Source: Zeimonas sediminis (GTDB taxonomy: Bacteria > Pseudomonadota > Gammaproteobacteria > Burkholderiales > Burkholderiaceae_E). From it: a stretch of DNA of 64,000 nucleotides. The stretch covers positions 806,001 to 870,000 of the forward strand of contig NZ_JAMQYE010000001.1 in the NCBI RefSeq assembly GCF_023721795.1, written 5' to 3'. Below are positions 1 to 64,000 of this stretch, piece by piece. A model generated the notes under the pieces. It was given only the letters and a program-made list of their open reading frames with translations. It was not told the DNA's origin and did not search any database. How positions within the stretch are numbered: the stretch's first letter is position 1; every line of letters starts with the position of its first letter. Position numbers and translations under genes: made by a program.

Positions 1-1669
1 CGCGCCGCAGGCCTCGCTCGAGGCGGACTCCGTCGCGGCCGCGGCCCCGGTCCAGTCCTCGGTCGCGGTCGAAGACCAGGCCGTCGACGAGCGCCCGGAT
101 GCCACGGCCGCACAGGCCTCCGCCCGCGTCGAGGCCGAGCCGAGCCTTCCGAAGTGGACCGGCCGCGACGAAAGCCTGCCCGGCAGCCTTTGGGACAGGA
201 TCCGCGCCGGCTTCGCGATGCCCGATCTCGACACCTCGCTGGTCGCCGAGAAGGAGCGCTTCTACCTGCAGCGACCGGACTACCTGCAGCGGATGTTCGA
301 TCGCGGCGGGCGCTACCTGTTCCACATCGTCGAGGAGATCGAGAAGCGCGGCATGCCGACCGAGCTGGCGCTGCTTCCCTTCGTCGAAAGCGCGATGAAC
401 CCGGTGGCGCTTTCGCACGCCAACGCCGCCGGCCTCTGGCAGTTCATTCCTTCGACCGGCAAGGCGTTCAATCTGGACCAGAACTGGTGGGTCGACAACC
501 GGCGCGACGTGGTCAAGTCGACCGAGGCAGCGCTCGACTACCTGCAGAAGATCTACGAGATGCACGGCAACGACTGGTTCCTGGCGCTCGCCTCGTACAA
601 CTGGGGCGAAGGCGCGGTGGGCCGGGCGGTCAAGCGCAACAAGGCACGCGGCCTGCCGGGCGACTACCTGTCGCTGCGGATGCCGGCCGAGACCCGCCAC
701 TACGTGCCGAAGCTGCTCGCGCTCAAGCGCATCGTCCAGCGAGCCGACGCCCTGGGCGTCAAGCTGCCCGAGCTGCCGAACAGGCCCTACTTCGTCACGA
801 TCGAGAAGACCCGGCCGATCGACCTGAAGCTGGCCGCGCGCTTCGCCGGCATGTCGGTCGAGGAGTTCGTGGCCCTGAATCCGGCGCACAACCGGCCGGT
901 CATCTCGGCCAGCCGGAACAACGAGATCAAGCTGCCCGCCGACCGGGTCGACGCCTTCCTGGACGCGGTCGAGAACCACGGCCGCAGCAACCGCGTCTTC
1001 GCCACCTGGCAGCCCTACACGCTGCAGGCCGGCGAAACCCTGGAGTCGCTCGCAATGCGCGCCGGCATCAGCGTGGCCGAGCTGCGCGAGGCCAACGACC
1101 TGCGGCCCGGCTCCCGGCTGCTGCCGGGCACCCGCATCCTGAGCCCGCACCGTCAGGTCGCGGACGAGACCCGGGTCGAGAACTTCGACGGGCCGCGCGT
1201 CTACGAGCTGGTCGAGCGGCCGGCCGTCCATCACGTGGTGCGGCCTCGGGAAACGCTGTCGTCGATCGCCCGCCGCTACGGCACCTCGGTGGCCTCGCTC
1301 AAGCAGTTGAACGGCCTGAAGTCGGCGAGCGCGCCGCGCGGGGCCCGCCTGCTGGTCAGGCCCGCCAGCTCGCAGACGCTGCTGACGACCGAGAGCGGCG
1401 ATCGCCGCGTGCTCGCGCAGGGCGAGCAGCCGAGGATCATCCGGGCGGTGGTGCGCGAGCAGGCGCCGGCGCGAGCGGCCGGCAGCCCGACGCCGGCGGC
1501 CGAACCCGTCGCGGCGACGAAGCTGCCTGCCGGCAAGCCGGCCGCCGCGCGCAAGTCCACGCAACGCGCCGCCCCCAGCCCGGGCGCGGCGCGCGATGCC
1601 GCGGTGCGCAACGTCGGCAGTTCGTCGAAGACGCCGGTGGCCAGGCCGGCTTCGGGCAAGCGGACCTGA
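1..1669 (+). CDS. mltD: Membrane-bound lytic murein transglycosylase D, 5' end missing
   Basis: The reading frame is open from base 2, so the start and signal sequence lie upstream of the window. The protein cleaves peptidoglycan glycan strands at the periplasmic face, forming 1,6-anhydromuramic ends. The SLT domain is seen in LPFVESAMNP (the Glu is the catalytic acid), followed by AGLWQFIPSTG and ASYNWGEGAV, the usual order in the MltD/Slt family. Two LysM-type repeats follow, near bases 1010-1150 and 1230-1370 (VRPRETLSSIARRYG), and should bind glycan. The C-terminal roughly 95 residues are Ala/Pro/Arg-rich and low complexity. The visible N-terminal stretch is also Ala-rich and precedes the enzymatic domain. 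The gene is convergent with yejF, leaving only 18 bp between them and no clear terminator. The family call is firm; the true start cannot be seen. Confidence 0.93.
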   Translation, partial: APQASLEADSVAAAAPVQSSVAVEDQAVDERPDATAAQASARVEAEPSLPKWTGRDESLPGSLWDRIRAGFAMPDLDTSLVAEKERFYLQRPDYLQRMFDRGGRYLFHIVEEIEKRGMPTELALLPFVESAMNPVALSHANAAGLWQFIPSTGKAFNLDQNWWVDNRRDVVKSTEAALDYLQKIYEMHGNDWFLALASYNWGEGAVGRAVKRNKARGLPGDYLSLRMPAETRHYVPKLLALKRIVQRADALGVKLPELPNRPYFVTIEKTRPIDLKLAARFAGMSVEEFVALNPAHNRPVISASRNNEIKLPADRVDAFLDAVENHGRSNRVFATWQPYTLQAGETLESLAMRAGISVAELREANDLRPGSRLLPGTRILSPHRQVADETRVENFDGPRVYELVERPAVHHVVRPRETLSSIARRYGTSVASLKQLNGLKSASAPRGARLLVRPASSQTLLTTESGDRRVLAQGEQPRIIRAVVREQAPARAAGSPTPAAEPVAATKLPAGKPAAARKSTQRAAPSPGAARDAAVRNVGSSSKTPVARPASGKRT

Positions 1670-1687
1670 GCCGCGGCCGAACCGCCG

Positions 1688-3325
1688 TCAGTCCAGCGAG
1701 GCGGCGAGCAACTGCCGGGTGTAGTCGGCCTGCGGGGCGCCGAACACCGCCTCGACCTCGCCGGCCTCGACCACTTCGCCGTCCTTCATCACGATCACCC
1801 GGTGGGCCATTGCCCGCACGACGGCCAGGTCGTGCGTGATGAACAGGTAGGCGAGCCCGTGGCGCTCCTGCAGGCCGGCCAGCAGCCTGAGCACCTGGCG
1901 CTGCACCGAGACGTCCAGCGCCGACGTCGGCTCGTCGAGCACGAGCAGGTCGGGCTGCAGCACGACGGCCCGCGCGATCGCGATCCGCTGGCGCTGGCCG
2001 CCGGAGAACTCGTGCGGATAGCGGTCCAGCACGCTTTCGTCCAGACCGACCTCGGCCAGCATCGCCACCACGCGTTCGCGCCGCGCGCGCGCGTCGAGCC
2101 CCGGCTGGTGCAGCGCCAGGCCCTCGCCGACGATCTGCCCGATCGTCATCCTCGGCGACAGCGAGTTGTAGGGATCCTGGAAGACGAGCTGCATGCGCCG
2201 GCGCAGCGGGCGGAAAGCGGCGCGCGGCAGCGAATCGATGCGCTGGCCGTCCAGCCGGATGGCGCCCTCGGTCTCGCCGGCCGCGAGCTTCAGCAGCGAC
2301 AGGCCCAGCGTGGTCTTGCCCGAGCCCGACTCGCCGACGATCGCCAGCGTCTCGCCGCGGGCCACGCGAAGATCGACCCCGCGCACCGCCTCGAAGACGT
2401 GGCGACCGAACCAGCCGCGGCGCGACACGAAGCGGCAGCGCAGGCCCTCGGCCTCGACCAGCGTCGGCGCGCCAGCCGGCGGCGGGCCGACCTCGCGCGT
2501 CGGGCGGCTGTCGATCAACAGCCGCGTGTAGGCCTCGCGCGGCGCGCCGAACAAGGCCGCCGTGTCGCCCTCTTCCACGACGCGGCCGTCCTTCATCACC
2601 GCGACCCGGTCGGCGAAGGCGCGCACCAGCGGCAGGTCGTGCGTGATCAGCAGGACCGACATGCCCAGCTCGCGCTGCAGCTCCTCGAGCAGCGAAACGA
2701 TCTGGCGCTGGATCGTCACGTCGAGCGCGGTCGTCGGCTCGTCGGCCAGCAACAGCTTCGGGCCGCAGGCCAGCGCCATCGCGATCATCGCGCGCTGCCG
2801 CTGGCCGCCCGACAGCTGGTGCGGCAGGCTCGAGAAGCGGTGCTGCGGCTCGGGAATCCGCGTGAGCTCGAGCAGCTCGACTGCGCGGCGGGCCGCCTGC
2901 GCCCGGCTCAGGCCCTCGTGCAGCTCGAGCACCTCGCAGATCTGGTCGCCGACCGTGTACAGCGGGTTGAACGCCGTCATCGGCTCCTGGAAGACCATCG
3001 CGATGTCGCGGCCGCGGACGCCGCGCATCTCGCGCTCGGGCAGAGCCAGCAGGTCGCGGCCCTCGAACAGGATGCTGCCGCCGTAGCGGGCGTCCGCGTT
3101 CAGGCGCAGCACCGACAGCGCGGTCACCGTCTTGCCCGAACCCGACTCGCCGACCAGCGCGAACTTCTCCCCGCGCCCGATCGACAGCGACACCCGATCG
3201 ACCACCCGCGCGCTGCCGCTGGCGGTGCGGAAGTCGACCGACAGGCTCGCGATCTCCAGCAGCGGGGCCGGGTCGCCGGCGCGCCCGGGGCTTGCTCGGT
3301 CAGGTCGCATCGGTCGCTCAGCCAC
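1688..3325 (-). CDS. yejF: Oligopeptide/microcin C ABC importer, double ATPase YejF
   Basis: This is a 545-residue fused ATPase with two complete ABC cassettes, the YejF layout. Cassette 1 has Walker A GESGSGKT, signature LSGGQRQR and Walker B LLLADEPT. Cassette 2 repeats these (GESGSGKTTLG, FSGGQRQRIAIA, LLVLDEPTSALD). It powers uptake of oligopeptides (in E. coli, also microcin C) through YejB/YejE, with YejA as the periplasmic binding protein. It is the last gene of the yejABEF operon and overlaps the end of yejE. The start used is GTG at 3325; an in-frame ATG at 3310 is also possible, and neither has a strong ribosome binding site. Confidence 0.93.
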   Translation of the reverse strand: MAERPMRPDRASPGRAGDPAPLLEIASLSVDFRTASGSARVVDRVSLSIGRGEKFALVGESGSGKTVTALSVLRLNADARYGGSILFEGRDLLALPEREMRGVRGRDIAMVFQEPMTAFNPLYTVGDQICEVLELHEGLSRAQAARRAVELLELTRIPEPQHRFSSLPHQLSGGQRQRAMIAMALACGPKLLLADEPTTALDVTIQRQIVSLLEELQRELGMSVLLITHDLPLVRAFADRVAVMKDGRVVEEGDTAALFGAPREAYTRLLIDSRPTREVGPPPAGAPTLVEAEGLRCRFVSRRGWFGRHVFEAVRGVDLRVARGETLAIVGESGSGKTTLGLSLLKLAAGETEGAIRLDGQRIDSLPRAAFRPLRRRMQLVFQDPYNSLSPRMTIGQIVGEGLALHQPGLDARARRERVVAMLAEVGLDESVLDRYPHEFSGGQRQRIAIARAVVLQPDLLVLDEPTSALDVSVQRQVLRLLAGLQERHGLAYLFITHDLAVVRAMAHRVIVMKDGEVVEAGEVEAVFGAPQADYTRQLLAASLD

Positions 3326-4343
3326 GGCGGGTATCCAGTGCGTCGCGCAAGGCCTCGCCGACGAAGATCAGCAGCAGCAGCATGCCGACCAGCACGCCGA
3401 AGGTTCCCAGCGAGATCCACCAGGCGTCGAGGTTCGCCTTGCCCTGCGCGAGCAGCTCGCCCAGGCTGGGCGTGGACGGCGGCACGCCCAGGCCGAGGAA
3501 GTCGAGACTGGTCAGCGCGACGATCGCGGCGCTCATCCGGAACGGCAGGAAGGCGATGACCGGAGTCAGCGAATTCGGCAGCACGTGCCGGAAGATGATC
3601 TTCGAGTCGGGAAGGCCGAGCGCCCGCGCGGCGGTCACGTACTCGAGCTGCCGGTTGCGCAGGAACTCGGCGCGCACGTAGTCCGACAGGCCCATCCAGC
3701 CGAACAGCGACAGGATCCCGAGCAGGATCCACACGCTCGGCTCGAACATCGCGGCCAGGATCAGCAGCAGGTAGAGCTCGGGAATCGAGCTCCACACCTC
3801 GATGAAGCGCTGGAAGGCCAGGTCGAGCCTGCCGCCGAAATAGCCCTGCACCGCGCCCGCCAGCACGCCCAGCAGGACCCCGATCGCGGTCAGCGCCAAG
3901 CCGAACAGCACCGACAGGCGGAAGCCGTAGAGCAGGCGCGCGAGCACGTCGCGGCCGCGATCGTCGGTGCCGAGCCAGTTCTCGGCCGACGGCGGCGCCG
4001 GGTTCGGGCTCGCCGCGAAGTAGTTGATCGTGTCGTGGCTGTAGCGGTTCGGGGGCCAGATCGCCCAGTTGCCGTCCCTGGACAGCTGCTCTCGGATGAA
4101 GGGGTCGTGATAGTCGGTCCCGGTGCGGAAGTCGCCGCCGAAGGTGGTCTCCGGATAGTGGTTCCACAGCGGCCAGTAGAGTTGCCCCTGGTAGCTCGCG
4201 ACGATCGGCCGGTCGTTGGACAGGACCTCGGCGAACAGGCTCGCGCCGAACACGATCGCGAAGATCCACAGGCTGACCCAGCCGCGCCGGTTGGCCCGAA
4301 AGCGCAGCCAGGCGCGGCGGCCGGGCGACAGCGACGCCCTCAA
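3318..4343 (-). CDS. yejE: Oligopeptide ABC importer permease YejE
   Basis: An inner-membrane permease of 341 residues with one N-terminal membrane segment (VSLWIFAIVFGASLFAEVL), a long periplasmic loop, then the DppC/YejE permease core, including the LGTDDRGRDVLARLLYGFRLS region typical of this group and an EAA-type loop (AARALGLPDSKIIFRHVLPN). I chose TTG at 4343 as start because its last two bases overlap the yejB stop codon (TTGA) and GAGG lies 7 nt upstream. The frame stays open further upstream, but that part reads as a shadow of yejB. Overlaps with both neighbours imply translational coupling in the yejABEF operon. Confidence 0.9.
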   Translation of the reverse strand: MRASLSPGRRAWLRFRANRRGWVSLWIFAIVFGASLFAEVLSNDRPIVASYQGQLYWPLWNHYPETTFGGDFRTGTDYHDPFIREQLSRDGNWAIWPPNRYSHDTINYFAASPNPAPPSAENWLGTDDRGRDVLARLLYGFRLSVLFGLALTAIGVLLGVLAGAVQGYFGGRLDLAFQRFIEVWSSIPELYLLLILAAMFEPSVWILLGILSLFGWMGLSDYVRAEFLRNRQLEYVTAARALGLPDSKIIFRHVLPNSLTPVIAFLPFRMSAAIVALTSLDFLGLGVPPSTPSLGELLAQGKANLDAWWISLGTFGVLVGMLLLLIFVGEALRDALDTRRG

Positions 4344-5386
4344 CGGTTCGCCTCGAACTTCACGCGCGGATCGACCCAGGTGTAGGCGACGTCGGTCACC
4401 AGCTTGGTGAGCAGGCCGATCAGCGAGAACACGTAGAGCGAGCCGAGCACGACCGGGTAGTCGCGCTTGATCACCGCCTCGTACGAGAGCAGGCCCAGGC
4501 CGTCGAGCGAGAACAGGGTCTCGATCAGCAGCGAGCCGGTGAAGAAGGCGCCGACGAAGGCCGCCGGCAGCGCGGTGACCAGCGGGATCAGCGCGTTGCG
4601 GAACACGTGCTTGTAGAACACCTTGCGCTCGGACAGGCCCTTGGCCCGAGCGGTCAGCACGTACTGCTTGCGGATCTCCTCGAGGAAGGTGTTCTTGGTC
4701 AGCATCGTGGTGACCGCGAAGCTGCCGACCACCAGGCAGGTCAGCGGCAGCGCCAGGTGCCAGAAGTAGTCGAGCACCTTGCCTGCCAGCGACAGCTGGT
4801 CGAAGTCGTCGGAGGTGAGCCCGCGCAGCGGGAACAACTGCAGGAAGCTGCCGCCGCCGAACAGCACGAGCAGGGCCACGCCGAGCACGAAGCCCGGGAT
4901 CGCGTAGCCCACGAGGATCGCGACCGATGTCCACAGGTCGAAGCGGCTGCCGTTGCGCACCGCCTTGGCGATGCCCAGCGGGATCGACACCGCGTAGACG
5001 ATCAGGAAGCTCCAGATCCCGAGGCTCATCGAGACCGGCAGCTTCTCGACGATCAGCTGCCAGACCCCCTTGTGGTGCGAGTAGCTGGTGCCCAGGTCGA
5101 GCACCGCGTAGCGCTTGAGCATCTCCCAGAAGCGCTCGTGCGCCGGCTTGTCGAAGCCGTAGAGCTGGCGAATCTCCTCGATCCGCTCGGCCTCGATGCC
5201 CTGCGCGCCCCGGTACACGTTGCCGGTGGTCGCGACCTCGCCGGCCAGGCCGCCGCCGCGCAGCTGCTGGACCAGCTGCTCGACCGGGCCGCCCGGCACG
5301 AACTGGATGATCACGAAGGAGACCAGCAGGATCCCGATCAGCGTCGGGACCATCAGCAGCAGGCGCCTGAGGATGTAGCCGGTCAT
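4340..5386 (-). CDS. yejB: Oligopeptide ABC importer permease YejB
   Basis: A 348-residue permease of the DppB/YejB family. The N-terminus MTGYILRRLLLMVPTLIGI is the classic first membrane helix of this family. The translocation core (TTMLTKNTFLEEIRKQYVLT and ARAKGLSERKVFYKHVFRNA) carries the EAA motif that contacts the ATPase. It forms the membrane pore with YejE. The ATG at 5386 overlaps the stop of yejA (ATGA) and is preceded by an AAGGGGAAG ribosome binding site. The large periplasmic loop after helix 1, with QLRGGGLAGEVATTGNVYRG, is characteristic of YejB rather than of short DppB proteins. Confidence 0.92.
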   Translation of the reverse strand: MTGYILRRLLLMVPTLIGILLVSFVIIQFVPGGPVEQLVQQLRGGGLAGEVATTGNVYRGAQGIEAERIEEIRQLYGFDKPAHERFWEMLKRYAVLDLGTSYSHHKGVWQLIVEKLPVSMSLGIWSFLIVYAVSIPLGIAKAVRNGSRFDLWTSVAILVGYAIPGFVLGVALLVLFGGGSFLQLFPLRGLTSDDFDQLSLAGKVLDYFWHLALPLTCLVVGSFAVTTMLTKNTFLEEIRKQYVLTARAKGLSERKVFYKHVFRNALIPLVTALPAAFVGAFFTGSLLIETLFSLDGLGLLSYEAVIKRDYPVVLGSLYVFSLIGLLTKLVTDVAYTWVDPRVKFEANR

Positions 5387-7320
5387 CGGGCTTCCCCTTG
5401 CGCGTCGCGCGACCACCAGGTCTTCAGCAGCCAGGGCTCCGCCGCGTAGTAGAGCGGCAGCGTCTCCGGGTGCGCGAGGTGCCTGCGGAAAGCGACCCGA
5501 TGCGCGGAGGCGTGGAACTGCGGGACCATGTAGTGGCCGTGGCGCAGCAGGCGGTCGAGTACCTTGGCGTGGGTGACCAGTTCGGCGCGGGTGTCGCTGC
5601 GCAGCAGCCGCTCGATCACCAGGTCGACGGCCGGGTCGCGCACGCCCGCCAGGTTGTCCGATCCCTTCTCGCCGGCGGCAGCGCTGGTGAAGCGCTCGAT
5701 CAGCTCGTTGCCGGGAGTCGGGCTGGCGCCGTAGACGTGCACGATCACGTCGAAGTCGAAATCGTCGGTCCGCTTCTGGTAGAGCGCGGGGTCGGTGACC
5801 CGCAGCCTCGCCTCGACGCCGAGCTTCTCGAGGTTGCGGGCCCAGGGCACGGCCACCCGCTCGAGCGCCTTCGAGTAGCTGAGGATCTCGAAGCTCATCT
5901 TCCTGCCCGAGGCGTCGCGCAGCACGCCCTCGTCGTCGACCCGCCAGCCCGCCTCGCGAAGCAGGACCAGCGCCCGGCGCAGGTTGTCGCGCAGGCTGCC
6001 CGGCGGGTCGGTCGTCGGCGGCACCGGCACGGCGCCGAAGACGGCCGGCGCGAGGCCGGCCGGATCCCCCTTCGCGCGCAGCCGCGCTCGAAGGTCCTCG
6101 AGCAGGGCGAGCTCGTCCGGACCGGGCAGGCCCGTCGCGGCCATGTCGCTGTTCGTGAAGTAGCTCGGGCTGCGGACGTACTGGCCGTGGAAGACCTGGC
6201 GGTTCATCCACTCGAAGTCCATCGCCAGCCCGAGCGCCTGCCTGACCCGCGCGTCGTCGAAGGGCGGGCGCCGCGTGTTGAACAGGAAGCCCTGCAGGCC
6301 CGCCGGATTCGAGTGCCGGAACTGCCGCTTGAGGATCTCGCCGCTGTCGTAGCGCCGGCCGGTGTGGCCGCGCGCCCAGTTCTTGGCCGAGTTCTCGGCC
6401 ACCCAGTCGAACTCGCCGGCCTTGAAGCCCTCGAGCCGCGCGGTCTCGTCGCCGAAGTACTTGTAGACCACGCGGTCGAAGTTGAACATGCCGCGGCGCA
6501 CGTTGAGCTCGCGGGCCCACCAGTCGGGGTTGCGCCGGTAGGAGATCGTCTTGCCCCAGTCGGTGCGCTCGATCCGGTAGGGGCCGCTGGTCAGCGGCTC
6601 TTCCTGGACCACCTCGTCGAAGTTCTTCCCGCTCCCCCACTTGCGCGAGAAGATCGGCAGCTGCATGCCGATGATCATGTGCAGCTCGTGGTTGCGGCGG
6701 CGGAACTCGAAACGGACGGTGCTCGGGTCGACGACGACGACCCGCGAGACGTCGGAGAAGTATTGCCGGAAGCGCGGGTGCGCGCGCTTGCCGGTGAGGG
6801 TCTCGAACGAATGCCTGACGTCGTCGGCGGTGACCGGATCGCCGTTCCAGAAGCGGGCGGCCGGATTCAGCCGGAAGGTGATCGACAGGCCGTCCGGCGC
6901 GAAGGCCATGTCCTCGGCGAGCAGCCCGTACATCGTGAACGGCTCGTCGTCGCTGCCCTCGGCCAGCGTCTCGAACATCAGCAGCCCGAGTCCGGCCGCT
7001 GCGAGCCCTCGCAGCGTGAACGGGTTGAGCTTGTCGAAGGAGCCGAAACCGGCGAGGTTCAGCGTGCCGCCCTTCGGAGCGTCGGGGTTGACGTAGTCGA
7101 ACGCGTCGAAGCCCTGCGGATACTTGGGCGTGTCGCCCCAGGCGAGCGCATGAGCCGCATGCGCTGGCGGCGCGGCCAACCCGGCCGTCGCGATCGAGGC
7201 GACCGCCATCCAGGCGGCAGCGAACAGCTTGCGGCCCGCCGCCGCGATCGCCGGCGGACGACGTACCGGCCGGCCGTGGGCCGGCGCATCCGCCTGGTTA
7301 TCGCGTGCGACAATTGTCAT
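5383..7320 (-). CDS. yejA: Oligopeptide ABC importer periplasmic binding protein YejA
   Basis: A 645-residue SBP_bac_5 family solute-binding protein. The N-terminal signal region ends in LAAPPAHAAHA, and the mature part begins with LAWGDTPKYPQGFDAFDYVNPDAPKGG, the hallmark of YejA-type proteins. It delivers oligopeptides, probably including murein-derived peptides, to YejBE. It heads the operon yejA-B-E-F. ATG at 7320 gives an unusually long signal n-region of about 35 residues. A TAGAAT -10-like hexamer on this strand at 7334-7329 leaves almost no 5' leader, so a start further inside is possible, for example the Met before AVASIATAG. The divergent gap to fabI is only 27 bp. Confidence 0.9.
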   Translation of the reverse strand: MTIVARDNQADAPAHGRPVRRPPAIAAAGRKLFAAAWMAVASIATAGLAAPPAHAAHALAWGDTPKYPQGFDAFDYVNPDAPKGGTLNLAGFGSFDKLNPFTLRGLAAAGLGLLMFETLAEGSDDEPFTMYGLLAEDMAFAPDGLSITFRLNPAARFWNGDPVTADDVRHSFETLTGKRAHPRFRQYFSDVSRVVVVDPSTVRFEFRRRNHELHMIIGMQLPIFSRKWGSGKNFDEVVQEEPLTSGPYRIERTDWGKTISYRRNPDWWARELNVRRGMFNFDRVVYKYFGDETARLEGFKAGEFDWVAENSAKNWARGHTGRRYDSGEILKRQFRHSNPAGLQGFLFNTRRPPFDDARVRQALGLAMDFEWMNRQVFHGQYVRSPSYFTNSDMAATGLPGPDELALLEDLRARLRAKGDPAGLAPAVFGAVPVPPTTDPPGSLRDNLRRALVLLREAGWRVDDEGVLRDASGRKMSFEILSYSKALERVAVPWARNLEKLGVEARLRVTDPALYQKRTDDFDFDVIVHVYGASPTPGNELIERFTSAAAGEKGSDNLAGVRDPAVDLVIERLLRSDTRAELVTHAKVLDRLLRHGHYMVPQFHASAHRVAFRRHLAHPETLPLYYAAEPWLLKTWWSRDAQGEAR

Positions 7321-7347
7321 CGTCGAAGATTCTAGCGGAGACCCCGA

Positions 7348-8139
7348 ATGGGATTCCTTGCCGGCAAGCGCATCCTGATCACCGGACTGCTTTCCAACCG
7401 TTCGATCGCCTACGGCATCGCGAAGGCCTGTCGCGAGCAGGGCGCCGACCTTGCATTCACCTACCAGAACGACCGTTTCAAGGATCGCGTCACCGACATG
7501 GCTGCCGAGTTCGGCTCGTCGCTGGTCTTTCCCTGCGACGTGTCCGAGGACGCCCAGATCGACGGCCTGTTCGCCGCGTTGCGCGAGCACTGGGACGGCC
7601 TCGACGGGATGGTCCACGCGATCGCCTACGCCCCGCGCGAGGCGATCGCCGGCGACCTGCTCGACGGCGTCAGCCGCGAGGCGTTCCGGATCGCCCACGA
7701 CGTGTCCTCTTACAGCTTCGTGGCGCTGGCCAAGGCGGCCGAGCCGATGATGCAGGGCCGGCGGGGCGCGATGGTCACGCTCACCTACCTGGGCGCGGTG
7801 CGCGTCGTGCCGCACTACAACACGATGGGGCTGGCCAAGGCCAGCCTCGAGGCGTCGGTGCGCTACCTGGCCGACAATCTCGGCCCGCGCGGCATCCGGG
7901 TCAACGGCATCTCGGCCGGGCCGATCCGCACGCTCGCCGCGAGCGGCATCAAGGGCTTTTCGGGCATCCTCGACTACGTCGAGAAGAACGCGCCGCTTCG
8001 CCGAAACGTGACGATCGAGGACGTCGGCAACGTGGCCGCCTTCATGCTGTCCGACCTCGCCGCAGGCGTCACCGGCGAGATCACCTACGTCGACGGCGGC
8101 TTCAGCACGCTGGCCGGGGGCATGAAGGACATCGCCTGA
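7348..8139 (+). CDS. fabI: Enoyl-[acyl-carrier-protein] reductase (NADH) FabI
   Basis: A 263-residue short-chain dehydrogenase that reduces trans-2-enoyl-ACP in the last step of each fatty-acid elongation cycle, using NADH. The length and spacing match E. coli Fab[18 protein letters not shown] binds the dinucleotide, Tyr147 and the Tyr157-x6-Lys164 pair ([10 protein letters not shown]) are the active-site residues, and [17 protein letters not shown] is the conserved substrate loop. GCGGAG lies 7 nt before the ATG. The next gene starts within the fabI stop codon, so fabI may lead a transcript that runs into the selenium genes. The family is the target of triclosan and isoniazid-like inhibitors. 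Confidence 0.97.
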
Positions 8140-9101
8140 AGCCACGGCTCGTTCTCGTCACGCCTGCGCTCGCCGACGCCAACAACGGGAACTGGCAGAC
8201 CGCGTTCCGCTGGTCGCGTTTCCTCGGGAGCCAGTGCAGGGTCCTCACCGTCCGCCACTGGCAGGGCGAGCCGGCCGACGCGATGATCGCGCTGCACGCG
8301 CGCCGCTCGGCCGACTCGATCGCCGGATTCGCCGCGACCGGCCGGCCGGTCGCGGTCGTGCTGACCGGCACCGACCTGTACCGGGACACCCGCACCGACC
8401 CGTCGGCGCAGCGCTCGCTCGAGCTGGCCAGCCTGCTGGTCGTGCTGCAGCCCCGAGGCATGGACGAGCTCCCCGCGCGCCTGCGACACAAGGCGCTGAC
8501 CATCTACCAGTCGGCCCGCGCGCTCGCGCCGGGCCGGCCGCGCGCGCGCACCTTCGACCTGGCGCTGGTCGGGCACCTGCGCGAGGAGAAGGACCCGATG
8601 ACCGCGGTCCGCGCGATGGCCGCGCTGCCCGACCCGGGGCTCAGGCTGGTGCACGCCGGCGCCGTGCCGGGCGACGCGCTCGGCGACGCCTTCCGGGCCG
8701 CCGCGCGAGCCGACGCCCGGATCGAGCTGCGCGGCCCCCTGCCTCACGCGGCCGCCCGGCAGCTGATCCGCCGCTCGCGCGCGCTGCTGCTTCCCTCGCT
8801 GATGGAAGGCGGCGCGAACGTGGCGATCGAGGCGATCACGAGCGGCGTGCCGGTGCTGGCCTCGCGGATCGGCGGCTCGGTGGGCCTGCTGGGGGACGAC
8901 TACCAGGGTTTCTTCCCGGTCGGCGACGCCGCCGCGCTGGCCGGCCTGATCCGGCGCTGTAAGGAGTCGCCGGACTTCCTCGTCCACATTCGACGGCAAT
9001 GCGCGGCCCGCGCCCCGCTCTTCGAGCCGGCCCGCGAACGGGATGCCGTTCGCGCGCTGGCGCATAATCTCCTGTCCACGACCCAGGAAGCCCGACGATG
9101 A
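8136..9101 (+). CDS. senB: SenB-like selenosugar synthase (GT-B glycosyltransferase next to selD)
   Basis: A 321-residue GT4-like glycosyltransferase. The N-terminus [20 protein letters not shown] and the C-terminal [20 protein letters not shown] (E-x7-E nucleotide-sugar motif) match the TIGR04348 group that sits beside selD in many Burkholderiales. Characterised SenB joins selenophosphate to UDP-GlcNAc to form a selenosugar, the second step of selenoneine synthesis. No ATG, GTG or TTG precedes the conserved N-terminus in this frame. The first ATG would remove about 50 residues of the Rossmann fold. The most plausible start is CTG at 8136, overlapping the fabI stop (CTGA). The 3' end overlaps selD (ATGA). 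No senA is present in the window. The assignment rests on family memory and context. Confidence 0.8.
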
Positions 9102-10159
9102 ACGCTCCCACGTCTCCGGGGCCGATGCGGCTCACCTCCTTCTCGCACGGCGGCGGCTGCGGCTGCAAGATCGCGCCCGGCGTGCTGTCCGACATCCTGA
9201 AGAACACCGGCAAGCTGCCGGTGCCGCCGCAATTGCTGGTCGGCATCGAGACGGCCGACGACGCCGCCGTGTGGAAGCTCAACGACGAGCAGGCACTGGT
9301 CGCCACGACCGACTTCTTCATGCCGATCGTCGACGACCCGTATGACTTCGGCCGGATCGCCGCCACCAACGCGATCTCCGACGTCTACGCGATGGGCGGC
9401 AAGCCGATCATGGCGCTGGCCATCGTGGCGATGCCGATCGACCGGCTGCCGGCCGACACGATCCGCCGCATCCTCGAGGGCGGCGAGTCGGTCTGCGCCG
9501 CCGCCGGGATCCCGATCGCCGGCGGCCACACGATCGACTCGGTCGAGCCGATCTACGGACTGGTCGTGATGGGCCTGGTCCACCCGGACCGGATCAAGCG
9601 CAATGCCGGCGCGCGCCCCGGCGACAAGCTGGTGCTCGGCAAGCCGCTGGGTGTCGGCGTGCTGTCGGCCGCCCTGAAGCAGGACAAGCTGAGCGACGAA
9701 GGCTACGCGGCGATGATCGCCAACACGACCCGGCTGAACACGCCGGGCCAGGCGCTGTCCGAGCTCGACGGCGTCCACGCGCTGACCGACATCACCGGCT
9801 TCGGGCTGCTCGGCCACACGCTCGAGCTCTGCCGCGGCGCGCGACTGGCCGCCAGGCTGTCGATGGGCGCGGTGCCGCTGATCCAGGGCGTGCGCGGGTT
9901 CGCCGGCGAAGGCCTGTTCACCGGCGCCTCGGGACGCAACTGGGCAGCCTACGGCCAGTCGGTGGCCATGGCAGCCTCGCTGGGCGAGGTCGACAGGGTG
10001 CTGCTCACCGATCCGCAGACCTCGGGCGGCCTGCTGGTCGCCTGCGCGCCCGACGCGGTCGACCAGGTGCTCGGCATCTTCCGGCGCGACGGCTTCGATC
10101 AGGCCGCGGTCGTCGGCGAGCTGGTCGCCGGCGAGCCGGTGGTCGACGTCGAAGCCTGA
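9098..10159 (+). CDS. selD: Selenide, water dikinase (SelD/SenC)
   Basis: A 353-residue selenophosphate synthetase that makes selenophosphate, AMP and Pi from selenide and ATP. The glycine-rich N-terminal active site GGGCGCKIAPG is intact, with Cys21 and Lys24 equivalent to E. coli Cys17 and Lys20, so this is the Cys form rather than the selenocysteine form. AIRS-family ATP-binding elements follow (TTDFFMPIVDDPYDFGRIAA, TDITGFGLLGH, TDPQTSGGLLV). The ATG overlaps the senB stop. In this setting selenophosphate probably feeds SenB, so the protein may be SenC by role. No selA, selB, tRNA-Sec or mnmH lies in the window. Confidence 0.95.
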   Translation: MNAPTSPGPMRLTSFSHGGGCGCKIAPGVLSDILKNTGKLPVPPQLLVGIETADDAAVWKLNDEQALVATTDFFMPIVDDPYDFGRIAATNAISDVYAMGGKPIMALAIVAMPIDRLPADTIRRILEGGESVCAAAGIPIAGGHTIDSVEPIYGLVVMGLVHPDRIKRNAGARPGDKLVLGKPLGVGVLSAALKQDKLSDEGYAAMIANTTRLNTPGQALSELDGVHALTDITGFGLLGHTLELCRGARLAARLSMGAVPLIQGVRGFAGEGLFTGASGRNWAAYGQSVAMAASLGEVDRVLLTDPQTSGGLLVACAPDAVDQVLGIFRRDGFDQAAVVGELVAGEPVVDVEA

Positions 10160-10235
10160 ACGGCAGGGCACGCCCCGCGCCCGCGCGATCGCCCGCCTCG
10201 CGACCGCGCGATCACCGACCCACCGGAGAAAAGCG

Positions 10236-10823
10236 ATGTCGGAACGCAAGCCTGGAACGGTCCTTCTCGCCGCCTCGCGGCGTCGAGCCACGAAGTCCGG
10301 CCTGCTGCTGCTGGCCGGCGTCGCGGCGCCGTGGGCCGTCGGCCCCGCCCATGCACAGGGCCTTTTCGACAAGCTGCTCGAAGCGGCCCGCGAGCGCATG
10401 TCGAAGGGCGTGCCCGGCCTGGGCGGCGTGCCGGGCATCGGCGAGCCGGTCGGCGTGGCCTCGCCGCGCTACGTGGCCACGGTGCTGCACCAGATCCTGG
10501 TGAAGGCCGACCAGTCGCAGGTCAGCAATCCGCACAACACCGGCCAGCGGATCGGCAACGTCACGCTGTCGATCGACATCTCCTCCGGTGGACGTCTGCT
10601 CGAGGTCAAGGTGACCGGCACGTCCGGCCAGGGCAGCGCGCTGACCGGCAAGGCGATCGAATCGGTGCGCCGCGCCGCCCCTTTTCCGGTGCCGGTCATG
10701 GCCGATGGCGGCGCGCCCAAGCGCGTGATCATCGAGGAGACCTGGGTGTTCAACCGCGTGCAGCGCTGGACGCTCGAGTCCGCGATCGATACCGCGAAGG
10801 AACTCGAGCAGATGTCGGGTTGA
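10236..10823 (+). CDS. Periplasmic protein with TonB C-terminal-like domain
   Basis: A 195-residue protein with an Arg-rich N-terminus, a hydrophobic core (SGLLLLAGVAAPWAVG) and a likely cleavage site after AHA. The region from about residue 75 to 165 resembles the TonB C-terminal fold: amphipathic helix, GNVTLSIDISSGGRLLEVKV, then ALTGKAIESVRRAAPFPVP. It lacks the long Pro-rich spacer and N-terminal transmembrane anchor of true TonB, so a normal energy-transducing role is unlikely unless the signal segment stays uncleaved. It sits between selD and the PhnD-like gene with a GGAGAAAAG ribosome binding site, suggesting a role in selenium uptake or handling. That role is inferred from position only. 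Confidence 0.6.
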   Translation: MSERKPGTVLLAASRRRATKSGLLLLAGVAAPWAVGPAHAQGLFDKLLEAARERMSKGVPGLGGVPGIGEPVGVASPRYVATVLHQILVKADQSQVSNPHNTGQRIGNVTLSIDISSGGRLLEVKVTGTSGQGSALTGKAIESVRRAAPFPVPVMADGGAPKRVIIEETWVFNRVQRWTLESAIDTAKELEQMSG

Positions 10824-10867
10824 CACCGCCCGGCCCCCAACAAACCCGAAAAGAGGAAGACCACACG

Positions 10868-11731
10868 ATGCCCCCCCGTCGCAAGCTGTTCGCCCTGACC
10901 CTGACCCTGCTGCTCGCCGGCCTGCCGGCGGCTCCGGCGCTGGCCGCCGACGTGTTCCGCGTGTCGGCGATCCCCGACGAGTCCCCGACCGAGCTGCAGC
11001 GCAAGTTCAAGCCGCTCGGCGAGCACCTGGAACGCAAGCTCGGCATGAAGGTCGAGTTCGTGCCGGTCACCGACTACGCCGCCTCGGTCGAGGCGCTGGT
11101 GAACAAGAAGGTCGACATGGTCTGGTTCGGCGGCTTCACCTTCGTGCAGGCCCGGATCCGCTCGAAGGACGGCGTCGAGCCCCTGGTGCAGCGCGCCGAA
11201 GACGAGAAGTTCCGTTCGGTCTTCATCACGCCGGCCGACTCCGGCGTCTCGAAGCTCGAGGACCTTAAGGGCAAGTCGGTCGCTTTCGGCTCGCCGTCTT
11301 CGACCTCCGGCCACCTGATGCCGCGCTCCTTCCTGCTGGCCGCGAAGATCGACCCCGACCGCGACCTTCGGGTGTCGTTTTCCGGCGCCCACGACGCGAC
11401 CGCGCTGGCGGTCGCCGGCGGCCGGGTCGCGGCCGGCGCGCTGAACATCTCGGTCTGGGAGAAGATGGTCGCCGAGAAGCGGGTCGATCCGGAGAAGGTC
11501 CGCGTGTTCTACACCACCCCGCCCTACTACGACTACAACTGGACGGTTCGCAAGGACATCGACCCTGCGCTGCGAGCGAAGCTGCTCGACGCCTTCCTGT
11601 CGCTCGACCCGGCCGTGCCCGCCGACAAGCAGATCCTCGACCTGCAGCGCGCCAGCCGCTTCGTGCCGACCAAGGCGGCGAACTACGCATCGATCGAAGA
11701 AGCGGCGCGCAGCGCCGGCCTGCTGAAGTGA
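10868..11731 (+). CDS. PhnD-type ABC substrate-binding protein, putative selenium oxyanion binder
   Basis: A 287-residue periplasmic protein of the phosphonate/phosphite PhnD family. It has an N-terminal signal peptide ending at PALAAD, then VSAIPDESPTELQRKFKPLGEHLERKLG, VDMVWFGGFTFVQARIRS and GSPSSTSGHLMPRSFLL, which are the usual anion-binding loops of this fold. A strong AAGAGGAAG ribosome binding site precedes the ATG. Members of this subfamily located beside selD are named putative selenate transport proteins in databases; I recall this naming and cannot check it here. Overlap with the ATPase gene (GTGA) and the selenium neighbours favour a selenate or selenite substrate over phosphonate, and no phn catabolic genes are nearby. 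Confidence 0.78.
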   Translation: MPPRRKLFALTLTLLLAGLPAAPALAADVFRVSAIPDESPTELQRKFKPLGEHLERKLGMKVEFVPVTDYAASVEALVNKKVDMVWFGGFTFVQARIRSKDGVEPLVQRAEDEKFRSVFITPADSGVSKLEDLKGKSVAFGSPSSTSGHLMPRSFLLAAKIDPDRDLRVSFSGAHDATALAVAGGRVAAGALNISVWEKMVAEKRVDPEKVRVFYTTPPYYDYNWTVRKDIDPALRAKLLDAFLSLDPAVPADKQILDLQRASRFVPTKAANYASIEEAARSAGLLK

Positions 11732-12651
11732 CGCGGACGCCGGCCGCCCTGGACGCGGCTCGCGCCGCCGGCTCGGCGGCGGCCGGCCACGGTTCGCACG
11801 CCGCCGGCTTCGCGGTGGCGCCGGGCGGCGGCCTCGCGCTGCGGCTCGAACGCGCTTCGGTGCACCACGGCGGGCCGCGCTGCGCGCTGTGCGACGCCAG
11901 CGTCGCGATCGAGCCCGGCGAGCAGGTCGCGCTGATCGGCCCGAGCGGCGCCGGCAAGACCACGATGCTCGGCGTGCTCGGCGCGGCGGTGCGGCCCACC
12001 GCGGGCCACGTCCTCGTCGACGGCGCCGACCCATGGACCCTGTCCGGGCCCGCGCTCCGCGCGCTGCGCGCCCGGTTGTTCAGCGCGCCGCAGGCCCCGC
12101 CGCTGCCGCCGCGGCAGCGGGTGGTGACCGCGGTGCTGGCCGGCCGGCTGCCACAGTGGTCGCTTCGGCGCGCGCTGGCCTCGCTGTGGCGGGCCGCCGA
12201 GCCCGAGCTCGCCGCGCGGGCGCTCGCGCGCTTCTCCCTCGAGGACAGGCTCTGGTCGCGGGTCGACAGGCTGTCGGGCGGCGAGCGGCAGCGGGTGAGC
12301 CTCGCCCGCGCGCTGGTGTCCGGCGCGCAGGCCTTCCTGATCGACGAGCCCCTGTCGGCGCTCGACCCGACGCTGGCGATCCGCACGCTCGACGTGCTGA
12401 TCGAGACCGCCGCAGGCCGCGGCGCGACGCTCGTCTGCAGCCTGCACCAGGTCGACCTGGCCCTCGCGCGCTTTCCGCGCGTGATCGGGCTGCGCGACGG
12501 CACCGTCGTGTTCGACCGTCCGCCCTCGAAGATCGGCAGCGAGGACATCGCGCGCCTGTACCTGAACCGTGACGCCGGCGCGTCGCCGGGGCAGGCCGAA
12601 GCCCTGCCCGGCGACGCGCCCGATCTCCCGAAACCGACCCGCTGCTTCTGA
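11728..12651 (+). CDS. PhnC-type ABC importer ATPase
   Basis: A 307-residue ABC ATPase starting at GTG that overlaps the stop of the binding-protein gene. Walker A is GPSGAGKTT, the signature is LSGGERQRVSLARAL, and Walker B is AFLIDEPLSALDP, followed by the switch His (CSLHQVDLAL), all as in PhnC. The N-terminal roughly 35 residues and C-terminal roughly 25 residues are Ala/Pro-rich extensions without family counterparts that I recognise. It should energise the double permease encoded 36 bp downstream. Confidence 0.85.
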   Translation: MTRTPAALDAARAAGSAAAGHGSHAAGFAVAPGGGLALRLERASVHHGGPRCALCDASVAIEPGEQVALIGPSGAGKTTMLGVLGAAVRPTAGHVLVDGADPWTLSGPALRALRARLFSAPQAPPLPPRQRVVTAVLAGRLPQWSLRRALASLWRAAEPELAARALARFSLEDRLWSRVDRLSGGERQRVSLARALVSGAQAFLIDEPLSALDPTLAIRTLDVLIETAAGRGATLVCSLHQVDLALARFPRVIGLRDGTVVFDRPPSKIGSEDIARLYLNRDAGASPGQAEALPGDAPDLPKPTRCF

Positions 12652-12687
12652 GCCCCCGGCGAGGCCGCCGCCACGTCGCCCCAACCG

Positions 12688-14421
12688 ATGCAAGACGCCG
12701 CTCCCCGCAGCCCCGTTCGCGCCGAACTGCGCGACCCGGCGTGGCGCGGCCGCCTCACGCTGCTGGTGCTGGCTGCAGCGCTGACCTGGCCGCTGCTGGT
12801 GGCCAGCGAGTTCCGCCCCTGGCAGTTGCTCGACCCGCAGGCTCTCGAGGCGGCTTCCGGCTTCCTGCGCAGCTTCCTGCCGCCGGCCGTCGCGCCGGAC
12901 TTCCTGCTGCTGGTCGCCGAGGCGGCCTGGATCACCGTCGCCACCGCGACCGGCGGCCTCGCGCTGGCGCTGGTGGCGGCGGTTCCGCTGACGCTGATCG
13001 GCACCGCGCGGCTGTCGCAATCGGGCATCGGCCGCCCGATGGGCCGGCTGCCCGCGGTGGTCCGCCAGGCGGTTCGCTGGCTGCTGATCTTCCTGCGCAG
13101 CGTGCCCGAGCTGGTGTGGGCGCTGCTCTTCGTGCGCGTGGTCGGGCTCGGCCCGACGGCCGGCGTGCTCGCGATCGCGCTGACCTACTGCGGCATGCTC
13201 GGCAAGGTGTACTCCGAGGTGCTAGAGTCGGCGGACGCTGCGCCGACCGACGCGATACTCCGGAACGGCGGCAGCAGGCTGCAGGCCTTCCTGTACGGCG
13301 CGCTGCCGCAGTCGTCTCCGGAGCTTGTCTCGTACACGGTGTTCCGCTGGGAATGCGCGGTCCGCTCCTCGGTGATCATGGGTTTCGTCGGCGGCGGCGG
13401 CCTCGGCCAGCAGATGGAAATGTCGATGAAGATGCTGGCCGGCGGCGAGGTCTTCACGATGCTGGTCGTTTTCGTGCTGCTCGTCGCGCTGGCCGACCTG
13501 GTCAGCCGGGCGCTGCGCTCGCAGCTCGACGGACCGGCCCGGCGCGCCCGCTCGACGGCTGGCGCCGTGGTTCCGGGCCCGGCCCCTGGCGAGGAGCGGC
13601 GCGCAGGGCTGGCCGCAGGGCCGTCCGGCCGCCCGGACGCGATGCCGCGCGGGCCCGGCTCGCTCGCGTGGCCGGCGGCGATCGCCGTGCTCGCGATCGC
13701 CTCCTTCGTCACCCTCGACCTGCGCTGGCGCGACTTCCTCGCCCCCGATGCGCTCGGCGCGATGGCCGAGTTCGTCGGCGCCTTCTTCCCGCCCGAGACT
13801 TCAGGCGCGTTCATGGCCCGGATCTGGCAAGGCGCGCTCGAGACGCTCGCGATGTCGGCGATCGGCACCCTGATCGCGGCAGCGCTCGGGCTGGCGCTGG
13901 CGCTGGCCGCCAGCCTGCCGGCCGGTCGTCATCCGGCTGGCCTGCTGCGCGCGGGCACCCGGCTGCTCCTGAACATGCTGCGCTCGATCCCGGAACTGGT
14001 CTGGGCCGCGCTCTGGGTGATCGCGGCGGGTCTGGGCCCCTTCCCCGGCACGCTGGCGCTGGCCGCCCACACCACCGGCGTGATCGGGCGGCTGTTCGCG
14101 GACACGCTCGAGAACCTTCCGCCGGCGCCCGCGCGGGCCTTGCGCGACAACGGCGCCTCGCCGCTGGCGGTGTTCCTCTACGCGACGCTGCCGCAGGCGC
14201 TCCCGCAGATGACCTCCTACACCCTCTACCGCTGGGAGAACAACATCCGCGCGGCCGCGGTGCTCGGCGTCGTGGGCGCGGGCGGCCTGGGGCAGATGCT
14301 GCACTTCCACCTGAGCCTGTTCCAGATGCAGGAGGCCGCCACCGTGGTGATCGCGATGCTGGCGATCGTCGCGGCCGTCGACGCGCTGAGCTACGCGCTG
14401 CGCAGCAGGATGGGCCGGTGA
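12688..14421 (+). CDS. PhnE-type ABC permease, tandem fusion of two permease domains
   Basis: A 577-residue inner-membrane protein containing two homologous PhnE-like permeases in one chain, each about 260 residues. Both halves show the same order: a cytoplasm-facing segment (FLRSVPELVWALLFV, then MLRSIPELVWAALWV), an EAA-type loop (ILRNGGSRLQAFLYGALPQ, then ALRDNGASPLAVFLYATLPQ) and a terminal motif (VGGGGLGQQM, then VGAGGLGQML). They are joined by an Ala/Pro/Arg-rich linker around residues 285-325. A single PhnE normally dimerises, and here the pore is built from one polypeptide. It completes the binding protein-ATPase-permease set encoded just upstream. Confidence 0.87.
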   Translation: MQDAAPRSPVRAELRDPAWRGRLTLLVLAAALTWPLLVASEFRPWQLLDPQALEAASGFLRSFLPPAVAPDFLLLVAEAAWITVATATGGLALALVAAVPLTLIGTARLSQSGIGRPMGRLPAVVRQAVRWLLIFLRSVPELVWALLFVRVVGLGPTAGVLAIALTYCGMLGKVYSEVLESADAAPTDAILRNGGSRLQAFLYGALPQSSPELVSYTVFRWECAVRSSVIMGFVGGGGLGQQMEMSMKMLAGGEVFTMLVVFVLLVALADLVSRALRSQLDGPARRARSTAGAVVPGPAPGEERRAGLAAGPSGRPDAMPRGPGSLAWPAAIAVLAIASFVTLDLRWRDFLAPDALGAMAEFVGAFFPPETSGAFMARIWQGALETLAMSAIGTLIAAALGLALALAASLPAGRHPAGLLRAGTRLLLNMLRSIPELVWAALWVIAAGLGPFPGTLALAAHTTGVIGRLFADTLENLPPAPARALRDNGASPLAVFLYATLPQALPQMTSYTLYRWENNIRAAAVLGVVGAGGLGQMLHFHLSLFQMQEAATVVIAMLAIVAAVDALSYALRSRMGR

Positions 14422-15119
14422 GCGGCGCCGGCGCGGCGCCGCTCGGGCGCCAGCAGGCCTGCGGCCTGCTGATCGACGGCGTCACGAAGTCCTTCGAGGG
14501 ACGCAAGCTGCTCGACGCGGTCTCGATGCGGATCGCCCCGGGCGAGTCGGTCGCCCTGCTCGGCGAGTCGGGCACCGGCAAGTCGACGCTGCTCAACCTG
14601 ATCGCCGGCCTCGAGCCGGTCGACGCCGGACGCATCCTGATCGGCGACGACGACGTCTGCGCGATGTCGGCCCGCGCCGCCGCCGAACTGCGCGGCCGCC
14701 GCATCGGCTTCGTCTTCCAGGCCTTCCACCTGCTGCCCTACCTGAGCGCCGAGCGCAACGTGGCGGTGCCGCTGCTGCTGTCCGGCGCCGAGCCCGGGCA
14801 GGCACTCGCCGCGGCGCGCGAGCTCCTCGACCAGGTCGGCCTGTCGGACCGCGCCGCGGCGATGCCCCGGCAGCTGTCCGGCGGCGAGCAGCAGCGAGTG
14901 GCCCTCGCCCGCGCGCTGGTGCACCGTCCGGCGCTGGTGCTGGCCGACGAGCCCACCGGCAATCTCGATCCGGCGACCGCGGCGGTCGTGCTCCGGCTGA
15001 TCTCCGACCGGGTCCGCGCAAGCGGGGCGACACTGCTGATGGTCACCCACTCGGAGCAGGCCGCCGCCATCGCCGACCGCCGCTGGCGCCTCGACGCCGG
15101 CGGCCTGCACGAAGCGTGA
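14418..15119 (+). CDS. LolD/MacB-like ABC transporter ATPase
   Basis: A 233-residue ATPase starting at GTG within the stop codon of the preceding permease gene. Walker A is GESGTGKST, the signature is LSGGEQQRVALARAL, and Walker B is LVLADEPTGNLDP. The ADEPTGNLD string is typical of the LolD/MacB/FtsE group that pairs with FtsX-like permeases rather than with importers. The next gene, also overlapping, encodes exactly such a permease. It therefore probably belongs to a mechanotransmission-type or lipid/lipoprotein ABC system, distinct from the upstream PhnCDE-like importer despite the coupling. Confidence 0.87.
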   Translation: MSGAGAAPLGRQQACGLLIDGVTKSFEGRKLLDAVSMRIAPGESVALLGESGTGKSTLLNLIAGLEPVDAGRILIGDDDVCAMSARAAAELRGRRIGFVFQAFHLLPYLSAERNVAVPLLLSGAEPGQALAAARELLDQVGLSDRAAAMPRQLSGGEQQRVALARALVHRPALVLADEPTGNLDPATAAVVLRLISDRVRASGATLLMVTHSEQAAAIADRRWRLDAGGLHEA

Positions 15120-17743
15120 GCGCCGCGCTGCAGGGCTGGCTGTGGCAGGCCCAGTTGCGCGCGCAGCCGGGTCGCCTGGCCGCGGCAGCCGCCGCGATCG
15201 CGATCGGCGTCGCGCTCGCCCTGGCGATCCACCTGGTCAACCGCTCCGCGCTCGACGAGTTCGACGCCGCGCTCGCCACGGTCAACGGCGAGGCCCAGGC
15301 GCGCGTGGAGTCGCGGGCCGGCAGCTTCGACGAGCGGCTCTGGCCGCGCATCGCTGCCGCGCCCGAGATCGCGGCGGCGAGCCCGGTGATAGAGGCGAGC
15401 TTCGCGATCGCGGCGCCTGGCGAGGCGAAGGCCGGGCAGCCCGGATCCGGCGCCGCCGAGGGGCCCAGGCTTCGCGTGATCGGCATCGACCCGCTGCGCG
15501 CGGCGCGCGTCACCCCGACGCTGCTGCCTTCGGCCGAAGGCGCCGACGCCGGCGCCGGCACCGAGCTCTTCGCCGACGACGCGATCTTCCTGTCGCAGCG
15601 GGCGCTCGAGCTCGCCGGCCGGCGTGTCGGCGATCCGCTGACTCTGCTGACGGCCGGCGGCCCGGTGCGGCTGAGGATCGCCGGCACCGTTGCGCGCGCG
15701 CCGGCCGACGTGGCGCTCGCGGTCATGGACATCGGCACGATGCAGTGGCGGCTGGGATGGCTGGGGCGACTGAGCCGGATCGACCTGAGGCTCGCGCCGG
15801 GAACGTCGCCGGCGGCGCTGGCCGCGCCCGATGCGCTCGGCCTGCCTGCCGACCTGATCGTCACCACGCCCGACGCGTCCCGCCAGCGGATGTCCAACCT
15901 GTCGCGCGCATACCGGGTCAACCTGACCGTGCTCGCGCTGGTCGCGCTGTTCACCGGCGGTTTCATCGTCCACTCGGCGATGGCGCTGGCGGTGGCCCGC
16001 GAACGCTCGCGCCTCGCCCTGCTCGGCGTGCTGGGCGCCGGGCGCGGATTCCTGGTCCGACAGGTCCTCGGGCTCGGCCTGATCCCCGGGCTGGCGGGCG
16101 CGCTGCTCGGCGTGCTGGCCGGCGTGGCCGGGGCGCGCCTGCTGCTGGCCGCCGTGGGCGGCGACCTGGGTGGCGGCTACTTCGCCGGCAGCACGCCGGC
16201 CCTTTCGATCGATCCGTCGGCGATGGCCGGCTTCGGACTGGCGGGCCTGGCCACTGCCGTGGTCGGCAGCCTGGCCTCGGCGCGGCGGATCGCCCGCCAG
16301 CCCGCGGCGCGGATGCTGCGCGAGGGCAGCGCCGACGAGTTGCCCGCCGCCCGGATTCCTGCCGCGCTGCCGCTGCTCCTGTTCGGCGCCGGCGCGCTGC
16401 TGCTCGCGGCGCCGCCGCTGAACGGGCTGCCGATCGCAGCCTACCTGACGATCGCGCTGTGGCTGGTGGCCGGCATCGCGATCCTGCCGCGAGCGCTGGC
16501 GGCCGCGGGTCGGCACCTGCGCGGCGACGGCACCGCGCGGGCAGGCGCGATCGCCTGGCTGGCCGCCCAGCGCGTCGCCGCCGCGCCGGGCAGCGCCAGC
16601 GCCGCGCTGGGCGGCATCGTGGCCGCGGTGGCGCTGGCCAGCGCGATGGCGATCATGGTCACCAGCTTCCGGACGTCAGTCGATCAGTGGCTCGGCAATG
16701 TCCTGCCGGCGGACCTCTACGGGCGCATCGAGAACGCCGGCCCGCTCGACGGCATCGATGCCGCCGCCCAGGCGAGGATCGCCGCGATAACGGGGGCGGC
16801 GCGGGTGGAGTTCCTGCACGCGACGCGGCTGATCCTCGATCCGCAGCGCCCGCCGGTCGCGCTGCTCGCCCGGCCGATCGATGCGTCGGCGCCGCAGCAG
16901 CGACTGCCGGTCACCGGTGCGTTGCGGACCCCGCCTGCCGGCGCGACCCCCGTCTGGGTCAGCGAGGCCGTCGTGGACCTGTACGGCTGGCGTCCGGGCG
17001 ACCGGGTGGCGCTGCCGGTCCCGGACAAAGGGGCCGCGCCGCCGGTCCCGGACAACGGCTTGGCGCCGCCGGCGCCGGCCGAGCCGGCGCCCTTTTTCGT
17101 CGCCGGCGTGTGGCGCGACTATGCCCGCCAGCACGGCGCGATCGTCGTCGACCTCGACGCCTGGCGCCGGCTCGCCGGCGAGGCGCGGGTCACCGACCTC
17201 GCGGTGTGGCTGGCGCCGGATGCGGACGAGGAAGCCGTGGCCGGGGAGATCCGCGACGCGCTGGCCGGCGCCGCGACCTTCGAGCTGCGCAGCGCCGCCA
17301 CGCTGCGCGCGCTGTCGCTGACGATCTTCGACCGCAGCTTCGCCGCGACCTGGGCGCTCGAGGCAGTGGCGATCCTGGTCGCGCTGTTCGGGGTCGCGTC
17401 GGCCTGGTCGGCCGAGGCGATCGCCCGCCGCCGGGAGTTCGGGATGATGCGCCACCTGGGCGTGCAGCCCGCCGCGATCGTCGGGCAGTTCGCGATCGAG
17501 GCGGCCGTGCTGGTGGCGGCTGCCGTATGCTGGGGCATCGCGCTGGGCGCCGCGATCGCGCTGGTGCTGGTGCACTGGGTCAACCCGCAATCCTTCCACT
17601 GGACCATGGACATCGATTGGCCGGCGGCGACGCTGGCGGGCGGCGCCTTCGGGATGATCGCGCTGGCGGTCGTCGTTGCAGCGCTCGCCGCGCGCCAGGC
17701 GAGCAGTGCCTCGCCGGTGCGCGCCGTCAGGGAGGACTGGTGA
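15116..17743 (+). CDS. FtsX-like ABC transporter permease
   Basis: An 875-residue inner-membrane protein with about ten predicted membrane segments in two FtsX-like blocks. It has an N-terminal helix with a large MacB-type periplasmic domain (residues about 45-265), then three helices. A middle helix group follows, then a second periplasmic domain, then three C-terminal helices (from WALEAVAILVALFGVASAWSAEA). The RRREFGMMRHLGVQPAAIVGQFAIEA segment is the conserved cytoplasmic loop of the family. It starts at GTG overlapping the ATPase stop. In this architecture it pairs with the ATPase upstream and the lipocalin-like secreted protein downstream, as in AttEFGH-like clusters. Confidence 0.85.
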   Translation: MSAALQGWLWQAQLRAQPGRLAAAAAAIAIGVALALAIHLVNRSALDEFDAALATVNGEAQARVESRAGSFDERLWPRIAAAPEIAAASPVIEASFAIAAPGEAKAGQPGSGAAEGPRLRVIGIDPLRAARVTPTLLPSAEGADAGAGTELFADDAIFLSQRALELAGRRVGDPLTLLTAGGPVRLRIAGTVARAPADVALAVMDIGTMQWRLGWLGRLSRIDLRLAPGTSPAALAAPDALGLPADLIVTTPDASRQRMSNLSRAYRVNLTVLALVALFTGGFIVHSAMALAVARERSRLALLGVLGAGRGFLVRQVLGLGLIPGLAGALLGVLAGVAGARLLLAAVGGDLGGGYFAGSTPALSIDPSAMAGFGLAGLATAVVGSLASARRIARQPAARMLREGSADELPAARIPAALPLLLFGAGALLLAAPPLNGLPIAAYLTIALWLVAGIAILPRALAAAGRHLRGDGTARAGAIAWLAAQRVAAAPGSASAALGGIVAAVALASAMAIMVTSFRTSVDQWLGNVLPADLYGRIENAGPLDGIDAAAQARIAAITGAARVEFLHATRLILDPQRPPVALLARPIDASAPQQRLPVTGALRTPPAGATPVWVSEAVVDLYGWRPGDRVALPVPDKGAAPPVPDNGLAPPAPAEPAPFFVAGVWRDYARQHGAIVVDLDAWRRLAGEARVTDLAVWLAPDADEEAVAGEIRDALAGAATFELRSAATLRALSLTIFDRSFAATWALEAVAILVALFGVASAWSAEAIARRREFGMMRHLGVQPAAIVGQFAIEAAVLVAAAVCWGIALGAAIALVLVHWVNPQSFHWTMDIDWPAATLAGGAFGMIALAVVVAALAARQASSASPVRAVREDW

Positions 17744-18906
17744 GTCCCGCCATGCCCCGCCCGGTTCGCCGTCGCCTGATTCTCGCCGCCGGCGCTGCCG
17801 GCGCCGCGGCCGTCGGCCTGGCGCGCGCGCAGGCCAGCGTTTCTTCTCCCGCAGGTGCGCCGCCCGGCCCGCAGGCCGGCAAGGCCGACGACGCGGCCGG
17901 GCACTGGCCCCCGGTGCGTCCGGGCCGGCCGCTAGCGTTCCCGCGCGACCACGGGGCGCACCCGGCGTATCGCACCGAGTGGTGGTACCTGACCGGCTGG
18001 CTCGAAGGGCCCGATGCCGAAACGCTGGGCATGCAGATCACCTTCTTTCGAAGCCGCACCCGGCACGACGCCGGCAATCCGAGCCGCTTTGCGCCGACCC
18101 AGCTCCTGTTCGCCCATGCCGCGCTGGCCTCCCCTGCGCGCGGCCGGCTGGCCCACGCCGAGCGTGCCGCCAGGCCCGGGTTCGGCCTGGCCGGGTTCTC
18201 GGAAACCGACCTCGACGTCTCGATCGGCAACTGGCGGCTGAACCGCGAGCCCGACGACCGGATCGTCGCCCGGATCGACGACGCGGCGCTGGCGCTGGCC
18301 CTCGATTTCGTGCCGCCGGGCCCGCCCGTCCCGCAGGGCGAGGCCGGCTTCTCGCGCAAGGGGCCGGACCCGGCCCAGGCCAGCTGGTACTACAGCCGCC
18401 CCCAACTGGCGGTGAGCGGCGCGATCGGCGGCCCGGACGGCAAGCCGACGCGGCCGGTGCGAGGCATCGCCTGGCTGGACCACGAATGGTCGTCCGAGAT
18501 CCTCGACCCGCGCGCGGCCGGCTGGGACTGGGTCGGCCTGAACCTCGAGGACGGCAGCGCGCTGATGGCCTTCCGGATCCGGCACCGCGACGGCGGCGTG
18601 CTCTGGTCCGACGCCAAATGGATCGACGCGGAACGGAGCGACCGCGCCGCCGGCGACCCGGTCTTCACGCCGCTGCGCGAATGGCGCTCGCCCCGGACCG
18701 GCGCGCGCTGGCCGGTGGCGATGCGCCTGGCGCTCGGCGGCCGCACGCTCGAGCTCGAGCCTTTGCTCGACGATCAGGAGATCGACGCCACGGCCAGCAC
18801 CGGCACCGTGTACTGGGAAGGCGCGGTGCGGGTGCTCGAGGGCGGGCAGCCGGTCGGGCGAGGCTACCTGGAACTGACCGGCTACGCCGGGGAGCTCAGG
18901 CTGTGA
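17740..18906 (+). CDS. CrtC/AttH lipocalin-like secreted protein
   Basis: A 388-residue protein often annotated as carotenoid 1,2-hydratase. The N-terminus VRRRLILAAGAAGAAAVGLA resembles a signal peptide, possibly twin-arginine. Conserved AttH-domain strings include FPRDHGAHPAYRTEWWYLTG, QITFFRSRT and GIAWLDHEWSS followed by WDWVGLNLEDGS. No carotenoid genes are nearby, and such proteins usually accompany LolD-FtsX-like ABC systems, so a lipid-binding periplasmic partner is more likely than a hydratase. GTG at 17740 overlaps the permease stop and has GGAGG 4 nt upstream. An ATG at 17752 is the alternative start but lies too far from that site. Confidence 0.82.
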   Translation: MSPAMPRPVRRRLILAAGAAGAAAVGLARAQASVSSPAGAPPGPQAGKADDAAGHWPPVRPGRPLAFPRDHGAHPAYRTEWWYLTGWLEGPDAETLGMQITFFRSRTRHDAGNPSRFAPTQLLFAHAALASPARGRLAHAERAARPGFGLAGFSETDLDVSIGNWRLNREPDDRIVARIDDAALALALDFVPPGPPVPQGEAGFSRKGPDPAQASWYYSRPQLAVSGAIGGPDGKPTRPVRGIAWLDHEWSSEILDPRAAGWDWVGLNLEDGSALMAFRIRHRDGGVLWSDAKWIDAERSDRAAGDPVFTPLREWRSPRTGARWPVAMRLALGGRTLELEPLLDDQEIDATASTGTVYWEGAVRVLEGGQPVGRGYLELTGYAGELRL

Positions 18907-21794
18907 GCCCGCGGCCCGTCGCGCGATGGCTGCCGGCACCGCTGCGCTGGATGGCGAGGAACGCACTCGTCGCGCTCGCCTACGCGATCGCCGGCGTGCT
19001 CTCGCACGAGCTGACGCTGCCGACCGGCTTCGCCAGCCCGATGTTCGCGCCGGCCGGCATTGCCGTGGCCGCGGTCCTCTTCCTCGGGCGCGGCGTTCTG
19101 CCGGGCGTGTTCGCGGGATGCCTGCTCTTCCTGCACTGGGTCGGCGCCCAGGCCGTGCTCGGTGCGGCCGCGGCCCCGGCCTTCGCGGCGATGGCAGGGG
19201 GGGCCACCTTGCAGGCGCAGGTCGCCGCCATGCTGGTGCGCCGCTTCGGCCGCTTTCCGAGCGAACCCTTGTCGAGCAGCCCCACGCTTCGCAGGATCCT
19301 GCTCGCGGGCCCCCTCGCCGGCCTCATCAGCGCCACCACCGGCGTGCTGACCCTGTACCTTTGCGGCGCGATCGCCGGCGGCGACATCGCCTTCAACTGG
19401 CTGACCTGGTGGGTGGGCGACACCTTCGGCGCGGCGCTCGTCGGCCCGGTGGCCGCGGTGCTGCTCTCGCGCCGCAGCTCCGATCGCATGCGGCCCATCC
19501 GGGTCTTCGCGCTGCCGATGGCGCTGGCCATCCTGTTCCTCGGGCTCGGGATCGCCGAGATCGGTCGCCGCGACCGGCAGCAATTCCAGGCCCTGCTCGA
19601 GCGCGAGGTCCTGTTCGCCACCGACTCGCTGTTCGAACGCATCGACGGCGTCCTGCTCGCCCTGCAGGCGGTGACCGGCCTCCTGGCCGCATCGGAGTCG
19701 GTCACGCCGGAGGAATTCCGTCGCTTCGTGTCGCCGTGGATCGGCGCGATCCCCACGATCGACGCGATCGGCTGGTCCAGGCGCCTGCTCCCGCAGCAAC
19801 TCGCGGGCCACGAGGCCAGGATGCGCGCTGCCGGCGACACCGATTACTCGGTGGCCGGGCAGCGAAGCAGCGGCATCCCCGCGCCGATCGCTCCGGCCGC
19901 CGAATACTTCCCGATCACCTTCATCGAGCCCGCCGACTACGACGACGGCCGGCTCGGCCTGGACCTGCTCGCCTCGGAAGCCGCTGCCGAGGCGATCGAG
20001 CGCTCGCGCCGCACCGGCACACCGCAGGCGAGCGCGCCGCCGCCCGGCCAACCGGATCGAGAACGGAGCCGCATCGACGTCTACAGCGTGCTGCGCGATC
20101 CGCTCGCCCCTGCGCACGCCGCGCCGCCCGACGCAGTGCTCGGGGCGGCCTTCGTGTCCCTGAACCTGGCCGGCGCGATCGACGCGCTGGCGATCGTGAG
20201 CCCGGACATGCTCGATCTCTGCCTGGTCGATGTCTCGGTTCCAGAGGCCGCGCATCGCCTCGCCGGCCCGCCGGGCTGCGAGGGGGGATCGCTCGCGAGC
20301 GCAACCACCAGGGTGATCGATCGGGTCTTCGCCGGGCGCCACTGGCAGCTGCACTTCGCCCCCAAGGCGGAATACGTGCAGGCCCACCGCGACTGGGGAA
20401 GCTGGCTGCTGTCGGTGCTCGGCCTGCTCGGGGCCACAACGCTGGGCATCTTCCTGCTCGGCCAGTTCGACCGGCAACGCCGTTTCGAGCTCGAGGTCGC
20501 GACCCGTACCCGGCAACTCGCCCACGAGATCCGGGAGCGGGAAGCCGCCGAGCTGGCGAGCCAGGCGAAGAGCGCCTTCCTGTCCCGGATGAGCCACGAG
20601 CTGCGGACGCCGCTGAACGCAGTGCTCGGGTTCGCGCAGTTGCTCGAGGCCGACCGCTCGCCGCCCCTGTCCGACGCGCAGGTCGAACGCGTGAGGCTGA
20701 TCGAGAAGGCCGGCTGGCACCTGCGCGACATGATCGACGAAGTGCTCGACCTCGCGCGGATCGAGGCAGGCGCGGTCCGGCTCGACATGAAGCGCGTCGA
20801 GGTCGTCGCGCTGCTCGAGGATTGCCGCTCGCTGCTCGCCAACGAAGCGGCCCGCCTGCCGGTCACGCTCGGCGCCCCGGAGCTCGACGCCGAGGCTTCG
20901 CAGGTCGCGGTGCGTGCCGACGAGACCCGGCTTCGCCAGATCCTGCTCAACCTGATCGGCAATGCGATCAAGTACAACCGCGCAGGCGGCTCAGTGCTGC
21001 TGCGCGTGCGCCGCACTGCGCAGGGCGAGGTCGCGATCTCGGTCACCGACACCGGGCCGGGGCTCTCGCCCGACGAGATCCGTCGCCTGTTCGTTCCCTT
21101 CGACCGGCTCGGCCAGGAGGACGCCTCGTCCGGCACCGGCATCGGTCTCGTCATCTCCAGGCACCTGGCCGAAATGATGGGCGGGCGGCTGGAGGTCGCC
21201 AGTCGGGCGGGCGAAGGCAGCACGTTCACGCTGGTGCTGCCCTCTGCCCCGCCCGTTGCCCCGTCCCCCTCGACGGCCTCGGCCGCTTCGACCGCCTCGG
21301 CCGCCCCGGCCGCTCCGAACGCTCTCTCGCCGGGCCGGTCCGCGCCATCATCGCCGGCCGCGCGCGCGCCGGACGCGGAGAAGGAAAGGAACGGCGGCAC
21401 GGCCGCCGCAGGGCAGGCCCGTTACCTGGTCTGCATCGAGGACAACGTCCTGAACGCGGAACTGATCCACGACGCGCTGGCCGGCAACGGCGAGCTCGCG
21501 CTGTCGGTCTGCGCACGCGCGGACACCGGCCTTGCCACCGTGCGCACGCTGAAGCCTTCGCTGATCGTGCTCGACCTGAACCTGCCCGACCGACACGGGC
21601 TGCAGGTGCTCGCCGAGCTCAAGGCCGACCCGGCCACCGCGGCGATCCCGGTGGTGGTCGTGTCGGCCGATGCGACCTCCGGCACGCGGCGGGCGGCGCT
21701 CGCAGCCGGCGCCGCCGATTTCCTGGAAAAGCCCCTGAACCTGAAGCGCTTCGCCGCGCGCGTCGCGCGGCTGCTCAACGAACCAGCTGGTTGA
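18903..21794 (+). CDS. Hybrid sensor histidine kinase, MASE1-CHASE-HisKA-HATPase-REC
   Basis: A 963-residue membrane kinase beginning at GTG inside the stop of the lipocalin gene. The first 210 or so residues form a MASE1-like multi-helix membrane domain (SHELTLPTGFASPMFAPAGI). A CHASE-type extracytoplasmic sensor follows at about 240-480, with FRRFVSPWIGAIPTIDAIGW. The HisKA phospho-acceptor His565 lies in SHELRTPLN. The HATPase N-box (NLIGNAIKYN) and G-boxes (DTGPGL, GTGIGLVI) are intact. A C-terminal receiver domain carries Asp891 in VLDLNLPD and EKPLN. A 60-residue Ala/Ser/Pro linker separates kinase and receiver. There is no DNA-binding domain and no adjacent response regulator. The last 20 bp overlap the convergent gspF. 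Confidence 0.9.
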   Translation: MSPRPVARWLPAPLRWMARNALVALAYAIAGVLSHELTLPTGFASPMFAPAGIAVAAVLFLGRGVLPGVFAGCLLFLHWVGAQAVLGAAAAPAFAAMAGGATLQAQVAAMLVRRFGRFPSEPLSSSPTLRRILLAGPLAGLISATTGVLTLYLCGAIAGGDIAFNWLTWWVGDTFGAALVGPVAAVLLSRRSSDRMRPIRVFALPMALAILFLGLGIAEIGRRDRQQFQALLEREVLFATDSLFERIDGVLLALQAVTGLLAASESVTPEEFRRFVSPWIGAIPTIDAIGWSRRLLPQQLAGHEARMRAAGDTDYSVAGQRSSGIPAPIAPAAEYFPITFIEPADYDDGRLGLDLLASEAAAEAIERSRRTGTPQASAPPPGQPDRERSRIDVYSVLRDPLAPAHAAPPDAVLGAAFVSLNLAGAIDALAIVSPDMLDLCLVDVSVPEAAHRLAGPPGCEGGSLASATTRVIDRVFAGRHWQLHFAPKAEYVQAHRDWGSWLLSVLGLLGATTLGIFLLGQFDRQRRFELEVATRTRQLAHEIREREAAELASQAKSAFLSRMSHELRTPLNAVLGFAQLLEADRSPPLSDAQVERVRLIEKAGWHLRDMIDEVLDLARIEAGAVRLDMKRVEVVALLEDCRSLLANEAARLPVTLGAPELDAEASQVAVRADETRLRQILLNLIGNAIKYNRAGGSVLLRVRRTAQGEVAISVTDTGPGLSPDEIRRLFVPFDRLGQEDASSGTGIGLVISRHLAEMMGGRLEVASRAGEGSTFTLVLPSAPPVAPSPSTASAASTASAAPAAPNALSPGRSAPSSPAARAPDAEKERNGGTAAAGQARYLVCIEDNVLNAELIHDALAGNGELALSVCARADTGLATVRTLKPSLIVLDLNLPDRHGLQVLAELKADPATAAIPVVVVSADATSGTRRAALAAGAADFLEKPLNLKRFAARVARLLNEPAG

Positions 21795-22986
21795 TCTCGA
21801 TGATCGGCAGCAGCACCGCCAGCACGATCACCAGCACCACGGCCCCCATCAGCAGGATCAGCATCGGCTCAAGCAGGCTGGTCAGCGCCATCGTGCGGCG
21901 CTCGGTCTCCTGAGACAGCTGCAGTGCGGTGCGCTCGAGCATGTCGGGCAACTCGCCGGTGGCCTCGCCGCTGGCGATCATGTGGATCATCACCGGCGGG
22001 AAGCGGCCCCCTGCCGCGAGCGACCGGGACAGCGGCGCGCCCTCGCGCACCCGGTCGATCGCGTCGTCGACCACCAGCCTCAGCGCATCGTTGCCCAGCG
22101 TGCGGGCGCCGGCATCGAGCGCCCGGATCAGCGGCACCCCGCTGCTGGTCAGGATGCCCAGCGTCGACGTGAAGCGCGCCGTGTTCAGCCCCAGGATCAG
22201 GCGGCCCGCGATCGGCGTCGCCAGCAGGCGCGAGTGCCAGGCGAGCCGGAAGCTGGGCGAGCGAAGGGCCAGCCGGAACGCGGTCAGCGCGAGCGCGGCC
22301 GCCAGCAGCACCCAGATGCCCCACGCCCGCGCGAAGTCCGACACTGCGATCAGCCCCACGGTGAGCCAGGGCAGCTCCTGCCTGGTCTGCGAGAACACGC
22401 CGACCACCTGCGGCACGACGTAGGTGAGCAGCGCCACGATCACCAGCGTGGCCACCACGGTGACGATCGCCGGATACGTGAAGGCCAGCACGATCCGCTG
22501 CGACAGCGCGGTGCGCGACTCCACGTAGTCGGCGAGCCGGCTCATCACCAGCGCCAGGTCGCCGGACTGCTCGCCCGCCGACACCAGCGCCCGGTACACC
22601 TCCGGGAAGTCGCGCGGATAGCGCGACAGCGCCTGCGACAGCGTCTGGCCCGAAACGACCTCGCTGCGCACCGCGGCGAAGCGCTCGCGCACCGCCGGCT
22701 TCTCGGCCTGCTCGACCACCGCGTTCAGCGCCTGCTCGATCGGCAGGCGGGCCGACAGCAGGCTGGCCAGTTGACGCGTGACCAGGGCCAGGTCGGCCGC
22801 CCTGAGCCGCGCGGAGAACACCGGCGTGGCGCGCGCCGCCGTCGGCTCCTGCACCGGCGCGACCTCGAGCGGCGTCATGCCGCGCTCGCGCAGCGTGGCG
22901 CGGGCGTGACGCGCCGAATCGGCGTCGAGGACGCCGCGCTTGATCTGTCCGGCTGCGTCGGCAGCCTCGAAGCGGAAAGCGGGCAC
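21775..22986 (-). CDS. gspF: Type II secretion inner-membrane platform protein GspF
   Basis: A 403-residue polytopic protein, the core of the T2SS inner-membrane platform, contacting GspE and GspL. It has two T2SSF cytoplasmic domains (LASLLSARLPIEQALNAV, then LGILTSSGVPLIRALDAGA) and three membrane helices, the last close to the C-terminus (ILLMGAVVLVIVLAVLLPI). The N-terminus PAFRFEAADAAGQIKRGVLDA is typical. The start is GTG at 22986, 17 bp after the gspE stop. It is the last gene of the gspGHIJKLMNDEF operon, and its 3' end overlaps the opposite-strand hybrid kinase by 20 bp. Confidence 0.95.
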   Translation of the reverse strand: MPAFRFEAADAAGQIKRGVLDADSARHARATLRERGMTPLEVAPVQEPTAARATPVFSARLRAADLALVTRQLASLLSARLPIEQALNAVVEQAEKPAVRERFAAVRSEVVSGQTLSQALSRYPRDFPEVYRALVSAGEQSGDLALVMSRLADYVESRTALSQRIVLAFTYPAIVTVVATLVIVALLTYVVPQVVGVFSQTRQELPWLTVGLIAVSDFARAWGIWVLLAAALALTAFRLALRSPSFRLAWHSRLLATPIAGRLILGLNTARFTSTLGILTSSGVPLIRALDAGARTLGNDALRLVVDDAIDRVREGAPLSRSLAAGGRFPPVMIHMIASGEATGELPDMLERTALQLSQETERRTMALTSLLEPMLILLMGAVVLVIVLAVLLPIIEINQLVR

Positions 22987-23003
22987 GCTGCCGGCCTGGC
23001 TGC

Positions 23004-24446
23004 CTAGTCGCGGGTCACCCGCACCACCTCGTCGGCCGAGGTGACGCCGGCCTTCACCCAGCGGGCGCCGTCCTCGCGCATGGAGCGCATCCCGTCGGCC
23101 TCGGCGGCCGCGCGAAGGGTCGCCTCGGAGGCGCCCTCGTGGACCAGTGCCCGGATGCGGTCGTCGACGACGAAGAGCTCGTGGATGCCGGTGCGCCCCT
23201 GGTAGCCGCTGCGGTTGCAGGCCACGCAGCCCACCGCCCGCCAGCCGCCGGCCACCGGGTCGGGCTCGCGGCACTCGGGGCACAGCTTGCGGACCAGCCG
23301 CTGCGCCACCACGCCGATCAGCGACGAAGACAGCAGGAAGGGCTCCACGCCCATGTCGATCAGGCGGGTAACGGCCGACACCGAATCGTTGGTGTGCAGC
23401 GTGGCGAGCACAAGGTGGCCGGTCAGCGAGGCCTGCACCGCGATCTGCGCGGTTTCCAGGTCGCGGATCTCGCCGATCATCACCACGTCGGGGTCCTGTC
23501 GCAGGATCGAGCGCAGCGCCTTCGCGAAGGTCATGTCGATCCGCGGGTTGACCTGGGTCTGGCCGATGCCGGGCAGGTCGTACTCGATCGGGTCCTCGAC
23601 GGTCAGGATGTTCGTCGTGGTCGCGTCGAGGCGGCCGAGCGCCGCGTACAGCGTGGTGGTCTTGCCCGAGCCGGTCGGGCCGGTGACCAGCAGGATGCCG
23701 TGCGGCTGCCGGGTCAGCCGGTCGAAGGTGGCCAGCGTGTCGGGCGCCATGCCGAGCTTGGCCAGGTCGAGCCGGCCCGCCTCCTTGTCGAGCAGGCGCA
23801 GCACCGCGCGCTCGCCGTGGCCGGTAGGCAGCGTGGACACGCGCACGTCCATCGGCCGGCCGCCGATGCGCAGCGTGATCCGGCCGTCCTGCGGCAGGCG
23901 CTTCTCGGCGATGTCGAGCTGGGCCATGATCTTGATTCGCGAGATCAGCGCCGCGTGCAGCTCGCGCCTGGGGCGCACGACGTCGCGCAGCGTGCCGTCG
24001 ACCCGGAAGCGCACCAGCGAGTGCGTCTCGAAGGGCTCGATGTGGATGTCGGAAGCGCCGTCGCGGGCCGCCTGCGTGAGCAGCACGTTGATCATCCGGA
24101 TGATCGGCGCATCGTCCTCGGTCTCGAGCAGGTCCTCGATCTTGGGCAGGTCCTGCATCAGCCGCGACAGGTCCATGTCGCTCTCGAGCTCGTCGACCAC
24201 CGCGGCCGCCGAGCCGCCCTGGTTCTGCGAATACGCGCGCGAGATCGCCGCGCCGAGCTCCTCGTCGGGCTTGCGGACCGCGACCAGGCGCATCGGCACG
24301 AGCCGGGCGAGCTCGGCCAGCGCGTGGCGCGGCGTGCGGTCGCCGATCCAGACTTCCATCGTGTCGCCGACCGTGCCGGCGACCAGCAACTGGTGAGCGC
24401 GCGCGAAGCCGTAGGGCACGTAGCGCGAAGGCGAGATCGTGGACAT
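23004..24446 (-). CDS. gspE: Type II secretion ATPase GspE
   Basis: A 480-residue hexameric ATPase that drives pseudopilus assembly at the cytoplasmic side. The core contains Walker A GPTGSGKTTTLYAAL, an Asp box (TVEDPIEYDLPG), Walker B VVMIGEIRD and a His box (LVLATLHTNDS). A tetracysteine zinc-binding element follows (CPEC ... CVAC, then GYQGRTGIHEL). The N-terminal domain of about 90 residues docks on GspL. The gene lies 20 bp after gspD. The length is slightly short for GspE, mainly because the tetracysteine loop is compact. Confidence 0.96.
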   Translation of the reverse strand: MSTISPSRYVPYGFARAHQLLVAGTVGDTMEVWIGDRTPRHALAELARLVPMRLVAVRKPDEELGAAISRAYSQNQGGSAAAVVDELESDMDLSRLMQDLPKIEDLLETEDDAPIIRMINVLLTQAARDGASDIHIEPFETHSLVRFRVDGTLRDVVRPRRELHAALISRIKIMAQLDIAEKRLPQDGRITLRIGGRPMDVRVSTLPTGHGERAVLRLLDKEAGRLDLAKLGMAPDTLATFDRLTRQPHGILLVTGPTGSGKTTTLYAALGRLDATTTNILTVEDPIEYDLPGIGQTQVNPRIDMTFAKALRSILRQDPDVVMIGEIRDLETAQIAVQASLTGHLVLATLHTNDSVSAVTRLIDMGVEPFLLSSSLIGVVAQRLVRKLCPECREPDPVAGGWRAVGCVACNRSGYQGRTGIHELFVVDDRIRALVHEGASEATLRAAAEADGMRSMREDGARWVKAGVTSADEVVRVTRD

Positions 24447-24466
24447 CGTGCTGCCGCCCCGGCCCG

Positions 24467-26893
24467 TCAGTTCGCGGGGGCACCCGCGCCCGGCGGCGCG
24501 ACCGGCGCGGTCTGCACGCCGGCGTCGGGAACGATCGGCGAGATACGTCCGTCGAGCGGCACGACCACCTCCCTCTCCCCTTTCGGCGGCTTGATCGTGG
24601 TCGGCGTCGAGCGGAAGATCGGCGCCGGTTCCCGCAACGCGCTCTCGTCGATCTCGGGCGCCAGGCTGGCCGGCCCCGGCGAGATGCCCGGCGTCGCCTT
24701 GCCCGAAGGCGGCCTGGGCAGCGGTGGCAGCTCCGAAGGCTTGAACTCTGGCAGCAGCCAGTGCTGCGGCAGCCCGGAGTCGCCGCGCAGCAGGCGCATG
24801 TACTCGTAGCGGTCTGCGGTCACGCCATAGGCGGCTTCGCCGTCGCGCACCACGACCGGCCGCAGGAAGACCAGCAGGTTGGTCTTGACCCGCCGGCGGT
24901 TGTCGTAGCGGAACAATTGCCCGACGACCGGCACGTCGCCCAGGCCAGGCACCTTCTCCTCGCCGCCCTCGACCCGCTCCTCGATCAGCCCGCCCAGCAC
25001 GACGATCTGGCCGTCGTCGACCAGCACGTTCGACTCGATCGCCCGGCGGTTCGTGATGATGCCGGAGGCCAGCGAGGTGCTCTGCACGCTGGAAACCTCC
25101 TGGAAGATCTGCAGCCGCACGGTGCCGGATTCCGACACCTGCGGCTTGACGCGGAGCGTGGTGCCGACGTCTCGCCGCTCGATCGTCTGGAACGGGTTCA
25201 CCGACGCGCCGCCGGTGCCGGTGGCGGTGAACTGCCCGGTGACGAATGGGACGTTCTGGCCGATGATGATCCGCGCCTCCTCGTTGTCGAGGGTCAGCAG
25301 GTTCGGCGTGGCGAGGATGTTCGCGTTGGCGTTGGTCTCGAGCGCGCGAGCCAGGAAGCCGAGGTTAAGCACGGTGCCGATGCCCGGGATCGTGGTCGTG
25401 CCGCGCACGACGCCCACGTTCAGGCCGGAGCCGACCGACCCGATGTTCGCGGTGGCGTCGAGGATGTTCGACCCTGTGCCGCGCCCGGTCAGGTTGGTGC
25501 CCCCGATCACGCGGGTCGTGCCCTCGGGCGCGCTGAGGAACTGCCACTGGATGCCCAGCTCGGCCGCGCGCTCGGCGCTGATCTCGACGATCAGCGACTC
25601 GATGAAGACCTGCGCCCGCCGCGTGTCGAGCTGGTCGATGACCGTGCGAAGGTTGCGATAGATCGGCTCGGGCGCGGTGATGATCAGCGAGTTCGTGGTC
25701 GGATCGGCGGCGATCGTCGCCCCGCCCGCCTGCACGGTGACCGGCTGTGTCGAGGACTGCTGCAGCGGAGAGCCCGCCGCCCCCTGCGCCTGGGCACCTG
25801 TCTGCGTGCCGGTCGTCAACCCGGTGCCGGTCGTGCCGGCCGTCGTGCCGAGCCCGGATGCGCCGCTCTGGCCGAAGCCGGTGGCGCCGGCGCCGGGCTG
25901 CCGGCCCGCGCCGCCGCCGGCCAGCACGCCCTGCAGCGTCTGCGCGAGCTTGACCGCCTCGGCGTTGCGCAGGTACACGACGTAGATGTTGCCCGGCTGC
26001 GCGCTGGGCTGGTCGAGTCTCGCGATCAGCGAGCGGGCGAGGCTCATCTTGGCGGCGCTTCCGGTGCGGATCATCACCGCGTTGATCCGCGGGTCGGCCA
26101 TCACGACCACCCGCTGGCCGGCATCGACCTGCGCGCCCGCGCTGGCGCGCGCGCTGTCGTCGAGCATCCGCGAAACCGCGATCGCGATGTCCGCGGCCAC
26201 CGCGTGCTCGATCGGCACGACCTCGACGCCGCTGGTCGACGGACTGTCGAGCGTGGCGACGATCCGGGCGATCCGCTGCAGGTTGGCGGCGTAGTCGGTG
26301 ACCACCAGCGAGTTGTTGTTCGGATAGGCGACGATCGTGTTGTTCGGCGAGATCAGCGGACGCAGCACCGGCACCAGGTTGGACGCCGACTCGTGGCTCA
26401 GCCTGAAGATCTGGGTGACGATCTCGTCGCCGCTCGCCCCGGGCGCCCTGCCCGCCGAGACCGGGCTGGACTGCAGCTTGGCGTCGGCCTCGGGCACCAC
26501 CTTGGTCAGGCCGCCGGCCTCGACCACCGCGAAGCCCTGCGAGCGAAGCTGCGACTGCAGGAGCCGGTAGGCCTGGGCGCGACTGACCGGCTTCGGGGTC
26601 TCGAGGGTCATCTTGCCACGCACCCGCGGGTCGATGATGAAGGTGCGGTTCAGCAGGTGGCCGAAGGCGCCCACCACCGAGTCGATGTCGGCGTCCTTGA
26701 AGTTCAGCGTGACAGCGTCGGAATCCGCCGGCGCGGCCTTCTGGCCGGCCGCAGGCTGCCCGGCCGGCTGCTTGGCGGACTGGGCGAGGGCCGGCGGCGC
26801 GATCGCCGCCAGCAGCAGTGCCGCAGCCGCCGCCATGACGGCGGCCGTGCGCATCGAAGCGAGCCAGCGCCCGCATGCCTGGTGCAAGGTCAT
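24467..26893 (-). CDS. gspD: Type II secretion outer-membrane secretin GspD
   Basis: An 808-residue secretin with a cleavable signal peptide (IAPPALAQ). N0 is seen in LNFKDADIDSVVGAFGHLLN, and N1-N3 repeats carry FRLSHESASNLVPVLRPLI and YLRNAEAVKLAQTLQGVL. A Gly/Thr/Gln-rich insert of about 60 residues interrupts the N3 domain near residues 310-370. The C-terminal beta-barrel secretin domain contains VPGLGDVPVVGQLFRY, the classical secretin signature. The last 90 residues are Pro-rich and may form the pilotin-binding S-domain, but no gspS-like gene is nearby. The ATG overlap is with gspN (ATGA at 26890-26893). Confidence 0.95.
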   Translation of the reverse strand: MTLHQACGRWLASMRTAAVMAAAAALLLAAIAPPALAQSAKQPAGQPAAGQKAAPADSDAVTLNFKDADIDSVVGAFGHLLNRTFIIDPRVRGKMTLETPKPVSRAQAYRLLQSQLRSQGFAVVEAGGLTKVVPEADAKLQSSPVSAGRAPGASGDEIVTQIFRLSHESASNLVPVLRPLISPNNTIVAYPNNNSLVVTDYAANLQRIARIVATLDSPSTSGVEVVPIEHAVAADIAIAVSRMLDDSARASAGAQVDAGQRVVVMADPRINAVMIRTGSAAKMSLARSLIARLDQPSAQPGNIYVVYLRNAEAVKLAQTLQGVLAGGGAGRQPGAGATGFGQSGASGLGTTAGTTGTGLTTGTQTGAQAQGAAGSPLQQSSTQPVTVQAGGATIAADPTTNSLIITAPEPIYRNLRTVIDQLDTRRAQVFIESLIVEISAERAAELGIQWQFLSAPEGTTRVIGGTNLTGRGTGSNILDATANIGSVGSGLNVGVVRGTTTIPGIGTVLNLGFLARALETNANANILATPNLLTLDNEEARIIIGQNVPFVTGQFTATGTGGASVNPFQTIERRDVGTTLRVKPQVSESGTVRLQIFQEVSSVQSTSLASGIITNRRAIESNVLVDDGQIVVLGGLIEERVEGGEEKVPGLGDVPVVGQLFRYDNRRRVKTNLLVFLRPVVVRDGEAAYGVTADRYEYMRLLRGDSGLPQHWLLPEFKPSELPPLPRPPSGKATPGISPGPASLAPEIDESALREPAPIFRSTPTTIKPPKGEREVVVPLDGRISPIVPDAGVQTAPVAPPGAGAPAN

Positions 26894-27663
26894 GCCCCTA
26901 TTCTAATGACGGTGCGCTCGCCCACGCGTCTTCCGACGAGACCGAGGAAGGACTGTAGCCTTTCAGCCTCGGCCGGGTCGGCGCTGGCGTCGGCCTCGAA
27001 ACGCAGGCCCGCCCGCGCGTCCCAGGTGCCCTTGCCGGTCAGCCGCAGCGGGCCCGACAGGGTCTGCAGCGCCACGTCGGCCCGCGAGCCCTGCCCGTCG
27101 ATGTCGACCCGATAGCTGCCCAGCGGGCGGACCGGCGTCATCGCGGACGCCGCGTTGCGCAACTCGATCGTGGCCTTTCCCTGGAGCTGGCCGCCGCGGA
27201 TCGTCATCGCCTCCCAGCGGACGGCCAGCGCGCCGGCCGGCCGGATGCTGTTCCAGGGCGACCCGAGACGGCTCAGCTCGACCGAAGGCAGCGACAGCGC
27301 GCCGGGCCCGACCCGCATCTCGGCGAAGCTGCCCTGCAGGCGCACCGGCTGGGCCATGCCGTCGACTGAGATCGCGGCGTCGACCAGCCCGGCGAAGAGC
27401 GGCCAGGGCCTGACCGCCCAGCCGATCCGACCCGGCACTGCGACCCCCTGCGTGGAGAGCCTCTGCCCGTCCTGCGCGCCGACGTCGGCAAAGACAAGTC
27501 GCCCGCTCCCTTTCCAGATCGTCCCGTCGGCCTCGGCGAGCCGGACGCGCCCCAGGGTCGCGCGATCCAGCGCCAGGTCCAGGAACCGGGCCGGCGCGGT
27601 GGCGACCGTGGTGGCGATCGCCGTCGCCAGGCCGGCCAGTGCGAAGAGGATCCAGCGAAACAT
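26890..27663 (-). CDS. gspN: Type II secretion protein GspN
   Basis: A 257-residue bitopic inner-membrane protein with one N-terminal helix (FRWILFALAGLATAIATTVATAPA) and a periplasmic region. LDLALDRATLGRVRLAEADGTIWKGSG is the recognisable GspN string. GspN is an accessory T2SS component present in only some lineages, and its exact role is not settled. Its stop overlaps the gspD start, and its start lies 3 bp after the gspM stop codon, so it is translated as part of the same operon. Confidence 0.88.
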   Translation of the reverse strand: MFRWILFALAGLATAIATTVATAPARFLDLALDRATLGRVRLAEADGTIWKGSGRLVFADVGAQDGQRLSTQGVAVPGRIGWAVRPWPLFAGLVDAAISVDGMAQPVRLQGSFAEMRVGPGALSLPSVELSRLGSPWNSIRPAGALAVRWEAMTIRGGQLQGKATIELRNAASAMTPVRPLGSYRVDIDGQGSRADVALQTLSGPLRLTGKGTWDARAGLRFEADASADPAEAERLQSFLGLVGRRVGERTVIRIGA

Positions 27664-27666
27664 GTC

Positions 27667-28167
27667 CTAGCGGCCCTCCCGTCGCGGCAATTCGAGCGAC
27701 GCCCGGGCGGTGACGAGGCCCGGCGAGGACTCCCGGGTGACCGACACGTCGACCACCCTGAGCCGCGTGTCGCGGACCGCGACGTCGATCCAGGCGAGCC
27801 ATGCCGCATGCGGCACGCCGCGGAAGCGCACGTCGAACAGTGATCCGGTCTGCTGCAGCTGCGCCAGCGCGGGCCGAAGCCCGGCCGCGTCGATCGACTG
27901 CTCCAGCCGCGCCCGAACCGCCTGCGGCGTGTCGGCGCCGGCCGGCGCCGACCCCAGCTGGCGGGCCTCGTCGGCGAGCTGGTCGATGCGGGCAAGCTGC
28001 GCGCGCAGCGTGGGCAGCTCGCGCTGCAGGCGCTGCCGTCCGAGCCAGGCCGGCTCGATCAGCAGCAGATAGACGATCGCCGACAGCACGAACACGCCGG
28101 CGACCAGCACCAGCCGGCGCTCCCGGAGCGCCATCGCCTGCCAGCGCTGCATCAGCGATTCGAGCAT
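27667..28167 (-). CDS. gspM: Type II secretion protein GspM
   Basis: A 166-residue bitopic protein of the inner-membrane platform. The N-terminus MLESLMQRWQAMALRERRL precedes one membrane helix (VLVAGVFVLSAIVYLLLIEPAW), then a coiled-coil region and a ferredoxin-like periplasmic domain. It partners GspL. I chose ATG at 28167, 10 bp after the gspL stop, because the typical short cytoplasmic tail of GspM begins there. A longer frame exists upstream but runs into gspL. Confidence 0.9.
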   Translation of the reverse strand: MLESLMQRWQAMALRERRLVLVAGVFVLSAIVYLLLIEPAWLGRQRLQRELPTLRAQLARIDQLADEARQLGSAPAGADTPQAVRARLEQSIDAAGLRPALAQLQQTGSLFDVRFRGVPHAAWLAWIDVAVRDTRLRVVDVSVTRESSPGLVTARASLELPRREGR

Positions 28168-28177
28168 GGCGCGGTCC

Positions 28178-29533
28178 TCAGCGAAGCAGCGCGACCGTGG
28201 CGGTCGGCTCGCGCTCGGCATCGAAGCGCAGCTGCAGCCCGAGCCGCTGGCAGGCCTGGACGAGCGTGTCGCGGACCGCGCGCGCCTCGAACTGGCCCGG
28301 CTGGAAACGCACCCGCAGCCGGCCGTCGCGGTATTCGACGCCCGACAGCGCGTCGGCGGCCTGCCCGCCGAGCGCCTGCGCGAAGCGGGTCAGCAACGGG
28401 ACGAAGTCCTCCGGGCCGCTCTGCCCCGCCCGCGCCCGCATCGTCGCGACCTGGCGCTCCATCTGCAGCACCGGGTCCACAACGACCTGCGCCTCGGGGA
28501 AGGTCTGCCGGTAGCGCGCCTCGATCGCGGTCCGCAGGGCATCGCGCTCGCGCGCCAGCATTCCCCAGTGAAGGTTCAGGCCGAGCAGCGCCACCACGAC
28601 CGCGGCCGCCGCCAGCGCGCCGGGCAGGCGCCAGGCGCGCCAGTCGATGTCCGCGAACCAGCGGCCCGCCTTGCTGCCTCGCCGGCCGGTGAGCAGGTCG
28701 ACCGGCGCCGCCATCGGCAGCGGCAGCGAGCGGATCTCGGCCGCGAACCCCGCCTTGGCCGCGGCGATCATCACCGCGGGCTGCCAGGCCGGGCCTTCGA
28801 CGTAGAAGGGAAGATTGCGCCGGTCGGGGCCCTCCTCGGGCAGTTCCCTCTCGGCGAAAGAGCGCTCGCCTTCGGGAGCGGCGCTCCAGGCGGCCTGCAG
28901 CAGCGCGACGATCGCCTCGGCCCTTGCCTGCTGGCCGTCGGCGGCATTCCAGCCGATGCCGTCGAGCGGGCCGAGCCGCAGGGCGAGGCCGTCGTTAAGG
29001 CAGGCGAGCGCCGCGCCCGAGGCGCCGACCGGCAGCGCCAGCTGCGCCGGCCAGGCGGCCGCGACCTTGGCGCCCTTGCGCTCGAAGGCGCCGACGACGA
29101 GCTCCAGCCAGCCCCGGTCGATGACCGCGACCAGCCGCTCGCCGTCGCCGGTCTTGGGGCCGACCGCGAACGCGCACTGCTGGGCGTCCTGCAGCAGCAG
29201 GTCCTCGACGATGTTCGGAAGCGCCTGCCGCAGGCGGGCGCCCGAGAGCGGCGGCACCTTGGCCCTGAGCAGGGTCACGTCGCGGGCGTCGAAGACCAGA
29301 GTGACCGACTTGAGCGGCGGCAGCGCGTCGAGGCTGAGCCTTGCGTAGCGCGCGGCGCTGCCGGTGCCTTGCACGGTGACCGCGGTGTGCCCCGGCCCGC
29401 TGACCAGCTTCTCGGTGGCGGCGATCGGCAGCATCGCGAGCAGCGTCGCTTCGGTGGCGAACGCGCGCTCGCCGCCGGCACGCGGCGGCACCCAGACGAT
29501 CGCCTGACCTCTTCTCAGAACCTGTGCTGCCAT
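28178..29533 (-). CDS. gspL: Type II secretion protein GspL
   Basis: A 451-residue bitopic protein that recruits GspE to the membrane. The N-terminal cytoplasmic part has an actin-like ATPase fold (PPLSGARLRQALPNIVEDLLLQD is the family signature). A single helix at about residue 300 (ALAAAAVVVALLGLNLHWGM) leads to a periplasmic ferredoxin-like domain that pairs with GspM (GVEYRDGRLRVRFQPGQFEA). The 5' end overlaps the end of gspK by 19 bp. Confidence 0.92.
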   Translation of the reverse strand: MAAQVLRRGQAIVWVPPRAGGERAFATEATLLAMLPIAATEKLVSGPGHTAVTVQGTGSAARYARLSLDALPPLKSVTLVFDARDVTLLRAKVPPLSGARLRQALPNIVEDLLLQDAQQCAFAVGPKTGDGERLVAVIDRGWLELVVGAFERKGAKVAAAWPAQLALPVGASGAALACLNDGLALRLGPLDGIGWNAADGQQARAEAIVALLQAAWSAAPEGERSFAERELPEEGPDRRNLPFYVEGPAWQPAVMIAAAKAGFAAEIRSLPLPMAAPVDLLTGRRGSKAGRWFADIDWRAWRLPGALAAAAVVVALLGLNLHWGMLARERDALRTAIEARYRQTFPEAQVVVDPVLQMERQVATMRARAGQSGPEDFVPLLTRFAQALGGQAADALSGVEYRDGRLRVRFQPGQFEARAVRDTLVQACQRLGLQLRFDAEREPTATVALLR

Positions 29534-30486
29534 ACCCGTTCCACGCGCCCGGTACCCCGATAGAGCAGGGACTCGCTCTGCGCCTCGACGCGGTCGAAGC
29601 GTACCATTCCGCTCACCATGAAGAAGTCCGAGCCGACGGACAGCATGTTCGGCGGCAGCACCGGCGATCCGGTGAACATCGAGCGCGCCACGTCCAGGCT
29701 GGCGAAGAAGGTCCGCTGCCGCACGCCTTCGACGAACTGACGGGCGGCCTGCAGGTCCACGTCGGGGATCACCGCTGCCAGCACTTCGGCCGGCGCGGTG
29801 TTGACGTTCACCTTCGTGTTCTCGGTGTTGACGACCGCTCGCGCCAGCCGCACCGACTTCGGGAGGAAGGCCACGAAGGGCGCGAGCGCCTCGACCGTCG
29901 CCTCGTCGAAGCCCGGCACCGAGCGCAGGTCGGAAATCTTCAGCAACGGCAGCGCGCTGGCCTGCAGCCGCCTGCCCTCGACCACCGGCGGGTAGGCCTG
30001 CTGCAGCCGCTGCTGCAACACCGCGGCCAGGCTCTCCGGCCGGCCGAGCAGCCCGAGCAGGCGCTCGAAGGCCTGGCGATGAGGCGTCGACGGCTGGCCG
30101 GCGATCACCAGGTTGTTCAGGTTCAGGCGCGACTGGGCGTCGAACATCTGGCCCGCGATCATCGCGTTGCGCTCCGCGTCGGAGACCCGCGCCCCGCCCA
30201 TCACCGTTTCGTCGAGCCGCGTCTCGGCCACCGGCAGCGCCCAGATCTCGCCGAGGTGGTCGACCGTGCCGGTGCTGCTGCGGTCGACCCGCAGCACGAC
30301 CTCGGCCCAGTCGAGCACCGCGCTCTCGATCCAGCGCACCTGCGCGAGCGACAGGCGGTTCTGCACCGATCGCACGGTGACCATCTCCCGCCAGAACAGG
30401 CTGCTGACGATCAGGGTGGCCAGCGTGACGACCAGCAGCACGCTGATGATCGCCACGCCGCGCTGAGCCGATGCGGTGCGCCCCAT
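29515..30486 (-). CDS. gspK: Type II secretion minor pseudopilin GspK
   Basis: A 323-residue minor pseudopilin forming the tip complex with GspI and GspJ. The prepilin leader is short (MGRTASAQRG), with cleavage before VAIISVLLVVTLATLIVSSLFWRE. It lacks the Glu at +5 of mature major pseudopilins, as expected for GspK. The large alpha domain inserted in the pseudopilin fold is present, with DAQSRLNLNNLV and, later, VNVNTAPAEVLAAVIP (helix-hairpin-helix-like). It lies 2 bp after gspJ and overlaps gspL. Confidence 0.93.
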   Translation of the reverse strand: MGRTASAQRGVAIISVLLVVTLATLIVSSLFWREMVTVRSVQNRLSLAQVRWIESAVLDWAEVVLRVDRSSTGTVDHLGEIWALPVAETRLDETVMGGARVSDAERNAMIAGQMFDAQSRLNLNNLVIAGQPSTPHRQAFERLLGLLGRPESLAAVLQQRLQQAYPPVVEGRRLQASALPLLKISDLRSVPGFDEATVEALAPFVAFLPKSVRLARAVVNTENTKVNVNTAPAEVLAAVIPDVDLQAARQFVEGVRQRTFFASLDVARSMFTGSPVLPPNMLSVGSDFFMVSGMVRFDRVEAQSESLLYRGTGRVERVWQHRF

Positions 30487-30488
30487 CG

Positions 30489-31235
30489 TCAGTCGCCCAC
30501 CGCGAAGACGCGCACGATCCGCTCGCCGCGCCGCACGAGCACGAGCTCCACGCCGGTCACCAGGGTGCCGGCGGCGGCCGGCACGATCGCCGCGGCCGGA
30601 CCCCCCGGCGCACCGGGCGCCGAACGCGCGGCCTGCGCCGACTGCTCGGCGGCCTGGCTGGTCGCGATCGACGACGCCGGCAGCCAGCCGCGGCCCTGCA
30701 GCCAGCCGCGCAGTTCCATCGCCTCGACACCGCCCACGATCGGCTGCCAGGTGAACGGGATGTCCGGAACCGGATTCGTGTCGCCGGGCACCGGCACGCC
30801 CCAGGCACTGAAGCCGCGCTCGAGCGATCCGTCGCGCAGCCGCCAGATCACCCGCTGGACCTGCGTCGCCGCATCGCCCGGCGCCTCGCGAAGCAGCGTC
30901 AGCGAAGGCGGCTCGCGCTCGTCGCCGATCGTGAACGACACCGACGGCACCGAGAGCTCGAGCAGGCGCACCGGCCAGGCACGGCGGAGGTCCTCCTCCA
31001 TCTGCGACATCACGATCGTCAGCGCGCGCAACTCGTCAGAACGCTCGACGATGCTGTCGCGCCCGGCGATCACCGAGCTCATGCCGCGCCAGCTGAGCAG
31101 CGCGAGCACCGCCAGCAGGGAGACCGCGACCAGCAGCTCGAGAATCGTGAAGCCGAGGCTGCGCCGCGAACCGGGGCCCCGCCCCTTGCCGGGGCGCGAC
31201 GCCTTGCGGCTGCGCGACGACGGGTGCGCGAGCAT
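30489..31235 (-). CDS. gspJ: Type II secretion minor pseudopilin GspJ
   Basis: A 248-residue minor pseudopilin with a long, basic N-terminal leader of about 27 residues and a processing site before FTILELLVAVSLLAVLALLSW; Glu+5 is present. It forms the tip heterotrimer with GspI and GspK. An Ala/Gly/Pro-rich insertion of about 40 residues near the C-terminus (after TSQAAEQSAQAARSAPG) is unusual for GspJ. The stop is 2 bp before the gspK start. Confidence 0.92.
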   Translation of the reverse strand: MLAHPSSRSRKASRPGKGRGPGSRRSLGFTILELLVAVSLLAVLALLSWRGMSSVIAGRDSIVERSDELRALTIVMSQMEEDLRRAWPVRLLELSVPSVSFTIGDEREPPSLTLLREAPGDAATQVQRVIWRLRDGSLERGFSAWGVPVPGDTNPVPDIPFTWQPIVGGVEAMELRGWLQGRGWLPASSIATSQAAEQSAQAARSAPGAPGGPAAAIVPAAAGTLVTGVELVLVRRGERIVRVFAVGD

Positions 31236-31238
31236 CGC

Positions 31239-31595
31239 CTATCTCGTAGAGAATCCGACCAGCCGCGAAAGACGGTGGTCCGATCCCGGGGCGAACACGC
31301 CCACCTCGACCCGCCGGAACTGCGGGTTGGGCGTCTGGAAGACCTGCTCGACGCAGACCAGCGCGACGCCGGCCTGGCTGCAGTCGAACTCCCGCCGGCC
31401 GAGCGCCGGCCACTCGCCGGCGATCCGGATCTGGGCGAGGCGGTTCTCGGCGCTCCACTGCGCCAGCGAGCGGGCGCGCAGTTCGGCGCTGTTGACCGCC
31501 AGCGAGCCGGTGGCGCGCATCGCGGTCATCAGCGCGATCGCGGCGATGGTCATCGCCACGAGCACCTCGACCAGCGTGAAGCCGCGCGACCTCAT
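31239..31595 (-). CDS. gspI: Type II secretion minor pseudopilin GspI
   Basis: A 118-residue minor pseudopilin. The leader is only MRSRG, followed by FTLVEVLVAMTIAAIALMTAMRA with Glu+5. The globular part has AQWSAENRLAQIRI, a conserved GspI string. The ATG at 31595 overlaps the gspH stop (ATGA), and the end lies 3 bp before gspJ. The frame is open further upstream, but that sequence is a shadow of gspH. Confidence 0.92.
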   Translation of the reverse strand: MRSRGFTLVEVLVAMTIAAIALMTAMRATGSLAVNSAELRARSLAQWSAENRLAQIRIAGEWPALGRREFDCSQAGVALVCVEQVFQTPNPQFRRVEVGVFAPGSDHRLSRLVGFSTR

Positions 31596-32038
31596 CGCAG
31601 CCCGAACACGCCCAGGCCGTTGGAGACGATCGACACCCGCTCCCCCTCGCGCTCGATGTGCAGCACGAAGGGCGCGTCGACCTGGTCGCGGCCGAACTCG
31701 ACGCTCTCGCGGTTGTCGGCGCGCTCGACCGACACCCGGGTCGGGCGCTCCCACTGGCGCTCGCGGAGGTCGCGGTCGTCGATGATCGGCTGCCAGCGCC
31801 GGTCGCGCCAGATCGCGAAGCGATAGCGCTCCTCGTCGGCCTCGAGCCGGATCGGCGCCCCGCGCACCAGCGCCTCCTCGCGCGCCAGCGACAGCAGCTG
31901 CGCGAGGCGGTCGGCCTCGAAGCGCAGCCCCCGGTCGAAGGCGCCGATCGAAAGCGTCGCGACCCCGATCAGCACGCCGGCGATGACGATCGCGACGAGC
32001 AGCTCGAGGAGAGTGAAGCCTCGCGACCGCCTAATCAC
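31592..32038 (-). CDS. gspH: Type II secretion minor pseudopilin GspH
   Basis: A 148-residue minor pseudopilin. The short leader MIRRSRG precedes FTLLELLVAIVIAGVLIGVATLS with Glu+5. LAQLLSLAREEALVRGAPIRLE is the family-typical first globular helix. It starts at GTG, 6 bp after the gspG stop; the only nearby ATG runs at once into a stop codon. It overlaps gspI at its 3' end. Confidence 0.92.
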   Translation of the reverse strand: MIRRSRGFTLLELLVAIVIAGVLIGVATLSIGAFDRGLRFEADRLAQLLSLAREEALVRGAPIRLEADEERYRFAIWRDRRWQPIIDDRDLRERQWERPTRVSVERADNRESVEFGRDQVDAPFVLHIEREGERVSIVSNGLGVFGLR

Positions 32039-32044
32039 GCATGC

Positions 32045-32536
32045 TCAGCGGTTCAGCGCCCAGTTGCCGATGTCCGCATCGACACCCTCGCCGCCCGGCT
32101 GCCCGTCGGCCCCGAGGCTGAAGACGTCGATCTCGCCCTTCACGCCCGGGTTCAGGTACTGGTAGGGCCTGCCCCACGGGTCGACCGGGGCCTGCTTCAG
32201 GTAGGCCTTCCAGTTCTGCGGGACCGGCTCGACGGTCGGCCGCACGGCCAGCGCCAGAAGGCCCTGCTCTGTGCTCGGGTAACGCTGGTTGTCGAGCCGG
32301 TACAGGTCGAGCGCCTGCAGCAGCTGCGCGATCTCGGTCTGGGCCGCCTTGACCCGGGCCTCGTCGGGCTTGCTCATGATGCGCGGCACGGCGATCGCCG
32401 CGAGAACGCCGAGGATCACGATCACGACCATGATCTCGATCAGCGTGAAGCCGCTTGCGCGGCGGGACCGGTTCGGGCGGGTCGCCCGCTTCGCCGGCCT
32501 GGCCGGATTCCTGCCATCGGCCGATGGACGGTGCAT
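32045..32536 (-). CDS. gspG: Type II secretion major pseudopilin GspG
   Basis: A 163-residue major pseudopilin, the main subunit of the T2SS pseudopilus. The basic leader is unusually long (about 29 residues) before the cleavage site ASG|FTLIEIMVVIVILGVLAAIAVPRIM, with Glu+5. LLQALDLYRLDNQRYPSTEQGLLAL and the C-terminal DVFSLGADGQPGGEG calcium-binding loop are diagnostic. ATG at 32536 has AGGAG at 5 nt spacing; the upstream in-frame GTG at 32542 overlaps that site and is unlikely. It heads the minus-strand operon and is divergent from gspC. Confidence 0.95.
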   Translation of the reverse strand: MHRPSADGRNPARPAKRATRPNRSRRASGFTLIEIMVVIVILGVLAAIAVPRIMSKPDEARVKAAQTEIAQLLQALDLYRLDNQRYPSTEQGLLALAVRPTVEPVPQNWKAYLKQAPVDPWGRPYQYLNPGVKGEIDVFSLGADGQPGGEGVDADIGNWALNR

Positions 32537-32542
32537 CGTCAC

Positions 32543-32611
32543 TCCTGAATGTTTCGCCAGTGAACCGGGCTATGATAGCAGCGGGTCATTACGAATCGGC
32601 ACGCTTCCAGA
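32543..32611. promoter_or_regulatory. Bidirectional gspG/gspC promoter region with palindromic -10
   Basis: The 69-75 bp between the divergent starts of gspG and gspC contain GCTATGATAGC at 32569-32579, a perfect inverted repeat around one base. Read on plus it offers a TATGAT -10 for gspC (ATG 35 bp downstream), and on minus TATCAT for gspG. No good -35 is visible on either strand, which suggests activator control or weak constitutive transcription. Confidence 0.45.
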
Positions 32612-33433
32612 ATGCGCTTCAGACCGCCGGCGGCATCGGGTCGCTGGGCGCCTCACCTTGCCGCCATCGTGCTGTTCGCAGTGCTGTGCGGCGCCGCCAC
32701 CTACTGGGGGCTGCAACTGCTCGCCCCGCGGGCGGCGATCGCTCCCGCGGGCTCGCTGGTCGACTGGCAGAAGGCGCCCGACCTGGCGGCGGCTTCGCGC
32801 CTGTTCGGCATGCCTCCGTCGGCGGTCCAGGCGCAGCGCGCGGCGGTCGTCGCCTCGAACATCAAGGTGATCGGCGTCGCGGCGTCGCCCACGCGAGGCA
32901 GCGCCGTGCTGGCGATCGACGGCAAGCCACCGAAGGCCTTCCTGGTCGGGGAGAAGATCGACGACCGGTCCACCCTGCTCGAAGTCAGGGCCGACGCCGT
33001 CGTCATCGAGCAGCCCTCGGGCCGGGTCGAGCTGCTGGCCCCGGAGCGCCCCGACACCGCCCTGCTGAGCGCCGGGCCGGCGGCCTCGTCCGGCGCCGTG
33101 CCGCCCGCCCCGGTACCCATCGCTCCACGGCCAGGATCCGCGCCGCCTCCAGGGGTTCAGCAGGCCTTGCCGCGCATCGGCCCTTCGCCAGCTCCGGCCC
33201 CGGTTCCGGCGAGCCCACCGCCGGCGGCCGGGGCGGCCCAGGATGCCGCGCCCGCCCAGGATGCCGCGCCGGCCGGCGAGCCGCCCGCCGACGCGACCCA
33301 ACCCGGCACTGCGGCGCCGCCGGCAGAAGCGCCGAACGAAACCTCTCCCGGGACGGAGCCCCGTGCGGGCGTCCGCCGTGGCGGCCCGGTCGTCCACGCA
33401 GTCGAACGCCGCACGGCGGCCTTGCGCCAGTAA
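32612..33433 (+). CDS. gspC: Type II secretion protein GspC
   Basis: A 273-residue bitopic inner-membrane protein that links the platform to the secretin. One helix (LAAIVLFAVLCGAATYWGLQLLAP) is followed by the homology region (SRLFGMPP ... IKVIGVAASPTRGSAVLAIDGKPPKAFLVGEKI), which binds GspD N0. The C-terminal about 120 residues are Pro/Ala-rich and contain no PDZ domain, so substrate or secretin contacts usually made by PDZ are absent. The gene is on the strand opposite all other gsp genes and shares their intergenic promoter region. Confidence 0.9.
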   Translation: MRFRPPAASGRWAPHLAAIVLFAVLCGAATYWGLQLLAPRAAIAPAGSLVDWQKAPDLAAASRLFGMPPSAVQAQRAAVVASNIKVIGVAASPTRGSAVLAIDGKPPKAFLVGEKIDDRSTLLEVRADAVVIEQPSGRVELLAPERPDTALLSAGPAASSGAVPPAPVPIAPRPGSAPPPGVQQALPRIGPSPAPAPVPASPPPAAGAAQDAAPAQDAAPAGEPPADATQPGTAAPPAEAPNETSPGTEPRAGVRRGGPVVHAVERRTAALRQ

Positions 33434-33454
33434 CACCGACCTCGCCCCAGCACA

Positions 33455-34099
33455 GTGACCCTCTTCAGCATCACCGCCAGGAGTTCCCGGGAGCCGGTCC
33501 GTCCGGAGAAGACATTCCGCCAGGCCCAGTTCGAACGTCGCGAGCAGGCGATTCTCGACGCCACGAACCGCCTGCTCGCCGAGAAGGGCTACGAGCCGAT
33601 GTCGATGGACGACATCGCGGCCGAGGTCGGCATCGCCAAGGGCAGCCTATACAAGCACTTCGCCTCCAAGGAGGCGCTCGCGGCCGCGGTGATGATCCGC
33701 CTGCTGCGCCGCACCCGCGACGCGCTCGACGCCCTTCCCGCCGACATGCCGGCCAGCGGCCGGCTGCGCGCGCTGCTGGAATGGACGCTGCGCGAGCGGC
33801 TGGCCGGCGGCGTGCCCCATCTGCCGTCGACCAGCGCCACGCTGCGCGGAGCGCTGCTCGAGAACCGCGAGTACGTCGACGAGCTGATGGAACTCTCCGA
33901 GCGCCTCGGCGCCCTGGTCGGGCGAGCTAGGGCCGAGGGCGCGCTCGCCGAGGGCTTCCCCGACGAATTCGTCCTCTATCACTTCTACGCGCGCGCCTGC
34001 GACCCGACGCTGGACTTCCTGAAGGCCGGCGGGGCGATGTCCGACGACGAAATCGTCGAACGCATGGTCCGGGCCGCCTTCGACGGCATCACCCCATGA
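33455..34099 (+). CDS. TetR-family transcriptional regulator
   Basis: A 214-residue regulator. The N-terminal helix-turn-helix is typical: [48 protein letters not shown]. The C-terminal ligand domain (about residues 85-200) is not recognisable. The start is GTG at 33455, 21 bp after gspC. Its last bases overlap the thyA start (ATGA), so it is probably co-transcribed with thyA and folA. The ligand and targets cannot be told from sequence. Confidence 0.88.
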
Positions 34100-34890
34100 G
34101 GCAATACCACGACCTGATGCGCCACGTGCTCGAGCGCGGCGCCGAGAAGTCCGACCGGACCGGCACCGGCACGCTGTCCGTCTTCGGCTGGCAGATGCGC
34201 TTCGACCTGGCCGAAGGCTTTCCTCTGGTCACCACGAAGAAGCTGCACCTGCGCTCGATCGTCAACGAGCTGATCTGGTTCCTGAACGGCGAGACCAACA
34301 CCCGCTGGCTGCGCGAGAACGGCGTGACCATCTGGGACGAATGGGCCGACGAGAACGGCGAGCTCGGCCCGATCTACGGCTACCAGTGGCGACACTGGCG
34401 CACGCCCGACGGCGGCGAGATCGACCAGATCGCCGACGTGATCGAACGCATCCGCAAGGACCCGGACTCGCGCCGCCTGATCGTATCCGCCTGGAACGTG
34501 GCCGACCTGCCGAAGATGGCGCTAGCCCCCTGCCACGCGTTCTTCCAGTTCTACGTGGCCGGCGGCCGGCTGTCCTGCCAGATGTACCAGCGCAGCGCCG
34601 ACATCTTCCTCGGCGTGCCGTTCAACATCGCGTCGTACGCCCTGCTCACCCACATGGTCGCGCAACAGTGCGGCCTGCAGCCCGGCGACTTCGTCTGGAC
34701 CGGCGGCGACTGCCACCTGTACTCGAACCACCTCGAGCAGGCGCGGCTGCAGCTCACCCGCGAGCCCTACCCGCTGCCGCGGCTCGAGATCCTGCGCAAG
34801 CCAGACTCGATCTTCGACTACCGCTTCGAGGACTTCGCGGTGCACGGCTACCAGGCGCACCCGCACATCAAGGCGCCGGTGGCGGTCTGA
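34096..34890 (+). CDS. thyA: Thymidylate synthase ThyA
   Basis: A 264-residue enzyme, the same length as E. coli ThyA, converting dUMP to dTMP with methylene-tetrahydrofolate as methyl donor and reductant. Catalytic Cys146 is in [12 protein letters not shown]. The Arg-rich phosphate loop ([24 protein letters not shown]) and [23 protein letters not shown] are complete. It overlaps the TetR gene upstream and folA downstream, which regenerates tetrahydrofolate from the dihydrofolate ThyA produces. Confidence 0.98.
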
Positions 34891-35399
34891 TGCGCGTCAC
34901 GATCGTCGTCGCGCGCGCCCGCAACGGCGTCATCGGCCGCGACAACGCGCTGCCCTGGCACCTGCCCGAGGACCTGAAGCACTTCAAGGCCACCACCACC
35001 GGCCACGCGATCGTCATGGGCCGGCGCACCTTCGAGTCGATCGGCCGGCCGCTGCCGGGCCGGCGGACCATCGTGGTCACGCGCGACCCGCAGTGGTCCC
35101 ACCCGGGCTGCGAGCGCGCCGGCTCGCTGGCCGAGGCGATCGAGCTCGCGGGCGAGCCGGGCAGCGACCCGGCGATCGCGACCGACGAGGTGTTCGTCGT
35201 GGGCGGCGCGCAGCTCTACGCCGAGGCGGTGCCGCTGGCCGACCGCGCGATCGTCACCGAGATCGACATCGAGCCCGAAGGCGACGCGCGCTTCGAGGCG
35301 ATCGGCCCGCCCGACTGGACGCTTCGCGCGAGCGAAGAGCACCGTTCGGCAAGCGGCCTCGACTACCGGATCGAGGACTGGGTTCGAAGCAGGCGCTGA
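34890..35399 (+). CDS. folA: Dihydrofolate reductase FolA
   Basis: A 169-residue enzyme reducing dihydrofolate with NADPH. The family strings are clear: VARARNGVIGRDNALPWHLPEDLKHFKATT, VMGRRTFESIGRPLPGR, and VFVVGGAQLYAEAVPLADR. The Asp of the E. coli active site is replaced by Glu in the LPEDLKHFK helix, as often seen. Its ATG shares one base with the thyA stop (TGATG). The classic thyA-folA pairing supports the call; trimethoprim is the usual inhibitor of this family. Confidence 0.97.
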   Translation: MRVTIVVARARNGVIGRDNALPWHLPEDLKHFKATTTGHAIVMGRRTFESIGRPLPGRRTIVVTRDPQWSHPGCERAGSLAEAIELAGEPGSDPAIATDEVFVVGGAQLYAEAVPLADRAIVTEIDIEPEGDARFEAIGPPDWTLRASEEHRSASGLDYRIEDWVRSRR

Positions 35400-35438
35400 A
35401 CCCCTCGCGGCCGTCGCGCGGCCCGATCGTCCAGACTG

Positions 35439-37061
35439 TCAGCGCCCGGGCGGATCGGTACGCGCCAGGCGCCGCAGTTCTGGCAGCGCGAGCGCCTTGA
35501 GTTCGGCGATGCGCGCAGCGATCCACCCGAGCGCGAACCATGCCGCCGGATCCTGCGCGACCAGCGCCTGATAGCGGTCGCGCGCCACGAACAGATCGTT
35601 CAGCTCGCCCATCCGGTTCTGGACCACGGCCAGTTGCTTCAGGTAACGCGCACACGCAGAGCCTCTGAGCACCGGCTGGAAGAACTCGGCGGCGTAGCGC
35701 TGGCGCTTGATGCGCTTGCGCAGCGCGTGCAAGTCGCTTTCCTCGAGGGTCTCGAAGCGCTCCGAAGCGGCGCAGATCGCGCGGTGCCAACGGCGCAGCC
35801 GACGCTCGGCAAGGCGCGGGAAGCCCTGCCCGGAATGGCCCGCTTCGGCGCCTTCCCCGGAATCGGGCGCCGGCGCGTCCGGCGGCACCGGTTCCTCGAC
35901 CAGGCCCACCCGCCAGGTCAGCCAAGCGAGCAACATGCGCTGGACCTCGGCCGACCGCGCCACCTCGTGCGGATCGGGCCCCTGGGCTCCCGCGCCGGCG
36001 GCGAGCGGCGGCGCGCCGGCCTGCGCCAGCGCGCGCGCCACGCCGGAATCGAGAACGTCGGCATCGCGCGACTGACCCAGCGCGGCGAAGAAACCGCGCA
36101 GTTCGTCGACGAGCGCCTGCGGCGGCGCCTGCACCCATCCGCGGAAACTCCTCAGCGCCGAGCGCAGCCGGCGGATGCCGACCCGGGTCTGGTGGACATG
36201 CTCGACTCGCAGTGCCTGATCGCCGTCCGCCAGACCGATGGCATTGCGCAGGACGTGCGCGAGGCACTCGTCGAGCGCCGTGCCGAAGGCGTCGAGCGCA
36301 TTCGCGTCGCGCGGGTAATCGGCCGGCAAGCCCTTGCGAACCGGGGGAAAAGGCATCCCCTGCGCGAGCCGGTCGCCACGCTCCGCCTTGCTGCGGGGAT
36401 CGAGGACCAGGCCGAAGCGCTTGCGCCAGCGCTCGGCCAGCGCCAGCATCGCCAGCGGAGAACCGGAGACCAGCTCGAACTCGACTTCGCGGATCCGCAG
36501 GATTCCCTCCTGCGCGTCGCCGCCAGTGCCGCCAGTGCCGCTAGTGCCGCTAGTGCCGCTAGTGCCGCAAGCGCCGCCAGCGCTGCCCGCGTCCGGCGCG
36601 CCGCCGGCGCGGATCCGGCCTTCGTCCAGAGCCACCTCGACGATAGCGCCCCGGGTACGCACCCGGCGCAAGATCCGGCGCACCTCCGTCCGGTAGCGTA
36701 CGCCAGCGAACTCGCCGGCGGCCTCGGCCTTCGCGAGGATCTTCAGCAGCCGGTCCCCGACTTCGGTGCCGGCGTGAAGCGACGCATCGGCGCTGGCATC
36801 CGGACGGATGACCTCGTGCTCGAACCGCTCGAGCGCGTTGCCCCGATCAGCCTTGAGCGTTTGCACCCAGCGCCGCCCTTCGCGCCGCAAGCGCCAGGCG
36901 ATGCCCTCCTTCGCCAGTCGGCGATCGGGCGTGTCAAGATACATCGCTGCCAGAGTGCGCCGCTCCAGGCTGGCAGTGGCGCGGGCCATTTCGGCCGTCA
37001 GCGCCTTGCGCGCCTGCGCGGGCACCAGGAACTTGACTTCGATTTCGAGCTCGGGGTTCAA
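35439..37061 (-). CDS. CYTH-CHAD domain protein
   Basis: A protein of about 540 residues. The N-terminal CYTH (triphosphate tunnel) domain begins at ELEIEVKFLVPAQARKALTAE and contains the ExExK signature and a basic tunnel; a Gly/Thr/Ser linker made by a 9-bp repeat interrupts it. The C-terminal CHAD domain (VHQTRVGIRRLRSALRSF, later LHALRKRIKRQRYAAEFF) has the conserved His/Arg helices that bind polyphosphate. Such fusions are linked to inorganic polyphosphate binding or triphosphatase activity. The start is uncertain: TTG at 37061 fits the domain edge but lacks a ribosome binding site. Upstream in-frame codons fall in the tRNA promoter region. Confidence 0.82.
   Translation of the reverse strand: MNPELEIEVKFLVPAQARKALTAEMARATASLERRTLAAMYLDTPDRRLAKEGIAWRLRREGRRWVQTLKADRGNALERFEHEVIRPDASADASLHAGTEVGDRLLKILAKAEAAGEFAGVRYRTEVRRILRRVRTRGAIVEVALDEGRIRAGGAPDAGSAGGACGTSGTSGTSGTGGTGGDAQEGILRIREVEFELVSGSPLAMLALAERWRKRFGLVLDPRSKAERGDRLAQGMPFPPVRKGLPADYPRDANALDAFGTALDECLAHVLRNAIGLADGDQALRVEHVHQTRVGIRRLRSALRSFRGWVQAPPQALVDELRGFFAALGQSRDADVLDSGVARALAQAGAPPLAAGAGAQGPDPHEVARSAEVQRMLLAWLTWRVGLVEEPVPPDAPAPDSGEGAEAGHSGQGFPRLAERRLRRWHRAICAASERFETLEESDLHALRKRIKRQRYAAEFFQPVLRGSACARYLKQLAVVQNRMGELNDLFVARDRYQALVAQDPAAWFALGWIAARIAELKALALPELRRLARTDPPGR
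36519..36581. repeat. Seven-unit 9-bp minisatellite
   Basis: Seven tandem copies of GCCGCTAGT or near variants (GCCGCCAGT twice, GCCGCTAGT three times, then GCCGCAAGC and GCCGCCAGC). The unit is in frame with the minus-strand CYTH-CHAD gene and encodes a Thr-Ser/Gly-Gly linker inside the CYTH domain. Copy-number change would alter linker length without a frameshift. Confidence 0.9.
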
Positions 37062-37223
37062 GAGTCGGATTCGGCTGATCGGCGACCCCCGCGGTCGCCG
37101 GGGAACCGGACGAGGATAGCGCTTCCGCCCGGGGCTTTGGTTACAGAGCCGGGATCCGGCCTTCGACAGAGGCCGCGGGTCGAGGGCCCGGTTGCGCCGA
37201 TCAGGCAGATCGCGGGGCTCCGG

Positions 37224-37229
37224 TAGAAT
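37224..37229 (+). promoter_or_regulatory. Putative -10 of the tRNA-Arg promoter
   Basis: TAGAAT lies 23 bp before the tRNA 5' end, a suitable distance for a stable-RNA promoter. The expected -35 position holds no consensus hexamer, so the call is tentative. Confidence 0.4.
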
Positions 37230-37252
37230 GCTGGATCGCGCACGCCGCATCC

Positions 37253-37328
37253 GCCTCCGTAGCTCAGTGGATAGAGCATCCCCCTCCTAAGGGGAGGGTC
37301 GCACGTTCGATTCGTGCCGGGGGCGCCA
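37253..37328 (+). tRNA. tRNA-Arg (anticodon CCU)
   Basis: A 76-nt cloverleaf including an encoded CCA tail. The acceptor arms are GCCTCCG and CGGGGGC with one G-T pair. The D arm is GCTC-AGTGGATA-GAGC, the anticodon stem is TCCCC/GGGGA around loop CTCCTAA (anticodon CCT, reads AGG), the variable loop is GGGTC, and the T arm is GCACG-TTCGATT-CGTGC. The discriminator base is G. No integrase gene or duplicated tRNA 3' end is seen near it. Confidence 0.97.
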
Positions 37329-37336
37329 GCCTTCCG

Positions 37337-38446
37337 CTAGCGCCAGCGCCGCCACCCCATCGCCCGCCGCACCCGCGCCTCGGCCATCGCCACCGCCGCC
37401 TCCCTTGGCAGGACGCCCTCGGCGGCCGATCGCTCGAGCACCTCGGCCGTATTCGCCCGGATGCTGTCGCGGATCCGCTCCAGCGCCTGCGACTGGCTGC
37501 CGCCCCGGTACTCGACCGCCGCGCAGATCACGCCGCCGGCATTGCCAATGAAGTCAGGCACGCTGACCACGCCCCGCTCGTGCAGCGCCCGCTCAGCCTC
37601 GGCGGTCACGCCGATGTTCGCACCCTGCAGCACCAGCCGGGCCTTGAGCCGGCCGACGTTGTCCTCGCGGATCACGTCGGGCCGCGCGGCCGAGATCCAG
37701 ATGTCGCAATCGATGCCGACGATCGCGTCGCGGTCGAGCTTCTCGCCCCGGCTGGATTCCGCCAGATGGCCGCCGCCTTCCTTCAGCGCGATCAAGGCGG
37801 CCACGTCCAGCCCCTTCGGGTCGTGAAGCGTGCCCTGCGAGTCGGCGGCCGCGACCAGCACCGCCCCCTTGTCCGCGAGCAGCCGCGCCGCGTGCTTGCC
37901 CACCGAGCCGAAGCCCTGCACCGCGACCCGCGCCCCCTGCAGCGACAGCTTCGCGTGCGGCGCGGCGACCTCCGCCGCGGCGACCAGGCCGTGGCCGGTC
38001 GCGCCGATCTCGTCGAGCGGGATGCCGCCGATCTCGCGGGGCAGCCCCACCGAGCGGCCGATCTCGTCGCGGATCCAGGCCATGGCCGCCTCGTTCGTCC
38101 CCATGTCGGGGCCGACGATGTAGTCCTCGATCGGCCCGATCGCCTGGGCGAACGCGCGGATCAGATGCTCCTTCCGCGCCGGGTCCATCGCCGGATCGCC
38201 GACGATCACCGCCTTGCCGCCGCCGTGCGGCAGCAAGGCGGCGGCGTTCTTGAAGGTCATCGCGCGCGCGAGCCGGAAGCACTCTTCGAGCGACACATCG
38301 GGCGCCATCCGCAGGCCGCCGATCGACGGTCCGGCCGCCACGTTGTCGACGACCAGGATCGCCTTCAGGCCGATCGCCGGTTCGTGGATATGCAGGATCG
38401 TCTTCGGGCCCAGGTCGTCGCAGAAGCGGAAGGCATCGTCGCTCAT
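37337..38446 (-). CDS. Glu/Leu/Phe/Val dehydrogenase
   Basis: A 369-residue NAD(P)-dependent amino-acid dehydrogenase that interconverts an amino acid and its 2-oxoacid plus ammonia. The catalytic-lysine loop LLPHGGGKAVIVGDP, the cofactor motif VAVQGFGSVGKHAA and VPDFIGNAGGVICAAVEY are family hallmarks. GGGKAVI resembles leucine dehydrogenases, while GPDMGTNEAAMAW and DCDIWISAARPDVI resemble glutamate dehydrogenases, so specificity is open. The following genes on the same strand encode a 2-oxoacid dehydrogenase complex, which favours branched-chain amino-acid catabolism. Confidence 0.85.
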   Translation of the reverse strand: MSDDAFRFCDDLGPKTILHIHEPAIGLKAILVVDNVAAGPSIGGLRMAPDVSLEECFRLARAMTFKNAAALLPHGGGKAVIVGDPAMDPARKEHLIRAFAQAIGPIEDYIVGPDMGTNEAAMAWIRDEIGRSVGLPREIGGIPLDEIGATGHGLVAAAEVAAPHAKLSLQGARVAVQGFGSVGKHAARLLADKGAVLVAAADSQGTLHDPKGLDVAALIALKEGGGHLAESSRGEKLDRDAIVGIDCDIWISAARPDVIREDNVGRLKARLVLQGANIGVTAEAERALHERGVVSVPDFIGNAGGVICAAVEYRGGSQSQALERIRDSIRANTAEVLERSAAEGVLPREAAVAMAEARVRRAMGWRRWR

Positions 38447-38503
38447 CGGGAGGCTCCAGTGTCCGGAAAGGCTCGAGAAGGTCCAGGAAGATTCGCCAGG
38501 GTC

Positions 38504-39634
38504 CTAGCGAGGCTTGCGCAGGTCGTCGACGACCGCGTTCAGGAATCGGGTGGCCTCGACGCCGGTCACGGCCCGATGGTCGAAGCTCAAGGACAGCGGC
38601 AGCATGCGCCGCACGGCCGGCTTGCCCTCGACCGGCACGACGCGTTCGATCGCCCGGCCGGCCCCGAGGATCGCCACCTGCGGCGGCACCACGACCAGCT
38701 CGGCGAAGCGCCCGCCATGAGTGCCGAAGTTGCTGAGCCCGATCGTCTGGCCGGCGAGTTCGCCGCGCGGGATCGACCGGCTCGCCACCTCCCGCTTCAG
38801 CGACTCGAGCGTCGAGCGAAGCGCCTCGGCGCCCAGCGCGCCGGCGTCGCGCAGCACCGGCGTGTAGAGCCCCTCGCCGACGTCGATCGCGATGCCGATG
38901 TCGACCCGGCGATGCAGGGTTCGCGTTTCGCTCGCGGCGTCGAGCCACGCGTTCAGCGCTGGCGAAGCCCGGCAGCCGGCCACGACCGCCCGGACCAGCC
39001 GGGCGGTGGCATCCTCGTCCGCGGGCCAGTCGTGAATGTCGACCTCGTCGGTCACCGTGGCGCGGACGATCTCGCGACCCGCGCGGGTCATGTTCCGGTG
39101 CATCGCGCGGCGCACGCCGCGGAGTTTCTCGACGACGGACCCGGCTGGCGCGCCTGCGCGCCCGGCACCCGCAGCCGCCTCCAGGTCCGGAATCGTGACG
39201 GCGCCACCGGGCCCGGATCCGGCGAGCGCGGCGAGATCGACGCCTAGCTCCGCGGCCCGGCGGCGCACCGCGGGCGCCGCCTTCACTGCCGCGCCGCGCG
39301 GGCGTGGCGGCGCGGGTGCCTTCGCCACCTGCTCGCCCCCGGCCGTCGCCCCGTCAGCCGCAACCTCGCCGACGATCGCCCCCTTGTCGGCCCCTCGCCC
39401 GGCCTCGAACTCGACCAGCGGCGCGCCCACCGCGATCACGTCGCCCGGCGCGCCGTGCAGCGCCGCGATCCGCCCCGAGCGCGGCGAAGGAATCTCGACC
39501 ACAGCCTTGTCGGTCTCCACCGACAACAGCGGCTGGTCGGCCACCACGTGGTCGCCGACGCCGACCTGCCAGGCGACGATCTCGGCCTCGTGCAGGCCTT
39601 CGCCGAGGTCGGGCAGACGAAACACCGTGTCCAC
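38504..39634 (-). CDS. 2-Oxoacid dehydrogenase E2 (dihydrolipoyl acyltransferase), atypical active site
   Basis: A 376-residue E2 core with one N-terminal lipoyl domain (lipoylated Lys43 in VETDKAVV), a peripheral subunit-binding domain (VRRRAAELGVDLAALAGSGPGG) and a catalytic domain. The usual active-site motif HRxxxDG reads HRAVTG here: His353 is kept, but the Asp is Thr357, confirmed by an ACC codon. I recall related E2 proteins with the same change, so it may be a subfamily trait. The start is GTG at 39634 with GGAG upstream, one base after the E1-beta stop. No E3 gene is nearby. Confidence 0.88.
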   Translation of the reverse strand: MDTVFRLPDLGEGLHEAEIVAWQVGVGDHVVADQPLLSVETDKAVVEIPSPRSGRIAALHGAPGDVIAVGAPLVEFEAGRGADKGAIVGEVAADGATAGGEQVAKAPAPPRPRGAAVKAAPAVRRRAAELGVDLAALAGSGPGGAVTIPDLEAAAGAGRAGAPAGSVVEKLRGVRRAMHRNMTRAGREIVRATVTDEVDIHDWPADEDATARLVRAVVAGCRASPALNAWLDAASETRTLHRRVDIGIAIDVGEGLYTPVLRDAGALGAEALRSTLESLKREVASRSIPRGELAGQTIGLSNFGTHGGRFAELVVVPPQVAILGAGRAIERVVPVEGKPAVRRMLPLSLSFDHRAVTGVEATRFLNAVVDDLRKPR

Positions 39635-39635
39635 G

Positions 39636-40622
39636 TCAGCGGTACTCCAGCGCGCGCCGCGCGGCCGCCACGATCCGCTCGGCCGACGGCATGTAGCGCG
39701 ACTCCAGCTTGGGCAAGGGCATCACGGTGTCCCAGCCGGCAACACGCTCGACCGGCGCGAGCAGGTGCATCAGCCCCTCGCCGGCCAGCCGGGCCGCGAT
39801 CTCGGCGCCGAAGCCGGCGGTCAGCGGCGCCTCGTGCACGATCACGCAGCGCCCGGTGCGCGCGACCGACCCGAGCACCGTGTCGGCATCGAAGTACTTC
39901 AGCGTGGCCAGGTCGATCACCTCGGCCTCGACGCCCTCCTCCGCCAGTGCCTCGGCGGCTGCCAGCGTCTCGACCAGCATCGCGCCCCAGGACACCAGCG
40001 TCAGGTCGCCGCCCTGGCGCAACACGAAGGCGCGGTCCAGCGGCAGCGCCCGACCGTCGTCGGACACCGGCTCGCGCACCGCGCGGTAGACCCGCTTGGG
40101 CTCCAGGAAGACCACGGGGTCCGGGTCGCGGATCGCCGCAAGCAGCAGCCCGTAGGCCTTCGCCGGCGACGACGGGATCGCCACGCGGATGCCCGGGACG
40201 TGGGCGAAGATCGCCTCCATGCTCTCGGAGTGGTGCTCGGGCGCGTGGATGCCCCCGCCATAGGGTGCGCGCAGCACCATCGGGCATGAGAGCCGACCGC
40301 GCGTGCGATTGCGCAATCGGGCGGCGTGGTTCACCAGCTGGTCGATGACCGGATAGATGAAGCCCATGAACTGGATCTCGACCACCGGCCGGAAACCCAT
40401 CGCCGCCAGGCCGACCGGCAGGCCGCCGATCAGCGCCTCGCTGATCGGGGTGTCGAACACGCGCTGCGGCCCGAAGCGGGCCAGCAGGCCGTCGGTGGCG
40501 CGGAACACGCCGCCGTCCTTGCCGACGTCTTCGCCGAGCACGACCACGGTCGGATCCTCGGCCATCGCGCGGGCGAGCGCCAGGTCGATCGCCTCGACCA
40601 TCGTGAGCCCGGCGGCGGTCAT
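39636..40622 (-). CDS. 2-Oxoacid dehydrogenase E1 component, beta subunit
   Basis: A 328-residue transketolase-like E1-beta subunit. Conserved elements are VVVLGEDVGKDGGVFRATDGL, FDTPISEALIGGLPVGLA, RAPYGGGIHAPEHHSESMEAIF and VIDLATLKYFDADTV. With the alpha subunit it decarboxylates a 2-oxoacid (branched-chain type is likeliest from context, pyruvate possible) and acylates the lipoyl group of E2. The ATG at 40622 overlaps the E1-alpha stop (ATGA); the frame stays open upstream only as a shadow. Confidence 0.9.
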   Translation of the reverse strand: MTAAGLTMVEAIDLALARAMAEDPTVVVLGEDVGKDGGVFRATDGLLARFGPQRVFDTPISEALIGGLPVGLAAMGFRPVVEIQFMGFIYPVIDQLVNHAARLRNRTRGRLSCPMVLRAPYGGGIHAPEHHSESMEAIFAHVPGIRVAIPSSPAKAYGLLLAAIRDPDPVVFLEPKRVYRAVREPVSDDGRALPLDRAFVLRQGGDLTLVSWGAMLVETLAAAEALAEEGVEAEVIDLATLKYFDADTVLGSVARTGRCVIVHEAPLTAGFGAEIAARLAGEGLMHLLAPVERVAGWDTVMPLPKLESRYMPSAERIVAAARRALEYR

Positions 40623-41704
40623 CGCGCGGCCTCTTCCAGCATCCGCGAGCGCTGGCCGGCCAGCGCCGTCGGCAGCTCGGCGTGCAGGTGATCGAAGATC
40701 GCCTCGGGCGGTTCCGGCGGCTGCGCCAGGTAGGCCTCGCTCCCCGCCTCCACCTCGGCCGCGCAGGCCTCGATCAGCGCCTCCTCCTCGTCCTTGGTCC
40801 AGCCGTGCTCGGCGACCAGGTGCGCGCGCAGCCGCGCGACCGGCTCCTCCTTCCAGTGGCCGGCCACCTCGGCGTCGTCGCGGTAGCGGCTCGCGTCGTC
40901 GACCGTGGTGTGGTCGGCCAGCCGGTAGGTGAGCGCCTCGACCAGCGTGGGGCCGCCGCCCGAGCGCGCCTTGCGGAGCGCCTCGCCGACCGCGTGGGCC
41001 ACCGCCACCACGTCGTTGCCGTCGACCTGCAGCCCTTCGAAGCCCGCCGCGATCGCCTTCTGCGCCAGCGTTTCGGCGGCGGTCTGCGCAGCGCGCGGCA
41101 CCGAGATCGCCCACTGGTTGTCGTTCACCACGAATACCAGCGGCAGCTGCCAGGCGCCCGCCAGGTTCATCGCCTCGTAGACATCGCCCTTCGAGGTGGC
41201 GCCGTCGCCGAACACGGCCACGGCCGCCCCGCCCTCACCGCGCAGCTTCAGCGCGAGCGCCACGCCGGCCGCATGCGGCGCGTGGCTGCCGATCGGGATG
41301 CACACCGGGAAGTCGCGCCGGGGTCCGGCGAAGTCGTTGCCGCGCTCGTCGCCGCCCCAGTACAGGAACAGCTCCTTCATCGAAACGCCGCGCATCAGCT
41401 GGGAGCCATGCTCGCGAAAGCTGGGGAGCAGCACGTCTTCTGGTGTCATCGGGTGCGCAAGGCCGACCGCCACCGCCTCCTGGCCCAGGCTCGACGCGTA
41501 GGTTCCGAGCCGGCCGGTGCGCTGCAGCGCCACGGCCTTCGCGTCGAAGGCGCGGGTCAGCACCATCGACCGGTAAAGCGCGACCAACGTCGCGCGCTCG
41601 CGCGCGAACGCCGGCAACTCGGCCCCGACCTTGCCGTCGGCGGCGATGAAGCCGCTGCGGCAGATCTCGAAGCGGGCGACGACTTGCGTGGGCTCGATCT
41701 GCAC
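40619..41704 (-). CDS. 2-Oxoacid dehydrogenase E1 component, alpha subunit
   Basis: A 361-residue ThDP-dependent E1-alpha subunit. The cofactor motif is GDGATSKGDVYEAMN followed by VNDNQWAIS. The phosphorylation-loop region YRLADHTTVDDASRYR and SSLGQEAVAVGLA fit BCKDH/PDH-type alpha chains. GTG at 41704 is chosen because GAGGAGA lies 6 nt upstream; an ATG at 41761 would add 19 residues without family similarity. It is the first gene of the minus-strand set E1-alpha, E1-beta, E2, amino-acid dehydrogenase. Confidence 0.9.
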   Translation of the reverse strand: MQIEPTQVVARFEICRSGFIAADGKVGAELPAFARERATLVALYRSMVLTRAFDAKAVALQRTGRLGTYASSLGQEAVAVGLAHPMTPEDVLLPSFREHGSQLMRGVSMKELFLYWGGDERGNDFAGPRRDFPVCIPIGSHAPHAAGVALALKLRGEGGAAVAVFGDGATSKGDVYEAMNLAGAWQLPLVFVVNDNQWAISVPRAAQTAAETLAQKAIAAGFEGLQVDGNDVVAVAHAVGEALRKARSGGGPTLVEALTYRLADHTTVDDASRYRDDAEVAGHWKEEPVARLRAHLVAEHGWTKDEEEALIEACAAEVEAGSEAYLAQPPEPPEAIFDHLHAELPTALAGQRSRMLEEAAR

Positions 41705-41858
41705 AGACTGTCTCCTCGTGGCCGTGCGGCGGCCGATCTTCGGATCGTCGCCGCATGCCACAGGAATTCTTTTACCCCGCGAGCCCTGCGCGTTCGCTGA
41801 TCGCGCGCAAACTCCGGTTCCGCCGCCACCGCGAGCGCATGGAATGCGTCGTTCGGGG

Positions 41859-42401
41859 TCAGCCCCAGTGCGGCGGCTTCTGCCCGGACCAGAACCGGCC
41901 CATCTCGATGAACATGAACGAGGCCGACCAGGTGATCAGCAGGAATCCGACCAGCGCCTCGGTGCCGACCAGGAAACGGATCGGCCCCACCGGGAAGATC
42001 TCGCCGAGCCCGAGCGTGGTGGACACGACGGCCGAGAAGTAGACGTAGTCCAGAAAGCCGAAATGAGCGCCCGGCGCGCCCTGCACGACCAGCTCACCTG
42101 TGCCCGGGATCGACAGCAGCAGCCAGTATCCGGCGGCGAAGAGCCAGATCTCCACGATGTGCAGTGTGAGCAGCGCGAACATCAGGGCCAGAACCCGCTG
42201 CCGGCGCCGCTGCACGTGCATCTGCGGCACCTTGCCGCTCAGCCAGGCGAAGACCTCGTAGTGCAGCAGCATGCACACGCCGACGATCAGCGTCGTGATC
42301 GCCACCACCTGGAAGTGGCCGAGGGTCAGCGGCTCGAAATCGATTGGCACGTCGGGCAACCCGGGTCGGAAGTCGCGAAAGCCTATCAGGGGACTTGGCA
42401 T
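41859..42401 (-). CDS. Two-pore-helix ion channel family protein
   Basis: A 180-residue membrane protein with four hydrophobic segments (residues about 25-50, 70-95, 105-125 and 140-165). The pore loop reads VSTTLGLGEIFPVG, resembling the potassium-channel filter TVGYGD with Leu in place of Tyr and Glu after the second Gly. The last helix is RFLVGTEALVGFLLITWSASF. This matches the Ion_trans_2 family of small bacterial channels, but potassium selectivity is doubtful with this filter. It is monocistronic and divergent from the dehydratase gene (134 bp apart). The 154 bp between it and the E1-alpha start shows no gene or clear signal. Confidence 0.75.
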   Translation of the reverse strand: MPSPLIGFRDFRPGLPDVPIDFEPLTLGHFQVVAITTLIVGVCMLLHYEVFAWLSGKVPQMHVQRRRQRVLALMFALLTLHIVEIWLFAAGYWLLLSIPGTGELVVQGAPGAHFGFLDYVYFSAVVSTTLGLGEIFPVGPIRFLVGTEALVGFLLITWSASFMFIEMGRFWSGQKPPHWG

Positions 42402-42535
42402 CCGGACTTGAGCAAAGGCAGACGACGTCTTTCCCCCGGGGAGGCCGGTATTGCGGCGGCCCCGAAATCCCTCGCCGGAACGGCCCTTCTATCGGGGATA
42501 ATCGTTCGTCCGAACAAGTTCCCGCAAGGAGCGCC

Positions 42536-44272
42536 ATGACTTCCCGACCTCGCGACGACGCTCCCGAGGGCATCTCGAAAGGCCTCGTCAACTACGGCGA
42601 CACCGGCTTCTCGCTGTTCCTGCGCAAGGCCTTCATCAAGGGCGCCGGCTTCTCCGACTCCGCGCTCGAGCGCCCGGTGGTCGGCATCGTGAACACCGGC
42701 AGCGCCTACAACCCCTGCCACGGCAATGCCCCGCAACTGATCGAGGCGGTCAAGCGGGGCGTGATGCTGTCGGGCGGCCTGCCGATGGAGTTCCCGACGA
42801 TCTCGGTGCACGAGAGCTTCGCGGCGCCCACCAGCATGTACCTGCGCAACCTGATGTCGATCGACACCGAGGAGATGATCCGCGCCCAGCCGATGGACGC
42901 GGTGGTGCTGATCGGCGGCTGCGACAAGACGGTGCCGGCGCAGCTGATGGGCGCCGCGTCGGCGGGCGTCCCTGCTATCCAGCTGGTCACCGGCTCGATG
43001 CTGACCGGCTCGCACCGGGGCACGCGGGTCGGCGCCTGCACCGACTGCCGGCGCTTCTGGGCGAGCTTCCGCGCCGAGGAGATCGACGCCGAGGAGATCG
43101 CCGACGTCAACGACCAGTTGGTGGCCAGCGTGGGCACCTGCTCGGTCATGGGCACCGCCAGCACGATGGCCTGCATCGCCGAGGCGCTCGGCATGATGGC
43201 GCCGGGCGGCGCGTCGGCCCCGGCGGTCACCGCCGACCGGATCCGGGTGGCCGAGCACACCGGCGGGCTGGCGGTGGAGATCGCCCGCAAGCGGCTCACC
43301 GTCGACCAGGTGATCACCGCCAAGGCCCTGGAGAACGCGATGCGGGTGCTGCTCGCGATCGGCGGCTCCACCAACGGCATCGTGCACCTGACCGCGATCG
43401 CCGGCCGGCTGGGCTTCGACGTCGACCTGAAGGCCCTCGACCGGATGAGCCGAGAAACGCCGGTGCTGGTCGACCTCAAGCCCTCGGGCAAGCACTACAT
43501 GGAGGACTTCCACAAGGCGGGCGGCATGGCCGCGCTGCTGCGCGAGCTGAAGCCGCTGCTGCACCTCGACGCGCTCACCGTCACCGGCCGCACGCTCGGC
43601 GAGGAAATCGAGCTCGCCGGCCCGGGCTTCCCGCAGGACGTGATCCGGCCGCTCGCCGACCCGATCTACCGCGAAGGTGGCATCGCGGTGCTCGAGGGCA
43701 ACCTGGCGCCCGGCGGCGCGATCATCAAGCAGTCCGCCGCCAGCCCGGCGCTGATGGAGCGAGAGGGGCGCGCGGTCGTGTTCGAGAACCTGGAAGACAT
43801 GGCCGCCCGGGTGGACGCCCCCGACCTGGACGTGACCCCCGAGGACTTCCTCGTGCTGAAGAACATCGGCCCCACCGGCGCGCCGGGCATGCCCGAGGCC
43901 GGCTACATGCCGATCCCGAAGAAGCTCGCGCGGGCCGGCCTGAAGGACATGGTCAGGATCTCCGACGGCCGGATGAGCGGCACCGCCGCCGGCACGATCG
44001 TGCTGCACGTGACGCCCGAGTCGGCGATCGGCGGGCCACTGGCGCACGTTCGCACCGGCGACCGGATCCGGCTCAGCGTAGCGAAGCGCGAGCTGAGCCT
44101 GCTGGTTTCCGACGCGGAACTGAGCCGCCGGGCCGAGGAAAGCCCGGTCGCGCCCCCCACGGCCGAGCGCGGCTACCGAAAGCTTTTCCTGCAGTCGGTG
44201 ACACAGGCCGACAAGGGCGTCGACTTCGACTTCCTGCGCGCGACCGAGCGCCGCGGCACCGTGCCGCGCTAA
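42536..44272 (+). CDS. IlvD/Edd family dehydratase
   Basis: A 578-residue iron-sulfur dehydratase. The cluster-binding cysteines are in YNPCHGNAPQL, LIGGCDKTVPAQ and VGACTDCRR, and the Mg/substrate regions include GSVGTCSVMGTASTMA-like residues and ISDGRMSGTAAGTIVLHV. Length and the GCDKTVPAQLMGAASA string are closer to sugar-acid dehydratases of the IlvD/Edd group than to housekeeping dihydroxyacid dehydratase, so an aldonate or related hydroxy-acid substrate is likely. AAGGAG lies 6 nt before the ATG. GATAAT at 42497-42502 could be the -10. Confidence 0.87.
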   Translation: MTSRPRDDAPEGISKGLVNYGDTGFSLFLRKAFIKGAGFSDSALERPVVGIVNTGSAYNPCHGNAPQLIEAVKRGVMLSGGLPMEFPTISVHESFAAPTSMYLRNLMSIDTEEMIRAQPMDAVVLIGGCDKTVPAQLMGAASAGVPAIQLVTGSMLTGSHRGTRVGACTDCRRFWASFRAEEIDAEEIADVNDQLVASVGTCSVMGTASTMACIAEALGMMAPGGASAPAVTADRIRVAEHTGGLAVEIARKRLTVDQVITAKALENAMRVLLAIGGSTNGIVHLTAIAGRLGFDVDLKALDRMSRETPVLVDLKPSGKHYMEDFHKAGGMAALLRELKPLLHLDALTVTGRTLGEEIELAGPGFPQDVIRPLADPIYREGGIAVLEGNLAPGGAIIKQSAASPALMEREGRAVVFENLEDMAARVDAPDLDVTPEDFLVLKNIGPTGAPGMPEAGYMPIPKKLARAGLKDMVRISDGRMSGTAAGTIVLHVTPESAIGGPLAHVRTGDRIRLSVAKRELSLLVSDAELSRRAEESPVAPPTAERGYRKLFLQSVTQADKGVDFDFLRATERRGTVPR

Positions 44273-44302
44273 ACTCGGCCCATTGACCTACAGGACACTT
44301 CG

Positions 44303-44575
44303 ATGAGCGAGTTGTGGCTTCACGACGTCGGCGACGACGTCACCCGCGAGGAGATCCAGAAGGGCTGCGCCGCCGCGAAGGCCCTTATCGAGTCGCGCGG
44401 CCTCACCGTCGACCAGGCCTACGCCGCCGTTATGAAGCGCTCGAACCGCGAGTCCTTCGACCGCAACGCGGCCAAGGCCTGGGACGACGCGGAAGACGCC
44501 GCGCTCGGCGCGATCTTCGGCGACATCGACGACTGGCCCGACGACGCGGTCCTGGGCCTGGCCGGCGAGGTCTGA
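44303..44575 (+). CDS. Small acidic protein of unknown function
   Basis: A 90-residue, strongly acidic soluble protein that I do not recognise. It has two helical segments (REEIQKGCAAAKALIESRG, FDRNAAKAWDDAEDAALGAIF), no signal peptide and no membrane segment. AGGA lies 9 nt before the ATG. It follows the dehydratase gene by 30 bp and ends 12 bp before the convergent LysR gene. Codon use and third-position GC match neighbouring genes, supporting a real gene. Confidence 0.6.
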   Translation: MSELWLHDVGDDVTREEIQKGCAAAKALIESRGLTVDQAYAAVMKRSNRESFDRNAAKAWDDAEDAALGAIFGDIDDWPDDAVLGLAGEV

Positions 44576-44587
44576 GCCTGCGCGGGG

Positions 44588-45508
44588 TCAGGCCGGGCCC
44601 CCTCGCCTGCCCCGGAAGAGTTCCAGCACGCGCTGCCTGAGCCACCGCTGCGCAGCGTCGCGCTCGGTGGCTTCGTGCCAGACCATCCGGATGTCGAACA
44701 CCGGCAGCTTGATCGGCACCGGCCAGCTGGCCAGTGGCTGTCGCTCGCAGGCCATGTGGGCGAACATCTCCGGCACGATCGCGACCACCGGCGCGTTGCG
44801 CACCAGGTCGGGAATCGCGGCGTAGTGCCGCGCGCGGATCGCGATCCGGTCACCCAGCTTCTGCCGCACCAGGCTCTGCTCGATGCCCTGGTGGAAGGTG
44901 GCGGTCGGCGAGGTCACCACCAGCGACACGCCGGAGAAGCCCGCGCGGGTCCGCCACGCGGCGGGCGAATCCGGCCCGCCCAGCGCCACGTAGGACTCGC
45001 GGAACAGCAGCGCGGAGCGGATGCCGCGCAGCTTGGGGTTCAGGATGCCGATCGCGAGGTCCACCTCGCGCCTGGCCAGCGCGTCGGCGATGCGGGCCGC
45101 CGGCACCGCGGCGTTCGACAGCCGCGTGCTGGGCGCCTGGCCGAGCACGGCGGCGGCGATCCGGGACAGGAACACGATCTCGCCCAGATCCGACAGCGAC
45201 AGGCGCCACTCGGCATTGCTGCGCGCCGGGTCGAAGACGGCCGGCTCGCTGAGCGCCAGCTCCAGCGCCTCGAGCTGGCGGGCCGCCGCCGGCGCGAGCC
45301 GCTCGGCCAGTGGCGTGGGCGCCAGGCCACCCGGCGCGCGCACGAACAGCGGATCGTCGAACGCCACGCGCAGCCTCGCCAGCGCATTGCTGGTGGCCGG
45401 CTGGCTCAGCGACAGGATCCGACCGGCCTCGGTGACTGAGCGGCTGCGGTCGATCGCCACCAGCACCCGCAGCAGGTTCAGGTCCAGTCGGTCGAATCGC
45501 TCGCGCAT
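44588..45508 (-). CDS. LysR-family transcriptional regulator
   Basis: A 306-residue LTTR. The N-terminal winged helix reads LNLLRVLVAIDRSRSVTEAGRILSLSQPATSNALARLR, with the co-inducer domain from about residue 92. ATG at 45508 is preferred over GTG at 45514 because GGGGG sits 7 nt upstream of the ATG. It is divergent from the iorA-like gene with about 100 bp between them, and an interrupted inverted repeat in that gap is a good candidate for its operator. It probably controls the ior-like and TRAP transporter genes in response to an imported 2-oxoacid or aromatic acid; this is inferred from position. Confidence 0.9.
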   Translation of the reverse strand: MRERFDRLDLNLLRVLVAIDRSRSVTEAGRILSLSQPATSNALARLRVAFDDPLFVRAPGGLAPTPLAERLAPAAARQLEALELALSEPAVFDPARSNAEWRLSLSDLGEIVFLSRIAAAVLGQAPSTRLSNAAVPAARIADALARREVDLAIGILNPKLRGIRSALLFRESYVALGGPDSPAAWRTRAGFSGVSLVVTSPTATFHQGIEQSLVRQKLGDRIAIRARHYAAIPDLVRNAPVVAIVPEMFAHMACERQPLASWPVPIKLPVFDIRMVWHEATERDAAQRWLRQRVLELFRGRRGGPA

Positions 45509-45548
45509 CGCCACGCCCCCGGAATCGATTCGGTGAATGAAGGGTATC

Positions 45549-45589
45549 CATCATATCCATTTGACGGATGATGACCCGGGCCCTACCGT
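45549..45589 (+). promoter_or_regulatory. LysR-type operator overlapping a putative iorA promoter
   Basis: CATCAT at 45549-45554 and ATGATG at 45568-45573 form a 6-bp inverted repeat with a 13-bp spacer, the geometry of a LysR T-N11-A box. A TTGACG -35 (45561-45566) lies inside the spacer and TACCGT (45584-45589) follows at 18-17 bp spacing as a possible -10. The GTG of the iorA-like gene is 28 bp downstream. Confidence 0.55.
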
Positions 45590-45616
45590 TTACCGGAAAT
45601 TCACAGGGAGACATCC

Positions 45617-47806
45617 GTGGAGCGTTCGTTCCGGGAAGAGATCCGGTCGCTCGGGCTCGGGCAGGGCGAGGTGTTCCACGGCGAGGGCATCCTCGCCGTG
45701 ACCAAGGCGCTGCTTCAGTCGGGCGTAAGCTACGTGGGCGGCTACCAGGGTGCGCCGGTCTCGCACCTGCTCGACGTGATGGTCCAGGCGCGCGAGGAGA
45801 TGGACGAACTCGGCGTGCACGTGGAGGCCTGCTCCAACGAAGCGTCGGCGGCCGCGATGCTGGGCGCCTCGATCATGTACCCGGTGCGCGGCGCGGTCAC
45901 CTGGAAGTCGATCGTCGGCACCAACGTGGCCTCCGACGCGCTGTCCAACCTCGCCTCGCCCGGCGTGGTCGGCGGCGCGCTGATCGTGGTCGGCGAGGAC
46001 TACGGCGAAGGCGCCAGCGTGATCCAGGAGCGCACCCATGCCTACGCGATGAAGTCGGGCATGTGGCTGATGGACCCGCGGCCCGACCTCCCGACCATCG
46101 TGCGCTGCGTCGAGCAGGCCTTCGAGCTGTCAGAGGCGTCCAACACCCCGGTGATGATGGAGTTGCGCATCCGAGCCTGCCACGTGCGAGGCAGCTTCGT
46201 GGCCAGCGACAACCGGCGACCGAAGATTTCCACACGCGACCTGCAGGTCGACCCCGCGCCCTTCGACTACGCGAAGCTCGCGCACCCGCCGGTCACCTAC
46301 GGCCACGAGAAGCTCAAGTACGAGGTGCGCAGGCCGGCCGCCCGCAAGTTCATCGTCGACGCGGGCCTGAACGAGCTGTTCCAGGGCGAGCGCGGCGACA
46401 TCGGCATCGTCGTGCAAGGCGGGCTGTACAACAACCTGGTCCGGGCGCTGCAGCAACTCGGGCTGGCCGACGCGTACGGCCGCTCGCCGATCCCGATCCT
46501 GAACCTGAACGTCGTCTATCCGCTGGTGCCCGAGCAGCTGACCGCGTTCTGCGCCGGCCGCCGCGGCGTGCTGTTGCTCGAGGAAGGTCAGCCCGAGTTC
46601 ATCGAGCAGGAGCTCAGCGCGATCCTGCGCCGGGCCGACCTGCAGACGAAGCTGCACGGCAAGGACATGCTGGCGATGGCCGGCGAGTACACGGCCGAGC
46701 TGATCCTGCGCGGGCTGCTGAAGTTCCTGTCGCTGCACGCGCCGGACATCGCGCTGGCGCCGGGGCAGGACCTCGTCGCCGAGATCGACGGGCTGCGCGG
46801 CCGCGCGAGCACCGCCTTCGGCGGGCCGGTGCCGGCGCGCCCGCCCAACTTCTGCACCGGCTGCCCCGAGCGGCCCGTTTTCGCCGCGCTGAAGCTGGTG
46901 CAGCGCGAGATCGGGCCGATGCACGTGTCGGCCGACATCGGCTGCCACTCGTTCGCGACGTTCGAGCCCTTCTCGTTCGGCAACTCGATCCTCGGCTACG
47001 GGATGAGCCTGGCGAGCAGCGCCGGCGTGCGCAACTTCTCCGCGCGCCGGCCGATCGCGATCATGGGAGACGGCGGCTTCTGGCACAACGGCCTGCTGTC
47101 CGGCGTGTCCTCGGCCCTGCTGAACAAGGGCGACGGCGTGCTGGTCATCATGAAGAACGGCTACACCTCGGCCACCGGCACGCAGGAGGTCATCTCCACG
47201 CCGGCGTCGGAGTCGCGCCGGGTGGCCGAGGGGGCGAGCGCCACCGGCACCGAGGTCACGATCGAGAACACGCTCAAGGGCATGGGCGTGAAATGGCTGC
47301 GCACCGTGCACAACTACAAGGTCGCCGACGTGCGCGACACGCTGCGCGAGGCGCTCACCTCGAGCTTCGACGGCCTGAAGGTGATCGTCGCGGAAGGCGA
47401 GTGCCAGCTCGAGCGACAACGCCGGATCCGGCCGCTGCGCGCGAAGATGCTCAAGGAAGGCAAGCGCGTCGTGCGCACCCGTTTCGGAGTGGACGAGGAC
47501 ACCTGCACCGGCGACCACTCCTGCATCCGGCTGTCGGGCTGCCCCACCCTGACCGTGAAGCCGTCGTCCGATCCGCTGAAGGTCGACCCGGTGGCCCACG
47601 TCACGAATGGATGCGTCGGCTGCGGCCTTTGCGGCGAGGTCGCTCACGCGGCCACGCTGTGCCCGTCCTTCTGGCGCGCCGAGATCGTCAGCAATCCCAC
47701 TGGCTGGGACCGATTCAAGGACCGCCTGCGCCGCCGCGTCATCGGCTGGCTGCAGTCCGGTCACCGCGAAGCGCCTGCGAGCCGCGGCATCGAGCAGGCG
47801 AGCTGA
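45617..47806 (+). CDS. Indolepyruvate ferredoxin oxidoreductase, alpha-like subunit
   Basis: A 729-residue ThDP and iron-sulfur enzyme of the IorA type. It has an N-terminal pyrimidine-binding domain (GVSYVGGYQGAPVSHLLDV), a middle domain, and a PP domain with CTGCPERPVF and MGDGGFWHNGLLSGVSSALLN. The C-terminal cysteines are CTGDHSC, CPTL, CVGCGLCG and CPS, forming two 4Fe-4S clusters. It oxidatively decarboxylates aryl- or other 2-oxoacids to acyl-CoA. The start is GTG with GGGAG upstream. The beta-like gene follows 7 bp later. Long-form subunits of this kind are common in aerobic betaproteobacteria; the electron acceptor is unknown. Confidence 0.87.
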   Translation: MERSFREEIRSLGLGQGEVFHGEGILAVTKALLQSGVSYVGGYQGAPVSHLLDVMVQAREEMDELGVHVEACSNEASAAAMLGASIMYPVRGAVTWKSIVGTNVASDALSNLASPGVVGGALIVVGEDYGEGASVIQERTHAYAMKSGMWLMDPRPDLPTIVRCVEQAFELSEASNTPVMMELRIRACHVRGSFVASDNRRPKISTRDLQVDPAPFDYAKLAHPPVTYGHEKLKYEVRRPAARKFIVDAGLNELFQGERGDIGIVVQGGLYNNLVRALQQLGLADAYGRSPIPILNLNVVYPLVPEQLTAFCAGRRGVLLLEEGQPEFIEQELSAILRRADLQTKLHGKDMLAMAGEYTAELILRGLLKFLSLHAPDIALAPGQDLVAEIDGLRGRASTAFGGPVPARPPNFCTGCPERPVFAALKLVQREIGPMHVSADIGCHSFATFEPFSFGNSILGYGMSLASSAGVRNFSARRPIAIMGDGGFWHNGLLSGVSSALLNKGDGVLVIMKNGYTSATGTQEVISTPASESRRVAEGASATGTEVTIENTLKGMGVKWLRTVHNYKVADVRDTLREALTSSFDGLKVIVAEGECQLERQRRIRPLRAKMLKEGKRVVRTRFGVDEDTCTGDHSCIRLSGCPTLTVKPSSDPLKVDPVAHVTNGCVGCGLCGEVAHAATLCPSFWRAEIVSNPTGWDRFKDRLRRRVIGWLQSGHREAPASRGIEQAS

Positions 47807-47813
47807 ACGAGCC

Positions 47814-49517
47814 ATGAACACGACCGACTCCACTTCCGCAGCTCCCCCCGCCCCGGCGGCAGCGGCCCCAGCCACACCGATCGCCGCGCCCGCCGGCGCC
47901 GACAAGCCCTTCTGCATCCTGATCGCCGCACTGGGCGGCGAAGGCGGCGGCGTGCTCGCCGACTGGATCGTCTCCTGCGCGCTGGCGCAGGGCCTGCCGG
48001 TCCAGGCCACTTCGGTGCCCGGCGTCGCCCAGCGGACCGGCGCGACCAGCTACTACATCGAGACGATGCGCGGCCCCGCCCCGGGCGGTGCCCAACCGGT
48101 GTTCGCGCTGAACCCGATGCCCGGCCGCGTCGACGTCGTGCTGGCCAGCGAGTTGCTCGAGGCGGCGCGCATGATCGAGCGGGGCTTCGTGAGCCCGGAT
48201 CGCACGACGCTGATCGCGGCCCGTCATCGCGTCTACACGACGGTCGAGAAGATGCAGATGGGCGACGGCCGCTTCGACGACGCCCGCATCCACGAGGCCG
48301 CGAGGCAGTTCGCGAAGCGCTACCTGAGCCTCGACATGGAAGGCATCGCCGCACGCCATCGCACGGTGATCAGCGCGGTGATGTTCGGCGCGCTGGCGGG
48401 CTCCGGTAGTCTCCCCTGGCCGCGAACTGCGTGCGAAGAGGCGATCCGGCGCGGCGGCGTCGGCGTCGACGCGAGCCTGGCGGGCTTCGCCGAGGCCTAC
48501 CAGGCAGCGGTCGGCGACACGATCGAGGCGGCCTTCGCGGATGCGCCCGCGGCTTCCCGCCCGGCGCCCGACGTCTGGGCGCCGCTGATCGCCACGCTGC
48601 CGGACTCGGTGCACGCGTTCGCCGCCCACGGGGTGGCCCGGTTGATCGACTGGCAGGATGCCCGGTGGGGGCGCGAGTACGTCGACCGGCTCGCCGCGCT
48701 GTCGGCCCAGGCCCCCGACGTGGCGCGCGATGCGCTGGCGGAAGCTGCGCGGCAGCTCGCGCTTTGGATGAGCTACGAGGACGCGATTCGCGTCGCGGAC
48801 CTGAAAACCCGCCGCGAGCGCTTCGCCAGGATACGCGCCGAGGCACAGGCCGGCGACGACGACATCGTGCGCATCGTCGACTACCTGAAGCCCGGCTACG
48901 AGGAGATCGCGGCGATCCTGCCGCGCCCCCTGGGCAATGGCCTGCGTGCGTGGGCGGCGCGCGGCGGCCGCAGCGCGCTGTTCGGCCGCGGCCTGCACAT
49001 GTCGACCTCGCACGTCGGCGGGTTCGTCGCGCTGCGCCTGCTGGCCAGGATGAAGCCGCTGCGCCGTCGCTCGCTGCGCTTTCACGAGGAGCGCGAGGCG
49101 ATCGGCCGCTGGCTCGAGGCGCTGGGCAAGGCCCTGCCCCGCTCGCCGGAGCTCGCGCTGCAGATCGCCGGCCTGCCGCGGCTGCTCAAGGGCTACGGCG
49201 ACACCTGGACACGCGGCCAGGCCAGCTACGAACGAATCTTCTCGACGCTGGTCGCCCCCGCCGTCGCGGCGCTGTCCGCCGCCGCGCCGCAGGCCGAAGA
49301 AGCGGCACGCCTCGCCGCCGGCGAACAGGCCGCCCGCATCCGCGACGCGGTGGCGGCGGCGCTCGCCGACCCCGAGGGCCGGCGCCTCGAGGACTCGCTC
49401 TCGAAGGCGGGAATCCAACCCCTGCCGCCTAAGCCCAAGCCGATCGTCTGGATGCGCAAGCCGCGGACAGGCGACGGATCCCGGGAAATCGGAGAGAATC
49501 CGGGCACGGTGCCCTGA
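47814..49517 (+). CDS. Indolepyruvate oxidoreductase, beta-like subunit (long form)
   Basis: A 567-residue protein. Residues about 35-240 match the IorB gamma/beta domain (CILIAALGGEGGGVLADWIV, then TSVPGVAQRTGATSYYIE). The C-terminal about 300 residues are an extension found in long-form IorB proteins of this group, with YEDAIRVADLKTRRERFARI and RRSLRFHEEREAIGRWL, and no recognised domain name. A Pro/Ala-rich N-terminal tail precedes the catalytic fold. It forms the enzyme with the alpha-like subunit. The TRAP transporter genes begin 55 bp downstream in the same direction. Confidence 0.85.
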   Translation: MNTTDSTSAAPPAPAAAAPATPIAAPAGADKPFCILIAALGGEGGGVLADWIVSCALAQGLPVQATSVPGVAQRTGATSYYIETMRGPAPGGAQPVFALNPMPGRVDVVLASELLEAARMIERGFVSPDRTTLIAARHRVYTTVEKMQMGDGRFDDARIHEAARQFAKRYLSLDMEGIAARHRTVISAVMFGALAGSGSLPWPRTACEEAIRRGGVGVDASLAGFAEAYQAAVGDTIEAAFADAPAASRPAPDVWAPLIATLPDSVHAFAAHGVARLIDWQDARWGREYVDRLAALSAQAPDVARDALAEAARQLALWMSYEDAIRVADLKTRRERFARIRAEAQAGDDDIVRIVDYLKPGYEEIAAILPRPLGNGLRAWAARGGRSALFGRGLHMSTSHVGGFVALRLLARMKPLRRRSLRFHEEREAIGRWLEALGKALPRSPELALQIAGLPRLLKGYGDTWTRGQASYERIFSTLVAPAVAALSAAAPQAEEAARLAAGEQAARIRDAVAAALADPEGRRLEDSLSKAGIQPLPPKPKPIVWMRKPRTGDGSREIGENPGTVP

Positions 49518-49572
49518 GACTTTCCGGGTTGCCACCCAAACCTCTGCACAGACAGAACGAGGAGACGACACG

Positions 49573-50604
49573 ATGACCCGAAGCTTCCGACTTGCCCGCA
49601 TCGCCGCCGCGGCGATCCTCGCCGCCGCCGGCGCCCACGCCATGGCGCAGGACAAGCCGGTGGAAATGCGCTTCGCGCACTGGCTTCCGCCGACGCATCC
49701 GCTGGCCAAGACCAGCTTCGAACCCTGGGCGAAGTCGGTCGAGGCCGCCTCGAAGGGCTCGATCAAGATCATGTTCTTCCCGGCCCAGCAGCTCGGCAAG
49801 GCGCCCGACCACTACGACATGGCGCGCGACGGCATCGCCGACATGACCTGGATCAACCCGGGCTACCAGGCCGGCCGCTTCCCGATGATTTCCGCCGGCG
49901 AACTGCCCTTCCTGATGACCAAGCCCGGCGGCGGCTCCGCCGCGCTCGACGCCTGGTACCGCAAGTACGCCGAGAGCGAGATGAAGGACGTCCGCGTCTG
50001 CCTGTCGCACGTCCACATCGGCACGCTGCACTCCAAGAAGCCGATCACCGATCCGTCGGAGATCAAGGGTATGAAGATCCGGCCGTCCAACGGCACGATC
50101 CAGGCCTTCATGACCCAGCTCGGCGCGACCAACGTGCAGGTGTCGGCGCCCGAGGCGCGCGACGCGCTCGAGAAGGGTGTCGCCGACGCGATCACCTTCC
50201 CCTGGCACTCGATCATCACCTTCGGCATCGACAAGGTCGTCAAGTTCCACAACGACCAGCGGCTCTACGCATCGACCTTCAACTGGGTGATGAACAAGGG
50301 CTGGTACGACAAGCTGAGCGCCGCTCAGAAGAAGGTCATCGACGACCACTGCAACAACGAGTGGGCCGGCAAGGTCGGCGCGGCCTGGGGCGACAACGAG
50401 GACTCGGGCCAGCAGAAGCTCGAGGCCAAGGGCGGGCACACGATCGTCAAGCTCACGCCGGAGCAACACAAGGCGTGGCGCGACGCTGCCCAGCCGCTGT
50501 ACTCGCAGTGGATCGAGGCCGCTGGCAAGGCGGGCCACGACGGCAAGGCGGCGCTCGAGGCCCTGCGCGCGGGGCTCAAGGCGCAAGGCGCGCTGAACGA
50601 GTGA
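49573..50604 (+). CDS. dctP: TRAP transporter solute-binding protein DctP family
   Basis: A 343-residue periplasmic binding protein with a signal peptide ending GAHAMAQ. The family strings include MRFAHWLPPTHPL, ITDPSEIKGMKIRPSNGT and SAPEARDALEKGVADAITFPWHSI. GMKIRPSNG contains the conserved Arg that binds a carboxylate. Substrates are usually organic acids; the ior-like genes upstream suggest a 2-oxoacid or aromatic acid. GAGGAG precedes the ATG. A strong hairpin follows the gene and may protect this abundant mRNA segment. Confidence 0.92.
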   Translation: MTRSFRLARIAAAAILAAAGAHAMAQDKPVEMRFAHWLPPTHPLAKTSFEPWAKSVEAASKGSIKIMFFPAQQLGKAPDHYDMARDGIADMTWINPGYQAGRFPMISAGELPFLMTKPGGGSAALDAWYRKYAESEMKDVRVCLSHVHIGTLHSKKPITDPSEIKGMKIRPSNGTIQAFMTQLGATNVQVSAPEARDALEKGVADAITFPWHSIITFGIDKVVKFHNDQRLYASTFNWVMNKGWYDKLSAAQKKVIDDHCNNEWAGKVGAAWGDNEDSGQQKLEAKGGHTIVKLTPEQHKAWRDAAQPLYSQWIEAAGKAGHDGKAALEALRAGLKAQGALNE

Positions 50605-50624
50605 TCGCGCTCGCTCTCGCGTGA

Positions 50625-50660
50625 CCGGCGGGCGCGGGCTTCGCGCCCGCGCCCGTCCGG
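50625..50660 (+). other. Intercistronic GC-rich hairpin between dctP and dctQ
   Basis: CCGG plus CGGGCGCGGGC (50625-50639) pairs with GCCCGCGCCCG and CCGG (50645-50660, one T bulge) around a 5-nt loop. There is no T-run, so it is probably not an intrinsic terminator. Such hairpins stabilise the upstream message and lower downstream expression, matching the higher need for binding protein than for permease. Confidence 0.6.
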
Positions 50661-50688
50661 CTCTCTTCCGCATCTTCCCGGCAGCCCA

Positions 50689-51201
50689 ATGAAGCGCTTC
50701 CTGACGGCGACCGAGAACACGGCCGCCCTCTTCCTGCTGCTGATCGCACTGCTCACGGCCGGCAACGTCGTGCTGCGCGACCTGTTCAGCATCCAGATCC
50801 CCGACTGGTTCGACGGCACCAAGCAGCTGCAGGGCATCGCGCTGTTCTGGGGCATCGCGCTGGCCACCTGGCGAGGCTCGCACATCTGCGTCGACATCGT
50901 CTGGGAACACCTGCGGCCCTCGCGCCAGCGCGCGATGGACCTCGTGGCCACGCTGATCGTGCTGGCCTTCCTGGCGCCGATGGCCTGGATGATCTGGGTG
51001 AAGGTCGGGGGCACCGGCACCCAGGCGACGTCCGACCTGCGGCTGCCGCTGACCTGGTTCTATTCGGTAGGCGCCGTCGGGGCGACCGTTGCCGCGATCC
51101 TCGCCGCCGCGCGGGTCGTGGCCTTGCTGCGACGGCGCGCCCCCGAAGACGATGCCCTGGAAGCTTCCAGCGACGGCAAGGGAGCCGGCCATGGATCGTG
51201 A
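50689..51201 (+). CDS. dctQ: TRAP transporter small permease DctQ family
   Basis: A 170-residue inner-membrane protein with four helices, as usual for the small TRAP subunit: TAALFLLLIALLTAGNVVLRD, ALFWGIALATWRG, LVATLIVLAFLAPMAWMIWV and YSVGAVGATVAAILAAARVV. WRGSHICVDIVWEHL after helix 2 is a family signature. It bridges the binding protein and the large permease. Its end overlaps the dctM start by 11 bp in another frame. Confidence 0.9.
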   Translation: MKRFLTATENTAALFLLLIALLTAGNVVLRDLFSIQIPDWFDGTKQLQGIALFWGIALATWRGSHICVDIVWEHLRPSRQRAMDLVATLIVLAFLAPMAWMIWVKVGGTGTQATSDLRLPLTWFYSVGAVGATVAAILAAARVVALLRRRAPEDDALEASSDGKGAGHGS

Positions 51202-52495
51202 TCTGGTCGCGCTGTTCGGCTTCATCGGGATGTTCGCGCTGATGGCCCTGCGCGTGCCGATCGGCATCGCGATGGGCATCGTGGGCGTGGCCGGGTTCGC
51301 GACCCTCACCAGCACGAGCACCGCGCTGAACCTGCTGTCGAACGTCCCGCTGTCGGTACTGACCGACTACAACCTGAGCGTGATCCCGATGTTCGTGCTG
51401 ATGGGCGCCTTCGCGTCCCATGCAGGCATGAGCCGCGAACTGTTCGACGCCGGCATGGCGTGGCTGGGCCATCGGCGGGGCGGCCTGGGGCTCGCGGCCG
51501 TCGCAGCCTGCGCGGGCTTCTCGGCGATCAACGGCTCGTCCGTGGCCACCGCCGCCACGATGACCCAGGTGGCGCTGCCCGAGATGCGGCGCGCCGGTTA
51601 CGCGCCGGGCCTCTCGGCCGGCGTCATCGCGGCCGGCGGCACGATAGGCATCATGATCCCGCCTTCCGTGATCTTCGTGCTCTACGGGATCATGACCGAG
51701 ACCGACCTCTCGGCACTGTTCGCCGCGGGCGTCGTGCCGGGGCTGCTCGCCGTGCTCGGCTACTTCCTGGTGATCCAGCTCATCGGCTGGCGGCGGCCCG
51801 ACTCGATGCCCCGCGGCGAGCTGCACGGCTGGGCCGAGCGCTTCGCGACGCTGCGACAGCTCTGGGCGGTGATCCTGCTGTTCATGTTCGTGCTGGGCGG
51901 CATCTACGGTGGCTTCTTCACCGTGCAGGAAGCAGCCGGCATGGGCGCCACCGGCACGCTGTTGATCGGCGTGTTCCGCGGCCGGCTGCGCGCGCCGCAG
52001 ATCCGTGCGGCGCTGGTCGACGCCCTGCGCGTGTCCTCGGCGATCATGCTGATCGTGGTCGGTGCATACCTGTTCGGCTACTTCCTCACGATCACGCAGT
52101 TCACCCAGAAGGCGGTCGACCTCCTGGTGAACCTGCCGATCGGCGCCTACGGCGTGCTGGCCCTGATCATGGTCGGCTACCTGATCCTCGGCGCCGTGAT
52201 GGACGAACTGGCGATGATCCTGCTGACCGTGCCGATCGTCTTCCCGGCAATGATGCAGCTCGGGTTCGACCCGATCTGGTTCGGCGTGATCATCGTGATG
52301 GCGGTCACCTTCGGCATGATCTGCCCGCCCGTCGGCATGAACGTCTTCGTGATCAACTCGATCGCCCGCGACGTGCCGCTCGGCCGAATCTATGCGGGCA
52401 CGATGCCGTTCATCGCGATCGACGTAGTCAGGCTGGTCCTGCTCTGCGCCTTCCCGGCGCTATCGCTCTGGCTGCCCACGGCCCTGGGGCGCTGA
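51191..52495 (+). CDS. dctM: TRAP transporter large permease DctM family
   Basis: A 434-residue permease with about twelve hydrophobic segments, the sodium-coupled transport subunit. Family strings include MFVLMGAFASHAGMSRELFDA, GFSAINGSSVATAATMTQVALPEM, AAGGTIGIMIPPSVIFVLYGI and VTFGMICPPVGMNVFVI. The ATG at 51191 overlaps dctQ. Its 3' end overlaps the convergent anti-sigma factor gene by 36 bp, an unusually long convergent overlap. Confidence 0.93.
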   Translation: MDRDLVALFGFIGMFALMALRVPIGIAMGIVGVAGFATLTSTSTALNLLSNVPLSVLTDYNLSVIPMFVLMGAFASHAGMSRELFDAGMAWLGHRRGGLGLAAVAACAGFSAINGSSVATAATMTQVALPEMRRAGYAPGLSAGVIAAGGTIGIMIPPSVIFVLYGIMTETDLSALFAAGVVPGLLAVLGYFLVIQLIGWRRPDSMPRGELHGWAERFATLRQLWAVILLFMFVLGGIYGGFFTVQEAAGMGATGTLLIGVFRGRLRAPQIRAALVDALRVSSAIMLIVVGAYLFGYFLTITQFTQKAVDLLVNLPIGAYGVLALIMVGYLILGAVMDELAMILLTVPIVFPAMMQLGFDPIWFGVIIVMAVTFGMICPPVGMNVFVINSIARDVPLGRIYAGTMPFIAIDVVRLVLLCAFPALSLWLPTALGR

Positions 52496-53290
52496 TTCCA
52501 GGGCGGGCCCGGCGCTCGCCAGCTGGCGATAGACCTCCTCGGCCAGCCCGAGCAGGGCCGGCCGCTCGAGCTGGCCCACCAGGGTGTACGCGAAGCGCCC
52601 GTCGATCCAGTAGAACGCGGCAAGCCGGCCGTCCGCCTCGAAGCGGAATGCCGTGTCGCCGGAATCCTTGCCAGGGTCTGCTACATAGAGAGTGAGCCTC
52701 GCGCCGCTCGCTTCCTCGTACATGAACTGGGCGCGCGCGCCCTCGCCTCCCGGCAGCAAGCGGCCGCCGACCAGCGACCAACCGGCCGCCTCGAGCGACG
52801 GCACCTTCAGCGGGGCGCCCAGTCGTCGGGACAGCCACTGGACCAGATGTTCGTGCTGGGCGGCCGCCACCTCGACCGGGTGGCGCACCTCGGGCGCGAA
52901 CACGACGTGGGCGAGCACCGCGTCCCGCACGAAAGTCGGCGGCATCGCGACGTGTTCGGCAGTACCGAAGCGGGCGTGCGACAGCCATCCGCCGGTCCAC
53001 GCCACCACTGCGATCGATGCCGCGACCAGCCAGGCCCCGGCATTCCGGAAGCGCCCCGCCGGGGCGGCCGCCCAGGGCCGCGCCGCCCGCACCAACCGCG
53101 GCGGAACCGCCTCGTCCAGCACCTCGCGCCGCAAGGCCGACAGCGCCAACGCCTGCGAGCGGAAGGCCATCGCGGCCTCGCGCAGCGCGTCATCGCGCGC
53201 CAGCCTCTCCTCGAACAGGCGCAGGCGCTCGCCGCCCAGCCGCCCATCGACCCAGGCGTGGACATCTTCCAGGTCAGATCTATCGATCAC
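52460..53290 (-). CDS. Transmembrane anti-sigma factor
   Basis: A 276-residue bitopic protein. The N-terminal domain resembles an anti-sigma helix bundle (LEDVHAWVDGRLGGERLRLFEERLARDDALREA), but the zinc-binding HxxxCxxC motif is absent. One membrane helix (AWLVAASIAVVAWTGGWLSH) follows, then a periplasmic sensor region of about 160 residues without a recognised fold. The start is GTG at 53290, 9 bp after the sigma gene, so both are co-transcribed. It should hold the ECF sigma factor inactive until an envelope signal arrives. Confidence 0.85.
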   Translation of the reverse strand: MIDRSDLEDVHAWVDGRLGGERLRLFEERLARDDALREAAMAFRSQALALSALRREVLDEAVPPRLVRAARPWAAAPAGRFRNAGAWLVAASIAVVAWTGGWLSHARFGTAEHVAMPPTFVRDAVLAHVVFAPEVRHPVEVAAAQHEHLVQWLSRRLGAPLKVPSLEAAGWSLVGGRLLPGGEGARAQFMYEEASGARLTLYVADPGKDSGDTAFRFEADGRLAAFYWIDGRFAYTLVGQLERPALLGLAEEVYRQLASAGPALESAPQGRGQPER

Positions 53291-53299
53291 TGCGCAATC

Positions 53300-53830
53300 T
53301 CACTTCAGAACCCTCAACCTCGCGCCTCGCGGGGGGGTCTCGCCTTCCAGCAAGGCCTTGAGGCGCTCTCGCGCCCTGAACAGCCGGGACATCACGGTGC
53401 CGACCGGCACGCCGATCGCATCGGCGACCTGCTCGTAGCTCATGTCCTCGAAAGCCACGAGCAGCAAGACCTGCAGCTGTGGTTCCGGCAGGAGCCGCAA
53501 TGCGCGCTCCAGGTCCAGCGCCGCCCCCCAGCCGCCGGCCGGATCGAATGCGGCGTCGACCGCGGTCACGGCATCCTCGGCGACCGGCAGCTCGTGCCTG
53601 TGCCGAGGGCGGCGGGTTTCGCTCACGAAGAGGTTGTGCATGATCGTGAAGACCCAGGCGCGGAGGTCGGTCCCGGGCCTCCATTGCGAAAGCCGGCCGC
53701 AGGCGCGCTCCAGCGTGTCCTGGACGAGGTCGTCCGCGGCCGGCCCATCGCCGCACAGCACGCGCGCGTAGCGGCGCAGGCGCGGGATCAGCGCGACCAG
53801 CACGTCATGCTCGAGCGGTACACCTGACAC
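53300..53830 (-). CDS. ECF-type RNA polymerase sigma factor
   Basis: A 176-residue group 4 sigma factor. Region 2 reads VALIPRLRRYARVLCGDGPAADDLVQDTLERAC with DLRAWVFTIMHNLF; region 4 reads LPEPQLQVLLLVAFEDMSYEQVADAIGVPVGTVMSRLFRARERL. The start is GTG at 53830. A TTGACA hexamer on this strand at 53864-53859 could be a -35 element. The 230 bp between this start and the thioesterase remnant holds no other gene. Confidence 0.92.
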   Translation of the reverse strand: MSGVPLEHDVLVALIPRLRRYARVLCGDGPAADDLVQDTLERACGRLSQWRPGTDLRAWVFTIMHNLFVSETRRPRHRHELPVAEDAVTAVDAAFDPAGGWGAALDLERALRLLPEPQLQVLLLVAFEDMSYEQVADAIGVPVGTVMSRLFRARERLKALLEGETPPRGARLRVLK

Positions 53831-54060
53831 CGTTGAACCCGCCCCACATCGGAATCGCTGTCAACACGCGAAACGCCGGCGCCGTTGGAATCGGCGGCAC
53901 CAGGGTGCGGGCCCGGTCGCACGCAACGCGCTTCGCAGGCCCGGACGCCACACCTCAATCGTAAACGCGCGCAACCCGGGAAGTATTCCCGACTCTGCCT
54001 CGAGCCGCGCTATCCCGGCGCCGCGGGATCATCGATAAAAGCCCTCCCACCTTCCGCCGA

Positions 54061-54297
54061 ATGACGCCCCCACGCCCCCGCAGAAGCGCCGTCGAACAAA
54101 GCGTTCTCGAAGATTCGTTCCGCGAACCGTTCGAGCGAACGATCGCCTTCAACCAGTCGATCGGCATGCGCATCGAGTCGCTCGATGCCGAGAGCCCGAA
54201 GATCCGCTTCGACGTGCGCCCCGAACTCGTCGGACACCATTTGACCGGCAGGTTGCACGGTGGCGTCATCTCCGCCGCGCTGGACGTCACCGCGGGG
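54061..54297 (+). pseudogene. Truncated PaaI/hotdog thioesterase remnant
   Basis: The first about 79 codons match the N-terminal half of a hotdog thioesterase, ending in PELVGHHLTGRLHGGVISAALDVTAG, where LHGGVISAALDVT is the active-site helix region. After this the similarity stops: the continuing frame runs antisense through the downstream kinase gene and ends at 54522. The family length is about 150 residues, so half is missing. The break lies 18 bp from the kinase stop codon and marks a recombination edge. No second half is found downstream of the inserted block. Confidence 0.8.
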
Positions 54298-54314
54298 CGT
54301 AACTGCGCTCCCCG

Positions 54315-56135
54315 TCAGGCCGCCACGCAGCCCTCCAGAAGGGCCCGTAAACGATTCGGGTCGAAAGGCTTGGACATCGCAGTGACCTCCAGGGCCCTCA
54401 GGCGAGACCCATCGATCGCCTCCACCTGCCCCGAAAGAATGATCGCCGGCGTCGGTTGGCCCTGCTCCGCCCTGACGGCATCGATCAAGCCGACACCGTC
54501 GCTCCCCCCGGGCAATCCGTAGTCCGATACCACGACGTCGAACAGACGCTCCGCCCCGCGGACGACCTCGAGCGCCTCGCCCGCAGTGCCTGCGGCCTCC
54601 ACGAGAATTCCCCAGCTTTCCATCGTTTCGACGAGCGCGGCTCGCACCTGCGGATCGTCTTCTACTACCAGGGCGTAGGTGCCGGTGAGGGGGCCACTAG
54701 CCTCCAACGCCAACGTCGACGTGTCCCCGACGTTCCTTACGCAGATAGCCTCCATCGACCGTGGCATAAAAATATCAAAGCGCGCCCCGACGCCGAGATC
54801 TGACGAAAACACGAGTTCATGCCTTGGAAGTTTCTCGATTGTTCCTCGCACTATTGACAATCCGAGACCGTATCCACCTTCCAGTCCACGCCCCGTGGCG
54901 CCCAACTGAAAATATTCGTCAAATATTTTTTGATGAAATTTTCGATCGACTCCTAGCCCATTGTCTCGGACGGTCAGCCGCACCCTTTCACCGAGTCGGG
55001 CAGCATGCACGACAACCCAAGAGTTCCTCTCGTGGTTCATATACTTCAGAGAATTGCTGACCAAGTTAGAGAGCACATCCCACAAACGGCCTTCTTCACT
55101 ATCCACAATCAGTTTGCGGAGAGGAGGAATATCTACTCGCATTGTCACACCACGATCTTTCGCCGGCCCCCGAAACACGGCTTCGACCTTCAACAGCAAG
55201 GAACGAAGATCGACCGGCCCGACCGCAATCGGCGACGACTTCAAGCGCAGGGCCGACGCCTCTGATAGTCGGTCAATGCTATTTGCCATAACTTCGACGC
55301 AGGCCGCTACATTTCCGGCTAACTCATCGAGCCTCGACGCCCCCTCAGATTCTCCGGCCGAATGAATAGACTTGACATGAAGAGACATACTAGCGAGTGG
55401 TTGTCGTAAGTCGTGGCTTATTGCTGCGAGAACCTGCGTTTTAAACTTGTTCGCCTCAGCGTTCTCCGCTGCCGTAACAGCAAGCCTCCGAGCCATGTCC
55501 AGAAGCTTTTTGCCACTAGAAAAGAGCGCCCTCTCGCGCCGCTCGCCACCGACGGCCATGGCCCAACCAGCAAGATTTGCCACTGTCAGATACAGCAATA
55601 ATGCAAATATGTATTCGTCTTGGTGATATAAAGCGCCACAGACCACAAGAACTGATGAAACCACACAGGATGCTGCCGAGACATAGGGTGGCAACCTTGT
55701 AAATCCATACATTAGCCAACATGCAACTGTCATTGCCGTGGCCAACCTCGTAGTAGTTTGATGCTCCACATCGGGTGGAAAAATACTCATGAGACCGATC
55801 GAAAAGCAGACAATCGACGATGGAACGCCAATGATGAATACGTATCTCCTCAACGCAAATCTCGGGCGCAAATAGAGAACGGCTGCGCAAGCCAGAAGGG
55901 CGCAAACAACCAAGAGACGCAACCCTTGCCGCCCTGTCGCCAGCTCACCGTTCGGCACGCGTATTGAAACCAAAAGCCAAAATGACAAAGCCAGCCCGCT
56001 TCCCATTAACGCTGCTACACGCGACATGCGTAAGCCCGTCACCAAGTAGTGACGGGCGAAAGCTGCTTCATCGCGGCTGGCCGAGAAGCGCGGTGGCGGG
56101 CTAAGAGCCTGTCTCAATGAGAGTCTCTTCAACAT
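54315..56135 (-). CDS. Hybrid sensor histidine kinase with receiver domain (compositional chimera)
   Basis: A 606-residue kinase. Residues 35-200 hold about six membrane helices without a periplasmic sensor domain. His241 (AAISHDLRQPLASM) is the HisKA phospho-acceptor; N-box SNLVSNSLKYMN and G-box DNGLGVD are present. The C-terminal receiver has Asp538 (VVSDYGLPGG) and Lys589 (MSKPFD). SHDLRQPL kinases often use the receiver for feedback or phosphotransfer. Base composition differs within the gene: the receiver part (before about 54725) is GC-rich like the chromosome, and the kinase and membrane part is AT-richer. ATG at 56135 is preferred; an in-frame start at 56231 lacks support. It is divergent from the acyltransferase gene. 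Confidence 0.88.
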   Translation of the reverse strand: MLKRLSLRQALSPPPRFSASRDEAAFARHYLVTGLRMSRVAALMGSGLALSFWLLVSIRVPNGELATGRQGLRLLVVCALLACAAVLYLRPRFALRRYVFIIGVPSSIVCFSIGLMSIFPPDVEHQTTTRLATAMTVACWLMYGFTRLPPYVSAASCVVSSVLVVCGALYHQDEYIFALLLYLTVANLAGWAMAVGGERRERALFSSGKKLLDMARRLAVTAAENAEANKFKTQVLAAISHDLRQPLASMSLHVKSIHSAGESEGASRLDELAGNVAACVEVMANSIDRLSEASALRLKSSPIAVGPVDLRSLLLKVEAVFRGPAKDRGVTMRVDIPPLRKLIVDSEEGRLWDVLSNLVSNSLKYMNHERNSWVVVHAARLGERVRLTVRDNGLGVDRKFHQKIFDEYFQLGATGRGLEGGYGLGLSIVRGTIEKLPRHELVFSSDLGVGARFDIFMPRSMEAICVRNVGDTSTLALEASGPLTGTYALVVEDDPQVRAALVETMESWGILVEAAGTAGEALEVVRGAERLFDVVVSDYGLPGGSDGVGLIDAVRAEQGQPTPAIILSGQVEAIDGSRLRALEVTAMSKPFDPNRLRALLEGCVAA

Positions 56136-56291
56136 TCTTGTGCATGCGCAGATGTCGAGGCTCTCGATCGTGGCACAGGGTGCGACTACTCGCCACAGCC
56201 CCCTATAGCCAGCGCGGCCCCGCATCGCCACTCAGTTGCAGAGAGACTCTACAGAGCACTTTCACTGTCGAACGCAACCCTATGTTGTACG

Positions 56292-56305
56292 TAGGAAACT
56301 TCCTA
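56292..56305. promoter_or_regulatory. Palindrome TAGGAA-AC-TTCCTA
   Basis: A 14-bp inverted repeat with 6-bp arms and a 2-bp centre in the 277-bp divergent gap between the hybrid kinase and the acyltransferase gene. Its size suits a dimeric regulator. No regulator gene lies inside the block, so the binding protein is unknown. Confidence 0.4.
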
Positions 56306-56366
56306 ATCGCCAGCATTTGTGGCGACAAGCCCTTCCTGTTACGCTTAGCGGTCTAGATCAATAGGC

Positions 56367-56384
56367 CTAAGACTGTCGTCTTAG
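56367..56384. promoter_or_regulatory. 18-bp palindrome upstream of the acyltransferase gene
   Basis: CTAAGAC-TGTC-GTCTTAG, with perfect 7-bp arms, ends 29 bp before the ATG at 56413 and just ahead of its GGAGG. The size and place resemble lux-box-type operators, but it could also form a 5'-UTR hairpin. The rest of the 277-bp gap shows no gene. Confidence 0.5.
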
Positions 56385-56412
56385 CCAAGGCGCTCACGGA
56401 GGATCCTTTTTC

Positions 56413-57210
56413 ATGACGAGTTCGTTGACGCTGGAGGAAGTACAGCGAACCGCAGAATCCGTCTCCTCCCTCCAGTGGCCTGGGGGGCCTAGCTCGATCG
56501 GCAAGCCACTGCCTTTTCGCGTAAGGGTTGTCCGGACCAATGAACAGTTGGAAAAAGCCATCAGTCTCCGCGCTGAGGCCTATGGCCGGCATGTTCCCGA
56601 ACTTGCAACTGTCCTTGATAAGCCGGAAGAGATCGATCGCTCCGACAAAGCGATCATTTTTCTGGCGGAATCAAAAGAGGACGGTTCACCAGTCGGAACC
56701 CTGCGCATGCAGACAAATCTGCACGGCCCACTTTCCCTTGAACAATCGGTTGTTCTCCCACAACGTTTCCAGAATCGCCCCTTGGCCGGGGTCACCAGGC
56801 TCGCGGTAAAGGAAGGACGCGCTGGAAAGCAAGTCAAGCTCGTTCTATTCAAGACCCTTTTTCGCTATTGCTTCGCCACGCAGATCGAGTGGATCATCAT
56901 TGGGGCTCGACCACCTTTGGACTCGGAGTATCGAAAGATCGGCTTTGAAGACGTGTTCGATGACCAGCGTCTAGTGCCATTCGTCACCGCGGAACACATC
57001 CCTCACCGTGTCTTAGCTTTTGACGTCTTGGGTGCTGAACGCAAATGGTTCGCGACGAACCATAGGCTGTACAAGTTTATGGCTTACGACTACCATCCGG
57101 ACATTGAGGTTTTCGCATCGATCAGTGGAATGTGGTCTCGACCACGTCGAATGCGTAGAAGCGATTCAGAGTTGAGTGTTCCTGCGAACTTGGGTATCCC
57201 GCTCGTCTGA
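56413..57210 (+). CDS. FeeM/AHL-synthase-like acyltransferase
   Basis: A 265-residue protein that I place in the GNAT-like group containing N-acyl amino acid synthase FeeM and distant LuxI-type enzymes. Supporting strings are FRVRVVRTNEQLEKAISLRAEAYGR, AESKEDGSPVGTLRMQT, GVTRLAVKEGRAGKQVKLVL and IIIGARPPLDSEYRKIGFEDVF. FeeM joins an acyl chain from acyl-ACP to an amino acid, giving a membrane-active or signalling lipid. PEP-CTERM/exosortase-associated acyltransferase is the main alternative, but no exosortase genes are near. GGAGG lies 9-10 nt before the ATG. The gene lies wholly within the AT-rich island, between a kinase and a c-di-GMP protein. Confidence 0.6.
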   Translation: MTSSLTLEEVQRTAESVSSLQWPGGPSSIGKPLPFRVRVVRTNEQLEKAISLRAEAYGRHVPELATVLDKPEEIDRSDKAIIFLAESKEDGSPVGTLRMQTNLHGPLSLEQSVVLPQRFQNRPLAGVTRLAVKEGRAGKQVKLVLFKTLFRYCFATQIEWIIIGARPPLDSEYRKIGFEDVFDDQRLVPFVTAEHIPHRVLAFDVLGAERKWFATNHRLYKFMAYDYHPDIEVFASISGMWSRPRRMRRSDSELSVPANLGIPLV

Positions 57211-57243
57211 TTGCCTAGCCCTTCCGTCGGAAGCACGTGTGTG

Positions 57244-57275
57244 GAGGTTCGCCTTTAAGGCATCGTAGGAACCTC
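57244..57275. promoter_or_regulatory. Nested inverted repeats upstream of the GGDEF-EAL gene
   Basis: GAGGTTC (57244-57250) pairs with GAACCTC (57269-57275) across 18 bp, and GCCTT-T-AAGGC (57251-57261) sits inside. It lies in the 106 bp between the acyltransferase stop and the next ATG and could be an operator or an attenuating hairpin. It is not followed by a T-run. Confidence 0.35.
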
Positions 57276-57316
57276 GACGTGCCAGCCTTCTGGCCCGCTC
57301 GCAATTCATCTCGTGC

Positions 57317-60298
57317 ATGCACATGGCGGCATTTGGGCTGAGCAAAGAAAGCAACCGACTTCGAGATGCGGTCTCGCGATTTCTTCTTTACGGGATCGCA
57401 GTACTCATCCTTGCTTCTGTTGCGGCCGTAACCATTGGTTGGGGTCTTTCAAGCAGCGATTGGGAGTCGTACACGCAGGCGGAAGAGCTTGCGTTCACGT
57501 ACGAAGAAGATTCGACCGCGGACTTAAGCCCCGCTGAGGCTTTCGCGCGATTGCGAAAGTCCCCTGTCAGTACCCGCACGTTCGCCACCAACCGATCCGA
57601 GCACGCCTTCTGGCTCCTGTTGGAAGCCCCCGAGCGGTCGGCCCCTTACTCGATCGTCCTGCCATCACGCCATCTTCGAAGCGCCGAGTGTTGGTGGCGA
57701 TCTCGGGATGCCGTCGATGGTCAAACCTCTTCGATTCGGCCACTTGACTCAATACGTCCAAGCCGTGGCGGGTTTGTATTGGAGATCGTCGAGGCAGATC
57801 CTGGCTGGGTTCTTTGCAAGACAAGACACGTCGGGCCGGCTCGAGCGACAGTACTAGCCGCCGACCCCGTAGGAGTAAAGATCGCCGAGCAGCGTTTCGA
57901 ACGCTCAGGAGGCTTGCTCTTTGGCAGTCTCTTGATGCTCGCGGCATTTAGTGCGGTCGTTGCGGCGGTCTCTAAGGACTCAACATTCTTCTTCTTCTCA
58001 ATTTGGATAATTCTTAACCTTCGCATAGCTGCCGTAAGCGCCGGATGGGATTTCTCTTGGCTAGGCCTCAGCCCGGAACTAGAAATCACGTTTCGACAAA
58101 CATCTCTGGGCGGTTACTCTCTGATATCCGGCTTGCTCTTTGGCAGCTTGTTCAAGCAGGAAATTGTCAAGCTACATCTGACCCCCCTCTTTCGTGGCGG
58201 GGTTGCGTTCGCTGCCGCGATCCTTGTCGCCTCTTTCATTCTTCCCTATAAGACATTCCTGCCAATTATGTGGGGCTCGGCCGCTATAGCGGCCATTATC
58301 CTTGGAATCCTCCTCACGCGGATCTGCGCCAGCAGCCTTTCTTCCATCGCCATCTGGTATGGACTCGGGTGGGGCTTTTCTATTCTGGGAATTGCAGGTG
58401 AGATTATTCGCGCAGTCACGAATCAGACACTGGACATCCCGGGACTCAATCAGTCCACCGGAGCGGTAATTTCTGCATTGCTGACCGGCGTGGCACTCGC
58501 TCAGAAATTAAACGATGAACGCCAGCAACGGGTTTCTGCACAGAATAGTGCGGTCTACGCCCTCCAGCGCTTCCGCGAGAACTACAACGCGATGCCCGTC
58601 GGCCTGTTCTCGATGAAGGACGACGGGACCATCCTCGAGTACAACCCCGCGTTCGGTGTGATGTTCGGGCTGCCGCCGCCATCCCAGTACCGCGAGCCAC
58701 GGCGCTGGGCGGAGGTCGCCAACGAGTACGCGTTCGAGTCGCTGATTCGGCAGGCGGATGAGAGCAGGATCACCGACACCGAGATCGCGATCTCTTCGCG
58801 GGAGGGCGGTCGCCGCTGGCTGCACATGCGGGCGTTGCGCAAGCAGGGCCGCATCGAAACCTGGATCGAAGACGTGACCGCGCGAAAGGAGGCCGAGGGC
58901 CGCTTGCAGTTCCTCGCCGATCACGACTCGCTGACCGGACTCCTGAACCGGCGTGGCTTCAATGCGTACCTCGAGCGGGCGATCGCCGCATCGCGCGATC
59001 GAAGCATCTGCTTCGCCTACGTCGACCTGGACCGGTTCAAGCTCGTCAACGACCTGTTCGGACACGTGGCGGGCGACCAGATTCTTCGCCAGATGTCGAC
59101 GCGGACGCGCGCCGTGGTGCGTCCGCCCCATGTCGCCGCCCGCGTCGGTGGCGACGAGTTCGTGGTCATCATCAACGACATGGACCTGGACGCGGCGCGC
59201 ATGCTCTGCGAGGAGCTGCGGCGGGCCCTGAGCGAACAGCCCTACCAGCATCAGGACAAGGCGTTCAGCGTTGCCGCCAGCATCGGCGTGATCCGGCTCG
59301 ACCCGGCGATGTCGCCGCGGGATGCGCTTACGGCGTCGGACCGGGCCTGCTCCGAGGCGAAGAAGGCGGGCGGCTCGACGGTCGTCGCCTTCGACTCGCG
59401 CAGTTCCGAGCTGACCGCCTATCTCGACGAGATCAAGCTCGTGGCCAACATGCGCGAGCGGCTGCCGGTCGAGAACTTCTTCACCCAGTTGCAGCCGATC
59501 GTTTCGCTGCGAACGCCCTACTCCAGCCTTTCCTACGAGGTGCTCGTCCGGATGCGCGATGGTGCTGGCGCCGTAGTGCCCCCTGCCCGCTTCATCTCGG
59601 CCGCCGAGCGAAACGGCCTGATGAGCCAGATCGACCGCTGGGTGCTGCGCTCGACGCTCGAATGGCTCGACGAGCATCCCGATCACCGGGAGCGCCTCGG
59701 CTTCTGCACGATCAACCTCAGCGGGGCTTCCCTAAACGACGAGAAGTTCCTGCAGGACACGATCTCGCTGATCCGCGAACACCGCGACGCGACACAACGG
59801 GTGTGCTTCGAGATCACGGAAAGCGTGGCGCTCTACGACCTGAACACCACGCGGCGCTTCGTCGACCGGGTCAAGTCCTTCGGGGCGCGGGTCGCCCTCG
59901 ACGACTTCGGCGCCGGCTACACGTCCTTCAGCTACCTGAAGGAGCTGCCTGGCGACTTCGTGAAGATCGACGGGAGCTTCATTCGCGACGTGAACCTGAA
60001 TCCCGCGAATCACGCGATCACGCGCGCGATCGTCGACCTCTCCCACGAGATCGGCATGGCCTGCGTGGCCGAGTGGGCCGAGAACGCCGAGATCGTCCGC
60101 ACGCTGAGGGACCTCAACGTGGACTACGCCCAGGGATTCGGTCTTTGCCGGCCGGTCGACCGCGAGCGCCTGCTCCACGCCGATCACGGCGTGGCGCTGG
60201 TCCAGGACCCGCAGGTGATCGAGGTCCTCGGCCAACAGGCCCCGGCAGCGCACCGCCGCAGCAGCATCGCCGGCCGCCGCAGCATCCTGGCGGTCTGA
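57317..60298 (+). CDS. 7TM-PAS-GGDEF-EAL c-di-GMP signalling protein (compositional chimera)
   Basis: A 993-residue membrane protein. It has an N-terminal helix, a periplasmic 7TMR-DISM extracellular-like domain (residues about 50-190), seven membrane helices (about 195-395), a PAS domain (about 415-525), GGDEF (intact, 611-615) and EAL. The EAL signature is EVL at 741-743; the other metal and base residues are kept (TINLSG, FEITES, ALDDFGAG, VKIDGSF, YAQGF), so both synthesis and hydrolysis of c-di-GMP are possible. The 7TM half is AT-rich with foreign codon use, while the PAS-GGDEF-EAL half from about 58545 is GC-rich like the host. ATG at 57317 or 57323 may be the start. Confidence 0.88.
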   Translation: MHMAAFGLSKESNRLRDAVSRFLLYGIAVLILASVAAVTIGWGLSSSDWESYTQAEELAFTYEEDSTADLSPAEAFARLRKSPVSTRTFATNRSEHAFWLLLEAPERSAPYSIVLPSRHLRSAECWWRSRDAVDGQTSSIRPLDSIRPSRGGFVLEIVEADPGWVLCKTRHVGPARATVLAADPVGVKIAEQRFERSGGLLFGSLLMLAAFSAVVAAVSKDSTFFFFSIWIILNLRIAAVSAGWDFSWLGLSPELEITFRQTSLGGYSLISGLLFGSLFKQEIVKLHLTPLFRGGVAFAAAILVASFILPYKTFLPIMWGSAAIAAIILGILLTRICASSLSSIAIWYGLGWGFSILGIAGEIIRAVTNQTLDIPGLNQSTGAVISALLTGVALAQKLNDERQQRVSAQNSAVYALQRFRENYNAMPVGLFSMKDDGTILEYNPAFGVMFGLPPPSQYREPRRWAEVANEYAFESLIRQADESRITDTEIAISSREGGRRWLHMRALRKQGRIETWIEDVTARKEAEGRLQFLADHDSLTGLLNRRGFNAYLERAIAASRDRSICFAYVDLDRFKLVNDLFGHVAGDQILRQMSTRTRAVVRPPHVAARVGGDEFVVIINDMDLDAARMLCEELRRALSEQPYQHQDKAFSVAASIGVIRLDPAMSPRDALTASDRACSEAKKAGGSTVVAFDSRSSELTAYLDEIKLVANMRERLPVENFFTQLQPIVSLRTPYSSLSYEVLVRMRDGAGAVVPPARFISAAERNGLMSQIDRWVLRSTLEWLDEHPDHRERLGFCTINLSGASLNDEKFLQDTISLIREHRDATQRVCFEITESVALYDLNTTRRFVDRVKSFGARVALDDFGAGYTSFSYLKELPGDFVKIDGSFIRDVNLNPANHAITRAIVDLSHEIGMACVAEWAENAEIVRTLRDLNVDYAQGFGLCRPVDRERLLHADHGVALVQDPQVIEVLGQQAPAAHRRSSIAGRRSILAV

Positions 60299-60463
60299 GT
60301 CCGGCGGCACCGCGCAGAACCGAGCTCCCCCGGGGGACCCGGCGCGCAAGGCCCGGCCCGCGCTCCTCGAGATGGCCCCGAGGCCGTCGTAATCGAGCCC
60401 GCTGGCCGGCGTTATGATTCCGTATCGCCGGCCCTCCTCGGCCCGCCCCCCGGACTTCGATCG

Positions 60464-61813
60464 ATGAACGTTTCCCCCGAAGGGACGCCGCACGCGCGTG
60501 CGGCGACCTCCAAGATTTCCAGCATCCTCGTCACCGGTGACGGCCTGCTCGCGGACTCGCTCGCGGACGCCTTCCTTCGCGGCGGTGCGACCGTGCAGCG
60601 TGCGGCGGCGCAGCCTGTCGGCGCCTGCGCGGCTGCGGTCGACCTCGTCGTCGAGGCATCCCGGTCAGCCGCCAGCGAGCGGGCGCGCGCCCTGCATCGG
60701 CTCGAGCACCAGGCCCCCGCATCGGTCCCGATCGTCGCGGTGTCGACCATCGACCCCATCGCTGCCTTGGCGGGCGGCCTTCATGAAAGAGGCCGCCTGA
60801 TCGGGCTCGCGCTCGCTGCCGCCCCAGGCCCCGCTCGCTTCGCCGAGATCGTGCGGGGCGAGTCGAGTCCGGATGCGATCGATTCGCTGCGCACTCTCCT
60901 TGCGCATAGCGGCATCGACAGCATCGAGGTATCGGACGCCACGGGCTTTCATGCCCCCGGCCTGGCCCGGGCCTTCGCGAACGAGGGGCTCGCACTGCTC
61001 GGGGAAGGCATCCCTGCCGCCACGATCGAGCGTGCGGCGCACGAGGCCGGGTTCGCCGCGGGCCCGTTGGCGCTGATGGACGCAATGTCGCTCGAGGAGG
61101 CCGACCGGCTGTTGCATGACGCCGCGGACGGGCACGGCCACGATCATGGGCACGACCACGGACACGGACACGGACACGGACACGATCACCGACACGGACA
61201 CGATCACGGGCACGGGCACGGGCACGGGCACGGGCACGATCATTCGCACGGTCACGGGCACGATCATTCGCACGCGCACGGCCACGGTCACTGCTGCGAG
61301 GAGCACGGTCATCACCACGCGCCAGGGCACGAACATCACGATGCCCACCACGAGGCTGCACCGCCGCACGGCATGACCGAAGAAGCTGTGTACGTGCTCG
61401 AGAAGATGGCTCATGGCTTCGGGCGATTGGGCCGCGAAGCCGGCCGCGGCTTCTACGACTACGAGGACGGCGAGGAGCCCGAGCTGTGGTCCGGCCTGAA
61501 GGTGTTCGAGCGCCGCCGCGCCGCGGTTCCCGCCGAAGACCTGCGCGACCGCCTGCTCTACGCGCAGGCGGTCGCGTCCCTGCGCTGTCTTGCCTCCGGG
61601 GTGATCGCTTCGGCTGACGATGCGAACCGCTCGTCGATTCTCGGCGTGGGCTTCCCGCAGGCGCTCGGCGGCACGCTGGCCTTCGTCGAGCGCATCGGGC
61701 AGGCCGCATTCGATGCGCGCGCGCGCGAGCTCGCCGGGCGCTATGGCGAGCGTTTCACGCCCCCGGAGCTGCCTACCGGTCTCGGCGGGCGGGCGCCGGC
61801 AACGGAGAAATGA
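60464..61813 (+). CDS. Degenerate 3-hydroxyacyl-CoA dehydrogenase-like protein with His-rich insert
   Basis: A 449-residue protein with the layout of FadB-type dehydrogenase: an N-terminal Rossmann domain and two C-terminal helical domains (PLALMDAMSLEEADR, then GREAGRGFYDYEDGEE and ASADDANRSSILGVGFPQALGG). Key residues are lost: the nucleotide loop reads GDGLLADS instead of GxGxxG, and the HFFNP-type catalytic stretch reads LALAAAPG. Residues 223-297 are a Gly/His/Asp insert with 36 His and a CC pair in the loop before GRGFYDY. It is probably not an active dehydrogenase and may bind Zn, Ni, Co or Cu. It is followed 5 bp later by the NUDIX-MBL gene. Confidence 0.7.
   Translation: MNVSPEGTPHARAATSKISSILVTGDGLLADSLADAFLRGGATVQRAAAQPVGACAAAVDLVVEASRSAASERARALHRLEHQAPASVPIVAVSTIDPIAALAGGLHERGRLIGLALAAAPGPARFAEIVRGESSPDAIDSLRTLLAHSGIDSIEVSDATGFHAPGLARAFANEGLALLGEGIPAATIERAAHEAGFAAGPLALMDAMSLEEADRLLHDAADGHGHDHGHDHGHGHGHGHDHRHGHDHGHGHGHGHGHDHSHGHGHDHSHAHGHGHCCEEHGHHHAPGHEHHDAHHEAAPPHGMTEEAVYVLEKMAHGFGRLGREAGRGFYDYEDGEEPELWSGLKVFERRRAAVPAEDLRDRLLYAQAVASLRCLASGVIASADDANRSSILGVGFPQALGGTLAFVERIGQAAFDARARELAGRYGERFTPPELPTGLGGRAPATEK
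61133..61351. repeat. Histidine-coding CACGGN-type tandem repeat
   Basis: Imperfect 6-bp repeats of the CACGGG/CACGGA/CACGAT type encode alternating His-Gly and His-Asp pairs over about 150 bp, then a less regular His-rich stretch. It is in frame within the dehydrogenase-like gene. Short exact runs make it prone to replication slippage, always in steps of two residues. Confidence 0.85.
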
Positions 61814-61817
61814 GCCG

Positions 61818-63479
61818 ATGACGCCGGAAAGCCGCATCCGCCCCGGGAAGTACCTTCACGATCTGCGCGAGCCGGTAGCCACGCGCCCGGCCGCCACGGT
61901 CCTGCTGCTGCGAGACAGCGCCGCCGGACCGGAAGTCCTGATGACCCGGCGCTCGATGTCGGCGAGCTTCGCGCCGGGCGCCTTCGTGTTTCCGGGTGGC
62001 GTCGTCGACCCGCTCGACGCCTCGCCCGCCGCCCGCCGCGTGAGCGCTTCGCGTCCCGACCAGTCGCCCGAGACCCTCGCCTTCGTGACCGCGGCGGTTC
62101 GCGAGGCCTTCGAGGAACTGGGCGTGCTGCTGGCGCGACCGGCGCGGTCGGGTGTCGACCCGGCCAAGGTCGCGACGACGATGCCCCGCCACGACGATGG
62201 CAGCTTCTTCGAACGCGTCGCGGCGGCCGGCCTCACGCTGGCGCTCGACGAGGTCCACTGGCTGAGCCGCTGGATCACCGATCGCGACCTGCCGAAGCGC
62301 TTCGACGCGCACTTCTTCGTGGCGAAGATGCCCGAGGGGCAGGAGCCGGTCGCCGACGAAGGCGAGCAGTTCGAGCCGACCTGGGTGCTGCCGGCGCAGG
62401 CGCTCGCGCGACACGATCGCGGCGAGTTCGACATGATCTTCCCGACGATCCGCACGCTGCGCGCGCTCACGCGCTTCGAGGACGTCGCCGCGATCCTGCG
62501 CCACTGCGAGGAGAACCCCGGCAGGTGGTTCTCCTGCCCTCGGGCGGGGCTTCTGCGCGGTGAGGTCGCCCGCTTCAGCGAGGAGGAACTGCCCTTCGGC
62601 GAGCTCGAGCTCGTGAGCCCGGACGGCAGGATCGTCCACGAGCTCGACTGGCAGCACGAGCGGGCGGTGCCGCTGCTGCGACACGTGCAGCGACTGACCG
62701 CGCCCAACCCGGGCCGCATGACCGGCCCGGGAACGAACACCTACATCGTCGGCGAGCCGGGCGAATACCTGGTGATCGATCCGGGGCCCGACGAGCCGGA
62801 CCACATCGCACGGATCGCGGCGATCGTCGGTGACGGGCTGAAGGCGATCGTCTGCACCCATGCGCACCCCGACCACGCGCCGGGCGCCGCGCCGCTGAAG
62901 GCGCTGACCGGCGCGCCAATCCTGGGTCGCCCGACCGGCCCGGACTTCGACCCGCAGTGGGCCTTCGTGCCCGAGCGCACGCTGGAGGACGGCGAGTGCC
63001 TGCGCGTGGGCGACTCCACGCTGCGGGTGCTGCACACGCCCGGCCACGTGTCGAACCACGTCTGCCTGCTGCTCGAGGAGGACGGCCTGCTGTTCTCGGG
63101 CGACCACATCCTGAACGGCTCGACGACGGTGATCACGCCGCCCGATGGCGACATGCGCGACTACGTGGCCCAGCTGCACAGGCTGGCGCACGAGCCCTTC
63201 GACTACATCCTGCCGGCCCACGGCCACGCGATCGCGGCGGGCAAGAGGGAGGTCGCCCGGCTGATCGCGCACCGCATGGCGCGCGAAGCCAAGGTGATCG
63301 ACGCGCTGGGCACTGCCGGCAAGCCGGCGACCGTGGACGAGCTGGTGCTGACCGCCTACGACGACGTGGACCCGGTGATCAGGCCGGTGGCCAAGCGCTC
63401 GCTGACCGCGCACCTGCTGAAGCTTCGCGACGACGGCCTGGCCACGCTCGACGGCGAGCACTGGCAGCTGATCGGCTGA
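61818..63479 (+). CDS. NUDIX hydrolase fused to metallo-beta-lactamase fold hydrolase
   Basis: A 553-residue fusion. Residues about 20-250 form a NUDT19-like NUDIX domain: FVFPGGVVDP and, after an insert of about 35 residues, REAFEELGVLL, so the Nudix box is interrupted as in NUDT19 coenzyme A hydrolases. Residues about 290-500 form an MBL domain with metal ligands in CTHAHPDHAPG, LHTPGHVSNH, SGDHIL and LPAHGH. A winged-helix tail (TAGKPATVDELVL and HLLKLRDDGLATL) is as in LACTB2-like proteins. It may hydrolyse acyl-CoA derivatives or act on nucleotides or RNA. It is probably co-transcribed with the upstream dehydrogenase-like gene. Confidence 0.85.
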   Translation: MTPESRIRPGKYLHDLREPVATRPAATVLLLRDSAAGPEVLMTRRSMSASFAPGAFVFPGGVVDPLDASPAARRVSASRPDQSPETLAFVTAAVREAFEELGVLLARPARSGVDPAKVATTMPRHDDGSFFERVAAAGLTLALDEVHWLSRWITDRDLPKRFDAHFFVAKMPEGQEPVADEGEQFEPTWVLPAQALARHDRGEFDMIFPTIRTLRALTRFEDVAAILRHCEENPGRWFSCPRAGLLRGEVARFSEEELPFGELELVSPDGRIVHELDWQHERAVPLLRHVQRLTAPNPGRMTGPGTNTYIVGEPGEYLVIDPGPDEPDHIARIAAIVGDGLKAIVCTHAHPDHAPGAAPLKALTGAPILGRPTGPDFDPQWAFVPERTLEDGECLRVGDSTLRVLHTPGHVSNHVCLLLEEDGLLFSGDHILNGSTTVITPPDGDMRDYVAQLHRLAHEPFDYILPAHGHAIAAGKREVARLIAHRMAREAKVIDALGTAGKPATVDELVLTAYDDVDPVIRPVAKRSLTAHLLKLRDDGLATLDGEHWQLIG

Positions 63480-63516
63480 CCGCCCTGCCGGCTGTCGATG
63501 CCGGCGGCGCAGCGCG

Positions 63517-63552
63517 AAAAAAATCCCGGCCAGCCCGAAGGCTGCCGGGATT
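63517..63552 (-). terminator. Rho-independent terminator of pnp
   Basis: Read on the minus strand: AATCCCGGC-AGCC, loop TTCG, GGCT-G-GCCGGGATT, then seven T. The stem has about 13 pairs with one bulged base and a stable UUCG tetraloop. The T-run is on the minus side, so it ends pnp transcription; on plus the hairpin could also act weakly on the NUDIX-MBL message. Confidence 0.9.
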
Positions 63553-63636
63553 CCCGTTCGATCCGGCGCCGGTCCGTGTCTGGCGGCCCGGCCGGCGAAC
63601 CGGGCGCCTCGGCAGTCGAGGCGCCGCGGCGGCCGA

Positions 63637-64000
63637 TCAGCCTTCCGGCTGGCGGGCCGCGTCGTCGGCGGCGGCGGCCTTCATCGACAGGCGCAGGCGG
63701 CCCTTGTCGTCGGCCTCGATCACCTTGACGCGAACGACCTGGCCTTCCTTGACGTAGTCGGAGACCTGGTTGACGCGCTCGTTGGCGATCTGCGACACGT
63801 GCAGCAGGCCGTCGCGGCCCGGCAGCACCTGCACGATGGCGCCGAAGTCGAGGATCTTCAGGACCGTGCCTTCGTAGATCGCGCCGATCTCGACCTCGGC
63901 GGTGAGGTCCTCGATCATCTTCTGCGCGCGCTTGGCAGCGGCGCTGTCGACCGCGGCGATCGTGATCGAGCCGTCGTCCTGGATGTCGATCTGGGTGCCG
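63637..64000 (-). CDS. pnp: Polyribonucleotide nucleotidyltransferase, C-terminal part
   Basis: The frame is open to the window edge and the N-terminal catalytic RNase PH domains lie outside. Visible are the end of the KH domain ([18 protein letters not shown]) and the S1 RNA-binding domain ([38 protein letters not shown], then [13 protein letters not shown]). PNPase degrades RNA 3' to 5' by phosphorolysis. The C-terminal tail is short and ends 85 bp before a strong terminator. Confidence 0.97.

Follow-up and report, generated by a model that had tools for sequence, protein, structure and literature searches.

A 64,000-nucleotide stretch of the Zeimonas sediminis genome (hereafter the window) carries a gene for a FeeM-type acyltransferase between a divergent hybrid histidine kinase and a 7TM c-di-GMP protein. 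This arrangement raises the question of whether the middle gene makes an acyl signal, and whether one or both of the membrane proteins beside it serve as receptors for that signal. A preliminary description of the DNA had proposed such a three-part system, and Pfam searches recovered all three of its genes in the proposed arrangement (Table 1). The gene order is no chance arrangement, and it recurs in relatives of the window genome.

Parts of the locus

Table 1. Features of the proposed signaling locus and its neighbors, in window coordinates.
Feature	Position	Strand	Basis or remark
Remnant of hotdog thioesterase gene, 5' part	54061-54297	+	NF008675, 71.3 bits, residues 13-89 only
Hybrid histidine kinase, whole gene	54315-56231	-	Divergent, multi-TM
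Hybrid histidine kinase, output half	54315-55493	-	Pfam HisKA, HATPase_c, Response_reg
Kinase HisKA domain	about 55263-55442	-	Pfam, 30.0 bits
Kinase HATPase_c domain	about 54759-55094	-	Pfam, 69.1 bits
Kinase receiver (Response_reg)	about 54336-54671	-	Pfam, 51.2 bits
Hybrid histidine kinase, membrane half	55494-56231	-	Hydropathy, 5 hydrophobic segments
Intergenic region between divergent kinase and synthase genes	56232-56412	.	49.7% G+C
FeeM-type acyltransferase, proposed signal synthase, 265 aa	56413-57210	+	PF21926, 42.7 bits
Synthase residue 126 (Gly)	56788-56790	+	Catalytic Glu at this place in classical synthases
Gap of 106 bp between co-directional synthase and receptor genes	57211-57316	.	
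Third gene, 7TMR-DISM-PAS-GGDEF-EAL protein, whole	57317-60298	+	
Receptor sensor half: TM helix, periplasmic beta-sandwich, 7TMR-DISM 7TM bundle	57317-58546	+	PF07695 and model
Receptor output half: PAS-like, GGDEF, EAL	58547-60298	+	Pfam; 66.7% G+C
Receptor GGDEF domain, motif intact	about 58916-59374	+	Pfam, 121.9 bits
Receptor EAL domain	about 59453-60154	+	Pfam, 217.3 bits
Flanking 3HCDH-domain gene and Nudix/metallo-beta-lactamase gene	60464-63479	+	Anchor of the locus in relatives

The product of the middle gene scores 42.7 bits against the Pfam FeeM family, for which the cut-off is 27, and 31 of the 32 members of its homolog set (A2) match FeeM at E 1. A structural model of the protein (mean pLDDT 83) has FeeM itself as its top PDB fold match (2g0b; E 9.4e-10, TM-score by target 0.71), and GNATs and the acyl-homoserine lactone (AHL) synthases RpaI and BjaI (6wn0, 5w8a) appear further down. 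By sequence profile the similarity to PDB entry 2g0b is distant, with E 1.1 over 42 residues. The protein has no match in NCBIfam, and the 15 families that the 32 members match at E 1 do not include the LuxI-type family PF00765. When the grouping of the acyltransferase was checked, it thus fell with FeeM, both by Pfam and by fold, and not with an unrelated function. The resemblance noted earlier was to enzymes that make N-acyl amino acids or, more distantly, AHL synthases.

Eight residues of the enzyme (R53, E72, D75, R98, N102, R129, K147, and C153) are invariant in all 47 aligned rows of the subfamily. The set R53, E72..D75, R98, and R129 is reminiscent of the LuxI pattern. A different picture emerges at residue 126, which aligns with the catalytic Glu of characterized N-acyl amino acid synthases, as given in PMC4897644 and PMC9654057. 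The 30 classical rows hold 29 Glu and one Asp at this position, and the subfamily has Glu in 13 rows and another residue in 34. Because its residue 126 is not Glu, the window enzyme lacks a feature by which known N-acyl amino acid synthases are defined, and the small number of Glu residues across the subfamily means that its chemistry may differ or be lost. We read the missing Glu as a sign that substrate chemistry has probably been altered.

An association of the locus with the PEP-CTERM/exosortase system was considered and rejected. The window genome has 0 exosortase matches, and such matches occur in 7 of 18 genomes of the genus, with none found in the other 11. The locus is also present in genomes where no exosortase was found (G062 and G068-G072).

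The third gene encodes a protein with a 7TMR-DISM_7TM match of 37.6 bits (PF07695); its PAS match is below the Pfam cut-off, and its translation holds the EAL-type motifs EVL, DDFG, and DFVKIDGSF. In a model of the sensor half (mean pLDDT 87), one TM helix is followed by a beta-sandwich and seven TM helices, and the top PDB matches are to the periplasmic domain of RetS (3jyb, E 3.7e-6; 2xbz). The combination of the Pfam match and the extracytoplasmic beta-sandwich identifies the protein as a member of the 7TMR-DISM class. The 7TM model also resembles human Wntless (E 2e-5, TM-score 0.28, rmsd 15), which carries a lipidated protein. This modeled resemblance may serve as a lead, and as a lead only, toward a lipid ligand; among the papers listed by a search of open-licence PMC text, none joins Wntless and this receptor class.

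The NCBIfam matches of the kinase are all below cut-off among the best 25 of 95, and the top one corresponds to the C-terminal part of NahK/ErcS-type proteins. By hydropathy, seven orthologs of the kinase membrane half have 5-7 hydrophobic segments, compared with 5 in the window.

Distribution of the pair and of the kinase

A synthase homolog is present in 33 of 74 genomes of the family, the window genome included. A scan of genome contigs with the single protein gave 0 loci, and one with the alignment gave 31. From a total of 47 synthase matches in the family, 40 regions besides the window were fetched and one more (G067:C61) was added later; 5 weak matches were left out. Among the 41 family loci examined, a synthase occurs together with a GGDEF-EAL match in 29, and the remaining 12 comprise 9 low-identity paralogs, two loci at contig ends (G028 and G023), and G004. 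Contig ends also cut the kinase in G006, G007, G067, and G071, and the receptor in G070a, all of which are counted among the 29.

The synthase and GGDEF-EAL genes are co-directional neighbors in 27 of these 29 loci, with G001 and G001b as the exceptions. In 23 of the 29 there is also a divergent kinase no more than 800 bp away, so that the gene order, which was checked for uniqueness, is not confined to the window genome. Elsewhere the kinase is co-directional (G011), 1091 bp away (G045), or about 3 kb away past the receptor (G009), and no kinase adjoins the locus in G064b, G001, or G001b. For 21 of the 29 loci the fetched sequence includes the flanking Nudix/metallo-beta-lactamase gene; in G005 it is on the kinase side.

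Across the order, 24 of 399 genomes match the synthase alignment: 7 belong to the same family, 11 are strong matches, and 6 are weak. The 11 strong matches, which come from four other families, were followed up and the 6 weak ones were left out. In every one of the 11 fetched loci a co-directional 7TMR-DISM-GGDEF-EAL gene adjoins the synthase, and in none of them does a kinase of this type stand beside the pair, although 3 have a weak kinase-core match elsewhere in the fetched stretch. Similarly, 13 of 72,556 plasmid records match the synthase (10 from Paraburkholderia and 3 from Caballeronia), and all 13 carry the synthase/7TM-receptor pair without the kinase. Three of the 13 records are annotated at these genes; the synthase is called a hypothetical protein, and the receptor is an EAL domain-containing protein in two and a hypothetical protein in one. 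Pfam searches with 5 proteins of those records found FeeM in both synthases and GGDEF, EAL, and 7TMR-DISM in the three receptors, with the 7TM score of L118 below cut-off.

Spread past Burkholderiales was rejected, since a scan of 370 genomes of the class matched 2, namely the window genome and one weak match. Because the pair occurs in other families without the kinase, the core unit, within Burkholderiales as searched, is the pair, and the kinase is an addition made in this family. In the three-part system as originally proposed, the kinase is a facultative third part, and the synthase and the 7TM receptor recur inside and outside the family.

Exchange of the synthase and sensor halves

The comparisons that follow draw on one genome per species, and most of these genomes are MAGs. 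The nearest relative of the window (G000) is Zeimonas arvi CC-CFT501 (G057, also L090). Between these two loci the Nudix protein is 86% identical and the output half 91%, with just 27% for the 7TM sensor, 43% for the synthase, 33% for the kinase membrane half, and 43% for the kinase core. Loci G065 and G070b present the same pattern, with 87% for Nudix and 92% for the output half against 28% for the 7TM sensor, 42% for the synthase, and 46% for the kinase membrane half; their kinase cores are 73% identical. By comparison, G065 and G062, which carry the same allele, range only from 71% (7TM sensor) through 73% (kinase core), 75% (kinase membrane half), 79% (synthase), and 81% (Nudix) to 82% (output half). 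In these pairwise identities the output half follows the flanking genes, and the kinase membrane half, synthase, and 7TM sensor do not.

Partial Mantel correlations conditioned on the output half connect the variable parts to one another. The correlation is strongest between synthase and 7TM sensor (r = 0.79, n = 24, p 0.0005), followed by 7TM sensor and kinase membrane half (r = 0.67, n = 24), synthase and kinase membrane half (r = 0.42, n = 24, p 0.0005), and synthase and kinase core (r = 0.22, n = 20, p 0.01). Given Nudix, synthase and output half remain correlated as well (partial r 0.55, n = 21). Permutation p-values of this kind keep shared ancestry in, and we therefore place more weight on trees and breakpoints.

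Two breakpoint comparisons are informative. The MAG ACE_NR_PROT22 (G070) carries two versions of the locus, on contigs C33 and C1, which share 99.41% identity over 8463 nt (50 mismatches) before they diverge within the kinase gene. The last 483 amino acids of the two kinases are identical, and the difference begins within the final predicted membrane segment, which precedes HisKA. Similarity returns at the linker between the 7TM and PAS regions, as 65 nt at 95.4%, where C33 ends. This MAG holds one close copy of the output half (69% identical to the window; the next is 41%). Contamination by another species is unlikely given 99.41% identity over 8463 nt, and mixed strains are the likely source of the two contigs. 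C1 and C33 of this single MAG thus represent polymorphism within one species.

The second comparison is between G065 and L095, a contig assigned to an actinomycete MAG. These two align at 94.1% over 5122 nt, a stretch that takes in roughly the C-terminal 40 codons of the kinase membrane half, and again at 92.5% over 4632 nt, starting roughly 11 codons before the PAS half. By blastn there is no match across the 3.06 kb between the two aligned stretches. The middle 3.06 kb of L095 is instead the other allele, with a synthase 85%, a kinase membrane half 86%, and a 7TM sensor 81% identical to those of G070b. At 92-94% nucleotide identity L095 and G065 are close relatives that need not belong to one species.

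Two allele groups were named from pairwise identities of the same loci (plus G070a and L095) and then subjected to AU tests, and several of the rows are long-branched. Group A comprises G062, G065, G064, and G072, with G070a where present, and group B comprises G070b, G067, G068, G071, G060, G066, G069, and L095. Both groups are clades at 100/100 in the synthase and 7TM-sensor trees (the latter without G072). The output-half tree requires 4 changes for group A and 3 for group B, and A as one clade is rejected there (AU p 9.9e-11), as it is in the kinase-core tree (AU p 3.2e-55). The kinase membrane half takes an intermediate position; its tree has A as a clade at 80/95 and requires 2 changes for B.

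Larger synthase and 7TM-sensor trees have seven groups in common: A, B, G057+G064b+L088, G005+G007+G006, G025+G029+L078, G047+G055+L081, and G032+G046+G011 with the window, where G032 (also L075) is Quisquiliibacterium transsilvanicum DSM 29781. The window joins this last group at 99/95 for the synthase and 100/98 for the 7TM sensor. Its synthase and 7TM sensor thus belong with Quisquiliibacterium-type loci, and its output half is 91% identical to that of Z. arvi. Identities, breakpoints, and trees all indicate that the putative signal-making gene and a sensor domain switch together and that the output domains are conserved, which is one defining pattern of a pherotype locus.

Residue 126 of the synthase differs between the groups. 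It is His in group A (5 of 5) and Tyr in group B (8 of 8); Gly in the window, G032, G046, and G028; Ala in G011; Gln in G057, G064b, and G045; Phe in G047 and G055; Asn in L081; and Trp in G009. The same residues recur across groups, with His also in G005, G006, G007, and L093 and Tyr also in G001, G023, G025, G029, and L078. Glu occurs in all 11 out-of-family pairs and, within the family, in G004 and L088 only.

Fast evolution of sensor domains in general is not enough to explain these patterns. As a control, other kinase and 7TMR-DISM proteins of G065 (16 in the fetched set, which is a subset of the matches) were paired with proteins of G070 by their C-terminal parts only. Reciprocal partners were found for 12 of the 16, with N-terminal identities of 70.0-98.8% and C-terminal identities of 83-97%; the other 4 have no partner in the set. 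The one other 7TMR-DISM protein in the control retains 70.0% N-terminal identity, compared with 28% (7TM sensor) and 46% (kinase) at the locus. Outside the family, the 11 loci revealed no swap, and their synthases and 7TM sensors vary moderately more than their output halves, as in the pair L110 and L112 (output 90%, synthase 73%, sensor 82%).

The window is 70.5% G+C, and the stretch from 54.3 to 58.55 kb is AT-rich, with coding parts at 54-58% G+C: about 57.7% for the kinase core, 54.3% for the kinase membrane half, 54.0% for the synthase, and 55.3% for the 7TM sensor, compared with 66.7% for the PAS-GGDEF-EAL half. The right edge of this stretch therefore falls within the third gene, at the junction of sensor and output. 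Among 25 tabulated loci with an output half, 23 have less G+C in each of three parts (kinase membrane half, synthase, and 7TM sensor) than in that half, the exceptions being G009 and, for the kinase, G047. The kinase core has 64-70% G+C in 12 other tabulated loci of the genus, G057 left out, and 54.7% in G057. The low values in the window and in G057 suggest that the core there is part of the exchanged block. Low G+C could also suggest that the whole locus is a foreign genomic island. At best this gives part of the picture, since the same genes flank the locus in relatives and it is the swapped part whose G+C is low.

The left edge of the window allele appears to have been rough. A thioesterase gene is broken off where the kinase gene ends, and its start alone remains in the window. 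Of this remnant, 71 amino acids (54085-54297) align to residues 135-205 of a 287-aa frame in G057, a longer thioesterase frame that includes the rest of the domain. No alignment to the later part of the G057 frame was found near the remnant in the window, and in the window genome nothing more was found than the remnant and a weak 27% match. Together with the grouping of the synthase and 7TM sensor elsewhere and the Z. arvi-like output half, the remnant is consistent with an allele having been imported through an imprecise crossover on its left, an event that probably truncated the neighboring thioesterase.

Interpretation and relation to known systems

The comparative evidence makes it probable that this is a pherotype-type chemical signaling locus, with logic like that of comQXPA and unrelated parts. 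The FeeM-type enzyme would join an acyl chain to an amine and so release a diffusible or membrane-soluble acyl signal. The 7TMR-DISM half, whose pairing with the enzyme is evident from how the two evolve, is predicted to recognize this ligand and to set the GGDEF-EAL output and thereby c-di-GMP. The divergent hybrid kinase, added in this family, may recognize the same signal through its membrane half and pass it to a phosphorelay, a step that we propose with less assurance. The kinase membrane half, synthase, and 7TM sensor switch as a single hypervariable block of about 3 kb that lies between the conserved kinase core and the conserved PAS-GGDEF-EAL half. Exchange of this block between conserved cores would allow a cell to change its dialect and keep its outputs, and the window allele seems to have been imported in this way onto a Z. 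arvi-like output half.

The proposal that one or both receptors respond to an acyl signal made by the middle gene is favored on comparative grounds, as synthase and 7TM sensor change together in correlation and in seven shared groups. For the 7TM sensor this link appears throughout the groups. For the kinase it appears in one genus, where membrane halves of groups A and B are alike within groups and 38-47% identical between them, deeply apart even when the kinase cores are 73% or, for L095 and G065, 94% identical. Two cases run counter to it. G046 and G047 differ in synthase (44%) and 7TM sensor (27%), yet their kinase membrane halves are 55% and their cores 66% identical. L088 has a B-type kinase membrane half (80%) beside a different synthase and 7TM sensor; its synthase is turned round, and the stretch between synthase and kinase reads as a transposase, which we take to be IS5-like. 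Given this counterevidence, the 7TM receptor is the firm partner of the synthase and the kinase a probable second one.

Our fullest reading, which we hold tentatively and regard as nearly an even proposition, is a Gram-negative small-molecule pherotype system in which one allele-specific acyl signal serves c-di-GMP and phosphorelay receptors that are re-keyed together by a 3-kb cassette, within species and across genera, with the active-site residue that differs between groups helping to set the chemistry. It is somewhat unlikely that the 7TM receptor alone is cognate, such that the pair makes up the whole unit, the kinase responds to some other cue, and the kinase membrane half hitchhikes beside the synthase because crossovers need the conserved kinase core. 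The absence of the kinase from all out-of-family and plasmid pairs, the lower partial correlation of the kinase membrane half with the synthase (0.42 versus 0.79), and the two broken links in G046/G047 and L088 would be expected if this were so, and physical linkage, with the homology needed for crossovers, could carry the membrane half along. The depth at which A and B kinase membrane halves differ over similar cores, their likeness within groups, and the group A clade in their tree favor a cognate kinase instead.

Two further explanations concern the enzyme. Characterized N-acyl amino acid synthases yield surfactant-like products, and the C-terminal domain of Nas343 and Nas354 was modeled on a c-di-GMP-binding protein, another link between FeeM-type proteins and c-di-GMP (both PMC4897644). 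The enzyme might accordingly make an envelope lipid or biosurfactant, with receptors that monitor lipid or envelope state in the same cell and a diversity driven by phage or antagonist selection rather than communication. We consider this quite unlikely, as matched groups show the enzyme itself switching along with the sensor halves, surfactant production alone needs no matched receptors, and a PEP-CTERM link offers no explanation when the window genome and 11 of 18 genus genomes are without exosortase. In favor of the pherotype reading, surface variation alone would hardly explain an enzyme of cytosolic type that diversifies with membrane sensors. It is also quite unlikely that the enzyme has lost catalysis in this family and become an acyl-binding regulator or partner of the receptors. 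The non-Glu residue in 34 of 47 rows speaks for such a loss, as does an Ala mutant at the matching Glu of Nas354 that lost its phenotypes (PMC4897644), yet eight invariant residues fit an active enzyme better than a decayed one.

If the pherotype reading is true, Burkholderiales have a dialect system in which a FeeM-type acyltransferase is joined to a 7TM c-di-GMP receptor, and its ready-made allele panels and natural chimeras are at hand. It would also provide a ligand for an orphan 7TM bacterial receptor, a function for a synthase gene that annotated Paraburkholderia plasmids list as hypothetical, and a way to study the evolution of specificity where two receptors have to accept a single signal. 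In agreement with the preliminary description, which knew of no such three-part system, searches of open-licence PMC text, with at most 20 papers listed for each, gave no account of the synthase/7TM-receptor pair or of the trio. The pherotype logic itself is known; the allelic block switching of the synthase and sensor halves is the new finding.

Several known systems share features with this locus. FeeM-type N-acyl amino acid synthases belong to the same Pfam family above cut-off and provide the same best PDB fold, but the window enzyme is distant from them, has its catalytic Glu replaced, lacks an NCBIfam match, comes from a genome with no exosortase found, and is encoded beside a 7TM c-di-GMP receptor. 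AHL synthases, whether of the LuxI type or CoA-dependent as RpaI and BjaI are, have a related fold in the match list, whereas the window family is without a PF00765 match and the receptors here are not LuxR proteins. Among 7TMR-DISM proteins, which include RetS, SagS, and RgsP, the periplasmic domain of the window receptor matches that of RetS, and papers on the class that also name GGDEF exist (e.g., PMC6107284, on RgsP). The window receptor differs in that it is linked to an acyltransferase gene and switches with it, a combination for which the PMC searches listed no report.

In CqsA/CqsS and LqsA/LqsS a small-molecule synthase is encoded next to a multi-TM hybrid kinase; the enzyme there is of another class, and a 7TMR-DISM GGDEF-EAL partner is not known. 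The closest parallels in logic are ComQXPA of Bacillus and agr of Staphylococcus, in which the signal-making gene and the receptor are polymorphic together. Pneumococcal pherotypes follow the same locus logic. To our knowledge, dialects with matched synthase and receptor come mainly from such Gram-positive peptide systems. For ComQXP, PMC4408185 describes signal-making gene(s) and receptor that vary together. Those systems use peptide signals and one kinase receptor in Gram-positive bacteria, whereas the locus described here combines an acyltransferase with two sensor halves of different output in a Gram-negative one.

Neighbors of the locus and its internal spacing

On the conserved flank beyond the receptor gene, the protein with a 3HCDH domain carries a long stretch rich in His, Gly, and Asp, and shares only 34-58% identity with relatives. 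Within the locus, only 106 bp separate the synthase and receptor genes of the window, whereas this gap spans 768-817 bp in L026, L027, and L030, the loci of the family genomes G032 (Quisquiliibacterium transsilvanicum), G046, and G011. The longer gaps each hold an antisense frame of 205-230 amino acids. These frames resemble one another when the three loci are compared by tblastx, and they appear hydrophobic as judged by eye.

Features beside the genes of the locus
Feature	Position	Boundary	Counterpart
Thioesterase gene, truncated	54061-54297	cut at kinase end	longer in nearest relative, Zeimonas arvi (G057)
Gene for 3HCDH-domain protein	60464-61813		
Transposase-like frame	L088:3304-4400	separates synthase from kinase	

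Irregular loci and contigs

The receptor gene of L037 (genome G072) was matched in two pieces and is therefore split, which reflects either a sequencing error or a broken gene. In L088, the synthase gene runs in the opposite direction to that seen at other loci. Five contigs that bear the locus (L078, L081, L088, L093, and L095) are probably misbinned, as they are assigned to metagenome-assembled genomes of Pirellula, Thiocapsa, Methanoregulaceae, Deltaproteobacteria, and Actinomycetes.

Exosortase and additional FeeM-type genes in the genus

An exosortase is present in seven of the 18 genus genomes, and a search of the window's own genome found none. Several genus members carry elsewhere a second FeeM-type gene, 30-37% identical (L055, L056, and L059-L065), which in L055 lies ~3.5 kb from a gene for a LuxR-type (GerE) regulator. 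Contig C1 of Z. arvi holds a cluster of three classical FeeM-type genes.
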